DNA of 64,000 nt from an uncultured Alphaproteobacteria bacterium (GTDB lineage Bacteria; Pseudomonadota; Alphaproteobacteria; Micropepsales; Micropepsaceae). This document shows positions 1 through 64,000 of this stretch, one piece after another. The notes under the pieces were generated by a model, which did no database searches, had not been told where the DNA came from, and saw only the letters and a program-made list of their open reading frames with translations. Within the stretch, counting starts at the first letter, position 1; each line of letters begins with the position of its first letter. The stretch spans positions 1 through 64,000 of the forward strand of contig CAIUCH010000049.1 in NCBI GenBank assembly GCA_903897605.1. The letters are read 5' to 3'. The position numbers were made by a program, and so were the translations under genes.

Positions 1-876
1 ATTCCGCACAACCGTGGCTTCGGCCGACATCGGACTCATGGAACGCAGCTTCTTCACCTCGGCGGTGGCCTTTTCACGGGCCTCCTTGGACAGCTTCGTC
101 TTCTTGATGCGGTCCTCGATCTCGGCCACATCGTCCTTGCCGTCCTCGCCTTCGCCGAGCTCCTTCTGGATCGCCTTAAGCTGTTCGTTGAGGTAATATT
201 CGCGCTGGGTCTTCTCCATCTGACGCTTCACGCGGCTGCGGATCTTCTTCTCGACCTGGAGGACGCCGATCTCGCCTTCCATCAGGGCATAGATTCGCTC
301 CAGCCGTTCGGCGACGGTTTCCAGCTCAAGCAGTTCCTGCTTTTCCGAAATCTTGACGGTCAGGTGCGAGGCAACCGTATCGGCCAGCTTCGACGCATCG
401 TCGATCTGGTTCAGCGAGACGAGCACTTCCGGCGGAATTTTCCGGTTCAGCTTCACATATTGTTCGAACTGGGCAATGACGGAACGCGCCAGGGCCTCAA
501 GCTCGCGGGTCTCGACCTCGCGCTCGCGGATCAACTCGGCATGGGCCTGGAAAAAATCCTGGTGGTCCGTATAGCCGGTGATGCGGGCACGCTGGCCGCC
601 CTCGACCAGTACCTTGACGGTACCGTCGGGCAGTTTCAGCAGCTGCAGCACCGAGGCTACCGTGCCGACGGAATGGATATCGTCAGTGGTCGGATTGTCC
701 TGGCCGGCATTCTTCTGCGCGACCAGAAGGATCTGCTTGTCCTCCTTCATCACGTCTTCGAGCGCGCGCACGGATTTCTCGCGACCGACGAACAGCGGCA
801 CGATCATGTGCGGGAAGACGACGATGTCGCGCAACGGCAGGACGGGATAAGTCTGGGAACGAGGAGCTTCCAACAT
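1..876 (-). CDS. lon: ATP-dependent protease Lon, N-terminal part (cut by window edge)
   Basis: The first 292 codons of Lon, the cytoplasmic AAA+ serine protease that degrades misfolded and regulatory proteins. The protein starts MLEAPRSQTYPVLPLRD, followed by VVFPHMIVPLFVGREKS, the classic start of the Lon substrate-binding domain (about residues 10-205). A long helical stretch with REYYLNEQLKAIQKELGE (near residue 240) leads towards the AAA+ module. The ATPase and Ser/Lys protease domains lie beyond position 1. The ATG at 876 has an AAGGGTG ribosome-binding site just upstream. The gene follows clpX in the same direction with a gap of about 240 bases, giving a clpP-clpX-lon order that is common in proteobacteria. 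The sequence cannot show whether lon has its own heat-shock promoter. Confidence 0.96.
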   Translation of the reverse strand, partial: MLEAPRSQTYPVLPLRDIVVFPHMIVPLFVGREKSVRALEDVMKEDKQILLVAQKNAGQDNPTTDDIHSVGTVASVLQLLKLPDGTVKVLVEGGQRARITGYTDHQDFFQAHAELIREREVETRELEALARSVIAQFEQYVKLNRKIPPEVLVSLNQIDDASKLADTVASHLTVKISEKQELLELETVAERLERIYALMEGEIGVLQVEKKIRSRVKRQMEKTQREYYLNEQLKAIQKELGEGEDGKDDVAEIEDRIKKTKLSKEAREKATAEVKKLRSMSPMSAEATVVRN

Positions 877-1074
877 TTTACACCCTTCAGCCGGTCGAGG
901 ACCGGACACTCAATCGGGCCTGAGACAAGGCCCCGGACTGACATGGAACCCATAGGCGGCGTTCCAGCCAGCGGCTTTCCCGGCGACCTCCATGAATAGT
1001 AAGAGCGTCGTCGGTAGCCCTAGAAATGGTTCCGGTCCTGGCCTGCTTCAAGACCGGCACTGAAACTGCCTCTC

Positions 1075-1093
1075 GCCGGCGGGAGACGCCGGC
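1075..1093. repeat. GC-rich inverted repeat after clpX
   Basis: GCCGGCG and CGCCGGC form a perfect 7-bp stem around a 5-base loop, about 20 bases past the clpX stop. There is no T-run on either side, so it is not a standard intrinsic terminator. It could be an mRNA 3' end stabiliser or a weak processing site between clpX and lon. Confidence 0.35.
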
Positions 1094-1113
1094 CGCAGGG
1101 AACGGTCCGGCCG

Positions 1114-2382
1114 TCAGGCGCCGGTCCCCACATCTTCCCGCTTGCGATCCGCGTAGATGTGCAGGGGCTTCGCTTTCCCCTCCACGACCTCGTTGGAAAT
1201 GACCACTTCCTCGACGCCGTTGAGGATTGGTAGATCGTACATCGGATCGAGCAGGATCGATTCCATGATCGACCGCAGGCCGCGCGCACCGGTCTTGCGC
1301 TGAATGGCGCGCCGGGCAATGCCGTTCAGGGCATCGTCGGAGAAGGTCAGCCGCACGTCTTCCATCTCGAACAGGCGCTGGTACTGCTTTACCAGCGCGT
1401 TCTTCGGCTTGGACAGGATGTCGACCAGCGCCTTTTCATCCAGGTCGGTCAGGGTCGCGATTACCGGCAGGCGGCCGATGAATTCGGGGATCAGGCCGAA
1501 CTTCAGCAGGTCTTCCGGTTCGACCTCGGCCAGGATCTGGCCGGTCTGCCGCTCGTCCGGACCACGCACATCGGCGCCGAAGCCGATCGAGGTGCCCTTG
1601 CCGCGTGCGGCAATGATCTTTTCCAGGCCGGCGAAAGCGCCGCCGCAGATGAACAGGATGTTCGTCGTGTCGACCTGCAGGAATTCCTGCTGCGGATGCT
1701 TGCGGCCGCCCTGCGGCGGGACCGAGGCAACCGTGCCTTCCATGATCTTCAGCAGCGCCTGCTGCACGCCCTCGCCCGACACGTCGCGGGTGATGGACGG
1801 ATTGTCGGACTTGCGGGAAATCTTGTCGACTTCGTCGATATAGACGATGCCGCGCTGGGCCCGTTCGACATTATAGTCGGCAGCCTGCAGCAGCTTCAGA
1901 ATGATGTTCTCGACGTCCTCGCCGACATAACCGGCTTCGGTCAGGGTGGTGGCGTCGGCCATCGTGAAGGGCACGTCCAGAATGCGTGCGAGTGTCTGGG
2001 CCAGCAAAGTCTTGCCGCAGCCGGTGGGGCCGATCAGCATGATGTTGGATTTGGCGAGTTCGACATCGCCATTCTTGCCGGAGCTGTTGATGCGCTTGTA
2101 GTGATTGTGGACGGCGACCGACAACACTTTCTTGGCGTGCGACTGACCCACCACGTAATCGTCCAAGACCTTGAAAATCTCCTGCGGGGTGGGAACGCCC
2201 TCCTTGGATTTCATGAAGGAGGTCTTGTTCTCCTCCCGGATGATTTCCATGCAGAGTTCGACGCATTCGTCGCAGATGAAAACGGTCGGGCCGGCGATAA
2301 GCTTGCGCACCTCATGCTGGCTCTTGCCGCAGAAGGAACAGTAAAGCGTGTTCTTGGACTCGCCGCCGCTCGCCTTGCTCAT
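1114..2382 (-). CDS. clpX: ATP-dependent Clp protease ATP-binding subunit ClpX
   Basis: AAA+ unfoldase that recognises tagged substrates and feeds them to ClpP in the cytoplasm. The 422-residue length is normal. The N-terminal zinc-binding domain has four cysteines at residues 15, 18, 37 and 40. Walker A is GPTGCGKT at 118-125. A GYVGEDVE pore-loop motif, a Walker B segment (IVYIDEVDK) and the IGF-loop region ([11 protein letters not shown]) follow. The gene is downstream of clpP on the same strand with a gap of about 220 bases, so the two may be cotranscribed or separately promoted. In alphaproteobacteria ClpXP also degrades cell-cycle regulators; that role is family knowledge, not seen here. 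Confidence 0.98.
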
Positions 2383-2599
2383 CTCACATCCGGTCCTTCC
2401 ACCGGGGGCTTTCGCCCGCTTCGCAGTTCCAGACCCCCAACCTCAAAGGTTTAAGGCCATGCTGCTTTGCACCATTGGTGGGCACCGAAGCACCCCCCTG
2501 TATCCCAACATTCGACCACGTTAGCGGCGGCGGGATCAAGATTTCTTTAATTCGGCCCAAGTACCGGGAAATTCAGGAACTTTTGCCCGTCTTGACCGC

Positions 2600-3229
2600 T
2601 CAAGGGGGCGTATCGCCCTCCGGGCGGCGCACCATAACCTGGTCCAACAGCCCGAAATTCTTGGCTTCTTCCGCTGTCATATAGGTATCGCGGTCGAGCA
2701 GCTTTTCAATGGCCTCGACGGTCTGGCCCGAATGCTTGGCGTAGATCTCGTTTAGCCGGCGCTTGAGCTTGACGATTTCCTGGGCATGGCGGGCGATGTC
2801 GGCCGCCTGACCGTAATAGGAAGCCGAAGGCTGGTGGACCATGATGCGGGCGTTGGGCAACGCAAACCGGTCGCCCTTCTTGCCGGCACAAAGCAGCAGG
2901 GACGCCGCCGAAGCGGCCTGGCCAATGCAGAAGGTCTGAATCGGCGGACGCACATATTGCATCGTGTCGTAGATCGCCAGACCCGCCGTCACCAACCCGC
3001 CAGGCGAGTTGATGTACATGTGAATCTCTTTCTTGGGGTTTTCGGCTTCCAGGAACAGAAGCTGGGCGGTAATCAGGCTGGCGCCATAATCCTCAATCGG
3101 GCCGGTGATGAAAATCACCCGCTCCTTGAGGAGGCGCGAATAGATGTCGTAAGCGCGCTCGCCCCGGGCGGTCTGTTCGACCACCATCGGCACCAGGGTG
3201 TTGTTGTAGAATTCCGAAGGATTGGCCAT
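2600..3229 (-). CDS. clpP: ATP-dependent Clp protease proteolytic subunit ClpP
   Basis: Serine peptidase subunit that forms the tetradecameric proteolytic barrel with ClpX. The chosen start ([10 protein letters not shown]) gives 209 residues, the usual length. The frame is open further upstream, but that extension has no homology-like content and runs into a repeat element at about 3300. The catalytic triad is visible: Ser107 in GQAASAASL, His132 in MVHQPSA, and Asp181 in LLDRDTYM. The substrate-binding segment [11 protein letters not shown] is intact. A GGAAAA stretch upstream of the ATG is a modest ribosome-binding site. The gene lies between tig and clpX, the conserved tig-clpP-clpX order. 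Confidence 0.98.
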
Positions 3230-3299
3230 CTGCGTTTTCCGATTCGATACCGCGGTAGCGACAGTCTTACACCATCGCCTGCTTAATATAGCGTTCAAG

Positions 3300-3330
3300 A
3301 GCGTCGGCGAAAGCCGGAGCGACAAAATAG
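3300..3330 (+). repeat. Short GNRA-loop hairpin repeat, copy 1
   Basis: One of three near-identical copies of a unit of about 30 bases, AGCGTCGGCG followed by (N)RA and GCCGGAGNGAC. Here the loop is GAAA between CGGC and GCCG. It lies between the clpP start and the tig stop, in the opposite sense to both genes. The other copies are at 9486 and 9522. Confidence 0.7.
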
Positions 3331-3347
3331 TGCCGCGATTTCAAGCT

Positions 3348-4709
3348 TCAGGCGTTCTTGATGCTTTCCGGCAGGTCGTCGGGATCCTTGAACAGGGTCT
3401 CGCGGTCCACCGGCTTGTCCGTGACCTGGGCAAGTTCGGCGATGAAATCCACCACCTTGTCTTCGAACAGAGGGGCGCGGATTTCCGCTTGGGCCTGCGG
3501 ATTGTTGGCATAGAACTGGAACACTTGCTGTTCCTGGCCGGGGAACTGCCGGGCGCGGGTCATGATCGCTCGATTGACCTCGTCGCCGGTGATGGAAATG
3601 CCGTTCTGTTCGCCCAGCTTGCCCAGCACCAAGCCCAGCCGCACGCGGCGTTCGGCGATGGCGTGATATTCGGCCTTGAGCTCTTCCTCGGTCTTGCCTT
3701 CGTCGGCGGCGGTTTTGCCTTCGCGCTTCAATTCGGCTTCCACCTGGGCCCAGATGGATTCGAACTCGGCCTGCACCATCGCGGGCGGCAGCGGGAAAGC
3801 ATAAGCCGTGTCCAAGGCGTCCAGGATGCGGCGTTTCAGATGCAGGCGGCTGGCGGCAGTGAAATCGCCCTTCACCTGATCGCGAACCCGGTCTTTCAGA
3901 GTCGTCAGATTGTCCAAGCCCATTTTCTTGGCCAACTCGTCGTCGATCTTGGCTTCTTCCGGCGTCTTGATCTCCTTTACCGTGACGGCGAAGACCGCGT
4001 CTTTTCCGGCTAGGTCGGAGGCCTGATATTCAGCCGGGAATGTCACCTTCACCTCGCGGCTCTCGCCCGCCTTGGCGCCGATCAGTTGATCTTCAAAGCC
4101 GGGAATGAATTGGCCCGAGCCCAGAGTGAGATTGAAATCCTCACCCTTTCCGCCTTCAAACTCCACGCCATCGACGCTGCCGACGAAATCGATCTGGACG
4201 ATGTCGTCCTTTTCCGCCGCTTCGCCCTCGGGCCGGGCGGCAAAGCTACGGCTCTGCTTGGCCAGGCGGTCCAGTGCTTCATCGAGATCCGCGTCAGTGA
4301 CTTCGGAAGTCAGACGCTCGACCGTGAGCTTGGAGACATCCGTGGTCTCGAACTCCGGCATCAGGTCCACGGTGACGGTGAATTGCAAATCGGCTTTGCC
4401 GTCCACCACTTGCTGGACATCGCCGACCGGCTCGACCTTGGGCTGCAGCGCCGGCTTCAGCTGGTTGTCGGTGATGGCTTTCTGGCTGCCTTCGTTGACG
4501 GCCTGTTCGACCACTTCGCCCATCACGGACTTGCCGAACTGTTTTTTCAAATAAGAGACCGGTGCCTTGCCCGGACGGAACCCCTTGAGGTTCATCTTCG
4601 GCTTCATTTCTTCCAGCCGCTTGGTGACTTTGGCGTCGAGCTCGCTGGCGGGGATGATCACCGTGAACTGGCGGCGAAGATCCTCGGAAACCGTCTGGGT
4701 AATCTGCAT
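3348..4709 (-). CDS. tig: Trigger factor, ribosome-associated chaperone and prolyl isomerase
   Basis: Binds the ribosome exit tunnel and assists folding of nascent chains. The 453-residue length is normal for alphaproteobacteria. The ribosome-docking signature GFRPGKAP begins at residue 43. The FKBP-type isomerase domain spans roughly 160-245 (DDIVQIDFVGSVDG, then LGSGQFIPGFEDQLIGAKAG), followed by the long helical C-terminal arms. The ATG at 4709 is only 35 bases from the 3' end of tRNA-Leu, so the tRNA and tig may share a transcript. The gene is followed by clpP on the same strand. Confidence 0.97.
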   Translation of the reverse strand: MQITQTVSEDLRRQFTVIIPASELDAKVTKRLEEMKPKMNLKGFRPGKAPVSYLKKQFGKSVMGEVVEQAVNEGSQKAITDNQLKPALQPKVEPVGDVQQVVDGKADLQFTVTVDLMPEFETTDVSKLTVERLTSEVTDADLDEALDRLAKQSRSFAARPEGEAAEKDDIVQIDFVGSVDGVEFEGGKGEDFNLTLGSGQFIPGFEDQLIGAKAGESREVKVTFPAEYQASDLAGKDAVFAVTVKEIKTPEEAKIDDELAKKMGLDNLTTLKDRVRDQVKGDFTAASRLHLKRRILDALDTAYAFPLPPAMVQAEFESIWAQVEAELKREGKTAADEGKTEEELKAEYHAIAERRVRLGLVLGKLGEQNGISITGDEVNRAIMTRARQFPGQEQQVFQFYANNPQAQAEIRAPLFEDKVVDFIAELAQVTDKPVDRETLFKDPDDLPESIKNA

Positions 4710-4743
4710 TGGAAACGTCCCTGCTTATATATCTAAGCCAAAC

Positions 4744-4828
4744 TGGTGCGGGCAGAGGGACTTGAACCCCCACGACTTTCGTCACTGGAACCTAAATCCA
4801 GCGCGTCTACCAGTTCCGCCATGTCCGC
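4744..4828 (-). tRNA. tRNA-Leu (anticodon UAG)
   Basis: An 85-base tRNA read on the minus strand. It begins GCGGACATGG and ends with an encoded CCA. The anticodon arm is CTGGA-TTTAGGT-TCCAG with TAG at the anticodon position, which reads CUA and related leucine codons. A long variable arm (GAC-GAAA-GTC) is present, as expected for class II leucine tRNAs. The T arm is GGGGG-TTCAAGT-CCCTC. One oddity is in the acceptor stem: base 5 is A opposite C at 68, so that pair is mismatched while the other six pair normally. Confidence 0.96.
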
Positions 4829-4863
4829 GTTTGGGGCAAGCCCCGCCGAAGCGGGCCCCTATA

Positions 4864-6357
4864 TCAAGTGTTGCGGGGGGTTACCAGCCGGTCCCGGAGG
4901 TTGGAAAGGCTTTCCGGCAGGATTTCGGCCAAGTCTTCCGCAATCAGTCCCGGGCCGAAGCGGGACGCCGCATCGCCATGCAGCCAGGCCGCCGCCGAGG
5001 CGGCTGCAAAGGGAGCCATGCCCTGGGCCAAAAGCCCACAAATCATCCCCGCCAGGACGTCCCCGGACCCGGCCGTCGCCAAGCTGGCGGGCGCGTTGAC
5101 GTTAATCGCGGCCCTGCCTTTGTTTCCGTCTTGGGGCGGAGCGGCGATCACCGTGTCATTGCCCTTGAGCAGGACCACGGCATTGGCGCGGGCGGCGGCG
5201 GCACGGGCAGCTTCGATCTTGCTGGCGGCGCTTTCCAGCAGGCCCGGAAATATCCGCGCGAACTCCCCCTCATGCGGCGTCAGCACGGCAGGGTTCTTTA
5301 TTTTGTCGAACAGCGCTTGCGGCTCCCGCGCAAAAGATGTGAGGGCGTCGGCATCCAGCACAACCGCCGCCGGGCTCGCCAGCACCGCCTCTACCAATAT
5401 GCGGGTGTGTTCGCCGACACCCAAGCCCGGGCCAATGACGACCGCGTTCAGGCGCCGGTCCGACAGAAGCGCCGCCAGTCCCTTCGCGCCCTTGAAGGGC
5501 TTGACCATGATGGCGGTAAGCTGCGTCGCGTTGATCGCAACCGCGTCGCCCTCGGCCGCCACGCTGACCAAGCCCGCGCCGATGCGAAGAGCGCCGCGCG
5601 CCGCCAGCCGCGCCGCGCCGGTCGCATGCGCGGGTCCCGATACGATCACACAGTGACCGCGGGCATATTTGTGCGCATCCGCTTTCGGCCAGCAATATTC
5701 CGCGCCCCACAAAGAGGGTGAATTCTCGAACAGACAAACGCCACCAGTCGCGGATTCGGGAATGCCAATATCGGCCAGCAGGATTTCACCGCACAGCGCG
5801 CGTCCCGGCAACAGAAGATGGGCGGGCTTCAGGCGAAAAAAAGTGACGGTGATGTCGGCCTTGATCGCGATGCCGCGCACCTGTCCCGTGTCTCCGTCGA
5901 TACCGCTGGGAACATCAATCGCTATCACGGGAACATGCGAATGGTTCACCGCTTCGACCAGTGCGCGATAGGTACCCTCGAGCGGCCGCGCCAGCCCGGC
6001 GCCGAACAGGGCATCCACGACCAATGTTGCGCCGTTCAATGCGGAAGGCTCCAGCGGCTTGCGGGTGCCCTGCCATCGCGCCGCCATTTGCGCGGCGTCA
6101 CCCTTATGGCCATCCGGGGCTGCAACGGTGACATCGAAACCATGCGCGGCCAGCAGTCTGGCCGCGACAAAGCCATCGCCGCCATTGTTGCCGGGTCCAC
6201 ACAGGACCGCGACCTTGCAGGGCGAGAAGCGGGCCGCGATGGCGTCAGCCACCGCCGCGCCCGCATTTTCCATCAAATCCAGGGATGGCACACCGGCTTT
6301 CACCGCAAGGGCATCGGCGCGCCGCATCTCCTCATTGCCGAGGATCTCGCCACTCAC
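4864..6357 (-). CDS. nnr: Bifunctional NAD(P)H-hydrate epimerase / ADP-dependent NAD(P)H-hydrate dehydratase
   Basis: Repairs hydrated NADH and NADPH. The N-terminal epimerase domain (about 1-215) interconverts the R and S hydrates. The C-terminal ribokinase-like domain (about 225-497) dehydrates the S form using ADP. Visible motifs are CGPGNNGGDGFVAARLL and IDVPSGIDGDTG in the epimerase half, and VIGPGLGVG, LTPHEGEFARIFP and AGSGDVLAGMICGL in the dehydratase half. The start is a GTG whose GTGA overlaps the amidase stop, implying translational coupling. It is the last protein gene of an overlapping aminotransferase-amidase-nnr trio, just upstream of tRNA-Leu. The 497-residue length matches the two-domain bacterial enzyme. 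Confidence 0.95.
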   Translation of the reverse strand: MSGEILGNEEMRRADALAVKAGVPSLDLMENAGAAVADAIAARFSPCKVAVLCGPGNNGGDGFVAARLLAAHGFDVTVAAPDGHKGDAAQMAARWQGTRKPLEPSALNGATLVVDALFGAGLARPLEGTYRALVEAVNHSHVPVIAIDVPSGIDGDTGQVRGIAIKADITVTFFRLKPAHLLLPGRALCGEILLADIGIPESATGGVCLFENSPSLWGAEYCWPKADAHKYARGHCVIVSGPAHATGAARLAARGALRIGAGLVSVAAEGDAVAINATQLTAIMVKPFKGAKGLAALLSDRRLNAVVIGPGLGVGEHTRILVEAVLASPAAVVLDADALTSFAREPQALFDKIKNPAVLTPHEGEFARIFPGLLESAASKIEAARAAAARANAVVLLKGNDTVIAAPPQDGNKGRAAINVNAPASLATAGSGDVLAGMICGLLAQGMAPFAAASAAAWLHGDAASRFGPGLIAEDLAEILPESLSNLRDRLVTPRNT

Positions 6358-7757
6358 GCGAAACCGTCCGGAACATCCGCGAAATGCGGGTCGGCGCTTT
6401 CATAGGCCCGGGCCGCCTGCAGAACGCTCCAATCGTCGAAATGCTTGCCCACGATCTGCAGGCCCACCGGCAACCCTTCACGGGTGCGGCCGCACGGCAC
6501 GCTGGCCGCCGGCTGTTGCGTCAAGTTGAACGGGATGCTGAACGGCGTCCAACTGGTCCAGGACCTGCCATCGTCATAAGGCGAGATCTTTCCGACATCG
6601 AAAGCCGTCACCGCCAGCGACGGGGTCAGCAGCAGATCGTATCTCTCCATGAACACGCGCATCTGGCTGGCATAAGCACCGCGCGCGACATTGGCCTCGA
6701 TATAGTCACGGGTGGAAATGGCGGCGCCCTCTTCGGCGATCGTCACCAGGCCGGGATCGAGCAACGCTTTTTTCTCCGGCGGGGCCGTGCCGAAGATAAA
6801 TCCTGCGCCACCCCACCACAGCGCCCGGAATATATCCGCCGGATCGCCGCCCGGCGGATCGATCTGCTCGACATGCGCGCCCAAATCGGCAAATCGTTTG
6901 GCGGCAGCGGCGACCAGGGCGGCCACTTGCGGCTCGACATTTGTGGCGAAACCCATCGCCGGACTGAAGGCGATGCGTTTGCCGCGTACACCCGCCGCCA
7001 AATCTTCGTTGAAGCTGCGCGTCGTCGCCGGCAATGACTGCCAGTCGCGTCCATCGGGGCGGGCAATGACGTCCAGCAGCATGGCACTGCCTTCGACATC
7101 GCGGCTCATCGGCCCCAGATGCGAGAGCGTTCCGAATGGCGAAAGCGGCCAGACAGGAACGCGGCCGAAACTGGGCTTGATGCCGAAGGTGCCGGTGAAG
7201 GCCGCCGGAATGCGGATCGATCCGCCGCCATCGGTGCCCAGCGCCAGCGGCGCCATATAGGCCGCCAACGCGGCGGATGATCCGCCCGACGAGCCGCCCG
7301 GCGTCTTGTCCAGATTCCAGGGATTGCGGGTGATGCCGGTGAGCGGCGAATCCGTGACGCCCTTCCAGCCATGATCCGGTGTCGTCACCTTACCCAAAAA
7401 TACCGCGCCGGCTTCCCGCAATCGCGCCACCGCGGGCGAATCCAGGTCCCAAGGTTGGTTGGGATCGATGGTGCGCGAGCCCCGCAAGGTCGGCCAGCCG
7501 CGCGTCAGCAGAAGATCCTTCACCGCCACCGGCACGCCATCCAGGGGCGAAAGTGGCGCGTTTTTCTTCCAGCGCGCTTGCGAAGCCTCCGCCTGCGCCA
7601 AGGTGGCAGGTTCGTCTATCAGGCAAAAGGCATTGACCTTGGCATTGAGCGCCGCGACGCGCGCCAATAGCGATTTGGCGACCTCAACAGGCGAAATCTT
7701 GCGGCTGGCGAACGATGCCGACAATTGCGGCGCATTGAATTGCCAAAGCTCAGCCAT
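6354..7757 (-). CDS. Amidase signature (AS) family amidase
   Basis: Serine-dependent amidohydrolase of the GatA/FAAH fold; the substrate cannot be read from the sequence. The Ser-cisSer-Lys triad is present: Lys in PVAVKDLLL, the cis-Ser in the glycine-rich TPGGSSGGSSAALA, and the nucleophile Ser in GTDGGGSIRIPA. About 467 residues, full length. The ATG at 7757 overlaps the aminotransferase stop by 8 bases. A longer frame exists upstream, but it lies inside the aminotransferase gene and was not used. It is not GatA: gatB/gatC are absent nearby. Cotranscription with an aminotransferase suggests nitrogen salvage, but that is inference. Confidence 0.9.
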   Translation of the reverse strand: MAELWQFNAPQLSASFASRKISPVEVAKSLLARVAALNAKVNAFCLIDEPATLAQAEASQARWKKNAPLSPLDGVPVAVKDLLLTRGWPTLRGSRTIDPNQPWDLDSPAVARLREAGAVFLGKVTTPDHGWKGVTDSPLTGITRNPWNLDKTPGGSSGGSSAALAAYMAPLALGTDGGGSIRIPAAFTGTFGIKPSFGRVPVWPLSPFGTLSHLGPMSRDVEGSAMLLDVIARPDGRDWQSLPATTRSFNEDLAAGVRGKRIAFSPAMGFATNVEPQVAALVAAAAKRFADLGAHVEQIDPPGGDPADIFRALWWGGAGFIFGTAPPEKKALLDPGLVTIAEEGAAISTRDYIEANVARGAYASQMRVFMERYDLLLTPSLAVTAFDVGKISPYDDGRSWTSWTPFSIPFNLTQQPAASVPCGRTREGLPVGLQIVGKHFDDWSVLQAARAYESADPHFADVPDGFA

Positions 7758-8922
7758 GCTTGAAATACGCCTTGAGACGCGCCAGCGCATCCTCGATTAC
7801 CGGACGTTGTTTGCAAAAGGCAAACCGCACATAAGTGTCAGGCCGGCCGGGACCGGAAAAGAATTCACTGATCGGGATCAGCGCCACGCCAGCCTCGCGC
7901 ACCAGCCGCTCGCAGAACGCCCGATCCTTCTCATTGGTCAGGCCCGCAATTCCGGCGGTAAGAAAATAGGTGCCCTCGCTGGGCAGGATCTCAAAGCCGA
8001 TCTCGCTGAGGCCCGCCGCCAGAATGTTGCGGTTGCCCTGCAGCCGTGCCGTCAGCGCCATCACCGAGGCCATCTCGTGCGTCAGGCCGTGCGCCACACC
8101 CAGCTGCAAGGATGGCGGCGTGGTGAAGGTGAGGAATTGGTGCGCCTTGGCAATCACCGAAATCATGTCGCGCGGCCCGGTCAGCCAGCCCACCTTCCAA
8201 CCGGTAAGGGAAAAGATTTTACCCGCCGAACCGACGCGCACCACCCGTTCGCGCATCCCCGGCAATGTCGCCAAAGGAATATGCGGCCGCCCGTCATAGG
8301 TCAGATGTTCATAGACTTCGTCGCAGATCGCATAGGCGTTGCTTTCGCGCAGCGCCCGCGCGATCGCATTCATTTCCTCGATGTCGAACACCCGCCCGAT
8401 GGGATTGAGCGGGCTGTTGATCATCAACACCCGGGTCCGCGGCGTGATCGCCGCAGTCAGCATGGCGTCGGTCAGGCGGAAGTGCGGCGGCGCGAGCGTG
8501 ATGGTCTTGACGATCGCACCAGCCGCCTCCGCGATCGGGCGATAGGAATCATAAGCCGGTTCGATCAGCACCACTTCGTCGCCCGGCCCCGCCAATCCCA
8601 GGATCGCGGCGGTCAGTGCCTCGGTGCCGCCAGAAGTGACCAGCACTTCGTCGCCCCAGTCGTAATCCAGGCCATAGAATTTCTTGGCGTGCGCCGACAA
8701 TTCGCGGCGCAGCTCCGGCAAGCCCGGCATCGGTGGATACTGGTTGGGGCCGTCCATCAGCACCTTCGCGGCCGCAGCGCGGATCGACTCAGGGCCATCC
8801 AGATCGGGAAAGCCTTGCCCCAGATTGACCGCCTTGTGCTCGGTGGCCAGCGCCGACATCACGGTGAAGATGGTGGTTCCCTGTCTGGCAAAGACCGGAT
8901 TGAAAGCGCGCGGATGGCTCAT
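7750..8922 (-). CDS. PLP-dependent class I/II aminotransferase
   Basis: Fold-type I aminotransferase of the aspartate/methionine aminotransferase group. The conserved N-terminal VNLGQGFPDLDGP, the NSPLNPIGRVF segment (the family usually has NPxNPTG), CDEVYEHLTYDG, and the PLP lysine in GSAGKIFSLTGWKVGW are all visible. It resembles YbdL/KAT-type enzymes that use methionine or glutamine with oxo-acids, but the substrate is a guess. The ATG at 8922 (MSHPRAFNPVF) was chosen over a TTG 36 bases upstream because homology-like sequence begins here. It is divergent from glnB across about 220 bases that hold the glnB promoter. Confidence 0.9.
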   Translation of the reverse strand: MSHPRAFNPVFARQGTTIFTVMSALATEHKAVNLGQGFPDLDGPESIRAAAAKVLMDGPNQYPPMPGLPELRRELSAHAKKFYGLDYDWGDEVLVTSGGTEALTAAILGLAGPGDEVVLIEPAYDSYRPIAEAAGAIVKTITLAPPHFRLTDAMLTAAITPRTRVLMINSPLNPIGRVFDIEEMNAIARALRESNAYAICDEVYEHLTYDGRPHIPLATLPGMRERVVRVGSAGKIFSLTGWKVGWLTGPRDMISVIAKAHQFLTFTTPPSLQLGVAHGLTHEMASVMALTARLQGNRNILAAGLSEIGFEILPSEGTYFLTAGIAGLTNEKDRAFCERLVREAGVALIPISEFFSGPGRPDTYVRFAFCKQRPVIEDALARLKAYFKHG

Positions 8923-8992
8923 GACGGGCACTTTTGCAGAGGCGGACAGGGCTGACAAATGGCTGGGCTGGCCGCCCCGAAAGCAAGCAAAT

Positions 8993-9009
8993 TGCCTCGA
9001 TTATAGGCA
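8993..9009 (+). promoter_or_regulatory. Inverted repeat upstream of the glnB promoter, possible NtrC-type site
   Basis: TGCCT and AGGCA face each other across 7 bases, centred about 90 bases upstream of the -12 element described below. NtrC sites are inverted repeats with TGC/GCA ends at comparable distances, so this may be an activator site. The match to the classical NtrC consensus is only partial. Confidence 0.35.
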
Positions 9010-9079
9010 GCAAAGGCCTCCGCTCCTGTGGGCAACCCTCACAAATCCTTGAAAGCCAAGGCAAATGCGTCAAAAAAGT

Positions 9080-9096
9080 CCGGCACGAGACCTGCA
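9080..9096 (+). promoter_or_regulatory. Sigma-54 (RpoN) type -24/-12 promoter of glnB-glnA
   Basis: The sequence CCGGCACGAGACCTGCA matches the RpoN consensus TGGCACG-N4-TTGCA at all core positions: GG at 9082-9083 and GC at 9094-9095, with exactly 10 bases between. Transcription would start about 40 bases before the glnB ATG. This agrees with known NtrC/RpoN control of glnBA in proteobacteria. Confidence 0.7.
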
Positions 9097-9106
9097 ACTT
9101 CGTTAA

Positions 9107-9484
<378 letters not shown>

Positions 9485-9485
9485 G

Positions 9486-9515
9486 AGCGTCGGCGCGAGC
9501 CGGAGTGACCATTAA
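9486..9515 (+). repeat. Short GNRA-loop hairpin repeat, copy 2
   Basis: AGCGTCGGCGCGAGCCGGAG then TGAC. The loop is GCGA between CGGC and GCCG. It begins two bases after the glnB stop and is followed 6 bases later by copy 3 in the same orientation. Confidence 0.75.
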
Positions 9516-9521
9516 AAAAGA

Positions 9522-9552
9522 AGCGTCGGCGCAAGCCGGAGAGACCGAATAG
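9522..9552 (+). repeat. Short GNRA-loop hairpin repeat, copy 3
   Basis: AGCGTCGGCGCAAGCCGGAG then AGAC. The loop is GCAA. It is the second tandem unit in the glnB-glnA spacer. Copies 2 and 3 together fill most of the 137-base spacer and could affect the relative levels of the two messages. Confidence 0.75.
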
Positions 9553-9621
9553 GGAAGCTATAAGGCGCGGGTCTACCGCGTCGGGGTGTTTTGAGACAAT
9601 CACGGAAGGGAAGAAAGAGTC

Positions 9622-11043
9622 ATGGCCGAGAAAAAAACGAGCGCGGGCGACATCCTGAAGCTCATCAAGGAAAAAGACGTCAAATTCGTCGACATCCGGT
9701 TCACCGACCCGCGCGGCAAGTGGCAGCATGTCACGTTCGACCTCTCGATGGTCGATGATGATTTCCTCAACCACGGAACCATGTTCGATGGTTCGTCGAT
9801 CGCCGGTTGGAAAGCGATCAATGAGTCCGACATGCTGCTGCTGCCGGATCTCGACACGGCGGTGATCGATCCATTCTTCGCCCAGACCACCCTGATCCTG
9901 GTTTGCGATGTGCACGAGCCCACCACGGGCCAGCGCTATGGCCGTTGCCCCCGCTCCATCGCCAAGTCCGCCGAGGCCTATGTGAATTCCTCGGGCATCG
10001 GCGACACCACCTATTTCGGCCCGGAAGCCGAATTCTTCGTGTTCGACGATGTGCGTTTCGATGTCGCCATGAACAAGGGCTTCTATTACGTCGACTCCAA
10101 GGAAGGCGCCTACAACAGCGGCACCGAATACGAGCAGGGCAATATGGGTCACCGCCCCGGCGTCAAGGGCGGTTATTTCCCGGTGCCGCCGGTCGATTCC
10201 GAACAAGACATGCGCAGCGAGATGCTGGCGATCATGGGCGACATGGGCATCCAGCCGGAAAAGCATCACCACGAAGTCGCCACCGCCCAGCATGAACTTG
10301 GCTTCAGGTTCAACACGCTGACCAAATGCGGCGACTATATGCAGATCTACAAATATGTGATCCACCAGGTCGCCCAGTCCTACGGCAAATCGGCAACCTT
10401 CATGCCCAAGCCGATCTATGGCGACAATGGTTCGGGCATGCATGTGCATCAATCGATCTGGAAAGCCGGCAAGCCGCTCTTTGCCGGTTCGGGCTATGCC
10501 GATCTGTCGGATCTTTGCCTTTATTATATCGGCGGCATCATCAAGCACGCCAAGTCGCTCAATGCCTTCACCAATCCCCTGACCAACAGCTACAAGCGCT
10601 TGATCCCGGGGTTCGAAGCGCCCGTGCTGCTGGCCTATTCGTCGCGCAACCGTTCGGCCTCATGCCGCATCCCCTTCTCGCCCTCGCCGAACGGCAAGCG
10701 CGTGGAAGTGCGCTTCCCCGATCCGGGCGCCAATCCCTATCTCGCCTATGCCGCGTTGCTGATGGCTGGGCTGGACGGGATTGAGAACAAGAGCCATCCG
10801 GGCGGCCCGATGGACAAGGATCTTTATGCCCTGCCGCCGGAAGAGTTGGCCAAGGTGCCCCAGGTTTGCGGCTCGTTGCGCGAGGCGCTGGAGAATCTCG
10901 ACAAGGATCGCGCCTTCCTCAAGAAAGGCGGCGTGTTCAGCGACGATTTCATCGACAGCTACATCGAACTCAAGATGGGCGAAGTCTATGCCTTCGAGCA
11001 CACCCCCCATCCGGTCGAGTTCAAGATGTATTATTCGGTCTGA
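9622..11043 (+). CDS. glnA: Glutamine synthetase type I (GSI-beta)
   Basis: Converts glutamate, ammonia and ATP to glutamine; forms a cytoplasmic dodecamer. At 473 residues it is full length. Visible motifs are [10 protein letters not shown], the metal-binding [23 protein letters not shown], and the NRSASCRIP substrate segment. Tyr402 in [10 protein letters not shown] is the adenylylation site of the beta subtype, so activity is probably controlled by GlnE/GlnB. A GGAAGGGAAG ribosome-binding site precedes the ATG. The gene ends in a strong terminator at 11063. A decayed copy of its 3' third lies about 0.9 kb downstream. Confidence 0.98.
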
Positions 11044-11062
11044 TCTTCAGCTCAGGCATCGC

Positions 11063-11094
11063 AAAAGACGCGGCGCGAGCCGCGTCTTTTTTTT
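11063..11094. terminator. Intrinsic terminator of glnA, probably bidirectional
   Basis: A 12-bp perfect stem, AAAAGACGCGGC against GCCGCGTCTTTT, closes a GCGA tetraloop and runs into a total of eight Ts. On the minus strand the stem also ends in Ts, so it can serve the convergent gene at 11093 as well. Confidence 0.9.
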
Positions 11095-11734
11095 AACAGA
11101 TCGCTCTTTGTATCGGATCATTCTGCGGCAAGTAGGGCGATGTTCGCTTAGGAACACATTCTTCACGCACCGTGACAGCGTAAACAATCAGGTCGGGAGG
11201 CACGCCATAGGTCGAAGCGGTAATGCCGTCAAATTGTTGCTTGGCGATGCTTTCGTCCAGCGTTTTCTGAGATGACTCTTGATGTTTGGCACTGTTTTCC
11301 ATCATTTGAGCAGTAGCAGACCAGGATGAATCCAAGCTTTTTGAGGGCCAATCGCGGGCCTGAGGCCAATTCGGATAGATGGCCGAGAAAAGCGCCGAGA
11401 GTGACGCCAACACCTTCTCGTTTTTCTCTTCCGAATTATTGACCACTGCGACCACGATGCGGACCGAATGGATAAGATCGCCCCGGCCCGCCATCGCGAT
11501 GCGCGTCTGGCTCGCTTTGCTATAAAATAACCACACCGTGTCACCACCGGCACGCAGCCGCTTCATGTCCGCGGTGCCCTGTTGATCAGGGACCTGTATC
11601 TGTTCGAACTTATCGGAACTAAAAAAGTCGAGAATTTTCTTGCGATCTACCGGCAAGAATCCTTCCGCTTGGACGGGCGCCGACAAGATGAACATCACCG
11701 ACAGAACGACGGAAATGGATTTTGTCAGCATCAT
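11093..11734 (-). CDS. Secreted protein of unknown function
   Basis: A 213-residue protein with a clear signal peptide: MMLTKSISV, then a hydrophobic stretch ending APVQAEG, with cleavage likely after AQA/E near residue 23. I recognise no domain. The mature part is polar with several Ser/Lys-rich helices and two cysteines near the C terminus (EECVPKR and the final AIC), which could form a disulfide in the periplasm. Its stop lies in the T-run of the glnA terminator. Codon use is less GC-biased than in the flanking housekeeping genes, and it lies beside a scar of gene fragments, so it may be accessory DNA. Confidence 0.6.
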   Translation of the reverse strand: MMLTKSISVVLSVMFILSAPVQAEGFLPVDRKKILDFFSSDKFEQIQVPDQQGTADMKRLRAGGDTVWLFYSKASQTRIAMAGRGDLIHSVRIVVAVVNNSEEKNEKVLASLSALFSAIYPNWPQARDWPSKSLDSSWSATAQMMENSAKHQESSQKTLDESIAKQQFDGITASTYGVPPDLIVYAVTVREECVPKRTSPYLPQNDPIQRAIC

Positions 11735-11799
11735 CGCCGGCTACCCTAACTAAAATTTCGCCAAGGGATAGGCGGAAGCTGGGCGAGGACGGTGGCCAG

Positions 11800-11926
11800 C
11801 ACCGAAATCTTGACCGACAGCATCACATACGCCGTGCAGCCCGCGTCCTCGTCGCTTTCAATCCAGGCACGGCCGCATGCGATTCCGCCACGCCCAGCGC
11901 CAGCGCCAGACCCAGCCCGATGCTGT
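11800..11926 (-). pseudogene. Remnant of a histidine kinase 3' end
   Basis: Read on the minus strand, this piece encodes a broken ATPase tail. LGLALALGV matches the G2 box region of the kinase at 13707-15143 (GLGLALVRGL). After a one-base deletion the next frame continues AWIESDEDAGCTAYVML, matching AWIESEQGAGCTAFVIL of that kinase. Nothing of the rest of the gene remains. It abuts the glnA remnant that starts at about 11939. Confidence 0.75.
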
Positions 11927-11938
11927 TAGCCTATCGGG

Positions 11939-12217
11939 TCTTTGCCTTTGTTAAATCGGCGGCATCATCAAGCATGCCAAGTCGCTCAACGCCTTCACCA
12001 ATCCCCTGACCAACAGCTACAAGCGCTAGATCCCGGGTTTTGAATCGCCAGTGTTGCTGGCCTATTCGTCGCGCAATCGCTCGGCTTGATGCTGCATTCC
12101 CTTCTCGCCTTCCCCGAATGGCAAGCGCATGGAAGTGCGCCTCCTCGACCCGGGCGCCAATCCCTATCTCGCCTGTGCCGCGTTGCTGATGGCGGGCTTT
12201 GACGGAATCAAGAAAGC
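11939..12217 (+). pseudogene. Decayed fragment of glnA
   Basis: Roughly 280 bases closely matching glnA positions 10512 to about 10790 (GGCGGCATCATCAAGCA, CCTGACCAACAGCTACAAGC and CGGGCGCCAATCCCTATCTC are shared). The reading frame is destroyed by stop codons at TTGTTAAATC, AAGCGCTAGATC and CGGCTTGATGC, where the intact gene has sense codons. It is either a decayed partial duplication of the neighbouring glnA or the last piece of a second glnA paralogue. Confidence 0.85.
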
Positions 12218-12266
12218 AAAAATTGCTGCCGAGAACGTTAGGCCCCCGGGGCGGCGCCATAGGCTG

Positions 12267-12434
12267 CTATTTGCTCATCCAGCTATAATAAATCCAGATG
12301 GCAAAGAGGCCGAGAAAACCGGTGGTGAAATTCCCGGTCGGCCCGTTCAAATAATATATTCCGGCTTCAATAATGCAAAAACCCAGAAGGTAAGGGTACT
12401 TTTTGCGTATGAATGACCCTGCGTTGTTCGACAT
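12267..12434 (-). CDS. Small membrane protein of unknown function
   Basis: A 55-residue protein, [18 protein letters not shown] onwards, with two hydrophobic segments ([15 protein letters not shown] and [15 protein letters not shown]) split by a short NGPTGN turn, so it is probably a two-helix inner-membrane hairpin. The ATG at 12434 has an excellent GAGGGAG ribosome-binding site; a longer frame upstream lacks one. No family was recognised. It follows the fatty acid hydroxylase on the same strand by about 80 bases and might be cotranscribed with it. Confidence 0.6.
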
Positions 12435-12510
12435 CAATGCTCCCTCAATTCTCTCAGAGGTTTTCGTGCAAGCCATCACGCAAAGGCGGCGTCCTCATCA
12501 CCTGCGTTAA

Positions 12511-13470
12511 TCATTCCGCGGGCATGGACGACAGATCATCCTTTTTCCTCTCAAAGAAGCGCTCGATCGAAGGGAACGCCCGGGCACCCAGCAATATCTT
12601 CAGGTAATTGGGCTCATCGGCGTAGCCGCTGGGGTGGCCCAGGCTCAGGGGCGCCATCACCTGCCCCTTCTCATCCTTGGGCAGATAGAATGTTCCAAAC
12701 AGAATATCCCAGAAGCTGACTCCCACGCCGTAATTGCATCCGTATCGGAATTTTTTGTCGTCCGGGAATTCGACGGAGTGATGCCAACGATGCACTTCGG
12801 GCGTGTTGAAGATGTAGTTCAGCCAGCCGCCTTTCAGATCGCTGCCGCAATGGGAAAAGTCTCCGTAAATGTTCAAGCCGCCTGCGATAACGATTGCAAT
12901 TGGATTGAAACCGACGATACCGAGCAGAAGGCCTCCCATGACATTGCGGAGCGCCCATTCGAACGGATTGGAGACCAGCACATTCGAGATCTGCAGACTG
13001 GTCACGCTGTGGTGATAGCCGTGAAGTTTCCATAGAAACTCGTTGGTGTGCTCAAGGCGATGCACCCAGTAGGAAAAGAAGCTGGCGAAGAGCAAAACCA
13101 CAAGGATTTGCACCCACAATGGGCCCAATTGATCGGAAAGCCCGAACAGGAATCTACGGCCCAAAAATGTATTCGGAAAATAATGCAAAACCGGCAAGAC
13201 CATCGCAGCCATAATGCCGCCCGCGACGAATGTCTCCACGGCTGTCGATATCAGATCACGCCAGATCATGTGCTTTTGAGAAACTCCGCGGCTGTAGGTG
13301 TAGACGCGCTCGAGCGTGATCATGGCGAAATACAGGACAAACGTATGATAGTATGGGAAGGCCTTGGCAAAGGCGCTGCCCCTCATCACCAGGGACAATC
13401 CCACCAAACCGATTAGGAGGACGGGCAATACCGCATAACGAGAAAGCTCCGCGAATTTCTTGATCAACAT
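12511..13470 (-). CDS. Sterol desaturase / fatty acid hydroxylase family membrane enzyme
   Basis: An integral-membrane di-iron oxygenase of 319 residues. The histidine boxes that bind the two irons are visible: HRLEH, then HGYHH about 14 residues on, and later HRWHH in TPEVHRWHHSVEFPD. There are about five hydrophobic segments, including three in the N-terminal half. The family hydroxylates or desaturates lipid chains, sterols or carotenoids. Which lipid is used here cannot be read. It is a single gene with unrelated neighbours; the 236-base gap upstream shows no clear features. Confidence 0.88.
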   Translation of the reverse strand: MLIKKFAELSRYAVLPVLLIGLVGLSLVMRGSAFAKAFPYYHTFVLYFAMITLERVYTYSRGVSQKHMIWRDLISTAVETFVAGGIMAAMVLPVLHYFPNTFLGRRFLFGLSDQLGPLWVQILVVLLFASFFSYWVHRLEHTNEFLWKLHGYHHSVTSLQISNVLVSNPFEWALRNVMGGLLLGIVGFNPIAIVIAGGLNIYGDFSHCGSDLKGGWLNYIFNTPEVHRWHHSVEFPDDKKFRYGCNYGVGVSFWDILFGTFYLPKDEKGQVMAPLSLGHPSGYADEPNYLKILLGARAFPSIERFFERKKDDLSSMPAE

Positions 13471-13706
13471 CTGTACCGCCCTTTTTTATTCCCCCGGGGT
13501 GGTCCCGTCAGCTGGAGAGATTAGAGATTGTCTGCGGTGCTTGAAATACCCGAACGCCAAATCCGCCGCCCTTGGTTATCCTGCAGTGCAGCATTTTGTC
13601 AGGTAATTCTCCGTCGAGCCGCGCTTTTCGATGGCGTATCGGCGAGGAAAAGCGGACGCGGCGTCGACCGCGAAGCGGTTATCCATCCGGACATGCGGCC
13701 GAAAAT

Positions 13707-15143
13707 TTAAGCCGCGACGGTAGCGTGGGACGGTGAATTGGCCGGCAAGATGACAAAGGCTGTGCAACCCGCACCTTGTTCGCTTTCGATCCAGGCGCGG
13801 CCGCCATGCAGTTCCGTCAGGCCGCGCACCAACGCCAGGCCCAACCCGGTGCCTCCGGATTGGCGGTCATAACGGTTGTCCACCTGGGAGAAGGGCGTGA
13901 AAATCTTGTCCAAGTCTTCGCGCGGAATGCCGGGGCCATTGTCGCGGACCATGATCTGGAACCCGCCGTCGCGCGCCTGACTCGCCAACACTTCGATTCG
14001 CCCGCCCTCGGGGGTGAATTTCACCGCGTTGGAAACCAGGTTGATGAGGATCTGCTTCAAGGCACGCTCATCGGCGTAGAGTGGCGGACAGGACGGATCC
14101 ACATGAATGGTGAGGGTCTGGCTCTTCTCGCTCGCCTTGGCGCCCGCCAGCTTGAGCGCGACATCGAAGGTGTGGTCTGCCTCCAGCGGATGTGGCGAGA
14201 TCTCCATCCGCCCGGCCTCGATCTTGGCAATGTCCAAAAGGTCGTTGATCAGCGACAGAAGATGGGCGCCGGAGGAATGGATGTCCCCCGCATAGTCCTT
14301 GTAACGCTCGCTGCCGACCGGCCCGAAACATTCCTGGGCGATGATTTCGGAAAAGCCCAGAATCGCATTCAGCGGCGTTCTCAATTCATGGCTCATATTG
14401 GCGAGAAACGCGGTCTTGGAGGCATTGGCGGTTTCCGCCTCGAAGCGTTTCTTCAGCGCTTCGTCGCGGGTGTCTTCCAGTTCGCGCGCCAGATCCTCGA
14501 CCTGGAAACGCAACCGGGTATCTTCCTGAGACTGAGTCACCAACGGCCGGCCCGTCCACCACATCTGCAGCGCGTATATTGGCAACGCAACCGCGATGAC
14601 GTGATCAAGATTCGAAGAGCCGATCGCAAAGCGCGCCGCCGTCATCAGCGAAATCGGCGCCAGCGCGCAAACCAGCATCGCCATGTTGCTGCCTCGCGCC
14701 AGCACCAGCGCCGACACCACGGCAATGGCGCCGGTGGCCAGGAAAATATGGTTCACGGGATTGCCGTGATCCCATAACAGCCAGGGCATCGCGCCCCAGG
14801 CGGCGCTGATCGCCAGCTGCATGACACAGTGCCAGCTGTACCAGAGGCTAAGATCGCAATCGGGATTTCGCACGGTCGCTTTGCGATAACTGACGGCTAT
14901 CGCGCCCGATACCAATGCCGCCGCCAAAACCACCGCCGGAAGATACAGGGTTTCGCTGAGGGGGCGATGGCCGAGAAGTCCGAAAATGTCGGAACATCCA
15001 ATTGCCAAGGCCAATGCCCAAAGCGGCGAAGTCGCGCGGGTCGTCCTGACCGACTGGGCCGCCAGATCAAGTTGGGCTTTCAGCACGCGGTCGTCGCCGC
15101 GGCCGGCCTCTGTGTCTTTCAAAATGCCTAGCAATTGCTTCAC
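13707..15143 (-). CDS. Membrane-bound sensor histidine kinase (paralogue 1)
   Basis: A 478-residue two-component sensor. The N-terminal 200 residues hold about six hydrophobic segments without a recognisable periplasmic domain. A coiled coil (about 210-240) leads to the HisKA domain with the phospho-accepting His in FLANMSHELRTPLNAILGFS. The HATPase domain has an N box (LVSNAVKFTPEGG), a G1 box (DNGPGIP) and a G2 box (GTGLGLALV). It resembles the PleC/DivJ-like kinases of alphaproteobacteria. No response regulator is adjacent, so the partner is unknown. The kinase at 15213 is a close paralogue, and a decayed third tail is at 11800. Confidence 0.92.
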   Translation of the reverse strand: MKQLLGILKDTEAGRGDDRVLKAQLDLAAQSVRTTRATSPLWALALAIGCSDIFGLLGHRPLSETLYLPAVVLAAALVSGAIAVSYRKATVRNPDCDLSLWYSWHCVMQLAISAAWGAMPWLLWDHGNPVNHIFLATGAIAVVSALVLARGSNMAMLVCALAPISLMTAARFAIGSSNLDHVIAVALPIYALQMWWTGRPLVTQSQEDTRLRFQVEDLARELEDTRDEALKKRFEAETANASKTAFLANMSHELRTPLNAILGFSEIIAQECFGPVGSERYKDYAGDIHSSGAHLLSLINDLLDIAKIEAGRMEISPHPLEADHTFDVALKLAGAKASEKSQTLTIHVDPSCPPLYADERALKQILINLVSNAVKFTPEGGRIEVLASQARDGGFQIMVRDNGPGIPREDLDKIFTPFSQVDNRYDRQSGGTGLGLALVRGLTELHGGRAWIESEQGAGCTAFVILPANSPSHATVAA

Positions 15144-15212
15144 CCAGAACCGCCCGTTGCGGTTGTGTAAAGTTTACTGCCGGCCTCTTAACCAATTGCT
15201 GACATGGCGCCT

Positions 15213-16664
15213 TCAGGCGCGGGCACGGGTCCGGTTCGACGGCATGGTTGACGGAAAGTAAAGCGTTGCCGTCAGGCCGGCGCCGGGATTGTTCTTCAGC
15301 GATATCCGGCCGCCATGCAGCCGCACCAATCCGTCCACCAGCGCAAGACCAAGGCCGGTGCCCCCGGCTTCGCGGTCGAAGCGATTGTCGATCTGGGAAA
15401 ACGGTTCCAGCACGCGCATCAACTTGTCTTCGGGAATCCCGGGGCCGGTATCGGTCACGGCGACATCCAAGCCGCCACCGGCAATGCCGCTGCAAGCGAC
15501 GTCGATATGTCCGCCTTCGGGCGTGAACTTGACCGCGTTGGAAAGCAGATTGAGCAGCATCTGGCGAAAGGCGCGTTCGTCGGCCAGCACCAGCGGGGTA
15601 TCGGGTGCGAATTCAGTCTTCAATAACTGGTGCTTTTGCGTCGCACGGGTTCCCACCAGCCGGCTGACATCGTCCATCACCGCGCAAGGATCGATCCATT
15701 GCGGTTCGATTTCCATCCGGCCGGATTCGATTTTGGCGACATCGAGGAGATCGTTGATCAGCGACAGAAGATGGACGCCCGAGGAATGGATGTCGGAGGC
15801 ATAATTGGAATAGCGTTCGATCTGGTCATTGCCCATGCTTTGATGCGCGATGATTTCGGAGAAGCCCAAAATTGCGTTCAGTGGCGTTCTCAGCTCGTGG
15901 CTCATATTGGCGAGAAAGGCGGTCTTGGAGGCGTTGGCGGTTTCCGCCTCATAGCGTTTGTGAAGGGCATCATCGCGCGCCGCGCGTAACGCAATGGCGA
16001 GATCCTCGTTGACGAACCGCGCCGTGATCATGGTGGTGATCTGGCGGTTGGCGGCGCGCCCCATTATCCCCAGATAGACCGCATAGACCAAGATTATCGG
16101 CGCCATGACTTGGGCAAGCTCGCCGCCAGCGGTCACCAGCCTGAGAAGGGTGAGCCCGCCCTGCACGAGCAGTGCCGCCACCAGCAAGTCGAAATGCACG
16201 GAACGGGCAAATACGACGGAATAGCTCACCACCGCCATGATCATGACGATAAAGACTTGGTTGACGGGATTGCCGGGCAACCAGCAGAGAAAAGCGATGG
16301 CGCCCCAGACGCCGCTGAACAGGATCTGGCTGGCAATCAGAAGCCTCTGGACCTTGGCAACATTCGCGGCGTCCACATGGCGATGGCGGCGATAGATGAA
16401 AAGCGCGGCGGCGGCGCTGAGAAGCTGCAGCCCTTCCGCCAGCGCCAGATTCCACAGCGGCACCGGTCCAAAGGGGCTGCTTGCCAGCGCGAAGGCGGGA
16501 ATGCAGATCGCCGTCAGCAGCGGATTGAAGATCATGGTCGCCATCAGGCTGTCGACCACGATCTGCAACCGCGCCTGCGGTATGCGGGGGGCACGGGCTG
16601 CCTGGAGCTGCGATGTCGGTGCGATGTCGGCCACGAGCGGTTGCGAAGGGGGGTGTTTCGGCAC
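15213..16664 (-). CDS. Membrane-bound sensor histidine kinase (paralogue 2)
   Basis: A 483-residue paralogue of the neighbouring kinase with the same plan: several membrane segments, a short coiled coil, HisKA with the same FLANMSHELRTPLNAILGFS segment, an N box in LLSNAVKFTPEGG, a G1 box in DTGPGIPEDKL, and GTGLGLALVDGL. The HisKA segment is almost identical in the two proteins while the sensor halves have diverged, as expected after duplication with change of signal. The 69-base gap to the downstream kinase allows cotranscription. It diverges from parE across 100 bases. Confidence 0.92.
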   Translation of the reverse strand: MPKHPPSQPLVADIAPTSQLQAARAPRIPQARLQIVVDSLMATMIFNPLLTAICIPAFALASSPFGPVPLWNLALAEGLQLLSAAAALFIYRRHRHVDAANVAKVQRLLIASQILFSGVWGAIAFLCWLPGNPVNQVFIVMIMAVVSYSVVFARSVHFDLLVAALLVQGGLTLLRLVTAGGELAQVMAPIILVYAVYLGIMGRAANRQITTMITARFVNEDLAIALRAARDDALHKRYEAETANASKTAFLANMSHELRTPLNAILGFSEIIAHQSMGNDQIERYSNYASDIHSSGVHLLSLINDLLDVAKIESGRMEIEPQWIDPCAVMDDVSRLVGTRATQKHQLLKTEFAPDTPLVLADERAFRQMLLNLLSNAVKFTPEGGHIDVACSGIAGGGLDVAVTDTGPGIPEDKLMRVLEPFSQIDNRFDREAGGTGLGLALVDGLVRLHGGRISLKNNPGAGLTATLYFPSTMPSNRTRARA

Positions 16665-16764
16665 CCAAAATAGGGGTCAAGCGTTAAAATTGGCTCTCGC
16701 ATAGGAAAACGGTGCGTCTGCCCTCATGCTTGGCTAACGTCTTCAAAGATTTAGCGATTCGGTC

Positions 16765-18726
16765 ATGCCCAAAGACCCCCAAGACCTGTTCACGGCCTCC
16801 GGTTCCGCCGCCAGGGCCTATACCGCCAAGGACATCGAAGTTCTGGAGGGGTTGGAGCCGGTACGCCGGCGCCCGGGCATGTATATCGGCGGAACCGACA
16901 TCAGTGCGCTGCATCACCTTGCCGCTGAAATTCTGGACAATGCGATGGACGAAGCGGTGGCCGGTCATGCTGGCCGCATTGAGCTGGAGTTTGCGCCTGG
17001 GAATGTCTTGACCGTGCGCGACAATGGCCGCGGCATTCCGGTGGATCCGCATCCCAAATTCAAGAACAAGTCGGCGCTGGAAGTGATCATGACCACCCTG
17101 CATGCGGGCGGCAAGTTCGACGGCAAGGTCTATGAGACCAGCGGCGGCTTGCATGGCGTGGGCGCCTCGGTGGTCAATGCGCTTTCCGAATGGATGGAAG
17201 TCGATGTGGCGCGCGACAAGCGCGGCCACAAGATGCGTTTCGAGCGCGGCGAGCCGAAGGGCAAACTGAAGGAGCTGGGCGCCGTCAATCGCCGCGGCAC
17301 CATTGTAAGTTTCAAGCCCGACGAGAAAATCTTCGGCGATGTGCAATTCTCGCCGGCCCGGCTTTACCGCATGGCCAAGTCGAAGGCCTATCTGTTTCGA
17401 GGCGTCGAGATTCGCTGGGCCTGCGATCCCTCGCTGATCAAGGACGAAACGCCGGCCGAAGACACGCTGAAATTTCCTGGCGGCCTGCTCGATTTTCTCA
17501 AGAGCGAGATAGGAAAATCCAACACCATCAACAACCGCGATTTTGCCGGCCGCACCGAAAACAAGGATGGCCGCGGCGCGGTGGAATGGGCGGTGGCCTG
17601 GACGCCGGCGATCGATCCCTTTGTCCGCTCCTATTGCAACACCATTCCGACACCGCAGGGCGGCACCCATGAACAGGGGTTGCGCAATGCCCTGACCAAG
17701 GCGCTGCGCGCCCATGGCGAACGCGCCAACAATCGAAAGACCGGTCTCATCACCACGGACGATGTGATGGAAGGCGCTTGCGCGGTGCTGTCGGTCTTCA
17801 TTCGCGAACCGGAATTCCAGGGCCAGACCAAGGACAAGCTTTCCAGTCCGGATGCCCAGCGTCTGGTCGAGACCGTGATGCGGGATCACTTCGATCATTG
17901 GCTGGCGGAAAGCCCGGCCGATGCCGACAAGCTGCTGGACTTCGTCATCGACCAGGCCGAGGACCGTCTTCGCAAGCGGCAGGAAAAAGAAGTCTCGCGC
18001 AAGGCTGCGACCCGCAAGCTGCGGCTGCCCGGCAAGTTGGCGGACTGCACCCGCGACGCCGCCGAGGGTACCGAGATTTTTCTGGTCGAAGGCGACTCGG
18101 CTGGCGGTAGCGCCAAGCAGGCGCGCGATCGCGCCACCCAGGCGATCCTGCCGCTACGCGGCAAGATTCTGAATGTGGCGAGCGCGGGTGCCGGGAAATT
18201 GCAGCAAAACCAGGAATTATCCGATCTGCTGCAAGCCCTGGGCTGCGGCACCGGGGTCAAATACCAGGAAAGCGATCTGCGTTATGAAAAGGTCATCATC
18301 ATGACCGACGCGGATGTGGACGGCGCCCATATCGCATCGCTGCTTCTGACTTTTTTCTATCGCGAGATACCCGAGCTGATCAGCGGCGGGCATCTCTATC
18401 TTGCCATGCCGCCTCTGTATCGTCTGGCCCAAGGCGCCAAGACGGTTTATGCCCGCGACGATGCCGACCGCGAACGTCTTCTCAAGAGTGAATTTCGCGC
18501 CAATGCCAAAGTCGAAATCTCCCGCTTCAAGGGACTAGGCGAAATGATGCCGCAGCAATTGAAGGAAACCACCATGCGGTCCGGCAGCCGCACCCTGATT
18601 CAGGTGCATATCGCGAACGGTCCGGAAACCGAGGATCTGGTGGAGCGGCTGATGGGCAAGAAAGCCGAGCTGCGCTTTCAATTTATCCAGGAAAATGCCG
18701 CCTTCGCCACCGGCGTGGACGTCTAG
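16765..18726 (+). CDS. parE: DNA topoisomerase IV subunit B
   Basis: ATPase subunit of the type IIA topoisomerase that unlinks replicated chromosomes, partner of ParC. 653 residues. GHKL ATPase motifs are ILDNAMDEAV and RDNGRGIPVDPHPKF. The TOPRIM domain has VEGDSAGGSAKQARDR and the metal-binding MTDADVDGAHI. The C-terminal RFKGLGEMMPQQLKETT is typical of ParE/GyrB. ParE is preferred over GyrB by its length and the MPKDPQDLFTASGS type N terminus. The stop overlaps that of the convergent M28 gene by 4 bases at CTAG. Confidence 0.95.
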   Translation: MPKDPQDLFTASGSAARAYTAKDIEVLEGLEPVRRRPGMYIGGTDISALHHLAAEILDNAMDEAVAGHAGRIELEFAPGNVLTVRDNGRGIPVDPHPKFKNKSALEVIMTTLHAGGKFDGKVYETSGGLHGVGASVVNALSEWMEVDVARDKRGHKMRFERGEPKGKLKELGAVNRRGTIVSFKPDEKIFGDVQFSPARLYRMAKSKAYLFRGVEIRWACDPSLIKDETPAEDTLKFPGGLLDFLKSEIGKSNTINNRDFAGRTENKDGRGAVEWAVAWTPAIDPFVRSYCNTIPTPQGGTHEQGLRNALTKALRAHGERANNRKTGLITTDDVMEGACAVLSVFIREPEFQGQTKDKLSSPDAQRLVETVMRDHFDHWLAESPADADKLLDFVIDQAEDRLRKRQEKEVSRKAATRKLRLPGKLADCTRDAAEGTEIFLVEGDSAGGSAKQARDRATQAILPLRGKILNVASAGAGKLQQNQELSDLLQALGCGTGVKYQESDLRYEKVIIMTDADVDGAHIASLLLTFFYREIPELISGGHLYLAMPPLYRLAQGAKTVYARDDADRERLLKSEFRANAKVEISRFKGLGEMMPQQLKETTMRSGSRTLIQVHIANGPETEDLVERLMGKKAELRFQFIQENAAFATGVDV

Positions 18727-20918
18727 GGTTTCGGGATCGGCAGGCGTGCGATCAGAAGCGTCTGATCGCCCGACCCGGAAGGAACAGTATCGTCCGGCCG
18801 CGCCCGCATCAGATCCGCGCCTTTCATCGGCAGCCCGCCTCGCATTTCGATAAGATCCAGTCCGTCCTGTTTCCTCAATTCCAAGGTGACCGTCGCGCCG
18901 GCACAATCCGGCGTGCCGCAGATCAAGCGCGAGACAGGCGGCAGGCCGTCAAAATTTTTGCCGTTGATCGATTTTAGCGTGAACTTTGTGTCTGGTGGGG
19001 CCGCCAGCATCATACCATCGGCATCGCGCGAACCATGCAAGACCACAGTCACGGCATCGCCATTGCGATAGCCGGTGGCGTAGGGCGCGGAAAACTCGAC
19101 CTGACCGGCGTTGCTGGCATAGCCGCGCCAGAAGGGACTTATCGTCTCGACACTGCTGGAAAAATGGCCCGCCTCGCGCAACCTCTTGGGCAATCGCGCC
19201 ACCGCATCGGCCAGCCAAAATGCCCGCCCCTGCTTCTCGATATAGTGGAGGTTGAGGCGTTGGGGGGCAGCTTGACTGAAGGCCGGTTGGAATCCGGCGA
19301 TCATGGCAAACGCCAGCGCCAAGACGCCCGCAGCAAGCGCCGGTTTTTTCGCGCCCGCTTCCGCAAAAAGCGGCAACAGCGCAATCAGGGTGAAGGCAGC
19401 GCTGACCGTGAAAATCGGATGCGCGGCAAGGCCCATAATCGCCTCGCCCGTCGCCGCCAGATCGAGCCAGGTAACGGCGCAGACCAGTGCCGCGGTCGCA
19501 GTCGCGATCCGCCGCGATCGTTCGCTCGCCCGCACCGTCGCCAGCAACAACAAGGCCGCGACCAATGCCGGAAACAGGAAATACGGGCTGAAGCCGGGCA
19601 GCAGCGCGGCAACCAGAATGCCGAGACCGGCGATCCATAACCACGCCTCCGCCGCGCCCGCGCCCAGCGCCACGCAGAGCAGCGCCACGCTCCATACGCC
19701 GAATGTCAATGCAAGCCGCAGCGCCCAAGGGTTGGCAAATGACGGATTGCCATTGCCGGATATCAGGGCTGCGATCTCATGCAGCAAAAAGCCGGCGGCG
19801 ATTGCACCCACCAGCATGGCGGGCGGCATCAGCAGGCCTCGCATCCGCGCCCGCAACGAGCGCGGCGATCTCTCCCCAAACCATCCGGCCAATGCGATGG
19901 CCAGGAAAGCCAGCACCGACAATGGCAGCGCCCAGCTTTTCGGAAGGCGAGGCAGCCAGAGACCCAGCACATCGAAATAGACGGCATCGCCGCTCTTGAG
20001 ACGCACCAAATCGCTTTGCGCCAGCGCGCCCACCAGGCCCAGCGCGGACTCGCCATGCTGTTGCAGCGCGCGCGGATCGAGATTCTCGCGGCGGTCGCGC
20101 GGCGTGTGATAATGCGCCACATTGCCGACAAAGGCGAAATTATAACCGGTGACCCCCGCCGCAAGGAACGGCGTCAGGTCGGTGTCGTTCGGCAAGATCT
20201 TGTAGATTTCCGCATAGAGCGAACTGGTCGCCAGATGCGGTACCGCCTGGGCGTAAAGATCGACCAGCGCAGCGTCGCCAAGACTTGTCTGGAACAGGAA
20301 GCTGCGGCCCTGATTGCCGCGCGCTTCCAGATTGATCACCACGCCTACCCGCGCCCGCCATATGGGGTCGGCAAGGAACGCGCTGGCGCCCAGCATGGCA
20401 TTCTCTTCGCCGTCGGTGAACAAGGCAAGAATGGGGTGGCGCGAGGCCATGCCTTGCGCCTTCAAGGCGCGGATGGTTTCCAGAATGGTGGCCACACCGG
20501 ATTGGTCGTCGCCCGCGCCCGGTCCCGCCGCCACCGAATCGGTGTGGGCCATCAGCACGATCGCAGGGCCGGTTCCGGGCGCGACTTCGCCAATGATGTC
20601 GGTGATGGTGGCGCAGGTCGTCGCGCTTGCCCGGGTCTCGGCGTAACAACTCATGGTGTGCAAACTGTCGGCCTTCACACCCAGACGCCGAAGCTCGCCC
20701 AGTAATCGCACATGCAAGGCCGCGTTTTCTGGAGAACCCGTGGGGTGTGGACGCTCAGGCCCCAGCAACCGGGCCAGAACGGCATCGGCGCGCGCGGCCG
20801 AGAATGCGCGCTCCGGCGCATCCAGCCCCAACGCGGTGGGGCGGTATTGGCCATAGAAGCACAACAGCCAGATCGTCACCGCGGCCAGACCCAGCAGCCA
20901 ATTGCGCGCGTTTTTCAT
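18723..20918 (-). CDS. M28-family membrane metallopeptidase
   Basis: A 731-residue protein with an N-terminal membrane anchor, a peptidase domain (about 50-310) and a C-terminal half of about eight hydrophobic segments, like eukaryotic ERMP1/Fxna. Zinc ligands of the M28 fold are visible in MAHTDSVAAGPGAGDD, FTDGEENAMLG (catalytic Glu pair), INLEARGN and the late HYHTPRD. It should be a di-zinc aminopeptidase facing the periplasm; the substrate is unknown. The ATG at 20918 follows a GAGGTGG ribosome-binding site and was chosen over a GTG 6 bases upstream. It is convergent with parE. Confidence 0.85.
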   Translation of the reverse strand: MKNARNWLLGLAAVTIWLLCFYGQYRPTALGLDAPERAFSAARADAVLARLLGPERPHPTGSPENAALHVRLLGELRRLGVKADSLHTMSCYAETRASATTCATITDIIGEVAPGTGPAIVLMAHTDSVAAGPGAGDDQSGVATILETIRALKAQGMASRHPILALFTDGEENAMLGASAFLADPIWRARVGVVINLEARGNQGRSFLFQTSLGDAALVDLYAQAVPHLATSSLYAEIYKILPNDTDLTPFLAAGVTGYNFAFVGNVAHYHTPRDRRENLDPRALQQHGESALGLVGALAQSDLVRLKSGDAVYFDVLGLWLPRLPKSWALPLSVLAFLAIALAGWFGERSPRSLRARMRGLLMPPAMLVGAIAAGFLLHEIAALISGNGNPSFANPWALRLALTFGVWSVALLCVALGAGAAEAWLWIAGLGILVAALLPGFSPYFLFPALVAALLLLATVRASERSRRIATATAALVCAVTWLDLAATGEAIMGLAAHPIFTVSAAFTLIALLPLFAEAGAKKPALAAGVLALAFAMIAGFQPAFSQAAPQRLNLHYIEKQGRAFWLADAVARLPKRLREAGHFSSSVETISPFWRGYASNAGQVEFSAPYATGYRNGDAVTVVLHGSRDADGMMLAAPPDTKFTLKSINGKNFDGLPPVSRLICGTPDCAGATVTLELRKQDGLDLIEMRGGLPMKGADLMRARPDDTVPSGSGDQTLLIARLPIPKP

Positions 20919-21247
20919 GTCCACCTCACAAGGCCAGCGGGGCGCTTCGAGCGTGTCGTTGGAACGCTTTGCCTGGCGCTTGCGTTATTTTAGCGACAGT
21001 TGAAAAGGTGAGGCCCGCTAGGGTTCCTATCATATTTCACCTTCGGCGGCGCCGGGTGTTCCCCCCGCCTGGCGTTTGCTTGTGAATTAACCCCTCGGGG
21101 TTTATTGACTTTCAGAAGTTTCTTCCTATTTTGCAATGTATCAGAGCGAGCGGCCAATACGGGCCGGCTTGGCTTGGGCGCGATGGCCGCGCCCCTTTTC
21201 AGGAGCGTGCTACGACCCAAGTGACGATCTCCGGCGCGCAAGCCGGA
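20919..21247. other. Divergent intergenic region between the M28 gene and the DEAD-box helicase
   Basis: About 330 bases without a supported gene. It contains a small AACCCC-TCG-GGGTT hairpin (21089-21102), the helicase promoter described separately, and a probable long leader for the helicase message. No other structure was recognised. Confidence 0.5.
21105..21132 (+). promoter_or_regulatory. Probable housekeeping promoter of the DEAD-box helicase
   Basis: TTGACT (21105-21110) and TATTTT (21127-21132) are separated by 16 bases in an AT-rich patch that stands out from the surrounding GC-rich DNA. The predicted start, near 21139, would give a leader of about 110 bases before the chosen ATG. 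Confidence 0.5.
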
Positions 21248-22828
21248 ATGGACGAAGTTGCAACAACATCGTCCTCTTCCCCTGCCCCGATTGGTTCCCC
21301 TGCCCCCAGCGGTTTCGACGGCCTGGGCCTATCTCCCGATATCCTCAAGGCGGTGGTCGATACCGGATACACCACACCCACGCCCATCCAGGCGCAGGGC
21401 ATTCCCATCGTTCTGGAGCGGCGCGACCTGATCGGCATCGCCCAGACCGGTACCGGCAAGACCGCCAGCTTCACCCTGCCGATGATCGAGATGTTGAGCC
21501 GCGGCCGCTCCAAGGCGCGCATGCCGCGCGCCTTGGTGCTGGAACCGACGCGCGAACTGGCCGACCAAGTGGCGGAAAGTTTCAATCGCTACAGCAAATA
21601 TTCCAAGCTCAGCCATGCGCTTTTGATCGGCGGCGTCTCGATGGACGACCAGACCAAGAAACTGGATCGCGGCGTGGATGTGCTGATCGCCACCCCGGGC
21701 CGCCTGCTCGATCATTTCGAGCGGGGACGGTTGATGCTGTCCCATGTCAATATCCTGGTCATCGACGAAGCCGACCGCATGCTGGACATGGGCTTCATTC
21801 CCGACGTGGAGCGGATTTGCAAATTGCTGCCCTTCACCCGGCAGACCCTGTTCTACTCCGCCACCATGCCGCCAGAAATTCAACGCCTCACGGATCAGTT
21901 TCTCCACAATCCCGTGCGGATCGAAGTCTCGCGTCCGGCGACCACCGCCGCCAACATCACCCAGGAGCTGGTGGAAATTCCCGCCAATGACTGGGCCAAG
22001 CGCGAAGCGCTGCGCCGCCTGATCCGCGAGGCCGAACCCACCCTCAACAACGCCATCGTTTTCTGCAACCGCAAGCGCGACGTCGATGTCGTGGCCAAGT
22101 CGCTCGTCAAACACGGCTTCGACGCGGCGCCAATTCATGGCGATCTCGATCAATCCCTCAGGACCAAGACCTTGGACCGTTTCCGCGCCGGAGAACTCAA
22201 GATACTGGTCGCCAGCGATGTGGCGGCGCGCGGACTCGATGTGCCCGCTGTCAGCCACATCTTCAATTTCGATGTCCCGATCCATGCCGACGATTATGTC
22301 CATCGCATCGGCCGCACCGGCCGCGCCGGCCGCAGCGGCCAGGCCTATATGCTCGCCTCGCCGCGCGACGTGAAATATGTCGATTTCATCGAGAAGCTGA
22401 CCGGTAACAAGCTGGCACGTCGCCAGATGACGGATCTGGAAATCCGCGAGGAGCGTGGCCCGCGCCGCGACGACAAGCGGGGCGGACGCGACCGCGGTCG
22501 CGGCGGAAAACAGGGGCACGACCGCCGCCCGCCCGGCGGCAAATTCCATGAACATGTCGCCGCCATCGAACCGGTGCGCGAAGCACAGGTGGTGGCGAGC
22601 GCGCCCAGCCCAGCGATCCTGGACGCGCCGATCCAGGATGCACCCAGGCCCGACCGCGCGCAGCAGCGTGCGCCTCGGCCGCATACCGAAAAAAAACCGC
22701 AGGACAGGCAGGATAGGCCACACCGGAACAATCTGGCGGACAAGGAGACCGAGGCGGTGGACAAAAGCCAACTCCCCGCGTTCCTGTTCCGCAAGGTCCC
22801 GGTGGCGAAACGCGAACCCCAGGAATAG
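21248..22828 (+). CDS. DEAD-box ATP-dependent RNA helicase, RhlE-like
   Basis: RNA helicase that unwinds short duplexes in ribosome assembly or mRNA decay. Core motifs are in order: the Q-motif region (GYTTPTPIQAQGIP), AQTGTGKT (motif I), PTRELADQV (Ia), VIDEADRMLDMGF (II), FYSATMPPEI (III), VASDVAARGLDVP (V) and HRIGRTGRAG (VI). After the core (about residue 380) comes a basic RG/DR-rich tail with KRGGRDRGRGGKQGHDRR, typical of RhlE-type RNA-binding extensions. The start is uncertain: the ATG at 21248 begins MDEVATTSSSS, but the frame is open to 21131 and a GTG at 21221 is also possible. It may join the RNase E degradosome, which is inference. Confidence 0.93.
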   Translation: MDEVATTSSSSPAPIGSPAPSGFDGLGLSPDILKAVVDTGYTTPTPIQAQGIPIVLERRDLIGIAQTGTGKTASFTLPMIEMLSRGRSKARMPRALVLEPTRELADQVAESFNRYSKYSKLSHALLIGGVSMDDQTKKLDRGVDVLIATPGRLLDHFERGRLMLSHVNILVIDEADRMLDMGFIPDVERICKLLPFTRQTLFYSATMPPEIQRLTDQFLHNPVRIEVSRPATTAANITQELVEIPANDWAKREALRRLIREAEPTLNNAIVFCNRKRDVDVVAKSLVKHGFDAAPIHGDLDQSLRTKTLDRFRAGELKILVASDVAARGLDVPAVSHIFNFDVPIHADDYVHRIGRTGRAGRSGQAYMLASPRDVKYVDFIEKLTGNKLARRQMTDLEIREERGPRRDDKRGGRDRGRGGKQGHDRRPPGGKFHEHVAAIEPVREAQVVASAPSPAILDAPIQDAPRPDRAQQRAPRPHTEKKPQDRQDRPHRNNLADKETEAVDKSQLPAFLFRKVPVAKREPQE

Positions 22829-22929
22829 TACCCGGGTGCATTATTGCACCAACAAAAAAGCGGTTCACCAGGCTTTTCAAGGCCATCGTTTAACGCTTTT
22901 TTACGGACACCCCGACCACACTCTGTGCA

Positions 22930-22956
22930 AGTACCCCCTCCATTGGAAAAGGGGGT
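22930..22956 (+). promoter_or_regulatory. Hairpin overlapping the ribosome-binding site of the GGDEF gene
   Basis: ACCCCCT pairs with AGGGGGT across a short loop. The 3' arm is part of the G-rich ribosome-binding site (AGGGGGTGGGGG) used by the GTG at 22967. Formation of the stem would hide part of that site, so it may act as a translation-level control. Confidence 0.4.
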
Positions 22957-22966
22957 GGGGGATGTT

Positions 22967-24007
22967 GTGTTGAAACCCGACCGCGAACAGACGCTTGCCA
23001 GGGCTGCTCTCGACCTGATGAGCGAGTGCGGGGTTGTCCCGACGCCCGACAATTTTGAATTGTTCTACGCGCACGCGGCGGCGGAAAATTCCGCCGCCGC
23101 CCGCGCCATCGCCGAGATGCTGGCGCAGAAAACGCCATTCACGCCTCAGTCGCTGCAGGATCTGCGGGCGGGTGCCGGCGTTTCGCGCGCCGTGGATCAT
23201 GTCGGCGAAAGCATGAATACGGTCATCGCCGCCGTGATGGGCCGCTTGAACGATGTGGGCCGCGACGCCGGCCAATATAGCAATACCCTGTCGGCGGCCA
23301 GCGGCGAGCTCGATGCCGAGCAATCACCGGCCGACCTGCGCAAACTGGTGAAGAGCCTGCTTGCAGCCACGCGCGAGATGGAAAATCGCACCGCCAATCT
23401 GGAAAAAGAGCTGGAGAAATCCTCCGACCAGGTCAGCGAATTGCGCAGCAAGCTCGATAACGTACGCAAGGAAACACTCACCGATCCCTTGACCGGCATC
23501 GCCAACCGCAAATCCTTCGACAATGCGCTCGCCATCGCGGAAGAGCAGACGCTATTAAGCGGCGAGCCGGTCTCGCTGCTGCTGTGCGACATCGACAATT
23601 TCAAGAAATTCAACGATACCTGGGGGCATCAGACCGGCGACCAGGTTCTGCGGCTGGTGGCGAGCTGCTTGTCGGAAAACGTCAAGGGTCGCGACATCGC
23701 GGCGCGTTATGGCGGTGAGGAATTTGGCGTGGTCCTGCGCGGCACCGCATTGAAAGACGCGATCCATGTTGCAGAACAAATTCGCCGTGCCGTGGAAGCC
23801 CGCAGGCTCATCAAGAAATCAACTGGTGATATTCTTGGCACCATCACCATATCGATTGGCGTGGCGCAATTCACCGCCGATGAGAAAGCCGAAGCCACCG
23901 TGCGCCGCGCCGATGCATGCCTCTATGGCGCAAAACAGAGCGGCCGCAACCTGGTCATTTCGGAAAACGACCCCCGCATGGCGTTGCTCTCCACCGACGC
24001 CGCCTGA
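22967..24007 (+). CDS. Diguanylate cyclase (GGDEF domain protein)
   Basis: Makes the second messenger cyclic di-GMP. The C-terminal GGDEF domain (about 175-335) has DPLTGIANRKSF, the metal-binding LLCDIDNFKKFND and the active-site RYGGEEFGVVL. Just upstream the family inhibitory site RxxD reads KGRD, so product inhibition may be weak or lost. The N-terminal half is predicted helical with a coiled coil (about 125-165) and no membrane segment or known sensor. The GTG at 22967 was chosen because it follows a G-rich ribosome-binding site; a frame open to 22844 encodes no conserved sequence. It is probably an active, soluble enzyme. Confidence 0.9.
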   Translation: MLKPDREQTLARAALDLMSECGVVPTPDNFELFYAHAAAENSAAARAIAEMLAQKTPFTPQSLQDLRAGAGVSRAVDHVGESMNTVIAAVMGRLNDVGRDAGQYSNTLSAASGELDAEQSPADLRKLVKSLLAATREMENRTANLEKELEKSSDQVSELRSKLDNVRKETLTDPLTGIANRKSFDNALAIAEEQTLLSGEPVSLLLCDIDNFKKFNDTWGHQTGDQVLRLVASCLSENVKGRDIAARYGGEEFGVVLRGTALKDAIHVAEQIRRAVEARRLIKKSTGDILGTITISIGVAQFTADEKAEATVRRADACLYGAKQSGRNLVISENDPRMALLSTDAA

Positions 24008-24019
24008 GAGTTCATCTTG

Positions 24020-24100
24020 CCCCCATCTGTCTGCCACGGCCGCAAGCGGCCTAGCAGACATCTCCCCCCGCCGATGGCTTCGCCATGCGGGGGAAGAAAA
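24020..24100 (+). repeat. Nested-hairpin intergenic repeat, copy A
   Basis: Two stem-loops in tandem after the GGDEF stop. Module 1 (24029-24059) has GTCTGC/GCAGAC outer arms around GGCCG-CAAG-CGGCC. Module 2 (24064-24095) has CCCCCGC/GCGGGGG arms around ATGGC-TTC-GCCAT, followed by GAAGAAA. An inverted copy with near-perfect identity is at 59949-60049 and a degraded copy is at 35009. Confidence 0.85.
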
Positions 24101-24146
24101 CTAGCGCAAGCCACAAGAAAACTTCGCGAATAAGTCACAGCGAGCT

Positions 24147-24962
24147 ATGCTGCCATTGGTTCGATCGCAGGAGGCAGTACTGCGCAAAGATTTTGAACGT
24201 TGTTATGTGACGGTTCAGGCGAAGGTGGCGATCCTCACCTTGAACCATCCCGAAACCGCCAATGCCGCTTCGCTGTCGATGATGCAGGGTTGCCTCAAGG
24301 CGATGGCCGCGATCGAGGCCGACACGAACCTGCGCGCCCTTGTTCTAACCGGAGAGGGCCGCGGCTTTTGCTCCGGGGCGAACCTGAGCGAACCGCCCAG
24401 GGAAGGCGTCAATCTCGGCGAAGTCCTGGAGCGCACCTACCACCCCTTCCTGCGCCGGTTGCGTGACACACGCCTTCCCATCGTCACCGCCATGAACGGA
24501 CCGGCCGCCGGGGTCGGCATGAGCCTCGCCTTGATGGGCGATCTGGTGGTCGCGGCGCGATCGGCATTTTTCGCGCTGGGCTTTACCCGGCTGGGATTGG
24601 TGCCGGATGGCGGCGCGACATGGCTCCTGCCACGGCTGATTGGATTGGCGCGTGCCCGCGAGCTGGCGCTTCTGGGGGATCGGCTTTCGGCCGAAAAGGC
24701 GCATGCCTGGGGCCTGATTCACAAGGCGGTCGACGATGAAATGGTGATGGATGAGGCGCTGTCGCTGGCGATCCGGCTATCGCACGGGCCCAAGGCCCTG
24801 GCGGCGACCCGCAAGCTGTTCTGGGAAAGCAGCCATCACAGTTTCGAGGAGCAACTCAAACAGGAACAGGCGGCGCAAAACGCGGCGGGCACCACCCAGG
24901 ATTTCCGTGAAGGCTTGGCGGCATTCTTCGAAAAGCGCGATCCGCGATTTCGGGGAGAATGA
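24147..24962 (+). CDS. Enoyl-CoA hydratase/isomerase family protein
   Basis: A crotonase-fold enzyme of 271 residues, similar in layout to PaaG (ring-epoxide isomerase). Oxyanion-hole segments are GEGRGFCSGANLSEP and AMNGPAAGVGMSLALMGD. The catalytic acidic region reads LGLVPDGGATWLLPRL, with an Asp rather than the two Glu of classical hydratases, which favours an isomerase. The substrate is unknown. The start is uncertain: the ATG at 24147 lacks a good ribosome-binding site, while a strong AGGAGG lies inside the first codons, so a non-ATG start near 24180 is possible. It is convergent with the tfoX-like gene, 6 bases apart. Confidence 0.85.
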   Translation: MLPLVRSQEAVLRKDFERCYVTVQAKVAILTLNHPETANAASLSMMQGCLKAMAAIEADTNLRALVLTGEGRGFCSGANLSEPPREGVNLGEVLERTYHPFLRRLRDTRLPIVTAMNGPAAGVGMSLALMGDLVVAARSAFFALGFTRLGLVPDGGATWLLPRLIGLARARELALLGDRLSAEKAHAWGLIHKAVDDEMVMDEALSLAIRLSHGPKALAATRKLFWESSHHSFEEQLKQEQAAQNAAGTTQDFREGLAAFFEKRDPRFRGE

Positions 24963-24968
24963 TACCCA

Positions 24969-25358
24969 CTATCGGCGGGATTTCCTGGCCGGCTTGGACG
25001 CCGCCGATTTGCGCTGTTTTTTCTGCGCGGTTGGCGATTGCAGTGCGATGGCGAATGCGGTGCGCGCCCATGCCGCCAATTCGTCGGGCTCGTCATACAG
25101 CCGATCCGGAAGCGCGTAATAAGAGGTCAGAACGCTCTCTCCGCCCTTCATATGGAAGGTGAACGGCCCGCAGCCTTCGGCAATGAAAGTTTTTCGCGTC
25201 TCTTCGCTGGTCTTCAGGAAGATGCGGTCGTCATCGACCAGGCCAAACATGATGCCGTCACGAAACAGGCCTTCGCCGCCGAACATCCGACGCACCACGA
25301 TTTTGCCGAAGGGCGCGAAAAGATCGTCGAAACGATCCGGATCGGCCTTTGCCGGCAT
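24969..25358 (-). CDS. TfoX N-terminal domain protein
   Basis: A 129-residue protein with the TfoX/Sxy N-terminal fold: FGKIVVRRMFGGEGLFRDG, IMFGLVDDDRIFLKTSE and YYALPDRLYDEPDELAAWARTA without its longest repeats are typical. It lacks the C-terminal helix-hairpin domain of competence regulator Sxy and ends in a Lys/Arg-rich tail. The role of stand-alone TfoX-N proteins is unclear. It begins 3 bases after the stop of the sufA-like gene and is therefore probably the last gene of the iron-sulfur operon, an unusual association. Confidence 0.85.
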   Translation of the reverse strand: MPAKADPDRFDDLFAPFGKIVVRRMFGGEGLFRDGIMFGLVDDDRIFLKTSEETRKTFIAEGCGPFTFHMKGGESVLTSYYALPDRLYDEPDELAAWARTAFAIALQSPTAQKKQRKSAASKPARKSRR

Positions 25359-25361
25359 CGG

Positions 25362-25778
25362 TCAGCCAGCTTTCCCGGAGTCCTGGGCCGGCGTGATGGA
25401 AACGCTTTCGCCGCAGCCACAGGACGCTGTCTGGTTGGGATTGCGGAACGCGAAGCGCGAGCCTAGCTTGCTGGTTTCGAAGTCCATTTCAGTGCCAATC
25501 AGGAACAGGATCGCCTTGGGCTCGATGAAGATCTTCACCCCGCGGTCCTCGATCACTTCGTCGAGCGGATTGGTGGCTTCGGCATAATCCATGGTGTAGC
25601 TCATGCCGGCACAGCCGCCATTGGTGACACCCACCCGCACACCCAGAAATTTGCCATCCGCCTCCCGCATGATCTGAAGCAGGCGGGCCGCCGCCGCCTC
25701 GGTCAGGCGTACGGGCTTGGGACGCTCTCGCCTGGGCCGGGCATTCTGTGTCGTTGAAGTTTCCATTGGCGTTTCCAT
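25362..25778 (-). CDS. A-type iron-sulfur carrier (SufA/IscA/ErpA family)
   Basis: Accepts and delivers Fe-S clusters to apoproteins. The three conserved cysteines are visible: one in TNGGCAGMSY and two in ASCGCGESVSI. The N-terminal 20 or so residues (METPMETSTTQNARPRRERP) are a polar extension ahead of the conserved VRLTEAAAARLL. The ATG at 25778 overlaps the sufT stop as TGATG. It is the penultimate gene in the iron-sulfur operon. SufA, IscA and ErpA cannot be told apart here, so no symbol is given. Confidence 0.93.
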   Translation of the reverse strand: METPMETSTTQNARPRRERPKPVRLTEAAAARLLQIMREADGKFLGVRVGVTNGGCAGMSYTMDYAEATNPLDEVIEDRGVKIFIEPKAILFLIGTEMDFETSKLGSRFAFRNPNQTASCGCGESVSITPAQDSGKAG

Positions 25779-26125
25779 CAATACATATTGAGTTCGAGCT
25801 TGGCTTCTTCGCTCATGCGCGCGGGTGTCCAGGGTGGATCGAAGGTCATGGTGACCGTGACCTGTCCAATGCCATCCACCTTTTCCAACGCCGTCTTGAC
25901 GTTGACCGGCATCTCACCCGCGACAGGGCAGTTGGGCGCCGTCAAGGTCATGTCCACGGTGACATCCTTGTTGTCGGCCACATCCACTTTATAGATGAGA
26001 CCGAGTTCATAGATATCGACTGGAATTTCCGGGTCGAACACCGTCTTGAGGGCGATCACCAATTTGGAAGTGAACTCGTCCAATTCCTGGGGGCTGAGGG
26101 CGGACCGCACAGCTTGTTCGCTCAT
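25778..26125 (-). CDS. sufT: SufT-like MIP18/DUF59 family Fe-S assembly protein
   Basis: A 115-residue protein with the DUF59 fold: VFDPEIPVDIYELGLIY, then the loop LTAPNCPVAGEMPVNV carrying the conserved Cys, and VTMTFDPPWTPARMSEEA near the end. Family members help mature Fe-S proteins. Its ATGA start overlaps the sufU stop, and its stop overlaps the next start, so it is translationally coupled in the SUF operon. Confidence 0.9.
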   Translation of the reverse strand: MSEQAVRSALSPQELDEFTSKLVIALKTVFDPEIPVDIYELGLIYKVDVADNKDVTVDMTLTAPNCPVAGEMPVNVKTALEKVDGIGQVTVTMTFDPPWTPARMSEEAKLELNMY

Positions 26126-26586
26126 GTAACGCCCTCGTCCATAGCGTTCTTGCCCTCTTCAACGGCATTTTTAAAAGTATGCCAGGCCAAGGTGGCGCAT
26201 TTCACTCGCATGGGAAATTCGGAAATTCCCGACATTACATCCAGATATTCCCGGTCATCCGGCGACAAACCCGGTGCCTCTTCACCTTTCGCAAGATGAA
26301 GGAAGCCTTCCATCAACTTCTCTGCTTCGGCCCGGGTACGGCCTGCCAGCATCTCGGTCATCAGCGAGGCGGACGCCTGGCTGATGGCGCAGCCTTTGCC
26401 CTGAAACTTGATGTCGGCGACCCGGCCCTCCCCGTCCAGCATTACCATCACGGTGACCCGGTCGCCGCATAGCGGGTTGTAGCCTTCGGCCTTGTGGGTC
26501 GCATTCTCCAAGGCGCCGAAATGGCGCGGATGACGCGAATGGTCGAGGATCACTTCCTGGTAAAGTTCGCGCAGCGACTGATCCAT
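26122..26586 (-). CDS. sufU: SufU-type Fe-S scaffold / sulfur transfer protein
   Basis: Accepts persulfide sulfur from SufS and passes it to SufBCD. The three ligand cysteines are in NPLCGDRVTV, GKGCAISQASAS and MRVKCATLAWHTF. The insert of about 20 residues between the second and third Cys (GEEAPGLSPDDREYLDVMSG) marks SufU rather than IscU. The ATG at 26586 gives 154 residues starting MDQSLRELYQEVI; the frame is open further upstream but only inside sufS. It lies 2 bases after sufS, its expected partner. Confidence 0.92.
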   Translation of the reverse strand: MDQSLRELYQEVILDHSRHPRHFGALENATHKAEGYNPLCGDRVTVMVMLDGEGRVADIKFQGKGCAISQASASLMTEMLAGRTRAEAEKLMEGFLHLAKGEEAPGLSPDDREYLDVMSGISEFPMRVKCATLAWHTFKNAVEEGKNAMDEGVT

Positions 26587-26588
26587 GA

Positions 26589-27833
26589 CTAACCCAAAAT
26601 CTCCCGCGCCTTGGCCAACGCCGCGACCAGCGCATCGACATCGGCGCGGTTGTTGTAGAGCGCGAAACTGGCGCGGCTGGTCGAGGCGACGCCGAACCGC
26701 TCCATCAGCGGCTGGGCGCAATGATGACCGGCGCGCACCGCCACGCCTTCACGGTCCAATATGGTGGCGAGGTCGTGGGCGTGCATCCCCTCGGCCTCAA
26801 AAGAAATGATCGCCCCCTTGCCAGGGGCATCCCCGATCACACGCAACCAGTTGAAATCGCGCAGTCTTTCGCGCGCATAGGTCAGCAAATCATGCTCATG
26901 GGCCTTCACCGCCGCGCGGTCGAACGCCATCAGATAGTCTATCGCAGCCGCCATCCCGACCGCTTCGATGATCGGCGGCGTTCCGGCCTCGAATCGTGAC
27001 GGGGGATCGGCATAGGTGACGATGTCCTGCGTCACTTCGCGGATCATTTCGCCGCCGCCATTGAAGGGCCGCATCGTCTTCAGATGCGCCCGTTTGGCAT
27101 AAAGCGCGCCGATGCCGGTCGGGCCGTAGATCTTGTGGCCGGTCAGGGCATAGAAGTCGATGTCCAGCGCCTGAACATCAATGATCTCATGCACCGCGCC
27201 CTGGCAACCATCGGCCAGCACTGGAACAGCTTTGGCATGGGCACGCGCCACAATGTCCTTGAGGGGCGTTACCGTTCCCAGCACATTGGACATGTGGGTG
27301 ATAGCGACCAGTTTGGTCCGTGGTCCGATCGCCGCGCCCAGCGCCTCGATATCCAGGCTGCCGTCGTCGCGCACATCCACCCATTTGAGCACCGCGCCCT
27401 GGCGCTCCCGCAAGAAATGCCACGGCACGATGTTGGAGTGATGTTCCATCACCGAAAGCACGATCTCATCACCCGGCTGTATCCGCGGCGCGAGAAAACC
27501 ATAGGAAACCAGATTGATGGCTTCGGTACCGCCCTTGGTGAAGACGATCTCATCTTCACGGGCTGCGCCCAGGAATTTTTGCACGGTGCGGCGTGCCGCT
27601 TCATAGGCGTCGGTCGCGGCCGCAGAAAGGTAATGCACGCCGCGATGGACATTGGCGTAATCGGTCTCGGCGAATTGCGTCATCGCCTGCAGCACTTTAT
27701 GCGGCTTCTGGGCCGAAGCGCCGCTGTCGAGATAGACCAGCGGCTTGCCATAGACCTGCCGCGACAGGATGGGGAAGTCGCCGCGCGCTTTCTGCGCATC
27801 GAAAGCGGGAACGATTTTGGCGGCCGCCGTCAT
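26589..27833 (-). CDS. sufS: Cysteine desulfurase SufS (group II)
   Basis: PLP enzyme that takes sulfur from cysteine as an enzyme-bound persulfide. 414 residues. The PLP lysine is in YALTGHKIYGPTG and the sulfur-carrying Cys is in RAGHHCAQPLM, with the short loop of group II enzymes. KGGTEAINLV and MEHHSNIVPWH are also family signatures. It overlaps sufD upstream by ATGA and is followed by sufU, its sulfur acceptor. It is the second desulfurase in the same operon (the other is at 31106). Confidence 0.96.
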   Translation of the reverse strand: MTAAAKIVPAFDAQKARGDFPILSRQVYGKPLVYLDSGASAQKPHKVLQAMTQFAETDYANVHRGVHYLSAAATDAYEAARRTVQKFLGAAREDEIVFTKGGTEAINLVSYGFLAPRIQPGDEIVLSVMEHHSNIVPWHFLRERQGAVLKWVDVRDDGSLDIEALGAAIGPRTKLVAITHMSNVLGTVTPLKDIVARAHAKAVPVLADGCQGAVHEIIDVQALDIDFYALTGHKIYGPTGIGALYAKRAHLKTMRPFNGGGEMIREVTQDIVTYADPPSRFEAGTPPIIEAVGMAAAIDYLMAFDRAAVKAHEHDLLTYARERLRDFNWLRVIGDAPGKGAIISFEAEGMHAHDLATILDREGVAVRAGHHCAQPLMERFGVASTSRASFALYNNRADVDALVAALAKAREILG

Positions 27834-28894
27834 GTCGCCACCTGGTCGAGCGCCGTACTGACCGCGCCGCGAACCTGCTCACGCAAATCGGCATTGGTAA
27901 CATCGGTCAACGCATCTTCCAGAAAGGCGTGAATCAGCAGATGGCGGGCTTCCTTCTCGGGAATGCCACGCGCCCGCAGATAGAACAGCGAATCCGAATC
28001 CAGATCGCCCACGGCGGCGCCATGCGCGCATTTGACGTCATCGGCGAAGATTTCCAGCTCGGGCTTGAGATCGGCTTCGGCCCGCATGCCGAGTAGAAGC
28101 GCCTTGGCGGTCTGGCGGCTGTCGGCGCCGTCGGCGCCATGCGCCACGGTCACTTTGCCCTGATAGACTGCCTGGCCATTGCCGCCCACGACCTTTTTGA
28201 AAAGTTGGGTGCTTAGGGTCCGGCCCACCGCATGCGTGACATGGGTGGTGACATCGGCATGGGCATCGCCCGACAGGACGCTGACGCCCGAAAGATGGGC
28301 CTCGGCACCCTCGCCATCGAGCGTGATCGCCAATTCGATGCGCGACAGCCTGGCGCCAAAATTGGCGAAGTGCCCGTGATAGAATGCATCGCGCGCCAGG
28401 GTGATGGATACTTCCTCCACCTGCACGACCCCAGAGACGGGGGAAATGCGGACATGATCGAGCCGCGCATTCGGGGCCACCACGATTTCCAATCCCGCAT
28501 TGCGCGTCTCTGCCGCATCGCAGCGTTCAAACAGCGTCAGCGCCGCGCCCTCTTCCAGCACCAGCAGCGCCCGCACATGCCCCTTGCCGGCGAAATCGAG
28601 TGTGACAGGGTCCTCAATGATCTTGCCCTTGGGTATGCGGAGCGCGATGCCGCCGCGGGCCTTCGCCAGGGAAATCGCACTGACCACATTCGCGCTCAAC
28701 TTCCCGTAATGGGCTTTCACCCAGTCGGGCCGGTTCGGCTCGTCAAGTGCAAATACTTCCACTCCGGCAGGAACCGGGCCTGCCAGCACCTCAGCACTGT
28801 CATCGCCGAACCCGACATCGCCAAGGGCGCGCGCGAGGTCGGAATATTTCCATTCCTCGACCCGGCGCGTGGGAAGGGCGAGCGCCACCGTCAT
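27830..28894 (-). CDS. sufD: Fe-S cluster assembly protein SufD
   Basis: Scaffold partner of SufB in the SufBC2D complex. 354 residues, on the short side, as in other alphaproteobacteria. The beta-helix core is visible, and the C-terminal ADDVKCAHGAAVGDLDSDSL contains the conserved His of the SufD family. LFYLRARGIPEKEARHLLI follows. The gene is coupled by 4-base overlaps to sufC before it and sufS after it. Confidence 0.95.
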   Translation of the reverse strand: MTVALALPTRRVEEWKYSDLARALGDVGFGDDSAEVLAGPVPAGVEVFALDEPNRPDWVKAHYGKLSANVVSAISLAKARGGIALRIPKGKIIEDPVTLDFAGKGHVRALLVLEEGAALTLFERCDAAETRNAGLEIVVAPNARLDHVRISPVSGVVQVEEVSITLARDAFYHGHFANFGARLSRIELAITLDGEGAEAHLSGVSVLSGDAHADVTTHVTHAVGRTLSTQLFKKVVGGNGQAVYQGKVTVAHGADGADSRQTAKALLLGMRAEADLKPELEIFADDVKCAHGAAVGDLDSDSLFYLRARGIPEKEARHLLIHAFLEDALTDVTNADLREQVRGAVSTALDQVAT

Positions 28895-29640
28895 GCCGCA
28901 TCCTTCACAATCTGCTCATAACCCTTGGCTTCCAACTCCAAAGCCAACTCCTTGCCGCCTTCCGCCACGATGCGGCCATTGGCCAGAACGTGAATGCGGT
29001 CGGGCACGATATAATCCAACAGGCGCTGGTAATGGGTGATCACCAGCATGGCGCGCTCCGGCGCGCGCAGACTGTTGACGCCTTCGGCCACCAGCCGCAG
29101 CGCATCGATGTCGAGACCGGAATCAGTTTCGTCCAGGATCGCCAGCTTGGGCTCGAACAGCGACATCTGCAGAATCTCAAGCCGCTTTTTCTCGCCGCCG
29201 GAGAAACCGACATTCAGGGCCCGCTTCAGCATGTCTTCCGAAATATTCAGTGCCGCCGCCTTCTTGCGAACGGTCTTCAGAATGCCGATTGCGTCCATCT
29301 CGGACTCGCCACGGCCACGGCGCTGGGCATTGAGAGCGCTCTTGAGGAACATCATGGTGGTGACGCCGGGAATCTCCACCGGATACTGCATCGCCAGGAA
29401 GACGCCTTTGGCGGCCCGCTGCTCCGGCGGCAAAGCCGCCAGATTTTCGCCATTGTAGGTCATGCTGCCTTCGGTGATCTCATAGCCGGCCCGGCCTGCC
29501 AGCACATAGGAGAGCGTGGACTTGCCCGAGCCATTCGGTCCCATGATGGCGTGCACCTGCCCGGCATCGACACGCAAGTTCAACCCCCTCAGGATTTCCT
29601 TGCCGGCCACCGTGACGTGAAGGTTCTTGATGTCCAACAT
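28891..29640 (-). CDS. sufC: Fe-S cluster assembly ATPase SufC
   Basis: ABC-type ATPase that drives SufBC2D. 249 residues. Walker A is GPNGSGKST, the Q-loop region reads FLAMQYPVEIPGV, the ABC signature is GFSGGEKKR and Walker B/D-loop is LAILDETDSGLDIDAL. The ATG at 29640 (MLDIKNLHV) is 2 bases after the sufB stop; the longer upstream frame lies inside sufB and was rejected. Confidence 0.97.
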   Translation of the reverse strand: MLDIKNLHVTVAGKEILRGLNLRVDAGQVHAIMGPNGSGKSTLSYVLAGRAGYEITEGSMTYNGENLAALPPEQRAAKGVFLAMQYPVEIPGVTTMMFLKSALNAQRRGRGESEMDAIGILKTVRKKAAALNISEDMLKRALNVGFSGGEKKRLEILQMSLFEPKLAILDETDSGLDIDALRLVAEGVNSLRAPERAMLVITHYQRLLDYIVPDRIHVLANGRIVAEGGKELALELEAKGYEQIVKDAA

Positions 29641-29642
29641 GA

Positions 29643-31097
29643 TCAACCCACGGAACCTTCCAGAGAAATACCAACCAGCTTCTGCGCCTCGACCGCGAAC
29701 TCCATCGGCAATTGCTGCAGCACTTCCTTGCAGAAGCCATTGACGATCAGCGCCACCGCCTCTTCCTGGGCAATGCCGCGCTGCAGGCAATAGAAAAGCT
29801 GGTCTTCCGCGATCTTCGACGTGGTCGCTTCATGCTCGATCCGCGCGGAGGGATTGCGGCTTTCGATATAGGGAACGGTGTGGGCGCCGCAGTCGCGGCC
29901 GATCAGAAGCGAATCACACTGGGTGAAGTTGCGGGCATTTTCGGCTTTGCCGTAAACGCTGACCAGGCCGCGATAGGTGTTCTGCGCCTTGCCCGCGCTG
30001 ATGCCCTTGGCGATGATGCGCGAGCGCGTGTTCTTGCCCAGATGGATCATCTTGGTGCCGGTATCGGCCTGCTGGAAATTGTTGGCGATGGCGATGGAAT
30101 AGAATTCACCAACGCTTTCGTCGCCGCGCAGAATGCAGCTGGGATATTTCCAGGTGATGGCGGAGCCCGTCTCCACTTGGGTCCAAGAGATTTTCGACCG
30201 CACGCCACGGCAATCGCCGCGCTTGGTGACGAAATTATAGATGCCGCCCAGGCCGTTTTCGTCGCCCGGATACCAGTTCTGCACCGTGGAATATTTGATC
30301 TCGGCATTGTCCAGCGCCACCAGTTCGACCACCGCGGCATGCAGCTGGTTTTCGTCGCGCTTGGGTGCGGTGCAGCCTTCCAGATACGAGACATAGGAGC
30401 CCTCATCCGCCACGATGATCGTTCGCTCGAATTGGCCTGTCTCGCTGGCATTGATGCGAAAATAGGTCGACAGCTCCATCGGGCAGCGCACACCCTTGGG
30501 AACATAAACAAAGGTGCCGTCGGAAAAGACCGCCGAGTTCAAGGTGGCGAAGAAATTGTCCGTCACCGGCACCACACTACCGAGATATTTCTTCACCAGC
30601 TCCGGATAATCGCGAATCGCTTCCGACATCGGGCAGAAGATCACGCCCGCCTCGTTGAGCTTTTCCTTGAAAGTAGTGGCAACCGAAACCGAGTCGAACA
30701 CCGCATCCACCGCCACGCCGGCCAGCGCCATCTGCTCGTGCAGCGGAATGCCGAGCTTCTTGTAGGTTTCCAGCAGCTTGGGATCGACTTCGTCGAGCGA
30801 CTGCTTCAGCGGCGTGTTTTTCGGCGCCGCGTAATAATAGGCATTCTGATAGTCGATGGCCGGGTAACGCACCCTGGCCCAATTCGGTTCCTTCATCGAC
30901 AGCCAGCGGCGGAAGGCAGCCAGGCGCCATTCCAGCATCCATTCCTGTTCGCCTTTTTTTGCCGAGATGTAGCGAACCGTATCCTCGGACAGGCCCTTGG
31001 GCGCACGCTCCATCTCGATATCGGTGACGAAGCCGTATTTGTATTTTTCGCCCAGTCCGGCGACGGTTTCCTTGGTTTCGAGTGCAGCGGACGACAT
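29643..31097 (-). CDS. sufB: Fe-S cluster assembly protein SufB
   Basis: Main scaffold subunit on which the cluster is built. About 484 residues. Typical segments are KYGFVTDIE near the N terminus, [30 protein letters not shown], and the late [19 protein letters not shown], which carry the conserved Cys and His. The ATG at 31097 follows a GAGGAT ribosome-binding site and was chosen over a GTG 12 bases upstream that overlaps the desulfurase stop. It lies in the SUF operon between the IscS-type desulfurase and sufC. Confidence 0.97.
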
Positions 31098-31105
31098 GTC
31101 TATCC

Positions 31106-32275
31106 TCACGCGGCCGCACGGGCGCGAGCCCGTGACGCAAGTTTCACAAGCGACGCCACGACGGCATTCGCATCTTCATTGGTCGAATCCCAGCCGAAAC
31201 TGACGCGGATAGATGCTCCGGCGAGTTCGTCGGCCACGCCCATCGCGGATAGCACATGCGAAGGCGCAATCTTGCCCGATGAGCAGGAGGAGCCTGAGCT
31301 GACCATCACGCCGTCGAGATCGAGCGCGATGACGATATTCTCAGAGGTCAGTCCAGGCAGCGCGACATTGGAGGTGTTGTCCAGCCGCGGCGCGCCGGCG
31401 CCAAAGATCACGATCCGCGGCAGCGCTGCCCGGAGCGCACGCTCGAAATGAGCGCGAACCGAGGCAATACGGGCGCGCTCGCCGGCATCCGCCAGAACCG
31501 CCTTTGCCGCCGCGCCGAACCCGGCGATGCCAGACAGATTTTCGGTTCCAGCGCGCAGGCCCTTTTGCTGCCCGCCGCCGGTCAGTTGTGGAACAAGCGG
31601 TGCACCATCGCGCACCACCAGCGCGCCGACGCCCTGGGGTCCGCCGAGCTTGTGCGCCGAAAGCGTCAGATAATCGCAAAGTCCCGCGTCGAGATCGATC
31701 TTGCCTGCGGCCGTCACCGCATCCACCAGCAACAGCGCGCCGGCCTCCCGGCAAAGCGCTGAGATATCCGCGATGGACTGCACCACACCGGTTTCGTTGT
31801 TTGCCGCCATCACCGCCACCAGGGCGCGGCCCTTGCCCTCGCGCAACGCGATGCGAAGCGCCTCGACATCCAGCACGCCTTCCACTGTCACCGGTACCGT
31901 CTCAAGCCGCACGCCCGCGACCCGTTCGGCAACCGCCTGCGCTGACTTCAACACGGAGCTGTGCTCGATGGCGCCGACAAACAGCCGCGTGATGCGTGCC
32001 ACTTTTTCCGTCTCGCCTTGATCGATGGCGCCTTCCACCGCGCCCCACAAGGCCAGCGCATTGGCTTCGGTGGCGCCGCTGGTAAAGATCACCTGATCGG
32101 GCTTCGCGGCAACCAGCCGTGCCACCTGTTCCCGCGCGTTTTCCACGATCGCGCGCGCCGCACGGCCATGCGCATGCACCGAAGACGGATTGCCCGTGAC
32201 GGTCAGCGCATGCGTGATCGCGTCCCGGCAAGACGGGCGCAACGGCGCAGTCGCGTTATGATCGCAATAGGGCAT
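31106..32275 (-). CDS. Cysteine desulfurase, IscS/NifS-like (group I)
   Basis: Group I PLP-dependent desulfurase of 389 residues. The N terminus is [14 protein letters not shown], the PLP lysine is in [15 protein letters not shown], and the sulfur-transfer Cys sits in the long mobile loop [17 protein letters not shown]. This loop distinguishes it from the SufS at 26589. It begins 5 bases after the iscR-like gene and precedes sufB. An IscS-type enzyme heading a suf operon is known in alphaproteobacteria. Confidence 0.94.
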
Positions 32276-32280
32276 GTGGC

Positions 32281-32790
32281 TCAGGCTGCTTCAGAATCAG
32301 CCGCTGCGCTCTGGCTGCCCGTGTCGCTGCCTTCAAAATCATTGCAGGGGCGCGACCGGCCCAGCACCCGACGCTCCACCACATCCGCGAGCGAAACCGA
32401 TGACAGGAAGACATGGATCTGCTGACCCAGTTCCTCCCACAGATCATGGGTAACGCAGCGCGCGCCGGTCTTGGTGCAACCCTTGGAGCCATCCGGCCGG
32501 CAACGCGTCGCCGCGATCGGCTCATCCACTGCCACGATGATGTCGGCGATGCGCAATTCGGCTGAAGGCCGGGCCAGGCGATAACCGCCGCCGGGACCGC
32601 GCACGCTGGTGACCAACCCGCCGCGCCGGAGCTTGGCAAAAAGCTGCTCCAGATAGGAAAGGGAAATGTCCTGGCGTTCGGCGATATCCGCCAGCGCCAC
32701 CGGCTTTGATTGACCAATGGATTCCGGCGCGTGTCCGGCCAGATCGGCCATCGCCATCACCGCATAGCGTCCTTTGGTGCTCAATCGCAT
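32281..32790 (-). CDS. iscR: Rrf2-family Fe-S regulator (IscR-like)
   Basis: Winged-helix repressor or activator that binds a [2Fe-2S] cluster and adjusts cluster assembly to demand. 169 residues. The DNA-binding half reads MRLSTKGRYAVMAMADLA, ISLSYLEQLFAKLRRGGLV and VRGPGGGYRLARP. Three cysteines that can hold the cluster lie in RCRPDGSKGCTKTGARCVTH. The start has a strong AAGGAG site. As first gene of the iscS-sufBCDSUTA-tfoX operon, behind a promoter overlapped by a perfect inverted repeat, it very likely autoregulates the operon. Confidence 0.93.
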   Translation of the reverse strand: MRLSTKGRYAVMAMADLAGHAPESIGQSKPVALADIAERQDISLSYLEQLFAKLRRGGLVTSVRGPGGGYRLARPSAELRIADIIVAVDEPIAATRCRPDGSKGCTKTGARCVTHDLWEELGQQIHVFLSSVSLADVVERRVLGRSRPCNDFEGSDTGSQSAAADSEAA

Positions 32791-32894
32791 GACCGATCTC
32801 CTTCAAATGATGGCGTTTTTTCTTGGGGCTTCAGGACCGCTTGGTGTAAGAAGCGCGGCCCGCCCTGGAAAAAAGCCTGAATTCCAGCAGGAGG

Positions 32895-32923
32895 GATATA
32901 GATTTCCCGACCGACACGGTCAA
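32895..32923 (-). promoter_or_regulatory. Promoter of the iscR-suf operon with overlapping operator-like palindrome
   Basis: On the minus strand, TTGACC (32918-32923) and TATATC (32895-32900) are spaced by exactly 17 bases. A perfect inverted repeat, GACCG-TGT-CGGTC (32909-32921), overlaps the -35 box and spacer, where a bound Rrf2 protein would block RNA polymerase. The IscR link is inferred from position. Confidence 0.7.
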
Positions 32924-33057
32924 GTATTAACCCGTTTTACCACCTGTCGTTTACTAAGTCATTGAAAATTAACAGTTTTCTTATGACATCTGCGAACGAA
33001 AACCCGAGTACTCCGCTATGCTAATGCTGCAGGCCCGCCATCCGGCAGGAAAAACCC

Positions 33058-33714
33058 ATGCCTGACATTATTCTCCCCGGTTCGGCCGGCCGCATCGAAG
33101 CCCGCTATCAGCGCCAAAAGGCGCCCGGCGCGCCCATGGCGCTGGTGCTGCACCCGCACCCCCAATTCGGCGGAACGATGAACAATCCGCTGGTCTATGA
33201 ACTGTTTCATATGTTCCACGGTTTGGGCTGCACCACCGTGCGGTTCAATTTCCGCGGCGTGGGACGTAGCCAGGGCAGCTTCGACAATGGCTCAGGCGAA
33301 TTGTCCGACGCCGCCGCGATATTGGATTGGATGAACACGCTTTATCCCAATCCCTCGAATGTCTGGGTCTGCGGCATCTCGTTCGGCGCCTGGATCGGCA
33401 TGCAGCTTTTGATGCGCCGGCCCGAGATCACCGGCTTCGTTTCCATCGCCCCGCCTGCCAGCATGTATGACTTCGCCTTCCTGGCACCCTGCCCGGCTTC
33501 GGGCCTGATCGTGCATGGCACCAAGGACAATGTGGTGCCGGAAGCCGATGTTCAGAAATTGGTGGATCGCCTCACCGCCCAGAAAGGCATCAAGATCACC
33601 TACAACAAGATCGAAGGTGCCAACCATTTCTTCGACAAGCATGAAGCCGATGTGGTGGAGACGGTGAAAGAGTATGTCTCCAACATGATGAGCAAGCCGC
33701 GCGAAGGCCGGTAG
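33058..33714 (+). CDS. Alpha/beta hydrolase
   Basis: A 218-residue single-domain hydrolase of the kind often annotated as a CocE/NonD-like or dienelactone-type hydrolase. The nucleophile elbow is CGISFGAWIG (Ser), the acid is in HGTKDNVVPE (Asp), and the His is in GANHFFDKH. The N-terminal ALVLHPHPQFGGTMNN has the oxyanion-hole HPHP motif typical of this group. No signal peptide, so cytoplasmic. The substrate is unknown. It diverges from the iscR-suf operon across about 270 bases. Confidence 0.85.
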   Translation: MPDIILPGSAGRIEARYQRQKAPGAPMALVLHPHPQFGGTMNNPLVYELFHMFHGLGCTTVRFNFRGVGRSQGSFDNGSGELSDAAAILDWMNTLYPNPSNVWVCGISFGAWIGMQLLMRRPEITGFVSIAPPASMYDFAFLAPCPASGLIVHGTKDNVVPEADVQKLVDRLTAQKGIKITYNKIEGANHFFDKHEADVVETVKEYVSNMMSKPREGR

Positions 33715-33738
33715 GCGCGATCTTTTTTGCGTCCTGAG

Positions 33739-33790
33739 TTCGTCGCTCGTCGCTCATGTACTATTTGTACACGTCGCTCCTCGCTCCTGC
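33739..33790 (+). repeat. TTCGTCGCTC...CGCTCCTCGC hairpin repeat, copy 1
   Basis: A left arm TTCGTCGCTC and a right arm CGCTCCTCGC flank a perfect hairpin TGTAC-TATTT-GTACA (33757-33771). It lies between the hydrolase and the convergent anmK. The same arms flank different hairpins at 36388-36448, so the ends are conserved while the core varies. Confidence 0.6.
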
Positions 33791-33831
33791 TCAGATCACA
33801 AAAATCTTCGCGCCTGCTCTGCGCAGGATGC

Positions 33832-34938
33832 TCAACTCTTACGATGATATCTGCCGCCGGTCATCGGCTGCTTGACGCCCGTGGTGGTGGGCAGCGAGAG
33901 CGGCAACCCTTTTTTCGAGCGCATTGCCAGATAGGCGAAGCCTTCCGCTTCCATGGCATCGCCATCCCAGCCGGCATCCTTGGCCGTCAGGACCGGCGCG
34001 TTTACCCGGGCCCTAAGCTGATCCATCATAAATGTGTTGTGCCGTCCGCCGCCGGAAATGATCCAGATCGCGGCCGGTTCGGGAAAATGTTCTCGCGCCC
34101 GCGCCAGGGATGCGGCGGTAAAGGCGGTCAAGGTCGCCGCCCCATCCTGCGGCGACAGGCCTTCGACCGCCTCGCTGCCGAAATCCAGCCGGTCCAGCGA
34201 CTTGGCCGGTGGACGGTCGAAGAAGGGATTGCCCAGCATCTTGGCCAACGCCGCGTCGTTCACTTTTCCGGTCCGTGCAAAGGCGCCATCCTCGTCCACG
34301 GGCTTGCCGCTATGTCGGTGCATCCAGTCATCGATCGGCGCGTTGCCGGGACCGGTATCGAAGGCGATCACCGTGTCGCCGGATATATAAGTGACCTGCG
34401 CGACCCCGCCGATGTTGCTAAGGACCAGCGGCGTGGGCAGTCCCGACCGCCTGGCCAGAACCGCATGATACAGAGGCATCAGCGGTGCACCCTGGCCGCC
34501 CGCCTGGACATCGGCGGTGCGAAAATCATTGACCACATCGATCCCGATCATCCGGGCCAGCACCGCGCCATCGCCGATCTGCCAGGTCCAGTGACGCTCC
34601 GGCCGGTGCAGAATGGTCTGGCCGTGAAAACCCACCAGCGCGACCTGGCCCGGCGTCAATCCGGCCTTCTTCAACAGTGCCTTGACGGCTTCGGCATGGG
34701 CTTCGGTGAGATGCCGTTCGGCGTCGCGAATGGCATAGGGCACGGGTGCACCCTCGGCCACGCCGCGGGCCTCTTCCAGCGCGGCGCGCAGCAAGGCCCG
34801 GGTGGGCGCGTCATAGGGAATTGTGAGGCTGGCCAGAGGCCGGGCGATATCCTCGCCATCGGTCTCGATCAGGGCGGCATCGACGCCGTCCAGCGAGGTC
34901 CCGCTCATCAGGCCAATGACTTTCGAGATTTCCGGCAT
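33832..34938 (-). CDS. anmK: Anhydro-N-acetylmuramic acid kinase
   Basis: Phosphorylates and opens 1,6-anhydro-MurNAc during recycling of peptidoglycan released from the cell wall. 368 residues. The ATP-binding MSGTSLDGVDAALIE is near the N terminus. LVGFHGQTILHRPE, the catalytic-region FDTGPGNAPIDDWM, and NIGGVAQVTYI are family signatures. The late IISGGGRHNTFMMDQL is also conserved. It diverges from tyrS, a common neighbour in alphaproteobacteria, with a repeat element between them. Confidence 0.96.
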   Translation of the reverse strand: MPEISKVIGLMSGTSLDGVDAALIETDGEDIARPLASLTIPYDAPTRALLRAALEEARGVAEGAPVPYAIRDAERHLTEAHAEAVKALLKKAGLTPGQVALVGFHGQTILHRPERHWTWQIGDGAVLARMIGIDVVNDFRTADVQAGGQGAPLMPLYHAVLARRSGLPTPLVLSNIGGVAQVTYISGDTVIAFDTGPGNAPIDDWMHRHSGKPVDEDGAFARTGKVNDAALAKMLGNPFFDRPPAKSLDRLDFGSEAVEGLSPQDGAATLTAFTAASLARAREHFPEPAAIWIISGGGRHNTFMMDQLRARVNAPVLTAKDAGWDGDAMEAEGFAYLAMRSKKGLPLSLPTTTGVKQPMTGGRYHRKS

Positions 34939-35008
34939 TTATGCTATGGCCCGTCTGGCACGTTGATCCCCCAACTGTCTCAGCTCGGGCCGGCTTCGCC
35001 TCACCCTG

Positions 35009-35057
35009 GCTAGGACATCTTCTCTCGCCGATAGCTTGGCTATGCGGGGGAAGAAAG
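35009..35057 (+). repeat. Nested-hairpin intergenic repeat, degraded copy C
   Basis: Shares CTAG, ACATCT and ATGCGGGGGAAGAAA-like blocks with copies A and B. Its inner hairpin reads ATAGC-TTG-GCTAT where copies A and B read ATGGC-TTC-GCCAT: two paired changes keep the stem. It ends 15 bases before the chosen tyrS ATG. A reading frame that starts inside it would add repeat-derived residues to TyrS. Confidence 0.65.
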
Positions 35058-35071
35058 CCAGAGCCTATACC

Positions 35072-36355
35072 ATGCCCGCCGCCCCGCAATTCCAGTCCGC
35101 GTTTCTGAAGACCTTCGCCGCCCGCGGAGCCTATTACGATTGTTCCGCGCCGAGCGATCTCGACGCGCTGTTCGGGCGTGAGCGCGTCACCGCCTATATT
35201 GGGTTCGACTGCACCGCCAAGTCCATGCATATCGGCAATCTGGTGCAGTTGATGACTTTGCGCCGGCTGCAGCAGGCGGGCCATCGCCCGATCCTGTTGA
35301 TGGGCGGCGGCACCACCAAGGCGGGCGATCCGTCCGGCAAAGACGAGACGCGGCTGATCCTGACGCCCGATCAGATCAACGCCAACAAGCAATCCATGCT
35401 GAACGGCGTGAAGCATCTGCTGAAATTCGGCGACGGGCCGTCGGACGCCATCATGGTGGACAATGCCGAATGGCTGGACAAGCTGGAATACATTCCCTTC
35501 CTGCGCGAAGTGGGACGGCATTTCTCGGTCAACCGCATGCTGACCATGGACAGCGTGCGGTTGCGGCTTGAGCGCGACCAGCCCATGTCATTCCTGGAAT
35601 TCAATTATTCCATCATGCAGGCCTATGACTTTGTCGAATTGTACAAGCGCTATGGCTGCCGCCTGCAATCCTCCGGCTCGGACCAGTGGGGCAATGTCGT
35701 TTCCGGCATTGAACTGGGGCGGCGCATGGAAAGTGCACAGCTTTTCGGATTGACCACGCCGCTGATCACCACCTCCTCGGGCGCCAAGATGGGCAAGACC
35801 GCGACGGGGGCAGTGTGGCTGAACCAAGACTTGCTCAGCGTCTATGATTACTGGCAGTTCTGGCGCAACACCGAGGATGGCGATGTCGGCCGTTTCCTGC
35901 GCCTCTTCACCGACATGGCGGAATCCGAGATTGCGCGGCTGGAGCAACTGCAAGGCGCGGAACTGAACGACGCAAAAAAAGCCTTGGCCACCGGGGCCAC
36001 CGCGATCCTGCACGGCCTGGACGCGGCGGAACGCGCCGCCGAAACCGCGCGGCGGGCATTTGAAGAAGGCGCGTCCATTGGTTTGCCAACGATTGAGTGG
36101 AGTTGGTCGGAAGGAGACGTCTCTAGCGGACAGAGCTTCGATCTTCGAACAGCGGCAGCATTATTGAAAGCTTCGGGGCTCGCTTCATCACTATCGGATG
36201 CTCGTCGAAAAATTGACGAAAACGCTGTCCGGATAAATGATGTGCTCGTTGAACAACACACCCGCCTGTTCAATCGAAACGAGATTGACCCTCAGACAGG
36301 CGCTTTCAAAGTGCAGTACGGCAAGAAGAAGATCGTACTAGTAAAACCAGTATAA
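35072..36355 (+). CDS. tyrS: Tyrosyl-tRNA synthetase with a foreign-looking C-terminal S4 domain
   Basis: Charges tRNA-Tyr. About 427 residues. The class I HIGH-like motif is in SMHIGNLVQL and the KMSKS-like motif is KMGKTATGAVWL. The C-terminal S4 RNA-binding domain covers about 360-427. The ATG at 35072 (MPAAPQFQSAFLK) was chosen because upstream in-frame ATGs lie in a repeat element. From about 36076 to the stop the DNA turns visibly AT-richer with different codon choice, and a second S4 tail with native-like codons follows downstream (36430-36589). The working gene therefore looks chimeric, its tail replaced by recombination. Confidence 0.95.
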   Translation: MPAAPQFQSAFLKTFAARGAYYDCSAPSDLDALFGRERVTAYIGFDCTAKSMHIGNLVQLMTLRRLQQAGHRPILLMGGGTTKAGDPSGKDETRLILTPDQINANKQSMLNGVKHLLKFGDGPSDAIMVDNAEWLDKLEYIPFLREVGRHFSVNRMLTMDSVRLRLERDQPMSFLEFNYSIMQAYDFVELYKRYGCRLQSSGSDQWGNVVSGIELGRRMESAQLFGLTTPLITTSSGAKMGKTATGAVWLNQDLLSVYDYWQFWRNTEDGDVGRFLRLFTDMAESEIARLEQLQGAELNDAKKALATGATAILHGLDAAERAAETARRAFEEGASIGLPTIEWSWSEGDVSSGQSFDLRTAAALLKASGLASSLSDARRKIDENAVRINDVLVEQHTRLFNRNEIDPQTGAFKVQYGKKKIVLVKPV

Positions 36356-36363
36356 CCCGCGCG

Positions 36364-36448
36364 CGCCCTTCGCTTGCGCTTCGGGCGTTCGTCGCTCGAA
36401 ATGGTCCGCTGGACCATTTCGTTTGCCGTCGGCAAAACGCTCCTCACG
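36364..36448 (+). repeat. TTCGTCGCTC...CGCTCCTCAC hairpin cluster, copy 2
   Basis: Three consecutive stem-loops start 9 bases after the tyrS stop: CGCCC/GGGCG (36364-36387), GAAATGGTCC-GCT-GGACCATTTC (36398-36420, 10-bp perfect stem) and TTTGCCG-T-CGGCAAA (36422-36436). The flanks TTCGTCGCTC and CGCTCCTCAC match the repeat at 33739. It separates the tyrS stop from a second tyrS tail. Confidence 0.7.
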
Positions 36449-36589
36449 ATCGCCAACAATGGATTGAAACTGAACGATGTAGCAATCAGCGATCCCCGGC
36501 TGGTGGTAGATGCGTCATCGCTCAACGCGGATGGCGTTCTGAAGCTCTCCAGCGGCAAGAAAAAGCACGTCCTGGTGAAGCCAGCCTAG
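36437..36589 (+). pseudogene. Orphan second copy of the tyrS 3' end (S4 domain tail)
   Basis: Encodes IANNGLKLNDVAISDPRLVV and, further on, LSSGKKKHVLVKPA then a stop. It aligns with the end of the upstream TyrS (GAFKVQYGKKKIVLVKPV). It lacks the synthetase body, has no ribosome-binding site, and its apparent start lies inside a hairpin cluster. It is most simply the displaced original 3' end of tyrS. The stop overlaps that of the convergent AsmA-like gene. Confidence 0.8.
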
Positions 36590-39500
36590 TTAGGCGACAC
36601 CTTTGGCGTCGTGGCCGGCGCGTTCGACGGTGCATTGGCCGCCGTCGGCATATGGCCTTCGAATATCCGGCGCAGGATACCCGGCGTCAGCACCGACAGG
36701 GGATTGACGTCGATCTTGGGTTGATCGGCATTGCCGGTAGCCGAATAGGTGACGCCGAACACGCCTTCGCCTTTCTTCGACACCAGCACATCGCCCAGCA
36801 GGGGAATATTGCCCAATACCGAGTTGAGCCCATAGGCGGGCACCAGCGAACCTTTCAGCGCGACCTGATTTTTGGGCCTGTCGATATAACCGTCTGCCGT
36901 GGCGCCGATGGCGCGGCCACGCACCCGGGCATCGTGCACGCTGACGACATTGTTCTTGGATGAGAATGGCATGTTCAGGTTTTCGATCGAGATCCCGTCG
37001 CCGCCCATCAGATCGCCCATGCCGGTCAGCGAGCCCGCCGAGAAGAGACGCGCCAGCAAGGGCTGATTCACGACTTGGAAATCGTCGATGTCGAGCGTGC
37101 CCTGATAATCCGGCGTGGTTGTGCCAGATTCAGGATCATTGGCCCCGCCGGGCAGGGTCGCGACCAGCTTGAGTTTTCCGCCCTTGATGCTCTGGAAGTC
37201 GAACAGGCCCCGGATCAATTGGCCGGCATCGCCGGCATTGAGCGTCAACTTGCGGCCAGCCGCGCTGTTCTCGATGTCGCCGCCGATCATCGCCTTGCCG
37301 ATGCCGCCCGAGAAGGACAGAGCTGACGGACGGTTGCCGATCCCGGCAAGATCGAGATTGAACGGCGCGATCGCGACGCCATCGCGCATCGCAAGCCGGT
37401 CGAGCTTGGCATCGATGTGAAACGGCCCGGTCGGTGTATCGTCCCGGGTGGTCTGGCCGCTCACGGTGGTGCCACTCACGTCACCCACATTGCGCCCGAT
37501 CAGCGAGCCGTCCAGGGAATGACCCCGCAGCACATAATCGTCGCCCGCGGCGCTACGCGTGAGCGTGAAGGACAGATCGTTCAAGGGACCCATTTTGGCC
37601 GAGGCGAAGCTCAGCACCGCGAGCGATCCGGCGCGGTCGAAATTGGCGGTGCCATTGGCGGCAATATTGGGGCCGGTCACACGGATGACTTCGTCATGGA
37701 TGATGTCGCCGGGCCCGAAATTGACCATGATGTGGCCGGCCGCCGCCTGGCCGGGCTGCTTGCCCAGATGCAGAATGGGAATTGCCAATGCCGCATTGGT
37801 AAGATCCAAAGAGACATCCGCTGTGGTGAGTTGGCCGCGATGGCCCTGAATATCGGCATTTGTCATGACCGGCCCGGTCAGGATGTTCTGCAATCCCACG
37901 CTTAAGGATTGGCGCGCCGCATCGGTCATCACGCCTTTGGCGCTAATCCGGGTGGTGATGGGCTGCGCGGTCCTGAAGTCCTCCACCCAGTCGATCGTCA
38001 GGCGCGCATCGGCGAGCGAGACGGCGCCGGTCTGGTGCAGATGTGCGTTGTCGATATCGAAATTGACCGCGCCATTGGCGAGCTTCAAGCGCCCCAGCGC
38101 CACGGCAAAATCGCTCACCTGTGCCTTGACGGAAATTCCCACCGCGTCCACCGCAAGATCCTGGAGCATGGGGACAGTGAAGGCGAGATCGGCGCTGGCG
38201 GATCCCTTGGTCTGCCTGGGATCGATGCCGAAACGGGTGGGATAACCCAGCGGCTTCATATCGATAAGGGTCATGATCTCCGGCATCTGGCCATCGACAT
38301 GAGCGGTAAATTGCCCTGCCGTTCCGTGGACATGCAAAGTGGGAATCACGGCATGGCCGCCGCGAACCGTCAAATTGCCGACATGCCCGCCATCGAAATC
38401 GGCGGTAAAAGTGTCGCCCAGCAAAGTGGCATTGCCGGAGACACCCGTCACGTGGGTAAGGCCTTTGACGTAGCTGCCTTCCACGCCGGTCATCAGGAAG
38501 GTGAGTTTGACGGAATCGTCGGGCAAGACATCCTGATCCAGCAACCCGACCGGGAAATGCGTTTCAAAACTCATCGGCCCCAATGAGCCGGCGAAGATAT
38601 TGGCGGCAATCCACTCGCGCGCGCCCGCCACCGCCGGCAATGGCCAATAATGCAGCAAGGTGCGCACCGGCAGCGGCGCCAGCCTGCCCGTGAGGTCCAG
38701 CCCAGGCGCCTGACCGTCCGCGCCCAAGGTGATGCTGCCGTTGGCGGACAATGCGAAGGCAGGCGCGATCAGGTTGGCGTGCGCGACATTGAGCGTGCGG
38801 GACGCGACCTGGTAATCGCCGTCAAGCTGCAGAGACTGAAAGCCCACGGCATCGGCAAAGATGCCCGGCATGTTGAGCGCGATACGCGAGGAGGAAAGTC
38901 CGGCGCTGATACTGCTCAGCCCTTGCTGATCATAATGAAAATCCGCCCCGCCCTTGAAACGCATGATGCCTTCGCGGGTGTCGAACGATGCCTGGTTCAG
39001 CGCAAGATGGTTCTTCACGCCGTCATAGTTGCCATTGATATGCAGCTGGCGCGCATGCAGCACGCCGCCCTTCAACGCCTTCAGCGGCAGTTCACCGACC
39101 GCCGTCACGTCAAAATCGGCGCGGGTGATATGCGCGCCGGGCGCCACGCTAAAACGTGCGGCCAGGTTGACCGACAATGCGATGTCTTTCAGAGGGCTGA
39201 ACAAGGCGGCGTTGGCGGCCAACCCACGCAGATCAAGGCCGGTGACCAGCGCCGTGCCGTTGATCGGTCCCTTATCCGGCGGCAAGGTGACATCGGCTTT
39301 GACATGGGCAGTCCTGCCGGAAACCATCACATCGGCATCGAAATGCAATGCGATGGCATCGCCTTTTGCCGCCATTGCCAGGCTGGCTTTGGGCGCGACC
39401 GCATGCAGCCCGGTGGCCTCGTCGATCACTGCAAGGCGTGCGTTGCGAACCGCGAAGCTTTGCAATCCGGTCGTGGAGCCTTTGGCCTCGATCACATCGT

Positions 39501-40041
39501 TGAGGCGCGTCAGGACATCATTGGCGGCCTTATCGCCCTCGGCGCCTAGTCGAATGCCGCCTTCCTTCATGTGCACCAGGGTAAGTTGCACACCGACCAG
39601 CGTAATGCGTTGCACTTGCACCTGGCCGGAGAGGAAGGGCCGCGCCGCCAGCGAGATGTCGGCCTTTGGCGCGTCGGCGACGACACGGCCCTTGCTGTCG
39701 AGAATTTTGGCGCCCAGCACCACCAGATTGACCTTACCTTCGTCGCGGCTCCACTCAATCGCGGCCTGGTCATATTGAAGCGTGATGCCGGGCAGCGCCT
39801 GCCGGATCGCGCCGGCCAGAGTTCCCTGCAGAGGTCCCAGCGAAACCGGTCCCAGCAGGAGGCGAATGCCCGCACCGACCACGAAAAACACCATGGCCGC
39901 CACCAGGCCGCCCACGCAAATGGCGGCGCCGCTGATGTGGTGAGCCTTGATGATGTTGGCGAAAGGCAATCTCAAAGGGGCTGGTCCGGGCTGGAAAGCG
40001 GAAACATTATCGCAAGTGTTGGGCCTAAAAAGGGCAGACAA
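36586..40041 (-). CDS. Giant AsmA-like / DUF3971 envelope protein
   Basis: A 1151-residue protein with one N-terminal membrane anchor (about 38-62, GAAICVGGLVAAMVFFVVG), then a very long beta-rich region. The opening after the anchor (GPLQGTLAGAIRQALPGITL, IEWSRDEGKVNLVVLGAKI) resembles DUF3971. The end (GSLTGMGDLMGGDGISIENL, then SVLTPGILRRIFEG) resembles the AsmA C-terminal region of YhdP-type proteins. Relatives form bridge-like proteins thought to move phospholipids between inner and outer membranes. It is the largest gene in the window. About 90 bases separate it from the divergent prxQ-like gene. Confidence 0.85.
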   Translation of the reverse strand: MSALFRPNTCDNVSAFQPGPAPLRLPFANIIKAHHISGAAICVGGLVAAMVFFVVGAGIRLLLGPVSLGPLQGTLAGAIRQALPGITLQYDQAAIEWSRDEGKVNLVVLGAKILDSKGRVVADAPKADISLAARPFLSGQVQVQRITLVGVQLTLVHMKEGGIRLGAEGDKAANDVLTRLNDVIEAKGSTTGLQSFAVRNARLAVIDEATGLHAVAPKASLAMAAKGDAIALHFDADVMVSGRTAHVKADVTLPPDKGPINGTALVTGLDLRGLAANAALFSPLKDIALSVNLAARFSVAPGAHITRADFDVTAVGELPLKALKGGVLHARQLHINGNYDGVKNHLALNQASFDTREGIMRFKGGADFHYDQQGLSSISAGLSSSRIALNMPGIFADAVGFQSLQLDGDYQVASRTLNVAHANLIAPAFALSANGSITLGADGQAPGLDLTGRLAPLPVRTLLHYWPLPAVAGAREWIAANIFAGSLGPMSFETHFPVGLLDQDVLPDDSVKLTFLMTGVEGSYVKGLTHVTGVSGNATLLGDTFTADFDGGHVGNLTVRGGHAVIPTLHVHGTAGQFTAHVDGQMPEIMTLIDMKPLGYPTRFGIDPRQTKGSASADLAFTVPMLQDLAVDAVGISVKAQVSDFAVALGRLKLANGAVNFDIDNAHLHQTGAVSLADARLTIDWVEDFRTAQPITTRISAKGVMTDAARQSLSVGLQNILTGPVMTNADIQGHRGQLTTADVSLDLTNAALAIPILHLGKQPGQAAAGHIMVNFGPGDIIHDEVIRVTGPNIAANGTANFDRAGSLAVLSFASAKMGPLNDLSFTLTRSAAGDDYVLRGHSLDGSLIGRNVGDVSGTTVSGQTTRDDTPTGPFHIDAKLDRLAMRDGVAIAPFNLDLAGIGNRPSALSFSGGIGKAMIGGDIENSAAGRKLTLNAGDAGQLIRGLFDFQSIKGGKLKLVATLPGGANDPESGTTTPDYQGTLDIDDFQVVNQPLLARLFSAGSLTGMGDLMGGDGISIENLNMPFSSKNNVVSVHDARVRGRAIGATADGYIDRPKNQVALKGSLVPAYGLNSVLGNIPLLGDVLVSKKGEGVFGVTYSATGNADQPKIDVNPLSVLTPGILRRIFEGHMPTAANAPSNAPATTPKVSPN

Positions 40042-40132
40042 CCCAGCATCTTGTAAAGATATTTACGGGTTGCACCGGCCTTACGGGTCCCCCTAAGTTA
40101 AGCCTAACGGCATTTTTTGGGCTGATGGCGGC

Positions 40133-40597
40133 ATGACTTTGGAAGCAGGCGACAAGACCCCAACCTTCAAACTTGCGACCGACGATGGGGGCGAGGTATC
40201 GCGCGCCTCCCTCAAGGGCACACCGTTTGTGCTCTATTTCTACCCCAAGGACGACACCTCGGGATGTACCCGGGAAGCGGTGGATTTTTCCACCGCCGCT
40301 GCCAAATTCGCCAAGCTGGGCATTCCGGTGATCGGGGTTTCCAAGGACAGTTTGGCGTCACACGAAAAATTCCGCAAAAAACACAAGCTCAAACTCACCT
40401 TGGCCTCCGACCCCGATATCAAGATGGCGCAGGATTGGGGCGTGTGGCTCCAGAAGAGCTTGTATGGCCGCAAGTATATGGGAATAGAGCGGGCGACCTT
40501 TCTGGTCGATGCCAAGGGCGTGATCGTGGAAGCCTGGCACAAAGTCAAAGTCCCCGGACATGTGGAGGCCGTGCTCGCAGCGGCCAAAAAACTGTGA
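40133..40597 (+). CDS. bcp: Peroxiredoxin of the BCP/PrxQ type
   Basis: Reduces hydrogen peroxide and organic peroxides with thioredoxin. 154 residues, normal. The peroxidatic Cys is in YPKDDTSGCTREAVDF. The resolving Cys that most BCPs carry five residues later (usually EACDF) is Val here, so the enzyme would work as a 1-Cys type unless another Cys helps; no other Cys is seen. The thioredoxin-fold end (VEAWHKVKVPGHVEAVL) is intact. Its TGA overlaps the GTG of the M23 gene as GTGA. Confidence 0.92.
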   Translation: MTLEAGDKTPTFKLATDDGGEVSRASLKGTPFVLYFYPKDDTSGCTREAVDFSTAAAKFAKLGIPVIGVSKDSLASHEKFRKKHKLKLTLASDPDIKMAQDWGVWLQKSLYGRKYMGIERATFLVDAKGVIVEAWHKVKVPGHVEAVLAAAKKL

Positions 40598-42156
40598 AAC
40601 TCAATTGGCGGTTCGGACCGCGCCTGGCCTCGCGATCGTTTTTCTGGCAGCGGATTGGCAAGAAGCGCGGCCGTGAAGCCTCGCCGCATGACAGCATGTC
40701 CGAAAGCACGCCACCGATGACCGCCACTTTGATCGAGCGGGTCTGGATCTGGATCCATGAGACTTTCCCGGAGCGGCAGATTTATATCCGCAGCGATGGG
40801 CGGGTGCAGTTCTTCACGTTCGGGCCGTCACTGCAGGCCACCTTGGCCGGCCTTACCCTGATTTTCCTGGGCTGGGTGGCGTTTGCCACCGTCAATGTGA
40901 TCTTCAAGGATCGCATCATCACCGCCAAGGATCATCGCTTTCAGGAAATGCAGACGGCCTATGAAAATCGCCTCGCCGATCTGCAGATCTCCTATGACGA
41001 ATTGAACGGCGCGCTGGTCGGCGCCGAGGACAAGTTCAAGGCCACCGCCGATGAACTCCAGACCAAGCAGAACACCATCGGCAATTTCCTCAGCCGCAAG
41101 GCGCAGGTGGAATCGTCGGTGGGTCCCGGCCATGACGCGATCGCGACGCCGTTGGCGAACCTGCCGGCAACCGCCAGCATGGATGAAGGCGGGCCCGCAG
41201 ACAGCATCGAGGCGCCGGGCAGCGCACAAGGAAATTTCGGTAATGACGTCGATACCGGCAGCACGCTCTCTGTCATGCCGGGACCGGCCGCGCCCCAGCC
41301 GCGAACGGCCAAACCGGTCCATGCCAGCCTGTTGAATGACGCGTTCGCGGGACTGCGAAAGATGGCGGCGGCGATCTTCGCCCGCCCCCCGAAAAACGCG
41401 ATCGCGCTATCGGCAGTTTATGCCCAGCATCCGGGATTGCGGGCTCTGGCCGAACAGACCTCACGTGTCGCGGCGATGGGGAATTCGGAAAGCCTGGTGA
41501 TGGGCAAGACCCAGGACGCGCTGTCGGGCGATGTGATCGCCTTGCGGGAGATCGTGCGCCGCACCGGCATCAATCCCGATCAGTTCCAACACAAGATCGC
41601 GGACAGCGAAGGCGTGGGCGGCCCCGAAATACCGCTCGACCGCCTGCAGGTGAACGGCATCAAGGATCCCGCCTTCAACGCCAGCTATCTGCGCGCCAGT
41701 GCCGTTTTGGGGCAGCTGAATGAATTGTCCTTCGAGATGGGCCATATTCCGCTTTCCATGCCGGTCAACGGCGCGGGCTTTGACCGCAGCAGCGGTTTTG
41801 GCGCCCGCATCGATCCGTTCACGCGCCGCTATGCGTTCCATTCCGGGATCGATTTTGCCGGGCCGTGGGGGGCGCAGGTACACGCCACCGCGCCGGGAAT
41901 TGTCACATTCGTTGGGAACCGTGGTGGCTATGGCAACATGGTGGAAATCGATCACGGCCTGGGAATTCATACACGATATGGTCACCTTTCCACGATCACT
42001 GTGCGGGTCGGCATGAAAGTCGACAAGGGTGCGGCGATCGGACGTCTGGGTTCCACCGGCCGCAGCACCGGACCGCATGTGCATTATGAGGTCTGGTATG
42101 ACGAAACCGTGCGGAATCCGGTCAATTTCATAGAAGCAGGCCGTCATGTTCTCTAG
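40594..42156 (+). CDS. M23 family metallopeptidase (LytM/peptidoglycan DD-endopeptidase type)
   Basis: Membrane-anchored periplasmic peptidase that cuts peptidoglycan cross-links. About 520 residues from a GTG coupled to the upstream stop; an ATG at 40696 (MSESTPPMTATL) is an alternative. It has a basic N terminus, FPERQIYIRSDGRVQFFT, one membrane segment (about 85-108), a coiled coil (about 115-165), a linker, then the peptidase domain (about 390-510). Zinc ligands are in FHSGIDFAGPWGA (HxxxD) and GPHVHYEVW (HxH). It overlaps the bactofilin gene by 11 bases; M23-bactofilin pairs control cell shape in several bacteria. Confidence 0.93.
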   Translation: MKLNWRFGPRLASRSFFWQRIGKKRGREASPHDSMSESTPPMTATLIERVWIWIHETFPERQIYIRSDGRVQFFTFGPSLQATLAGLTLIFLGWVAFATVNVIFKDRIITAKDHRFQEMQTAYENRLADLQISYDELNGALVGAEDKFKATADELQTKQNTIGNFLSRKAQVESSVGPGHDAIATPLANLPATASMDEGGPADSIEAPGSAQGNFGNDVDTGSTLSVMPGPAAPQPRTAKPVHASLLNDAFAGLRKMAAAIFARPPKNAIALSAVYAQHPGLRALAEQTSRVAAMGNSESLVMGKTQDALSGDVIALREIVRRTGINPDQFQHKIADSEGVGGPEIPLDRLQVNGIKDPAFNASYLRASAVLGQLNELSFEMGHIPLSMPVNGAGFDRSSGFGARIDPFTRRYAFHSGIDFAGPWGAQVHATAPGIVTFVGNRGGYGNMVEIDHGLGIHTRYGHLSTITVRVGMKVDKGAAIGRLGSTGRSTGPHVHYEVWYDETVRNPVNFIEAGRHVL

Positions 42157-42646
42157 CAAAAGCAAAGACAATGCGCCACCGCCGCTGACCATTGGTCCGG
42201 CTCCGATCCCGGCAAAGCGGATTGGCCGATCCGGTTCGGTGCCTTCAATCGTCAGCGCCGATCTGGTGGTGGCGGGCACGCTCAACACCAGCGGCGACAT
42301 GCAGATCGACGGCAAAGTGGAAGGCGATGTGCGCAGCGCAAGCCTGGTGATTGGCGAACGCGCGGAAGTTCGCGGCCAGATCTGGTCAGAGGATGTAACG
42401 GTGCGCGGCCGGGTGATCGGCCGCATCCATGCCCACAAGATCCAATTGTGCGCCACCGCCCATGTCGAAGGCGATATCCTGGCGGAAGCCTTTGCGGTCG
42501 AAGCCGGCGCCTTTTTCGAAGGCCATTGCAAACACTCCGATAATCCTCTCGGCGAGGAAGCAAGAAAGCCGCATCAGATCACGCCGCAACAGCCCCATCC
42601 GATCCAGACAGGCTTGGTCAGTCTGACGCCGCGTACGGCAACATAG
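42146..42646 (+). CDS. Bactofilin
   Basis: Cytoskeletal protein of 166 residues that polymerises into filaments on the inner membrane. The DUF583 beta-helix core (about 35-130) shows the spaced repeats VVAGTLNTSGDMQIDGKVEG, VIGERAEVRGQIWSEDVTV and VEGDILAEAFAVEAGAFFEG. The ends are disordered and Pro-rich. It overlaps the preceding M23 peptidase gene. In Caulobacter and Helicobacter bactofilins position peptidoglycan enzymes; here the coupling suggests the same partnership. Confidence 0.95.
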   Translation: MFSSKSKDNAPPPLTIGPAPIPAKRIGRSGSVPSIVSADLVVAGTLNTSGDMQIDGKVEGDVRSASLVIGERAEVRGQIWSEDVTVRGRVIGRIHAHKIQLCATAHVEGDILAEAFAVEAGAFFEGHCKHSDNPLGEEARKPHQITPQQPHPIQTGLVSLTPRTAT

Positions 42647-42673
42647 GTCAATACCGTCGCCGGCGGCGCGAGC

Positions 42674-43805
42674 CTATTCCAGGTCTTCGATTTTCTCTTT
42701 CGGCTTGCCGCCAACTTCCTGCGCCAACGCCGCGGCCATGAAGGGATCGAGGTCGCCGTCCAGCACATCCTGAGGGATGCGGCTTTCCACGCCGGTGCGC
42801 AGATCCTTCACCAGCTGATAGGGCTGCAGCACATAGGAACGGATCTGGTGGCCCCAGCCGATCTCGGACTTCTCGCCGACAAAGGCGCCGGTCTCGGCCT
42901 TTTTCTTTTCCAGTTCGATTTCATAGAGCCGGGATTTCAGCATGTCCCAACAGATCGCCCGGTTCTGATGCTGGCTGCGCTCCGATTGGCTGGCGACCGC
43001 GATGCCGGTGGGAAGATGGGTGATGCGGACGGCGCTTTCGGTCTTGTTGACATGCTGGCCGCCGGCACCGCTGGCGCGGTAGACGTCGATGCGGACATCC
43101 TTTTCCGGAATATCGATTTCGATCGACTGATCGATCAGGGGATAAACCGTGACGCTCGAGAACGATGTATGCCGCCGGGCGTTGGAATCGAACGGCGAGA
43201 TGCGCACCAGCCGATGCACCCCTGCTTCGGTCTTGAGCCAGCCATAGGCGTTTTCGCCCTTGACCAGCAAGGTGGCGGATTTCAACCCGGCGCCCTCGCC
43301 TTCGCTTTCCTCGATCAATTGCAGCTTGTAGCCATGTTGCTCGGCCCAACGCATATACATGCGGAACAGCATCGAGGCCCAATCCTGGCTCTCCGTACCG
43401 CCAGCGCCCGCGTGAATTTCGAGGAAACTGTCATTGCCGTCCGCCTCGCCCGACAACATGGACTGGAGGCGCAATTGCTCGGCGCGCTTCTGCAGGGTTA
43501 CCACCGAGGCTTCCGCATCGGCCACCATCGCCGCATCGCCATCGGCTTCCGCCATCTCGATCAGGCCCGTGGCGTCGGCGAGTTCATTCTGCACCTGGCG
43601 GACCGCCGACAAGGCGGTGTCGAGCTTCTGGCGCTCGCGCATCAACTTCTGCGCGGCCGCAGGATCGTTCCAGAGCGTGGGGTCTTCGGCGCGGGCGTTC
43701 AGTTCGTCCAGGCGGCGCAGGGATTTGTCCCAGTCAAAGATGCCTCCTCAGCAGGGCGATGGCCTGCTGGATATCATCGATGCTGCGTTGGGTCTCGGGG
43801 CGCAT
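42674..43805 (-). CDS. prfB: Peptide chain release factor 2, with programmed +1 frameshift
   Basis: Releases finished proteins at UAA and UGA. The gene is in two frames: 23 codons from the ATG at 43805 ([20 protein letters not shown]...) run to an in-frame TGA at 43734-43736. The main frame continues [19 protein letters not shown]. The shift site is AGGAGG-CAT-CTT-TGA-C, with an internal Shine-Dalgarno (43743-43748) three bases before CTT, as in E. coli prfB. Total product is about 376 residues. The GGQ tip reads [15 protein letters not shown]. The recognition motif SPF is in [18 protein letters not shown]2 levels are thus autoregulated. It begins 27 bases after a truncated ClC gene. Confidence 0.95.
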
Positions 43806-43831
43806 ATGCCGGATATAAGTACCCGGTGCGG

Positions 43832-44374
43832 TTAGGTAAAGGACAAATTGGACGACCATGCGCGGCGCAGCCGGAACCAGCGTCCCAGCCAGGAATAGAC
43901 CCCCGCACCCAGCTGGCTGTAGCCCGCTTCCATCCCCAGCGAGGCGCCTGCGCCGTTGGAAATCACGGTGGTGAAGGTGAGCCAAAGCGAATCGCGCAGG
44001 CTCATGCGGCCGCCATGCAGAGCATTGGCCTCGATGGGGTCGACGATCTCGTTCAGCCGCTTGGCGCGCACCGCCCGCGCCGCGATCCCCAGCAGCAGTC
44101 CGCCCAGCACCGGCACGAACAGCAGCCTGAGACGCGAGACGCCGATTCCCTCGCTGAGATAATGATCGGCGGAAATGCCGAAGTCGAAGACATGCAGCCA
44201 GGCCACGCCTTCGCGCAGCAGATCCACCGCCGCTCCGATGATGCAGCCCATCGCGGCGCAAAGAAGAATTTGCCCGGCTTCGGCGTCGCGCAGACCGCGC
44301 TGCAGCGCCGTCATGATCGCGCGCGGGCGGCGCAGCAAGCTCCGCAACCGCACCCGCTCCGCAATAAGAGCCAT
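43832..44374 (-). pseudogene. Truncated ClC-type chloride channel (N-terminal part only)
   Basis: About 180 codons matching the first 40% of a ClC channel/antiporter: two membrane segments (about 37-55 and 85-105), then HGGRMSLRDSLWLTFTTVIS and NGAGASLGMEAGYSQLGAG, the selectivity-filter region. The frame ends AWSSNLSFT shortly after WFRLRR, where a full ClC would continue for 350 or more residues. No further ClC sequence is seen before prfB begins. The start overlaps nothing, 8 bases after the PBP1a stop. I read it as a deletion remnant; a functional short protein is unlikely. Confidence 0.8.
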
Positions 44375-44382
44375 GCTTGGCC

Positions 44383-46845
44383 TCAATAAAGTCCGCCAGT
44401 GCCTTCGCTGATATCGCCCGCCGTGCCGCGCGCTGGCGGGGTCTGTCCTGGCGTGCCGGCGACCACGGGCGTGGCGCCGATATCGCCGGCGGTAACCGTG
44501 GCCATCGAAGCGGCATTGGCTTCACCCGGCGCAGTGCCCGCCTTGAAGGCTTCAATGATGGCACCGGGGGTGCCTTCAGGCACCGGCATGCCGCTCTTCC
44601 AGTCGATCGGAACTTCTTCGATGCCGGGCGCGATGCGGAACGGCGTCGGCGGCGCATCGGCCAGCGCGCCTTTCATGAAATCGCGGAAAATCGGCGCTGC
44701 CGCGGTGGCACCCTGTTCATGACCGCCCAAGGTCCGCGGATTGTCGAACCCCACGAACACGCCGGCCGCCAGATCGGGCGAGAAGCCGATGAACCAGGTG
44801 TCCTTGGCCTCGGACGATGTGCCGGTCTTGCCGGCCAGGGGCTTGCCGACCGCGCGCACGGCAACGCCGGTGCCACGCTGGACCACGCCTTCCAGCATGG
44901 AGACGATTTGATAGGCCGTGCGCGGGTCCATGATCTGTTCGCGGGCATCGGCGAGCAGTGGTTCCTCCTGCCCGCGCCAATCGCCATTGTCGCAGCCTTC
45001 GCAATTGCGCGCGTCATGCCGCCAGATGGTGCGGCCATTGCGATCCTGGATGCGGTCGATCAGGGCGGGCTGAACCTTCTTGCCGCCATTGACGAATTCC
45101 GAATAGCCGGTGACAAGTCTTAGCAAGGTGGTTTCATAGGCGCCCAGCGAATTGGCCAGCAGCGGCGGCAGCTTGTCATAGACACCGAAGCGGATCGGAT
45201 AGGGAACGACCTTGTCCATGCCGATGGTATAGGCCAGCCGCACCGTCATCACATTGCGGGACAATTCGATGCCGCGCCGCAGCGTGGTGTCGCCCAAAAA
45301 TTCATGCTCGAAATTTTCCGGCCGCCACAGGCCCTGACCGGGACCCATATCCATCACAAAAGGCGCGTCCAAGACTTTCGAGGAAGGCGTATAGCCATTG
45401 TCCAGCGCCGCTGCATAAACGAAGGGCTTGAACGACGAGCCGGGCTGGCGCATCGCCTGCATGGCCCGGTCGAATTGCGACGAGGCATAGGAAAAGCCGC
45501 CCGACAGGGCCAGGACGCGGCCGGTATGCGGATCCATCGCCACGATGGCGCCATTGATTTCCGGAACCTGGCGCAGGCCATATTCGCCGGGCTTGCCTTC
45601 CTGTTCGACATATAAGGCATCACCTGGCTTGGCCACATCCTGCGGCTTTTGCGGCGAGGCGCCGACATTGGCGTCCTTCAATTCGCGCCGCGCCCATTTG
45701 TAACCATCATAGGGAATGACGCCTGTGGTGCCGTCGGCAAAGCCGATCTTGATCGCCTTCTGGTCGTAACCCAGCGCCACCGAAAGCTTCCAGGTGTCGA
45801 TGCCCGACTGATTGGGCAGCTTGATCAGCGGGGCGCGCCAGTTTACGTCCGCGCCAATATTGACCTTGGCACCGCGCCAGCCATGGCGGCGGTCATATCG
45901 CACCAGGCCCGAGCGCAAGGCACTGACGGCATAATTCTGCAGCCTGGTGTCCAGCGACGCGCGCACCTGCAAGCCGCCATCGTAAAGCGCTTTCTCGCCA
46001 TACTTGCCGTAAAGCTGCCGGCGCACTTCCTCGACATAATAATCCACGTCCGCGGCCTGGCTGCCCAGTGCGCGCATCTGGGCCACCAACGGTTCGGCCT
46101 TGGCGGCATTGGCCTGCGCATCAGTGATGTAATTATTTTCCGCCATCTGGCCGATCACCCAATTGCGGCGGTCCACCGCGGCGGCATGATTAAAGCGCGG
46201 GTCGTAATTGGCCGGCCCCTTGGGCAGTGCCGCCAGGAAGGCGACTTCGGCGATATCCAGATCGTCCAGCGACTTGCCGAAATAATTCAATGCCGCGGCG
46301 CCGACGCCATAGCTGTGTTCGCCCAGATAGATTTCGTTGAGATAAAGCTCGAGGACCTTGTCCTTGGGATAGGTCGCGTCGATGCGGATGGCGAGGATCG
46401 CCTCGCGGATCTTGCGGCTGAACTTCACATCCGAATTCAGGAGGAAATTGCGCGCCACCTGCTGGGTGATGGTGGAAGCGCCTTGCGGCCGCCGTCCTTC
46501 CAGCACCAGCCCGACATCCTTGACCGCGGCACGGACGATGCCCGATGGATCGATGCCGGGATGACTGTAGAAATTGCGGTCTTCGGCGCTGGTGAAGGCC
46601 TGCGCGACCCGTTTGGGAATAAAGGCGGCCGGCACGAAGATGCGCGATTCCCGCGCATATTCTCCCAGCACCGTACCGTTGCCGGCATAGACCCGGGTGG
46701 TGACGGGCGGGCTGTAATTCTTCAGCGCCTCGACGCTGGGCAGATCGCGCGTCACGGTATAGATGTAAAATACACCCGCCAGCGCACCCAGAGCCGCAAG
46801 CGCGGCAAGGCCAAGACCAGCATAAACAAGAAGACGGCGGACCAT
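44383..46845 (-). CDS. mrcA: Penicillin-binding protein 1A, bifunctional transglycosylase/transpeptidase
   Basis: Class A PBP that polymerises and cross-links peptidoglycan. About 820 residues with an N-terminal membrane anchor (LLVYAGLGLAALAALGALAG). Transglycosylase motifs are SAEDRNFYSHPGIDPSGIVR, RPQGASTITQQVARN and KILELYLNEIYLG-like text. Transpeptidase motifs are RQPGSSFKPFVY (SxxK), the SRN of IELSRNVMTV, and AGKTGTSSEAKDTW (KTG). The ATG at 46845 with AGAGGA was preferred over an upstream GTG. It is followed by the ClC remnant and preceded by the amidase gene on the same strand. Confidence 0.96.
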   Translation of the reverse strand: MVRRLLVYAGLGLAALAALGALAGVFYIYTVTRDLPSVEALKNYSPPVTTRVYAGNGTVLGEYARESRIFVPAAFIPKRVAQAFTSAEDRNFYSHPGIDPSGIVRAAVKDVGLVLEGRRPQGASTITQQVARNFLLNSDVKFSRKIREAILAIRIDATYPKDKVLELYLNEIYLGEHSYGVGAAALNYFGKSLDDLDIAEVAFLAALPKGPANYDPRFNHAAAVDRRNWVIGQMAENNYITDAQANAAKAEPLVAQMRALGSQAADVDYYVEEVRRQLYGKYGEKALYDGGLQVRASLDTRLQNYAVSALRSGLVRYDRRHGWRGAKVNIGADVNWRAPLIKLPNQSGIDTWKLSVALGYDQKAIKIGFADGTTGVIPYDGYKWARRELKDANVGASPQKPQDVAKPGDALYVEQEGKPGEYGLRQVPEINGAIVAMDPHTGRVLALSGGFSYASSQFDRAMQAMRQPGSSFKPFVYAAALDNGYTPSSKVLDAPFVMDMGPGQGLWRPENFEHEFLGDTTLRRGIELSRNVMTVRLAYTIGMDKVVPYPIRFGVYDKLPPLLANSLGAYETTLLRLVTGYSEFVNGGKKVQPALIDRIQDRNGRTIWRHDARNCEGCDNGDWRGQEEPLLADAREQIMDPRTAYQIVSMLEGVVQRGTGVAVRAVGKPLAGKTGTSSEAKDTWFIGFSPDLAAGVFVGFDNPRTLGGHEQGATAAAPIFRDFMKGALADAPPTPFRIAPGIEEVPIDWKSGMPVPEGTPGAIIEAFKAGTAPGEANAASMATVTAGDIGATPVVAGTPGQTPPARGTAGDISEGTGGLY

Positions 46846-46942
46846 TGATCCTCTGGGATCCCTTTGATCAGGGCTCACTTATAGTACCCCTTTTGACTTG
46901 AAAAGAGGCGTGCCGCGGGCTGGAATTTTCAATGCGGGTCCC

Positions 46943-48292
46943 TCATGGGGGAGTTCCCGCGGATCCCGCAGCGAAATGGCGGTCCACGGCATCTGCGATG
47001 GCCTGCGCCACCCGGCCACGCCAGGCTTCGGTATCCATCTGGGCGGCATCTGAACGATTGGACAGGTAGCCCAATTCAATCAGCACCGCGGGGACATCGG
47101 GCGCCACCAGCACGGCCAGGCTGGCGGCACGGTGGGGGCTGCGCGACAAGATATCGGTGACGCTGTGCAGTTGGCCGAGCGCGGTTTCGGCGAAGCGCGA
47201 CGAGCGGTTGATGGTATCGCGTTGGGCGAGATCGATCAGGATCGGCGCCACCGGGCTGTTGGCGCTGGACAGATCGACGCCCGCGATGATGTCGGACTGG
47301 TTTTCGCGGTTCGCCAATGCCGCCGCCTCCCGGTCCGAGCGGCCATCGTTCAAGGTATAGATCGAAAGACCGTTCACCGAAGAATCCGGATTGGAATCGG
47401 CATGCAGCGAGATCATCAGATCGGCCTTGAGTTTGCGCGCGATCGCCACCCGTTCCGGCAAGGGGATGAAGACATCGCTGTCGCGGGTCATGTGTACGGC
47501 ATAGCCTTCGGCTTTGAGAATCTTGGCCAGCCTGAGGCCTTCCGCCAGCACCAGATCCTTCTCCATCAGGTCGTTGACGCCATTGGTGCCGGAATCCAGG
47601 CCGCCATGGCCGGGATCGATCACGATCACCTTGCGGCCTGCAGTGCGCGGCGCCTCTTCCATCAGGGCGGTCAATCGTTCGGCATCGGTTTCGCGCGCCT
47701 TGAGATCGGCCGGCCATCCCGCCTCGGTGTTGAATTTGCCGCGCTGGGTGGGGAAAAGATCGATCACCACGCGATAACCGAAGCCGGCCGATGGCGGGAT
47801 CACCAGTGGATCCGATACCGTCACCGGCCGGTTGAGATCGATCACCATGCGCGAATTGCCTTTGCGGAAAACGCCATAGCGATAGGATTTGACCGAACCC
47901 AATCCGGACGGACGCGGCGGCGCGCCCAGCCGCCAGGACACTTCGGGCATGTCCACCACCACGCGATCCGGATTGGTCAACGTGAAAGTGCGCAAATTCA
48001 CCGGATCGCTGAGTTCGATGACAAAGCGGGTACGGTCGTCATGCTCGCCGATGCGGGCACTGAGCACGATGGGCGGACTGCCTCCGGCATTGCCGCCGGG
48101 CGAGGGTCCAGCGCCCCTGGCCGGCGGCGCCTTGGTGGGAGCCACGGGCAGGCTGGTGGCGGGGGGCGGCCCGCCCGGAGCCGTTTGTTCCTGGCGCAGG
48201 ACGCGGCCAATGGGGTCGTCGGATCCCCCGGCGGGCTGAGCGGCGGCGTCGCAGCCCAACCCAAAGCCTGCCAGCAGGACTGCTATGGTCAT
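46943..48292 (-). CDS. Periplasmic N-acetylmuramoyl-L-alanine amidase (AmiC-like, AMIN plus Amidase_3)
   Basis: Cleaves the bond between MurNAc and the stem peptide during cell separation. About 449 residues. The signal peptide MTIAVLLAGFGLGCDAAAQ is followed by a Pro/Gly-rich linker, then an AMIN domain (about 85-190) that targets septal wall. The catalytic Amidase_3 domain covers about 220-445. Zinc-site motifs are VIDPGHGGLDSG, the later SLHADSNPD and LIELGYLSN (catalytic Glu). A TTG 12 bases upstream with a better-placed GGCGG site is an alternative start. It precedes PBP1a, a frequent pairing in alphaproteobacteria. Confidence 0.94.
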   Translation of the reverse strand: MTIAVLLAGFGLGCDAAAQPAGGSDDPIGRVLRQEQTAPGGPPPATSLPVAPTKAPPARGAGPSPGGNAGGSPPIVLSARIGEHDDRTRFVIELSDPVNLRTFTLTNPDRVVVDMPEVSWRLGAPPRPSGLGSVKSYRYGVFRKGNSRMVIDLNRPVTVSDPLVIPPSAGFGYRVVIDLFPTQRGKFNTEAGWPADLKARETDAERLTALMEEAPRTAGRKVIVIDPGHGGLDSGTNGVNDLMEKDLVLAEGLRLAKILKAEGYAVHMTRDSDVFIPLPERVAIARKLKADLMISLHADSNPDSSVNGLSIYTLNDGRSDREAAALANRENQSDIIAGVDLSSANSPVAPILIDLAQRDTINRSSRFAETALGQLHSVTDILSRSPHRAASLAVLVAPDVPAVLIELGYLSNRSDAAQMDTEAWRGRVAQAIADAVDRHFAAGSAGTPP

Positions 48293-48738
48293 GATTCGAA
48301 ACAAATTTCCGCCTCGCCCCAGGTGATGGCGCTAAATTCACCCTAAAATCTTTACGCTTCGTTAGCCGCATGGCTCCAAGCTGGAACCGTTCAAGCCCTT
48401 GCCGGGAGGCGACCTGCCCCCTACAAGTGATTCCAATGCTGCTCCGACCCGGCGATTGCCGGAAGGTGCAGTGGTCCGGATGCCCCGCCGTCTCCCCAAA
48501 AATCTTTTTTGAGACGGTGCAGGAAGCCCTCCATTGCAGCTAGCAGCGCCTCCCCGCCCCCGGGCGACCCGAATTTAAGTGTTATTCATGACCGGCAATT
48601 TGCGACCCAATCCGATCCCCTCCGCGGCAGTGCCGCCGGGCCTCGGCGGCCGCTTGCCCCCAACAATATGGCCCGCCGCCGCCCCTCCTCTCGCGTTGGA
48701 ACGCGATCGGGACGCTTGCGCGCGCCACGGAGATATCC
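48293..48738 (+). other. Long structured leader of rne
   Basis: About 445 bases between the divergent amidase gene and rne, with no supported gene. It holds several clear hairpins on the rne side: CCGGC-GATT-GCCGG (48449-48462), CCGTCTC...GAGACGG around an A/T-rich loop (48488-48517), and GCCGCC-GGGCCTC-GGCGGC (48632-48650). In E. coli, RNase E limits its own mRNA through hairpins in a long leader. The layout here would allow the same, but that is inference. Confidence 0.5.
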
Positions 48739-51531
48739 ATGTCCAAGCGCATGCTCATAGACGCCAACCACCCGGAAGAAACCCGCGTGGTGGTACTCGA
48801 CGGATCCAAGGTCGAGGAATTTGACTTCGAGGCCGCCAGCAAGCGGCCGCTCAAGGGAAACATCTATCTCGCCAAGGTAACGCGCGTGGAGCCTTCGCTC
48901 CAGGCGGCCTTTGTCGAATATGGCGGCAACCGCCAGGGCTTCCTCGCCTTTTCCGAAATCCATCCCGATTATTACCAGATCCCTGTCGCCGACCGGCAGG
49001 CGCTTCTGGCGGAACAGGAAGCCGAGGCGCGCCGCCGCCAGGAAGACGATATCGAAAGCTTCGAGATCGGATCCGGCGCCAAATCCGATGGCGAGGACGA
49101 AGAGGACGATGAAACCGCCGAAGACGTCCTTGAGGAAGGTGACGATACCGCCCCCGTCCCCCTGGATGCCGCCAGCATCGAGCCGCCCCGCGAATACGAG
49201 GCTGATGCCGACGATGTGCCGCGGCCTTCTGCCGAGGAGCCCGTCTCTGGCGAAGATGAAGATCATGACGATGTTTTCGTCAATCACGGCGCCGCCGCCG
49301 TCGAGAATGAGCAGGATGAGGAAGAGGAGGAGATCCCTTCCAAGCCCGAGGCCGCTCTGCAGGCCGAGGCCGATTACGGCCACGATCCGCAAATCGTCGA
49401 AGCGGAAGCCGCCCAGGAAAACGAAGGCGAGATCGAACCGGTAACGCCGGATGATTCCGCTTCGAATGGCGACACCCCCGCCGAGGCGGCGCAAGAAAAT
49501 GAAGGCGCCATCGAGGCCGTCGAAGCCGACGCGGGCGAAGCCGCGGTCGGCGGCGGCGAAAGCGGTGAAAAGAATCTGCAAATGCAGCGGCCGCCCCAGA
49601 AATGGATGCGCCGCAAGCACTATAAGATTCAGGAAGTCATCAAGCGCCGCCAGATCATTCTGGTGCAGGTGGTCAAGGAAGAACGCGGCAACAAAGGCGC
49701 GGCGCTGACCACTTATCTGTCTCTGGCAGGCCGATATTGCGTTTTGATGCCCAACACGCCGCGCGGCGGCGGCATTTCCCGCAAGATCACCAACGCCGCC
49801 GACCGCAAGCGCCTCAAATCCGCGGCGCAAGGCCTGGAATTGCCCGAAGGCATGGGGCTGATCATCCGCACCGCGGGCGAGAACCGCACCAAGCTGGAGA
49901 TCCGCCGCGACTATGAATATCTGATGCGGCTGTGGGACACGATCCGCGAAAAGACGCTCTCGTCCAACGCGCCCGCCTGCGTCTATGAGGAAGGCGACCT
50001 GATCAAACGCGTCATCCGCGATCTTTTCACCAAGGATGTGAAGGACGTGGTGGTGGAAGGCGAAGCCGGCTTCCGCAACGCCAAGGATTTCATGCGCATG
50101 CTGATGCCGACCCAGGTGCGCAATGTGCATCAGTACAAGGACACGGTGCCGCTGTTTCAGCGCATGCATATCGAGCAGCAACTCGACGCCATGTTCTCCT
50201 CGACCGTCACGCTGCGGTCGGGGGGCTATATCGTCATCAACCAGACCGAAGCGCTGGTGTCCATCGACGTCAATTCCGGCCGCGCCACCCGCGAACATTC
50301 CATCGAGGAGACCGCGCGCAAGACCAATCTGGAAGCGGCCGACGAAGTGGGCCGCCAGTTGCGGCTGCGCGACCTTGCCGGACTGATCGTGATCGATTTC
50401 ATCGACATGGAAGAAGGCCGCAATGACCGCGAGGTCGAGAAGCGGCTGCGCGATGCGGTGAAGAACGACCGTGCCCGTGTCCAGATCGGCAAGATCAGCC
50501 AGTTCGGTCTGATGGAAATGTCGCGTCAGCGTCTGCGCGCCGGCGTGGTCGCTTCATCCACCGTGATCTGCCCGCATTGCGGCGGCGCGGGCATCGTGCG
50601 CTCCGTCGAATCCACCGCGCTGCGCGTATTGCGCGCCCTGGAAGATGAAGGCGAGAAGAACCGCGCCAGCGCGGTGACGGTGCGGGTTGCCAACGATGTG
50701 GCGATCTACACATTGAATCAGAAACGCCGCGAACTTGCCCGCATCGAGACCGAATACGGCATGGAGGTTTCCTTCGAGCCCAAGGAAGGCCTGATGGCGG
50801 GTCATTTCGAGTTGGACCGCGTCCGCGTCCGCGACCCCGAAGACCGTCCGCGCAATCACGCTGTCTCCATTGAGGCAGGCTTCGTGCCTTCCGACGAGCC
50901 AGACGACGATGTGGTCGAAGTCGAAGAAGAAAGCGAAATCGAAGACGTCGAGGACGCGGTGGTCGAACAGTCCGATGGCGAAGCCCGCGAAACACCGCAG
51001 CAAGCCCGCGACAATGAAGGCAAGCGCCGGCGCAGGCGCCGTGGCGGACGCGGACGCAACCGCGATCGCGGTCCGCGCCCGGAGGGCGCCGACCTGGACC
51101 CGCGCGCCAACGACGACAGGCCGCAAGGCGAAGCTGTGGTCGCCGCCGAAGGTGGCGATGCCGGTCATGACGAGCCCGGCGATCTTCAATCTGGCGATGG
51201 CGGGCACACCAATGAACAGAATGGCAGCGCCGCACCTGGCCAGCCTGGTGAAGGTGGACGGCGCCGTCGCCGGCGGCGCGGTCGCCGTGGCGGACGGGAG
51301 CGCGCTCCTGAAACTGGCCAAGCGGCACCCGCTTATGCGCCGGAGGCCGATCGCTTTGGCACACCCGATGAGATCGACACCACGCCCACCAACAGGAGCC
51401 ATGCTCCGGGGGCGCCGTCCGCACCCGTCTGGTCGCTGCAGGACGACATTCCGGACACCACGCCCAAGGACGATGGAAATAAGCCCGCCAAAAAGGGCTG
51501 GTGGCAACGCGCTTTTAGTGGCGATAAATAG
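48739..51531 (+). CDS. rne: Ribonuclease E
   Basis: Main endoribonuclease for mRNA decay and rRNA/tRNA processing, scaffold of the degradosome. 930 residues. The S1 domain begins at about residue 35 (LKGNIYLAKVTRVEPSLQAA) and is split by a very acidic insert (about 105-285), after which it resumes KHYKIQEVIKRRQIILVQV. The DNase I-like catalytic region has SIDVNSGRATREHS and VIDFIDMEE with the metal-binding Asp residues. The Zn-link is CPHCGGAGIV. The tail is disordered with RRRRRGGRGRNRDRGPR and ends KKGWWQRAFSGDK, probably for RNA or partner binding. A CGGAG site precedes the ATG. Confidence 0.97.
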   Translation: MSKRMLIDANHPEETRVVVLDGSKVEEFDFEAASKRPLKGNIYLAKVTRVEPSLQAAFVEYGGNRQGFLAFSEIHPDYYQIPVADRQALLAEQEAEARRRQEDDIESFEIGSGAKSDGEDEEDDETAEDVLEEGDDTAPVPLDAASIEPPREYEADADDVPRPSAEEPVSGEDEDHDDVFVNHGAAAVENEQDEEEEEIPSKPEAALQAEADYGHDPQIVEAEAAQENEGEIEPVTPDDSASNGDTPAEAAQENEGAIEAVEADAGEAAVGGGESGEKNLQMQRPPQKWMRRKHYKIQEVIKRRQIILVQVVKEERGNKGAALTTYLSLAGRYCVLMPNTPRGGGISRKITNAADRKRLKSAAQGLELPEGMGLIIRTAGENRTKLEIRRDYEYLMRLWDTIREKTLSSNAPACVYEEGDLIKRVIRDLFTKDVKDVVVEGEAGFRNAKDFMRMLMPTQVRNVHQYKDTVPLFQRMHIEQQLDAMFSSTVTLRSGGYIVINQTEALVSIDVNSGRATREHSIEETARKTNLEAADEVGRQLRLRDLAGLIVIDFIDMEEGRNDREVEKRLRDAVKNDRARVQIGKISQFGLMEMSRQRLRAGVVASSTVICPHCGGAGIVRSVESTALRVLRALEDEGEKNRASAVTVRVANDVAIYTLNQKRRELARIETEYGMEVSFEPKEGLMAGHFELDRVRVRDPEDRPRNHAVSIEAGFVPSDEPDDDVVEVEEESEIEDVEDAVVEQSDGEARETPQQARDNEGKRRRRRRGGRGRNRDRGPRPEGADLDPRANDDRPQGEAVVAAEGGDAGHDEPGDLQSGDGGHTNEQNGSAAPGQPGEGGRRRRRRRGRRGGRERAPETGQAAPAYAPEADRFGTPDEIDTTPTNRSHAPGAPSAPVWSLQDDIPDTTPKDDGNKPAKKGWWQRAFSGDK

Positions 51532-51543
51532 TCGCCACTAAAA
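51513..51543. repeat. Perfect inverted repeat spanning the rne stop codon
   Basis: TTTTAGTGGCGA and TCGCCACTAAAA form a 12-bp perfect stem around a 7-base loop that includes the rne TAG. It sits between convergent rne and the GFA gene. The T-rich arm comes first on both strands, so it is not a standard terminator, but it could still stabilise or end both messages. Confidence 0.6.
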
Positions 51544-51544
51544 A

Positions 51545-51946
51545 TCACGTCCTTTCGCGCATCTCCATGCCGCCCAGATCCTGGACCCAGGCGAGCGCGG
51601 AATGGCACCAGATCTGGCGGACAGGTTTGAGCTGCGCGCGTTCGGCGATGGCGCCGGTGCGCAGATTGAACGCGGCTGGATGATTCACATCCGAGGCATA
51701 GATCGGCGTCCCGCATGTGGCGCAGAACGCCTGGGCCCGCGCATTGCCACTCTCCGCGGTCTTCACATAGATTTTCGGCACGCCGCTGATGATGCGGAAA
51801 TCCGCCGCTTTCGCCGGTACGCTGACGCGATAGGCGGTACCGGTCAGAATCTGGCAATCCGTGCAATGACAGATGCTGACCTGGGCCGGATCCACTTCAG
51901 CCTCATAGGTCAGTTCGCCGCAATGGCATCGGCCATGGATCTTCAT
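51545..51946 (-). CDS. GFA (glutathione-dependent formaldehyde-activating enzyme-like) family protein
   Basis: A 133-residue zinc protein with the Mss4-like fold. Cysteine clusters are GRCHCGELTYEA, SICHCTDCQILTGT and AFCATCGTPIYA, the two zinc sites of the family. Most members of this family have unknown substrates, and true GFA activity is doubtful even for the founder. It is convergent with rne and lies 6 bases from the GGT-like gene upstream on the same strand, so these two may be cotranscribed. Confidence 0.88.
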   Translation of the reverse strand: MKIHGRCHCGELTYEAEVDPAQVSICHCTDCQILTGTAYRVSVPAKAADFRIISGVPKIYVKTAESGNARAQAFCATCGTPIYASDVNHPAAFNLRTGAIAERAQLKPVRQIWCHSALAWVQDLGGMEMRERT

Positions 51947-51952
51947 GGGAAG

Positions 51953-53305
51953 TTACTCGTCGGTTGCGGCGCCCAGACCATGGCCGCCGGGATCGGAGAG
52001 TGCCACGCACACGCCCTGGCAGGAAATCACATTCACCGTCACCATCGGCGCGGCACCGGTTGAGCGCAGATCGCCTGGGCGCCCGAGCTGCTGGCCGGAG
52101 GCAAGCTTGAGGAGCGCGTAGGCGATCGCCGCGCTGCCGTTCGGTCCGCCGGCCCCGACACCCGCCAGGGCGACATGGCCATCGCCATCGCGCGCGATTA
52201 TCGGTGTCAGAAAAGCACTGGCGATGCCCGCCGGTGTCGCGGGCGCATTGGCCAGCAGGACACCGCTATTGCCTGCACTTCGCCCACCGCCAAAGGCGCC
52301 GTTCAAGGTCACGGCGCAAGTTGCGGCCTGGCCATTGCGATCCATGGCGGCAAATCCGGTGCCGCCCAGATCGGGCGGCAGCGCGGAGATGCCAAAGCTT
52401 GTCAGGCTCTGGCGCACCGCCGCGACAACCGCGCCTTCCGGATCGGTGCTGCGGGCGGCATTGGCGAATAGCGAGGCGGCGAAGGCGCCGGCGCCCGTGC
52501 TGGCATTCGGCAGCAAAACGCTGAGAGCGCCCTGAACCATCGGACGCGGCGTGACGATGGCGGTGCGATAATCGGAAAGGTCGCCAAGCGAAATCGCGCC
52601 GCCCTGCGACGCGGAATAGCGCACGACTTCATCCGCGACCGCGCCTTTATAAAAGCCGTCCGTGCCGTAGAGCCGAATAGCGCCCAAGCTCTGGGAGAGC
52701 GCCGGATCGGTCACCACTGTGCCTTCCGCTTTGGGAGCTCCCGCCTCGTTCAGGAATTCCGCCGCCAAAGCCGCGTCCAACCGCACGACATTCTGTGCAT
52801 TGGCGAGGCGCGCCGAGAGGGCGTGGCTTATCGGAAAGCCGCTGGCGGCATAGGCCTCGCCGCCGGCCACATCGCGTTGCCAGGGAATCGCGCCGAACGC
52901 GGACTGAAGATCATAGAAGCCGCGCACCGCGCCAGGCACCGCATAGGCGCCGCCGCTTTTTGCCGCGCGCGTGAGGAAATCGAATTCCCGCACGCCCTTC
53001 ACCGGGTCGGCGATCAGGCAGATGCCGCCGCCGCCCAAACCCGCGGCCACCGGATAGGTCGCCGTCATGGCGAAGAACATGGCGGTCACCGCGTCGGCGG
53101 CGCTGCCGCCTTGCCCCAGGATCGCGGCGCCAGTCTTGACCGCATAGGGTTCGTCGCCGACTGCCAACCCGCTGCTTTGCGACGAATTCGAATTCGAGCC
53201 GCCGCCAAAGCCCAGCGTGGATTCAACTCTCGACCCCAACGAACAGCCGGCTAGGACGGCCGCCAGCGGCAGTGCGAGAAAAGGCTTGGCGCGAAAGCTC
53301 GGCAT
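51953..53305 (-). CDS. Gamma-glutamyltransferase-like lipoprotein, probably non-canonical
   Basis: Relative of periplasmic GGT (Ntn-hydrolase fold), about 450 residues, shorter than the usual 560-580. The lipobox LAAVLAGCSLGS predicts a membrane-anchored lipoprotein. Family segments include GQGGSAADAVTAMFFAMTAT, YPVAAGLGGGGICLI and AGNSGVLLANAPATP. At the self-cleavage site, where canonical enzymes have TTH before the xxVVDxxG segment, this protein has GTG (GGTGFAAMDRNGQAA). The usual nucleophile position is Gly, with a Thr one residue later. Maturation and activity are therefore uncertain. The ATG at 53305 was preferred over an upstream GTG. Confidence 0.8.
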   Translation of the reverse strand: MPSFRAKPFLALPLAAVLAGCSLGSRVESTLGFGGGSNSNSSQSSGLAVGDEPYAVKTGAAILGQGGSAADAVTAMFFAMTATYPVAAGLGGGGICLIADPVKGVREFDFLTRAAKSGGAYAVPGAVRGFYDLQSAFGAIPWQRDVAGGEAYAASGFPISHALSARLANAQNVVRLDAALAAEFLNEAGAPKAEGTVVTDPALSQSLGAIRLYGTDGFYKGAVADEVVRYSASQGGAISLGDLSDYRTAIVTPRPMVQGALSVLLPNASTGAGAFAASLFANAARSTDPEGAVVAAVRQSLTSFGISALPPDLGGTGFAAMDRNGQAATCAVTLNGAFGGGRSAGNSGVLLANAPATPAGIASAFLTPIIARDGDGHVALAGVGAGGPNGSAAIAYALLKLASGQQLGRPGDLRSTGAAPMVTVNVISCQGVCVALSDPGGHGLGAATDE

Positions 53306-53428
53306 GACGGTCCTGTAATCCACGGATAAAATATGATCCGGTTATGCCGGAACGGCGGGCACGGGGCAACGCGTCCGGGATTTGACCTTGTCCGCCGGCC
53401 CTCCTAGGTTCGGCGCGAACGGGGGTTC

Positions 53429-54826
53429 ATGGAGGCTGATGTCTTGCCGCGTTTAGACCCTCTGCCCAGGCGTTCCGGGCGCCGGCTTGCCTTCGCTGCC
53501 GGATTTGCATTTTCCGCCGCTCTTGTTGCCACCGGTTTGGGCACCGCGCCCGCCTATGCGCAAGGGATCTCGCTTTTGCGCGATACCGAGACTGAGGACA
53601 TGCTGAAAAGTTTCGAGGCGCCCCTGTCCCGGGCGGCCGGCCTCGATCCGCAAGCCGTCCATATGTATCTGGTGGGCGATCCGGACGTGAACGCCTTTGC
53701 CGCCGAAGGCCAGAACATCTTCGTCATGAGCGGCATTATCCTCTACTGCAAAAACCCCAATGAACTGATCGGCGTGATGGCCCATGAGACCGGCCATATC
53801 GCGGCCGGGCATATCTCGCGCACCGGCGTGGGCATGGAGCACGCGATGATCCCCATGCTGCTGTCGATGGTGCTGGGCGCCGCGGCGATGGCGCTGGGCG
53901 CTGGCGACGCCGGCATGGTGATCATGAGTGCCGGCTCGGCAATTGCTCAGGCGCAGATGGCGGCCTTCACCCGGGTACAGGAATCCACCGCCGACCAGAT
54001 CGCCCTCAAATTGCTCAACGCCACGCATCAATCGCCGATGGGGCTGTATTCGACGTTCGAGCGCTTCGCCATCGAACAGGCCCAGAGCGCCTACAAGATC
54101 GACAAATATGCCGTGGACCATCCGGTGGGCCAGGATCGTCTCGCCGACATCGAAGTGGGCGTCAATTCCTCGCCCTGGCGTGACGTCAAGGATCCGCCGC
54201 AGGTGACCCATACCTATGAGATGGTGCAGGCCAAGCTGGCAGGATTCACGCTTCCGGTACAGCAGGCGCTGGACCGCTATCCCGAAAGCAACAATTCCGA
54301 ACCGGCACGCTATGCCCGCGCCATGATCTATATGCGCAAGCCCGATCTGGCCAAGGCGCTTTCCACCACCAATAGCCTGATCCAGGACGAGCCCAACAAT
54401 CCCTTCTTCTACGAGGTGCTGGGCCAGATCTACGTCACCATGGCCAAGCCGTTGCAGGCGATCCCCGTCTATCAGAAAGCGGTGGATCTGAGGCCCAATG
54501 CCCCGCAATTGCGGTTGGGACTGGCGGTGGCGCAACTTGCCACCGAGGATGCGCGGCTCGCCAACGCGGCTTTGCAAAATCTTAAAGCCGCATCGCTTAT
54601 GGAAAATGACGACGTCTTCACCTGGTATGAAACCGCCCAGGCCTACAGCATGTTGAAGAACGAGCCGATGGCGAATCTTTCCACCGCCGAAGCCTATTAT
54701 AATTCCGGCGCCATGCGGCAGGCCGCCATATTTGCAATTCGCGCCCGGCGCGGGTTGGATCAGGGCACCCCAGACTGGGAACGCGCCAATGACATTGTCG
54801 GTGTGGTCGCCACACCGCAACGATAG
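53429..54826 (+). CDS. Periplasmic M48 metalloprotease with TPR repeats (BepA-like)
   Basis: Outer-membrane quality-control protease relative. 465 residues. The signal peptide runs to about residue 45 (GTAPAYAQGISLL). The zinc site HETGH is in IGVMAHETGHIAAGHIS with the third ligand in RVQESTADQIAL. Two hydrophobic patches follow (MLLSMVLGAAAMALGAG). The C-terminal half (about 290-450) is a TPR array like that of BepA, which acts on LptD and BAM substrates. The adjacent DsbA-like gene starts 13 bases later, which fits a joint role in envelope protein folding. Confidence 0.92.
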   Translation: MEADVLPRLDPLPRRSGRRLAFAAGFAFSAALVATGLGTAPAYAQGISLLRDTETEDMLKSFEAPLSRAAGLDPQAVHMYLVGDPDVNAFAAEGQNIFVMSGIILYCKNPNELIGVMAHETGHIAAGHISRTGVGMEHAMIPMLLSMVLGAAAMALGAGDAGMVIMSAGSAIAQAQMAAFTRVQESTADQIALKLLNATHQSPMGLYSTFERFAIEQAQSAYKIDKYAVDHPVGQDRLADIEVGVNSSPWRDVKDPPQVTHTYEMVQAKLAGFTLPVQQALDRYPESNNSEPARYARAMIYMRKPDLAKALSTTNSLIQDEPNNPFFYEVLGQIYVTMAKPLQAIPVYQKAVDLRPNAPQLRLGLAVAQLATEDARLANAALQNLKAASLMENDDVFTWYETAQAYSMLKNEPMANLSTAEAYYNSGAMRQAAIFAIRARRGLDQGTPDWERANDIVGVVATPQR

Positions 54827-54839
54827 AAACGGAACAAGA

Positions 54840-55592
54840 ATGCGGGACTGGACGAATATTGTATTGGGTGCGGTGGGCGGCGCGTTCCTGGCCGTGATGA
54901 TCGTCTTCGCGGCGGCGCGCCAGGGCTGGCTGCCCGGCGCCGGTGGCCCTGGCGGTACAGTCAATATCCGGGCCTATCTTCTCAGCCATCCCGAATTGCT
55001 GTCGGAAATGACCGACAAGCTGCAAAAGCAGCAGGAAGCGGCGGACGAAATCAAGGCCGCCATGTCGATGAAGAAGATCGGCATGGCCGCCTTCTTCGAT
55101 CCCAGGATCGCCTTCATCACCGGCCCGGCCGATGCCAAGAAGAGCGTGGTCGAATTCTACGATTATAACTGCCCCTATTGCCGCCTCTCGCTGCCGGCGG
55201 TGGAGAAATTCTACCAGCGGCACAAGAACGATACCCGCTTCTCCTTCATCGAATTTCCCATCAAGGGACCGGACTCCATTGTCGCGGCCCGCGTGGCGCT
55301 GGCGGCCCGGCTGCAGCCCGACAAATATCTGGCGCTGCATTTCGCGCTGATGAACGAGACCGATCTGGTCAACGAAGCGATGATCTATGCCGATGCCCAG
55401 AAGGCGGACCTGAACATGGCCAAGCTGAAAATCGACATGCAGAGCCCGGAAATCGATGCCGCCATCGCCGCCAGCAAGGCGCTGGCAACGCGCGCTGGCA
55501 TCGACGGCACGCCGACTTTCATCGTCAACGGCGTGATGCATCCGGGCGCCGTGGATGACGACTCGCTCAAGAGCCTCGCTGCCGACAGCTAA
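54840..55592 (+). CDS. DsbA-family thiol:disulfide interchange protein
   Basis: A 250-residue periplasmic oxidoreductase or isomerase. N-terminal membrane anchor (about 6-26), then a helical part with LLSHPELLSEMTDKLQKQQE, similar to the Com1/ScsC-type N-terminal helix. The thioredoxin-fold domain has the active site YDYNCPYCRLSLP (CPYC). The cis-Pro loop is GIDGTPTFIVNG. The ATG at 54840 follows GGAA and directly succeeds the M48 gene. ScsC-like isomerase and DsbA-like oxidase functions cannot be separated here. Confidence 0.92.
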   Translation: MRDWTNIVLGAVGGAFLAVMIVFAAARQGWLPGAGGPGGTVNIRAYLLSHPELLSEMTDKLQKQQEAADEIKAAMSMKKIGMAAFFDPRIAFITGPADAKKSVVEFYDYNCPYCRLSLPAVEKFYQRHKNDTRFSFIEFPIKGPDSIVAARVALAARLQPDKYLALHFALMNETDLVNEAMIYADAQKADLNMAKLKIDMQSPEIDAAIAASKALATRAGIDGTPTFIVNGVMHPGAVDDDSLKSLAADS

Positions 55593-55598
55593 GACTCA

Positions 55599-55949
55599 TC
55601 AGGGGGCTTTGCCCTGTTCGACGGACTGATTGACCTTGGCGCGGATCGCGTCCATGTCCGCCTGCGCATTGGCGACATAGGCATTCATGCAGACGGTATA
55701 GTCCTGCAACGCCACATTATATTGTGCAACTTGCTTGTTGTAGTCCCTCACGTCGCGCGTGCCGGTGTTGATGCTCATGCCGCCGGCGGAAACGGTTTTC
55801 GGGGTTGCATGCGGCATGACCGGCTGTTCTCCCGGCTTTATGCAATTGGGCGCGGGATAATCGGCAAGCGCCGGGAAATTGGTGCCTGCCGCCGCCGCCG
55901 CCGATATGCCCGACAACAGAACAATCAGCGCGAAAATCCCCGGCCTCAT
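55599..55949 (-). CDS. Secreted protein of unknown function
   Basis: A 116-residue protein with a signal peptide (MRPGIFALIVLLSGISAAAA). The mature part has two cysteines (in PAPNCIKPGE and YTVCMNAYV), which could pair, and a helical C-terminal half (YNKQVAQYNVALQDY, AQADMDAIRAKVNQSVEQ). No family was recognised. The ATG at 55949 is preceded by AAAGGA. It starts 20 bases after the thiSG stop and may be cotranscribed with it. It is convergent with the DsbA-like gene. Confidence 0.65.
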   Translation of the reverse strand: MRPGIFALIVLLSGISAAAAAGTNFPALADYPAPNCIKPGEQPVMPHATPKTVSAGGMSINTGTRDVRDYNKQVAQYNVALQDYTVCMNAYVANAQADMDAIRAKVNQSVEQGKAP

Positions 55950-55968
55950 GCCCTTGTCCTTTCGCACA

Positions 55969-56973
55969 TCAAATCAGGCCGGTCAGCGGACTGGACGGAT
56001 CGGCATAGGCTTTTTTTGGCATCCGTCCGGCCAGCCAGGCCTGGCGGCCCGCCTCCACCGCCAGCTTCATCGCCAAGGCCATCCGCACCGGATCCTTTGC
56101 ATGCGCGATGCCGGTGTTGGAGATTACCGCATCGCAGCCCAGCTCCATGGCGATGGCGGCATCCGACGCGGTGCCGATGCCGGCATCCACGATCACCGGC
56201 ACTTTCGCGTCTTCCACGATCATCCGGATGTTCACGGTGGATTGGATTCCCATGCCCGAACCGATCGGCGAAGCCAGCGGCATGATCGCCACCGCGCCCA
56301 TATCCTCGAGCCGCTTGGCCATCAAGGGATCATCGCTGCAATAAACCATCACCTGGAAACCATCCTTGGTCAGCATTTCGGTGGCCCGTATCGTCTCCAG
56401 CATGTCGGGATAGAGCAGCTTTTTCTCACCCAGCACTTCCAGCTTCACCAAAGTCCAGCCACCCGCCTCGCGGGCCAGACGCAAGGTGCGCACGGCGTCC
56501 TCGCCGGTGAAGCAGCCGGCGGTATTCGGCAGATAGGTGTATTTTTTCGGATCGATGAAATCGATCAACCGGGGTTGGTTCGGATCGGTGAGATTGACCC
56601 GGCGAACCGCCACCGTGACCATTTCCGCGCCGCTGGCTTCCAAGGCCCGCGCATTGTCCTCATAGGTCTTGAATTTGCCGGTGCCCACGATCAGACGGGA
56701 TTTGTAGGTCTTGCCCGCGATCACCAACGGCTTGTCCGGGCGCGGCACGTCCACCGGCGCGTTGCCGCCGCCGATGAAATGCACGATCTCGAAACGGTCG
56801 CCATCGCCCACCGCAATTTGGTCGTAGGCCGAGCGCGGCACGATCTCAAGATTGCGCTCGACCGCAATCTTGGCGGGATCGAGCCCCAAGGATTGCAGCA
56901 TCGCCTTCACCGTCAGGCCGGCATCCAGGGCGCGGGCTTCGCCGTTCAGGGTCACATTCAGATTTGCTGCCAT
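55969..56973 (-). CDS. thiG: Fused sulfur carrier ThiS / thiazole synthase ThiG
   Basis: Makes the thiazole half of thiamine. Residues 1-70 are ThiS ([19 protein letters not shown] to [10 protein letters not shown]) and about 75-334 are ThiG. ThiG signatures: [32 protein letters not shown], the Schiff-base Lys region [13 protein letters not shown] and [15 protein letters not shown]. In free ThiS the terminal Gly-Gly must be exposed to accept sulfur; here it is followed directly by [11 protein letters not shown]. Such fusions are known in some proteobacteria. No other thi genes are seen nearby. Confidence 0.95.
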
Positions 56974-57049
56974 AGTGCCGGCCTATAAGGGTTTCCGTTA
57001 CGAAGCGTAGCGATTATAAGGCTTGAACCCGCTCCGTTGACGGAAACCC

Positions 57050-57547
57050 ATGGCAAAAAACGCAAGCAAATCCAAGCCCTTACCAATATACATCATCAAT
57101 GGCCCGAATCTCAACCTGCTGGGGACGCGGGAGCCGGAGATTTATGGCCGCGCCACCCTGGGGGAAATCGAAAAGCTCTGTGCCGCGCGCGCCAAGGCCC
57201 ATGGTCTGCTGACCGTCTTCCTGCAGAGCAACAAGGAAGGCGAGCTGGTTGAATTTTTGCAGGAAGCCCGTGTCGCCGCTTGCGGCGTTCTTCTCAACGC
57301 GGCGGGCTACACCCATACCTCGGTGGCGATCCTGGATGCGATGCAGATGCTGAAGCAGCCGGTGATCGAAGTCCATCTTTCCAATCCGGCACGGCGCGAG
57401 CATTATCGGCACCTTTCCTATGTCGCCAAGGCCGCCACCGGCAGCATCACCGGTCTGGGCGTGAACAGCTATCTGCTGGCGATTGATGCCGTGGCAGCCC
57501 TCCTCTCCGGCTCACCAAAGAACGAAAAAACGAGAAAAAAGAAATGA
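57050..57547 (+). CDS. aroQ: Type II 3-dehydroquinate dehydratase
   Basis: Third step of the shikimate pathway, dodecameric and cytoplasmic. 165 residues with a Lys-rich N-terminal extension (MAKNASKSKPLP). Active-site segments are INGPNLNLLGTREPEIYG (catalytic Tyr on the flexible loop), LLNAAGYTHTSVAI and EVHLSNPARREHYRH. It overlaps accB by 4 bases (ATGA), the conserved aroQ-accB-accC order of many proteobacteria. Confidence 0.96.
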   Translation: MAKNASKSKPLPIYIINGPNLNLLGTREPEIYGRATLGEIEKLCAARAKAHGLLTVFLQSNKEGELVEFLQEARVAACGVLLNAAGYTHTSVAILDAMQMLKQPVIEVHLSNPARREHYRHLSYVAKAATGSITGLGVNSYLLAIDAVAALLSGSPKNEKTRKKK

Positions 57548-58017
57548 GCAGCAAGGACGACATCAAATCGCGCCTATCGGGCAACAAGCCGGGCATCGAC
57601 GCCGAAGCCATCCGGGCGCTGTCCGATCTCTTGGCGGAAACCGGCCTCACTGAAATCGAAGTCGAGCAGAATGGCGCACGCATCCGCGTCGCCCGCGCTG
57701 GCGCGATGGCGGCCATCGCGGCCGCGCCTGCCGCAGCTGCGTCCCCATCGGTCACGGCGCCGGCGCCTCTGTCCGGTCCCCATCCTGGCGCGGTAACCTC
57801 GCCCATGGTGGGCACGGTCTTTTCCGCGCCAGAGCCGGGCAAGCCGGATTTCGTCAAAGTGGGCCAGCAGATCAAGGAAGGCGACACGCTCTTCATTGTC
57901 GAGGCGATGAAGACCATGAATCCCATCCCCGCGCCCCGTGGCGGCACGGTCAAGGAAATCTGCGTCGAAAACGGCAGCCCGGTCGAGTTCGGCCAGACAC
58001 TGATCATCCTCGGCTAG
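57544..58017 (+). CDS. accB: Biotin carboxyl carrier protein of acetyl-CoA carboxylase
   Basis: Carries biotin between the carboxylase and transferase halves of acetyl-CoA carboxylase, the first step of fatty acid synthesis. 157 residues. The biotinylated Lys is in FIVEAMKTMNPIPAP. An Ala/Pro-rich linker (about 55-85) precedes the biotinyl domain (about 80-157). It is translationally coupled to aroQ and lies 3 bases before accC. Confidence 0.97.
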   Translation: MSSKDDIKSRLSGNKPGIDAEAIRALSDLLAETGLTEIEVEQNGARIRVARAGAMAAIAAAPAAAASPSVTAPAPLSGPHPGAVTSPMVGTVFSAPEPGKPDFVKVGQQIKEGDTLFIVEAMKTMNPIPAPRGGTVKEICVENGSPVEFGQTLIILG

Positions 58018-58020
58018 GGC

Positions 58021-59364
58021 ATGTTTGAGAAAATTCTCATTGCCAATCGCGGCGAAATCGCGCTTCGCGTCATCCGCGCCTGCCAGGAGATGGGCATTGC
58101 CACGGTGGCGATCCATTCCACCGCCGATGCCGATGCGATGCATGTGCGGCTGGCCGACGAAAGCGTCTGTGTCGGACCGGCCCCCGCCACGCAATCCTAT
58201 CTCAACATTCCCGCCATCATCGCGGCATGCGAAATCACCGGTGCCGAGGCGATCCATCCCGGTTACGGATTCCTGTCGGAAAACGCCAAATTCGCCGACA
58301 TCGTGAAGGAGCATGGCATTACCTTCATCGGTCCGACGCCGGATCATATCCGCATGATGGGTGACAAGATCACCGCCAAGCAGACGGTGAAGGCGCTGGG
58401 CATTCCCACCGTGCCCGGATCGGATGGCGAAGTTTCGGATACGGATGCAGCCGCAATCGCCGAAGAGATCGGCTATCCGGTGCTTATCAAGGCCACGGCC
58501 GGCGGCGGCGGCCGTGGCATGAAAGTGGCCAAGAGCGCCGGCGAACTTTCCTTCGCGCTTTCCACCGCCAGGGCGGAGGCCAAGGCGGCCTTCGGCAATG
58601 ATACCGTTTATATGGAGAAATATCTCAGCAAGCCGCGCCATATCGAAGTGCAAATCCTGGCGGACGCCCATGGCAAGGTCGTGCATCTGGGCGAGCGCGA
58701 TTGCTCGCTCCAGCGCCGGCACCAGAAAGTCTGGGAAGAAGCGGGCAGTCCCGCCCTCAACGCCCAGGAGCGCGACGAGATCGGAAGCGTCGTCACCAAG
58801 GCACTCACCAGGCTGGGTTATCTGGGCGCCGGCACGATCGAATTTCTCTATGAGGATGGCGGCTTCTATTTCATCGAAATGAACACGCGGTTGCAGGTCG
58901 AACATCCCGTCACCGAAGCGATCACCGGCATCGACATTGTACGCGAACAGATCCGGATCGCGGCGGGCAGTCCGCTGTCGTTCGATCAGAAGGATATCAT
59001 TTTCGAAGGCCATGCCATCGAGTGCCGCATCAATGCGGAAAACCCCTTCACCTTCCGTCCCTCACCCGGTCAGATCACGCAATTCCATACGCCGGGGGGC
59101 CTGGGGGTGCGGTTCGATTCGGCAATTTACGCGGGCTATCGCATTCCGCCCTTCTACGACAGTCTTGCGGGAAAGCTGATTGTACACGCCCGCAACCGTA
59201 ATGAATGTTTGTTGCGGCTGCGTCGTGCCCTGGACGAATTGGTGGTGGGCGGCATCGAAACCACCATCCCTCTGTTCCAGAAACTGGTGCGGGAGCCTGA
59301 CATTATAAACGGCGATTACTCCATCCATTGGCTGGAGAAATACCTATTCCGTCTCGGTCACTAA
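58021..59364 (+). CDS. accC: Biotin carboxylase subunit of acetyl-CoA carboxylase
   Basis: ATP-grasp enzyme that carboxylates biotin on AccB. 447 residues. Motifs: [19 protein letters not shown] at the start, [13 protein letters not shown] (ATP loop), [17 protein letters not shown] and [16 protein letters not shown]. The last codons ([11 protein letters not shown] then TAA) are repeated, slightly changed, 35 bases downstream after a hairpin (see 59399). Confidence 0.97.
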
Positions 59365-59375
59365 GGCTGTGCTCG

Positions 59376-59398
59376 CGCCATACGCTGGAGCTATGGCG
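59376..59398 (+). repeat. Hairpin between accC and its duplicated tail
   Basis: CGCCATA and TATGGCG form a perfect 7-bp stem around the 9-base loop CGCTGGAGC. It starts 12 bases after the accC stop. The duplicated accC tail begins at the next base. Confidence 0.75.
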
Positions 59399-59433
59399 GG
59401 CTCGAAAAATACCTATCCAGCCTCGGTCACTAG
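59399..59433 (+). pseudogene. Duplicated 3' end of accC
   Basis: A 35-base stretch matching 59330-59364 at 29 positions. It encodes LEKYLSSLGH then TAG, against [10 protein letters not shown] then TAA in the gene. It has no start and no upstream frame, so it is a detached gene tail, not a gene. Confidence 0.8.
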
Positions 59434-59525
59434 TTCTTCTTCGCATCGGCACAATTTGCATCGCCGCGCTTTCGCAAAGTTTCGATTTCCCGTTATGCTG
59501 GTGATCCACAAACCGGGGGTCACGC

Positions 59526-59927
59526 ATGGGTTTTCTTGATTCTTATGCCGCACAGATAAAAAGCCTTCTGCGCATCGTCGCGGGCCTGCTGTTCTTCAGT
59601 GTCGGTCTGGCCAAGATCGCGCATTTTCCCAGCATGCCCATGTTCGCGGACGCAAAACCCTTTGTGGGTATCGAAGGCTGGGCCGGAATGATCGAGCTGG
59701 TGGGCGGCGCGCTGATCATATTGGGCTTCTTCAGCCGCATCGCCGCCTTCATCTGTTCCGGAGAAATGGCGATAGCCTATTTTCTTGGTCATTGGGCCAT
59801 CGTTACGGGCAGTCCACACAGCTTCTTTCCCGTGATCAATGGCGGCGCCACCGCGATCCTTTACAGCTTCGTATTTCTCTATTTCGCGGCCTCCGGCCCC
59901 GGTCCCTGGGCTTTAAACCAAAAATAG
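59526..59927 (+). CDS. DoxX family membrane protein
   Basis: A 133-residue protein with four hydrophobic segments and the family opening LLRIVAGLLFFSVGLAKIAH. GMIELVGGALIILGFFSRIA and the C-terminal FPVINGGATAILYSFVFLYF are typical of DoxX/DUF1634-type proteins, whose roles include redox-linked membrane functions but are mostly undefined. A GGGGGT site precedes the ATG. It stands alone between accC and aat. Confidence 0.88.
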   Translation: MGFLDSYAAQIKSLLRIVAGLLFFSVGLAKIAHFPSMPMFADAKPFVGIEGWAGMIELVGGALIILGFFSRIAAFICSGEMAIAYFLGHWAIVTGSPHSFFPVINGGATAILYSFVFLYFAASGPGPWALNQK

Positions 59928-59948
59928 ACACTCTCAACCCACATCAGC

Positions 59949-60049
59949 TTTCTTCCCCCGCATGGCGAAGCCATTAGCGGGGGAGTTCGGTAGCGTCAGT
60001 GTACCGAACGTCTGCTAGGCCGCTTGCGGCCGTGGCAGACAGATGGGGG
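59949..60049 (-). repeat. Nested-hairpin intergenic repeat, copy B with an extra inserted hairpin
   Basis: Read on the minus strand it matches copy A (24020-24100) almost perfectly over both modules, including the full GTCTGC...GCAGAC hairpin. Between the modules copy B carries about 25 extra bases forming GTTCGGTA/TACCGAAC (59985-60009), an 8-bp stem with a 9-base loop. It lies between doxX and aat. Confidence 0.85.
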
Positions 60050-60061
60050 TATTAAAGAAAG

Positions 60062-60092
60062 GCATCGTTGCGCTATCCTTGCGCAACGATGC
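60062..60092 (+). promoter_or_regulatory. Perfect stem-loop enclosing the aat start codon
   Basis: GCATCGTTGCGC and GCGCAACGATGC form a 12-bp perfect stem with a 7-base loop (TATCCTT). The ATG at 60089 lies in the 3' arm. A possible TTG start (60068) with AAAGG just upstream lies in the 5' arm. A stem this strong should lower initiation unless melted. Confidence 0.6.
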
Positions 60093-60694
60093 ACGCGCCG
60101 TTACTGACGCCACAGATTCTGTTGCGCGCTTATGCCGAGGGGCTGTTCCCGATGGCTGAGAAGCGCGACGATCCCGCGCTCTATTGGGTGTCGCCCGAAC
60201 AGCGGGGGATCATTCCACTGGATGACTTTCATGTCTCGCGCCGGCTGGCGCGCACGATACGCAGCGCCCGCTTCGGGATCACCACCGATCAGGCCTTCAG
60301 CGACGTGATGCGGGCCTGCGCCGCGCCTACGCAAGGCCGCGAACAAACATGGATCAATGATGAGATATTGCGGCTCTATGCGGCGCTCCATGCCGGCGGC
60401 CATGCCCATTCGGTGGAGTGCTGGCAGTCGGGCGAGCTGGTGGGCGGTCTTTATGGCGTTAGCCTGGGCGCGGCCTTTTTCGGCGAGAGCATGTTCACCC
60501 GCGTGCGGGACGCGTCCAAGGTGGCACTGGTGCATCTGGTGGAAACGCTGCGAGCGGGCGGGTTCGCTTTGCTCGATACGCAGTTCCTGACCGGGCATCT
60601 GGCAGGTTTCGGCGCCCATGAGATATCCCGCGCCGACTATCTGATCCTGTTGAACGAAGCCATCGCGCAACAGGCGATCTGGCCGAAGCGCTAG
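60089..60694 (+). CDS. aat: Leucyl/phenylalanyl-tRNA-protein transferase
   Basis: Adds Leu or Phe to N-terminal Arg or Lys of proteins, marking them for ClpS-ClpAP by the N-degron route. 201 residues from the ATG. Family signatures are [65 protein letters not shown] and [21 protein letters not shown]. An in-frame TTG 21 bases upstream has a better-placed ribosome-binding site. Both starts lie in a strong stem-loop. Confidence 0.95.
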
Positions 60695-60695
60695 A

Positions 60696-61256
60696 TCAGC
60701 GCCCCGCCTCTTCCGGCAGGGCCTCGATGCCTTCCTTGTCGGACGAGTCCGGCGAAGACACTTTTGCCGGTGCTGCCGATGTCATGGCCGCGACCGGCGT
60801 ATTGGGCGCACCGTTGGAGCAATTGATCACCCACACGTCATAGAGTGGATGCTCCATGCCATGCAAACCTGGGCTGGACGCATACATCCAGCCGGAAAAA
60901 ACATGCTTGGCGCCCTGGTCGGGGCGCTGATCGTCGATCTGGATGAAGGCCGAGGTTTCCGGCGTCTCGCTGGCGGGCGTCGAATAGCAATAGCGCGCCG
61001 TGATGGTGAGAGTGGCGAAATGTACCGGCTTGCCGATGGCGGCGGCGATATCGGTGGGCCGGCCCGTGATCTTGTCCAGGCCGCGCAGCATCAAGGTGGT
61101 GCCAGGCGCATTCGTCAAAAGCGGCGCCGCGGCCATATTGGGCGCTGCGGCCGTGAGCGGAGTTGTCGGCGCGGCTGGCGTTTGCGCCGGCGCCGCGGCC
61201 AGCGGAGCGGCCAAAGCCGCACTTACAAGCGATAGCGCAGGCAGGATGCGTTTCAT
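60696..61256 (-). CDS. DUF2155 periplasmic protein
   Basis: A 186-residue secreted protein typical of alphaproteobacteria. Signal peptide MKRILPALSLVSAALAAPLA, an Ala/Pro/Thr-rich linker, then the DUF2155 core: LDKITGRPTDIAAAIGKPV, ITARYCYSTP, and FSGWMYASSPGLHGMEHPLY followed by DVWVINC. Two conserved cysteines could pair. Function is unknown. Its ATG overlaps the mlaD-like stop (ATGA), placing it in one transcript with the MCE protein and NDUFA12. It is convergent with aat, 1 base apart. Confidence 0.9.
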   Translation of the reverse strand: MKRILPALSLVSAALAAPLAAAPAQTPAAPTTPLTAAAPNMAAAPLLTNAPGTTLMLRGLDKITGRPTDIAAAIGKPVHFATLTITARYCYSTPASETPETSAFIQIDDQRPDQGAKHVFSGWMYASSPGLHGMEHPLYDVWVINCSNGAPNTPVAAMTSAAPAKVSSPDSSDKEGIEALPEEAGR

Positions 61257-61744
61257 GGGCTGGGCGCCGGCGCCTGTTGCTGCGGCTTGGGCTGCTGGCC
61301 GGAATTGGGTGTTCCCATGAAGCGGCCCACCAGGCCCATCAGATCCACCGCGCCCTGACTGTTCTGGATCATGCCGCCGGTCGCCAGCATCTTGTCGCTG
61401 CCGCCCGGCGTCAACGAGATATACGAACTGCCCAGCAGACCAGACGACGTCACGATCAGCGATGAATCGTCGGGCACCTTGACGTCATTGCGGATATTCA
61501 TGTGCACCGTGACCAGATAATTCCTGGGATCGAGTGTAAGATCCGACACCGACCCGATCTTGATGCCGGACAGCCGCACATCGGTGCCAATGCCCAGGCC
61601 ATCCACCTTCGCCAGCCGGGCCTGGATCTCATAGCCCGAAAGACTGCCGCTGCCGGTGCGCATATAGGCAAAGGCGACGAACAGCAAAGCGACCGCAACC
61701 ACGACCGCCCCGATGATGGTCTCCGGAATATTGTGTTCCCGCAT
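61253..61744 (-). CDS. mlaD: MlaD-like MCE-domain lipid transport protein
   Basis: Periplasmic substrate-binding part of the Mla phospholipid transport system. 163 residues. One N-terminal membrane anchor (ETIIGAVVVAVALLFVAFAY), then the MCE domain with YEIQARLAKVDGLGIGTDVR, LSGIKIGSVSDLTLDP, and the family hydrophobic loop SSGLLGSSYISLTPG. A Gln/Pro tail follows. The ATG at 61744 is 5 bases past the NDUFA12 stop. mlaE and mlaF are not in the window. An MCE gene next to NDUFA12 and DUF2155 is a typical alphaproteobacterial cluster. Confidence 0.9.
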   Translation of the reverse strand: MREHNIPETIIGAVVVAVALLFVAFAYMRTGSGSLSGYEIQARLAKVDGLGIGTDVRLSGIKIGSVSDLTLDPRNYLVTVHMNIRNDVKVPDDSSLIVTSSGLLGSSYISLTPGGSDKMLATGGMIQNSQGAVDLMGLVGRFMGTPNSGQQPKPQQQAPAPSP

Positions 61745-61749
61745 CCGTC

Positions 61750-62130
61750 CTATTCCGGCTTCCATGCTTGATAGTCTCCGGTGGCAGGGGGCCGCTGGCC
61801 GCTGCGCTGCAACGAACCTTCGGGGCGCAAGGCGCCCTCGGTGCCGGTGAGATTGGGCTGATGCGGAATTTCCCAGACCTGGGTCCTGAGCGGCGCCTTG
61901 GTGGGCGGCTCGGCAAAGGTGTGATGCAGCCAACCATGCCAGTCCGGCGGCACGCGGCTGGCCTCGACGGTGCCGTTGTAGAGCACCCAGCGGCGCGAGC
62001 CGTCCTTGTTCTGATAATAGCGGTTGCCGAAATTGTCCTGGCCCACCGCCGACCCCTGCGTCCAGGTGGTGAAAAGCGTGCCCAAAGTGGCCGAATTCCA
62101 CCAGGAAAAGATCATCTTCAGGAAGGGCAT
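61750..62130 (-). CDS. NDUFA12 family NADH:ubiquinone oxidoreductase accessory subunit
   Basis: Homologue of the mitochondrial complex I subunit NDUFA12 (B17.2), found in alphaproteobacteria. 126 residues. Recognisable text: GQDNFGNRYYQNKDGSRRW, VLYNGTVEASRVPPDWHGWL and HHTFAEPPTK, with a Pro-rich C terminus. Binds the peripheral arm of complex I on the cytoplasmic side. The ATG at 62130 (MPFLKMIFSWW) was chosen; an in-frame codon 12 bases upstream is an alternative. First gene of the NDUFA12-mlaD-DUF2155 cluster. Confidence 0.93.
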   Translation of the reverse strand: MPFLKMIFSWWNSATLGTLFTTWTQGSAVGQDNFGNRYYQNKDGSRRWVLYNGTVEASRVPPDWHGWLHHTFAEPPTKAPLRTQVWEIPHQPNLTGTEGALRPEGSLQRSGQRPPATGDYQAWKPE

Positions 62131-62341
62131 GACAGGTTCCAAGGGGCGCGGGCGAGATTCGCGGGACTATACGGGCGGGGCGTCCTGCCGCCAACAGGCG
62201 CCCCACCATGCGGCCCTGGCGGCTCGCTTATCCACAAAGCGTCCCAAGCCGAACGCGACGCTGTGATGAAAATTCACAAAAAATATTTTTGCGGCCAATT
62301 TCGCCCCCCGCTTGACTCGCGGTTTTTCGGGCCTTCCCGAG

Positions 62342-62356
62342 ACCACAAGATCTGGT
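62342..62356 (+). promoter_or_regulatory. NrdR-box-like site 1 upstream of nrdJ
   Basis: ACCACAAGATCTGGT, a partial palindrome (ACCA...TGGT). Two related sites follow at 62436 and 62476. NrdR represses ribonucleotide reductase genes by binding repeated palindromic boxes; the assignment here rests on position and repetition. Confidence 0.4.
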
Positions 62357-62435
62357 AGGTAAGGTTTCGTTTACCACTTACCGCTTGCGGCCCTGGCGCC
62401 CCCGTGTCCATACTTTGGGCCAGTCACCTCTTGTG

Positions 62436-62450
62436 ACCACCAAATCTGGC
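62436..62450 (+). promoter_or_regulatory. NrdR-box-like site 2 upstream of nrdJ
   Basis: ACCACCAAATCTGGC, 94 bases after site 1 (about nine helical turns), sharing ACCAC and ATCTGG with it. Confidence 0.4.
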
Positions 62451-62475
62451 GGGATCAAAACACCCAGCCGCGCGG

Positions 62476-62490
62476 ACCACAAAATCCAGC
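62476..62490 (+). promoter_or_regulatory. NrdR-box-like site 3 upstream of nrdJ
   Basis: ACCACAAAATCCAGC, exactly 40 bases after site 2 (nearly four helical turns). It shares GGACCAC/GACCAC context with the other two sites and lies about 75 bases before the nrdJ ATG. Confidence 0.4.
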
Positions 62491-62566
62491 GGATGGGAAA
62501 CTGTCCTCCAAAGGTGTCGCAAAAAGGGGCTGGGGCCGGTCATTCCATCGCTTCTTGAGGTGTTCC

Positions 62567-64000
62567 ATGCGCATCCGCCGCCATTTCACGGTTGAGGGTC
62601 GTTCCTCCTACGAAGGCATCGCCTTCCGTACCGCTGGCAGCGAGATCCGCAATCCCGATGGTTCCATCGTCTTCGCCCAGGACGGCATCGAAGTGCCGGA
62701 AAGCTGGAGCCAGGTCGCCTGCGATGTCCTGGCGCAGAAGTATTTCCGCAAGGCGGGGGTGCCCCGAGAATTAAGACCGGTACCCGAAGAGGGCGTGCCC
62801 GATTTCCTCCGGCGCAAGCAGGCGCTTGGCAGCGAAACCACCGGCGAACATTCCGCCCGGCAGGTTTTCGACCGTCTCGCCGGCACCTGGACCTATTGGG
62901 GTTGGAAGGGCGGCTATTTCGATGGCGAGGCCGATGCGCGGGCTTTTTACGACGAGCTCTGCCACATGCTGGCGGCGCAGAAATGCGCTCCCAATTCCCC
63001 GCAATGGTTCAACACCGGCATTCATTGGGCCTATGGCATCGATGGTCCCAGCCAGGGTCATTATTATGTCGATCACAAGACCGGGCGGCTGACCAAATCC
63101 AACACCGCCTATGAGCATCCGCAGCCGCATGCCTGCTTCATCCAAAGCGTCAAGGACGATCTGGTCAATGAAGGCGGCATCATGGACCTCTGGACCCGCG
63201 AAGCGCGGCTGTTCAAATACGGCTCCGGCACCGGCACCAATTTCTCCACCCTGCGCGGCTCCGCTGAGAAACTGTCCGGTGGCGGCAAGTCTTCCGGCCT
63301 GATGAGCTTTCTCAAGATCGGCGACCGCGCCGCCGGCGCCATCAAATCGGGCGGCACGACGCGCCGCGCCGCCAAGATGGTGATCGTGGATATCGATCAT
63401 CCCGACATTGAGGATTTCATCGACTGGAAAGTGATCGAGGAGCAGAAGGTGGCGTCGCTGGTCACCGGCTCCAAGCTCGCCGCCAAGCATCTGAAGGCCG
63501 TGATGAAGGCCTGCGTCAATTGCGAAGGCTCGGGTGGCGATTGCTTCGATCCACAGAAGAACCCGGCACTGCGCCGCGAGATCCGCGCCGCCCGAGGCGC
63601 GATGATCCCCGACAACTACATCGAGCGCGTGGTGAGTTTCGCGCGCCAAGGTTACAAGGACATTGAATTTCCCAGCTACGACACCGACTGGGATTCCGAC
63701 GCCTATACCTCCGTGTCGGGGCAAAATTCCAACAACACCGTCCGGGTGACCGACGAATTCCTGAACGCGGTGCTGGAAAATGCCGACTGGAACCTGACCT
63801 ATCGCGGCAGCGACCGCATCGCCAAGACCGTGCCGGCGCGCGAATTGTGGGAAAAGATTTCCTATGCCGCCTGGGCCTGCGCCGATCCCGGCATCCAGTT
63901 TCACACCTCGATCAACGACTGGCACACCTGCCCGGCAGGCGGCGAAATCCGCGCCTCCAATCCGTGCAGCGAATACATGTTCCTGGACGACACCGCCTGC
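62567..64000 (+). CDS. nrdJ: Adenosylcobalamin-dependent (class II) ribonucleoside reductase, 5' part (cut by window edge)
   Basis: Makes deoxyribonucleotides in a B12-dependent, oxygen-independent reaction. 478 codons are present and the frame is open to the window end. It starts MRIRRHFTVEGRSSYEGI, with EIRNPDGSIVFAQDGIEVPE and WSQVACDVLAQKYFRKAGVP, the standard opening of this group. Catalytic-core text includes KCAPNSPQWFNTGIHWAYG, FKYGSGTGTNFSTLRG, and NPCSEYMFLDDTAC at the very end, holding the Cys and Glu of the radical site. A GAGG site lies before the ATG. It diverges from NDUFA12 across a region with possible NrdR boxes. Confidence 0.96.
   Translation, partial: MRIRRHFTVEGRSSYEGIAFRTAGSEIRNPDGSIVFAQDGIEVPESWSQVACDVLAQKYFRKAGVPRELRPVPEEGVPDFLRRKQALGSETTGEHSARQVFDRLAGTWTYWGWKGGYFDGEADARAFYDELCHMLAAQKCAPNSPQWFNTGIHWAYGIDGPSQGHYYVDHKTGRLTKSNTAYEHPQPHACFIQSVKDDLVNEGGIMDLWTREARLFKYGSGTGTNFSTLRGSAEKLSGGGKSSGLMSFLKIGDRAAGAIKSGGTTRRAAKMVIVDIDHPDIEDFIDWKVIEEQKVASLVTGSKLAAKHLKAVMKACVNCEGSGGDCFDPQKNPALRREIRAARGAMIPDNYIERVVSFARQGYKDIEFPSYDTDWDSDAYTSVSGQNSNNTVRVTDEFLNAVLENADWNLTYRGSDRIAKTVPARELWEKISYAAWACADPGIQFHTSINDWHTCPAGGEIRASNPCSEYMFLDDTAC

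Follow-up and report, generated by a model that had tools for sequence, protein, structure and literature searches.

At the 3' end of tyrS in the source genome G000, a native gene body runs into a foreign working tail, followed by a hairpin element and a remnant of the native tail (Table 1). The gene lies in the window analysed here, a stretch of 64,000 nucleotides in contig C49 of a 2.79-Mb draft of 60 contigs. The working tail closes with GAFKVQYGKKKIVLVKPV and a stop at 36355, 7 bases ahead of the repeat R1. The remnant, which starts GATCGCC and ends at 36589, translates as IANNGLKLNDVAISDPRLVVDASSLNADGVLKLSSGKKKHVLVKPA followed by a stop. The chimeric TyrS still matches the TyrS profile over residues 18–424, and at the limits of our searches G000 holds one copy each of tyrS and of the foreign tail. 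tyrS, accC, ychF and carB (NF003671) match their NCBIfam models above the curated cut-offs, and pgi, transaminase and arfA below them. The names rnj, gltD, MutL and OmpA-like are presumptive, being assigned from sequence.

Table 1 Features of the tyrS and accC loci in the window
Feature	Position	Strand	Evidence and remarks
tyrS, whole working gene	35072–36355	+	last 90 codons are an S4-type tail unlike that of most of the genus
tyrS native body, codons 1 to about 336–337	35072–36085	+	TIGR00234 tyrS, 343 bits, residues 18–424; groups inside the genus
Left junction of the exchange	about 36060–36095	+	in the conserved FEEGA..GLP stretch
Foreign S4-type tail (tail B), own stop TAA	36083–36355	+	GC3 0.48 against 0.80 in the body; close homologs in four other genus genomes only
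R1, 85-nt structured repeat with three hairpins and an outer stem, ending CTCAC	36363–36447	+	covariance model, 93.9 bits; model built from ten sequences, the window copy among them
Native tyrS tail remnant, 46 codons and stop, open frame	36448–36589	+	translation; groups with native tails
accC (biotin carboxylase)	58021–59364	+	TIGR00514, 709 bits; gene-end scans; second swapped-tail gene in the window
accC working end	59332–59364	+	
accC insert, 36 nt, inverted repeat CGCCATA/TATGGCG	59365–59400	+	between stop and remnant
accC tail remnant, LEKYLSSLGH and stop	59401–59433	+	

The genus sample comprised 69 species genomes, G000 included, many of them fragmented drafts. Compared without gaps to five relatives in blocks of 60 nt, tyrS shares 41–56 positions per block in codons 201–320, 30–40 in codons 321–340 and 12–17 in codons 341–360. 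GC3 in 60-nt windows is 0.75–0.90 through the body, 0.60 at 36032 and 0.30–0.65 from 36092. The difference in GC3 between tail and body (−0.32) lies well outside the genus background, where the minimum among 420 body windows of 270 nt is −0.12. The remnant is of the native type. Its best identity is 91% over 46 residues (G001), its wording is near-identical to the working tails of G036, G017, G001 and others, and most genus members use this type of tail as their working tail. Against 12 relatives, the 46 remnant codons show 14–23 synonymous and 3–12 nonsynonymous differences. In a tree of the tails, which has few columns and many weak forks, the remnant falls among native tails, and the working tail groups with those of G079, G077, G018 and G013.

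This working tail, tail B, is carried by G000 and the same four genomes, that is by five of 69, and these are scattered on the TyrS body tree (60 genomes), where five changes are needed to account for them. The carriers sit in or beside native-tail groups, several forks being weak. G000 and G079 could share one acquisition, the forks that fix the number of events being themselves partly weak. A search with tail B returned some match in 66 of the 69 genomes; the four other carriers scored at E 1.1e-26 or lower and the next at 2.4e-9. Beyond G000, nothing better than 1.6e-9 was found in 385 genomes drawn from the class. A pattern-based scan of a species-level genome collection produced 109 matches. 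Among the 80 of these that were listed, the next relatives were in a Hyphomicrobiaceae MAG (57%) and, after it, an Afifellaceae MAG (51%), followed at 50% and less by mostly Caulobacteraceae; no donor was identified among these listed matches. Searches with tail B of 50,697 phage records, 72,556 plasmid records and viral contigs returned nothing at E ≤ 1e-3, and no donor that combines the tail with the same element came to light. Two further foreign tail types occur in the genus, tail C (G021 and G070) and tail D (G028). All foreign tyrS tails that could be measured are AT-rich (tail minus body GC3 −0.19 to −0.37, n = 7); the tail B of G077, which lies at a contig end with no downstream sequence, was left out of this comparison, its GC3 value having been taken out of frame. 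When 60 tyrS genes were ranked by the drop in GC3, the lowest six were foreign tails, the seventh was native (G002) and the eighth was G013.

The hairpin element behind the tyrS stop is a dispersed, structured repeat. The stems of R1 covary, with 89.5% of cells paired and 15 pairs changed on both sides, and none of 500 shuffles scored as high on either measure. R1 is present in high copy number, with matches at E ≤ 1e-4 in 36 of the 69 genomes; G000 has 27 matches, and the maximum is at least 65, in G079. A search of Rfam with positions 35000–37000 returned nothing at a cut-off of E 1. The R1 inserts, including the 85 nt in the window, encode no protein. A RAYT was considered as the mover of R1 and rejected, since the distribution of Y1 transposase does not fit that of R1: Y1 transposase (PF01797, E ≤ 1e-5) was detected in 18 of 69 genomes and in none of G079, G085, G066, G009 and G070, which have from 42 to at least 65 R1 matches each.

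Seven genes were found in which R1 separates a working end from a remnant: tyrS of G000 and G070, pgi, transaminase, arfA-like, carB and rnj. In all seven the gene enters R1 from the hairpin-1 side, and the right end of R1 coincides with the start of the remnant to within about 1 nt; five of these cases came from a search that extended 400 nt beyond R1, and two (G070 tyrS and rnj) by the first bases after R1. The joints share 0–3 nt with native relatives, as judged by eye in three genes. No remnant was detectable at 90 of the 97 distinct R1 loci. Several other features of R1 loci were observed. Where an ORF runs into R1 from the right, it very often terminates at the TGA within the terminal GTGAG of R1, with a 4-nt overlap in 30 of 69 such ORFs (R1 loci L005, L006, L189, L268 and L276 among them). 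In the OmpA-like gene (L398, L401, L408 and L411) of several species, R1 adds GGGGTGAG after the native last residue; the idea that R1 truncates genes at its right end was dropped for this gene, as the residue before the stop is the native end. Another repeat lies directly 3' of R1 at L195 and L231 (CCTTCGACGGGCTCAGGGTGAGGAG and CCTTCGACAAGCTCACGGTGAGGAG). A transaminase gene runs directly into R1 in three species (L194, L195 and L228; G066, G035 and G090), with a remnant in G066 only.

Other tyrS genes of the genus show related arrangements. In G079, tail B is followed by one hairpin resembling the first of R1, then by GVLKLSSGKKKHVLVKPV and a stop. G018 has tail B, a palindrome, a GIY-YIG ORF (Pfam 45 bits, 1.3e-11), a matching palindrome, and then GKKKHILVKPV and a stop. 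The tyrS of G070 has tail C and R1, then VKPA and a stop. Its sister G087 has a plain native tyrS, and the sequence after the G070 remnant is almost identical to that after the G087 gene; the two genomes are an empty and a filled site. In each of G013, G021 and G028, tyrS combines a foreign tail with GIY-type palindromes, and no remnant was seen. Where remnants are present, they start at different codons in the tyrS of each genome. Single joints were read from assemblies, and assembly error is unlikely because separate genomes share the same layout.

What the initial annotation had read from the letters of the window is confirmed, and its interpretation is supported. It had described a second S4 tail behind a cluster of hairpins, a working tail that becomes AT-richer from about 36076, and the overall order of native body with foreign tail, hairpin element and native remnant. 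The second tail is in open frame and of native type, the cluster is R1 with its covarying stems, GC and GC3 fall at the predicted place, and trees and tail searches bear out the order. Body and remnant group with the organism's own clade and the working tail elsewhere, as it had expected. Native-tail relatives lack the extra segment, with G087 providing a clean empty site for the tail C event of G070. A vertically inherited tail with no S4 homology downstream was looked for and not found.

Elements of the named families stand behind the stop in 7/7 foreign-tail tyrS genes with readable downstream sequence, compared with 5/57 native-tail genes (Fisher 1.3e-6; motifs chosen after inspection). 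This association rests on the named families, because a family-blind test for stems behind the tyrS stops showed no significant difference between foreign and native tails (Fisher p 0.052, rank test p 0.35). The type of element tracks the stock of the genome, with R1 in R1-rich genomes and GIY-type elements in four genomes that have no R1 matches. Because the element is of the type common in its genome, the pattern fits a passenger or a later local insertion as well.

The small GIY-YIG ORFs (L053–L142) form a multicopy family, and the copies read are framed by TGTCATCCCCGGC..GGGGACCCAGG palindromes; GIY-type palindromes lacking an ORF exist too. Family matches at E ≤ 1e-10 occur in 48 of 69 genomes, and the G018 protein had no match in viral contigs. 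The swapped-tail layout was found at 2 of 90 GIY-YIG loci, tyrS of G018 and a gltD-like gene of G016. This count takes in L068 and L053 only, the latter through its recognised tyrS end (E-value 0.44), and six of seven own-locus matches below 1e-6 were dropped as palindrome or repeat matches (L081, L101). The remaining 88 loci have no detectable remnant, and the copies adjoin many unrelated genes.

Swapped ends in other genes were scored by composition-adjusted and stop-anchored tests; a raw local-alignment test for duplication was dropped when GC-rich false frames swamped its scores. Composition-adjusted BLAST at 98 R1 loci (97 distinct) placed pgi (G000), transaminase (G066) and tyrS below E 1e-3, where mismatched pairs give an expectation of 0.036, followed by arfA-like (G079, E 0.013) and carB (G015, L209, E 0.16). 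In the stop-anchored test of the 26 R1 loci directly after an ORF end, pgi, transaminase, arfA-like, tyrS and rnj reached an empirical p ≤ 0.01, the value for rnj (G066, remnant VSEI and stop; p 0.009) being within chance for 26 tests; the two top mismatched scores (59 and 62) were read as orthologous transaminases pairing. That test leaves carB (p 0.21) and G070 tyrS (L208; p 0.96) unscored, the latter having failed to score by BLAST as well, and both are counted on position and homology, G070 also on its empty site.

The pgi remnant is the closer match for 19 of 27 relatives and the working end for 6, with ties in the other 2. Each of the four nearest relatives sides with the remnant (in G071, 53/57 against 46/57 nt), and the sequence after the remnant matches that after pgi in G070. 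Synonymous to nonsynonymous differences between working end and remnant are 6:1 in pgi, 9:0 in transaminase, 5:2 in arfA-like, 5:1 in carB and 2:0 in rnj. Since the differences are mostly synonymous, both ends had diverged as functional genes in different lineages. Outside tyrS the drop in GC3 is slight, with G or C at 44 of 68 third positions in working ends and 49 of 68 in remnants. A survey of gene ends for synonymous differences and elements, which is insensitive to the shortest remnants (rnj, G070 tyrS and gltD-like), found tail duplications at 5/138 ends with a recognised element and 2/380 without, a contrast biased because the loci were mostly fetched around elements.

A scan blind to elements was also applied. 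Among the 131 ORF ends of the window, tyrS and accC were the only stop-anchored duplications scoring at least 40, mismatched pairs giving an expectation of 0.25. Over 30 nt, 18 of 26 accC relatives are nearer to the remnant, four (G009, G001, G030 and G016) are nearer to the working end and four tie; relatives mostly end LEKYLASLGH or LEKYLAGLGH. These comparisons weakly favour the remnant as the native accC end. A detached accC end of 30 residues was observed at G077:C161:4853–4942, on a contig other than that of the full accC of G077, and is possibly a displaced end at a contig break. In about 390 kb more of G000, ychF and a gene in L450 were found among 816 ORF ends (0.13 expected). At ychF (L453, about 13420–13760, contig C54), a GIY-type palindrome precedes a remnant ending ADVVADGGMMHFWFNN and a stop, directly followed by another palindrome family. 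The L450 gene (about 5960–6110, also C54) ends PADRVDVYVKA, followed by a GGAAAAGTGGTTCCCACTTTTCC hairpin and the remnant PADRIDVYVKA. A hairpin thus lies between stop and remnant in all four cases, accC and the L450 gene having other short hairpins. About 390 kb of G027, a genome with a single R1 match, gave one scoring end of 768 (0.38 expected), and this top score (L470) was attributed to two adjacent ORFs rich in repeats and not to a remnant. The resulting difference, 4/947 in G000 against 0/768 in G027, is too small to serve as a test. With pgi, G000 has at least five swapped-end genes in roughly 0.5 Mb. All case counts are lower bounds, partly picked by position beside elements, and the number of independent swap events is uncertain.

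Beyond tyrS of G000 the layout is seen in further genes and genomes, and wherever R1 is the element the right joint lies at its end. We consider recurrent exchange of gene tails, coupled to short hairpin elements, to be the best explanation and a probable one. The incoming DNA would consist of the 3' part of the homologous gene from another lineage, with a hairpin element just behind the stop. On the left, homologous recombination would occur inside the gene body, leaving the enzyme complete and its reading frame unbroken. On the right, the end of the element would be joined without long homology to a point inside the tail of the resident gene, and the resident tail past this joint would be left as a remnant, later to decay or be deleted. 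Tail and element presumably arrived together, and the right joint would have been made at the element end, not afterwards. We infer that R1 and the GIY-YIG palindromes are active in the process, either as sites of cutting or as a stop to repair synthesis, and do not merely lie there. The process is most likely one-sided homologous recombination in which the element fixes the other side, and the donor DNA may simply end there. The initial annotation had the element bring its own 3' end into tyrS; the foreign tail and the intact enzyme stand, and the element as the mover of the tail is supposition, as it could be a passenger of the donor DNA. A bolder reading, possible but rather unlikely, is that hairpin elements (R1 and the GIY-YIG palindromes) spread between species by way of essential-gene 3' ends together with a diverged working end, a counterpart of the fungal case described below and a home-and-rescue drive on tyrS, accC, pgi, carB and other core genes.

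Plain homology-facilitated illegitimate recombination (HFIR) would anchor a foreign end by homology on one side and join it illegitimately on the other, with the hairpins as bystanders common behind stops. A study of Vibrio, in the part available, puts it forward for effector ends that have been displaced and for orphan 3' modules (PMC5361080), and it would accommodate both the variety of elements between cases (R1, GIY-type and other hairpins) and the minimal homology at the joints. However, random breakage would not give right joints at the R1 end in every R1 case, and the four element-blind cases of G000 all contain a hairpin ahead of the remnant; we regard this explanation as rather unlikely. 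A selfish tail-replacing homing element would instead act through a nuclease, GIY-YIG or another enzyme for R1, that cuts the native tail, with repair copying in the element and a divergent, cut-resistant tail. The intact GIY-YIG element between tail B and the remnant in G018 agrees with this, as does the same layout in the mORFs of fungal mitochondria, which in the portion of the source available include a GIY-YIG case in atp9 (PMC3630166). The three foreign tyrS tail types are, moreover, all AT-rich, as expected of a separate gene pool. Yet R1 comes without a protein, and in R1-rich genomes, G009 and G085 for example, neither the G018 GIY-YIG protein (E ≤ 1e-10) nor Y1 transposase (E ≤ 1e-5) found a match. 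The GIY-YIG copies lie beside many genes with tail duplication in only two loci, tail B is paired with different elements, and the GC3 drop is slight outside tyrS. Such homing is, in our judgement, fairly unlikely.

Two further explanations carry much less weight. In one, an integrative island would once have taken the 3' end of tyrS for its attachment gene and supplied a replacement end, and would since have decayed to a scar consisting of R1. Such islands bring a replacement tail at one end and have the native gene end beyond the other, and the foreign tyrS tails are AT-rich. Against this, no integrase gene or core direct repeat was seen by eye between stop and remnant, the remnant start codon differs from genome to genome, and tail B is absent from the phage, plasmid and viral sequences searched at the threshold given above. 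pgi, accC, ychF, carB and others would also need many unrelated islands, all shrunk to a hairpin, and we find the island explanation improbable. In the other, the gene end was duplicated in tandem in place and one copy is decaying. Copying the stretch from a point p to the R1 end into p would give the observed topology, but tail B and the remnant are only 35% identical over 46 residues and belong to different clades, and the differences in pgi and transaminase are nearly all synonymous, unlike those of a decaying copy. Tandem duplication, which we think highly improbable overall, is largely refuted for tyrS, pgi and transaminase, the shortest cases excepted.

These loci preserve the states before and after an exchange of gene ends across bacterial lineages; the genes concerned are essential housekeeping genes, and the old end persists as a fossil. 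The defined joint at a structured repeat makes natural one-sided recombination testable gene by gene. Whole-gene trees such as that of tyrS mix two histories and call for caution. If the element drives the exchange, a gene drive akin to the rescue type would have arisen in bacteria.

Prophage e14 in icd of E. coli is a known case in which the incomer supplies a replacement 3' end and the native end is left beyond it. That exchange is made by an integrase and involves a long element. At the loci described here, inspection by eye showed neither an integrase nor a core repeat between stop and remnant. REP sequences and their RAYTs are similar to R1 in being short structured repeats of high copy number near gene ends, so far as the available portion of that work describes them (PMC2817692), and differ in that no Y1 transposase gene was detected in several R1-rich genomes. 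In Vibrio, displacement of T6SS effector-immunity and Rhs effectors combines 5' homology with a non-homologous 3' joint and keeps the resident end downstream (PMC5361080, in part). The Vibrio cases concern toxin modules with kept immunity genes, whereas ours concern core enzymes with a structured repeat at the joint. The pairing of one homologous joint with one of little homology, typical of HFIR, is found here as well, whereas the unspecific donor position of its illegitimate joint is not, the R1 end being used throughout the R1 cases.

The closest likeness is to the mORF hybrids of fungal mitochondria, reported for atp6, atp9, cox2 and nad3 of Glomus and, as cited there, atp6 of Allomyces (PMC3630166, in the part available). 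These have a native core, a foreign C-terminal part, an element and a displaced native end that is close to sister species, in one case with a GIY-YIG endonuclease; the same order is seen here in tyrS of G000, G018 and G070 and in pgi. The fungal genes, as that source presents them, are organelle genes whose insert holds an endonuclease ORF. In the genus studied here, an endonuclease is present in the inserts of G018 tyrS and the G016 gltD-like gene, and the R1 inserts lack one, unlike the mORFs. No bacterial report of hairpin-coupled tail swaps was found in the open-access literature searched. What is new relative to the fungal and Vibrio systems is the occurrence in bacterial chromosomal housekeeping genes, across many genes and species, with the joint at a structured repeat.
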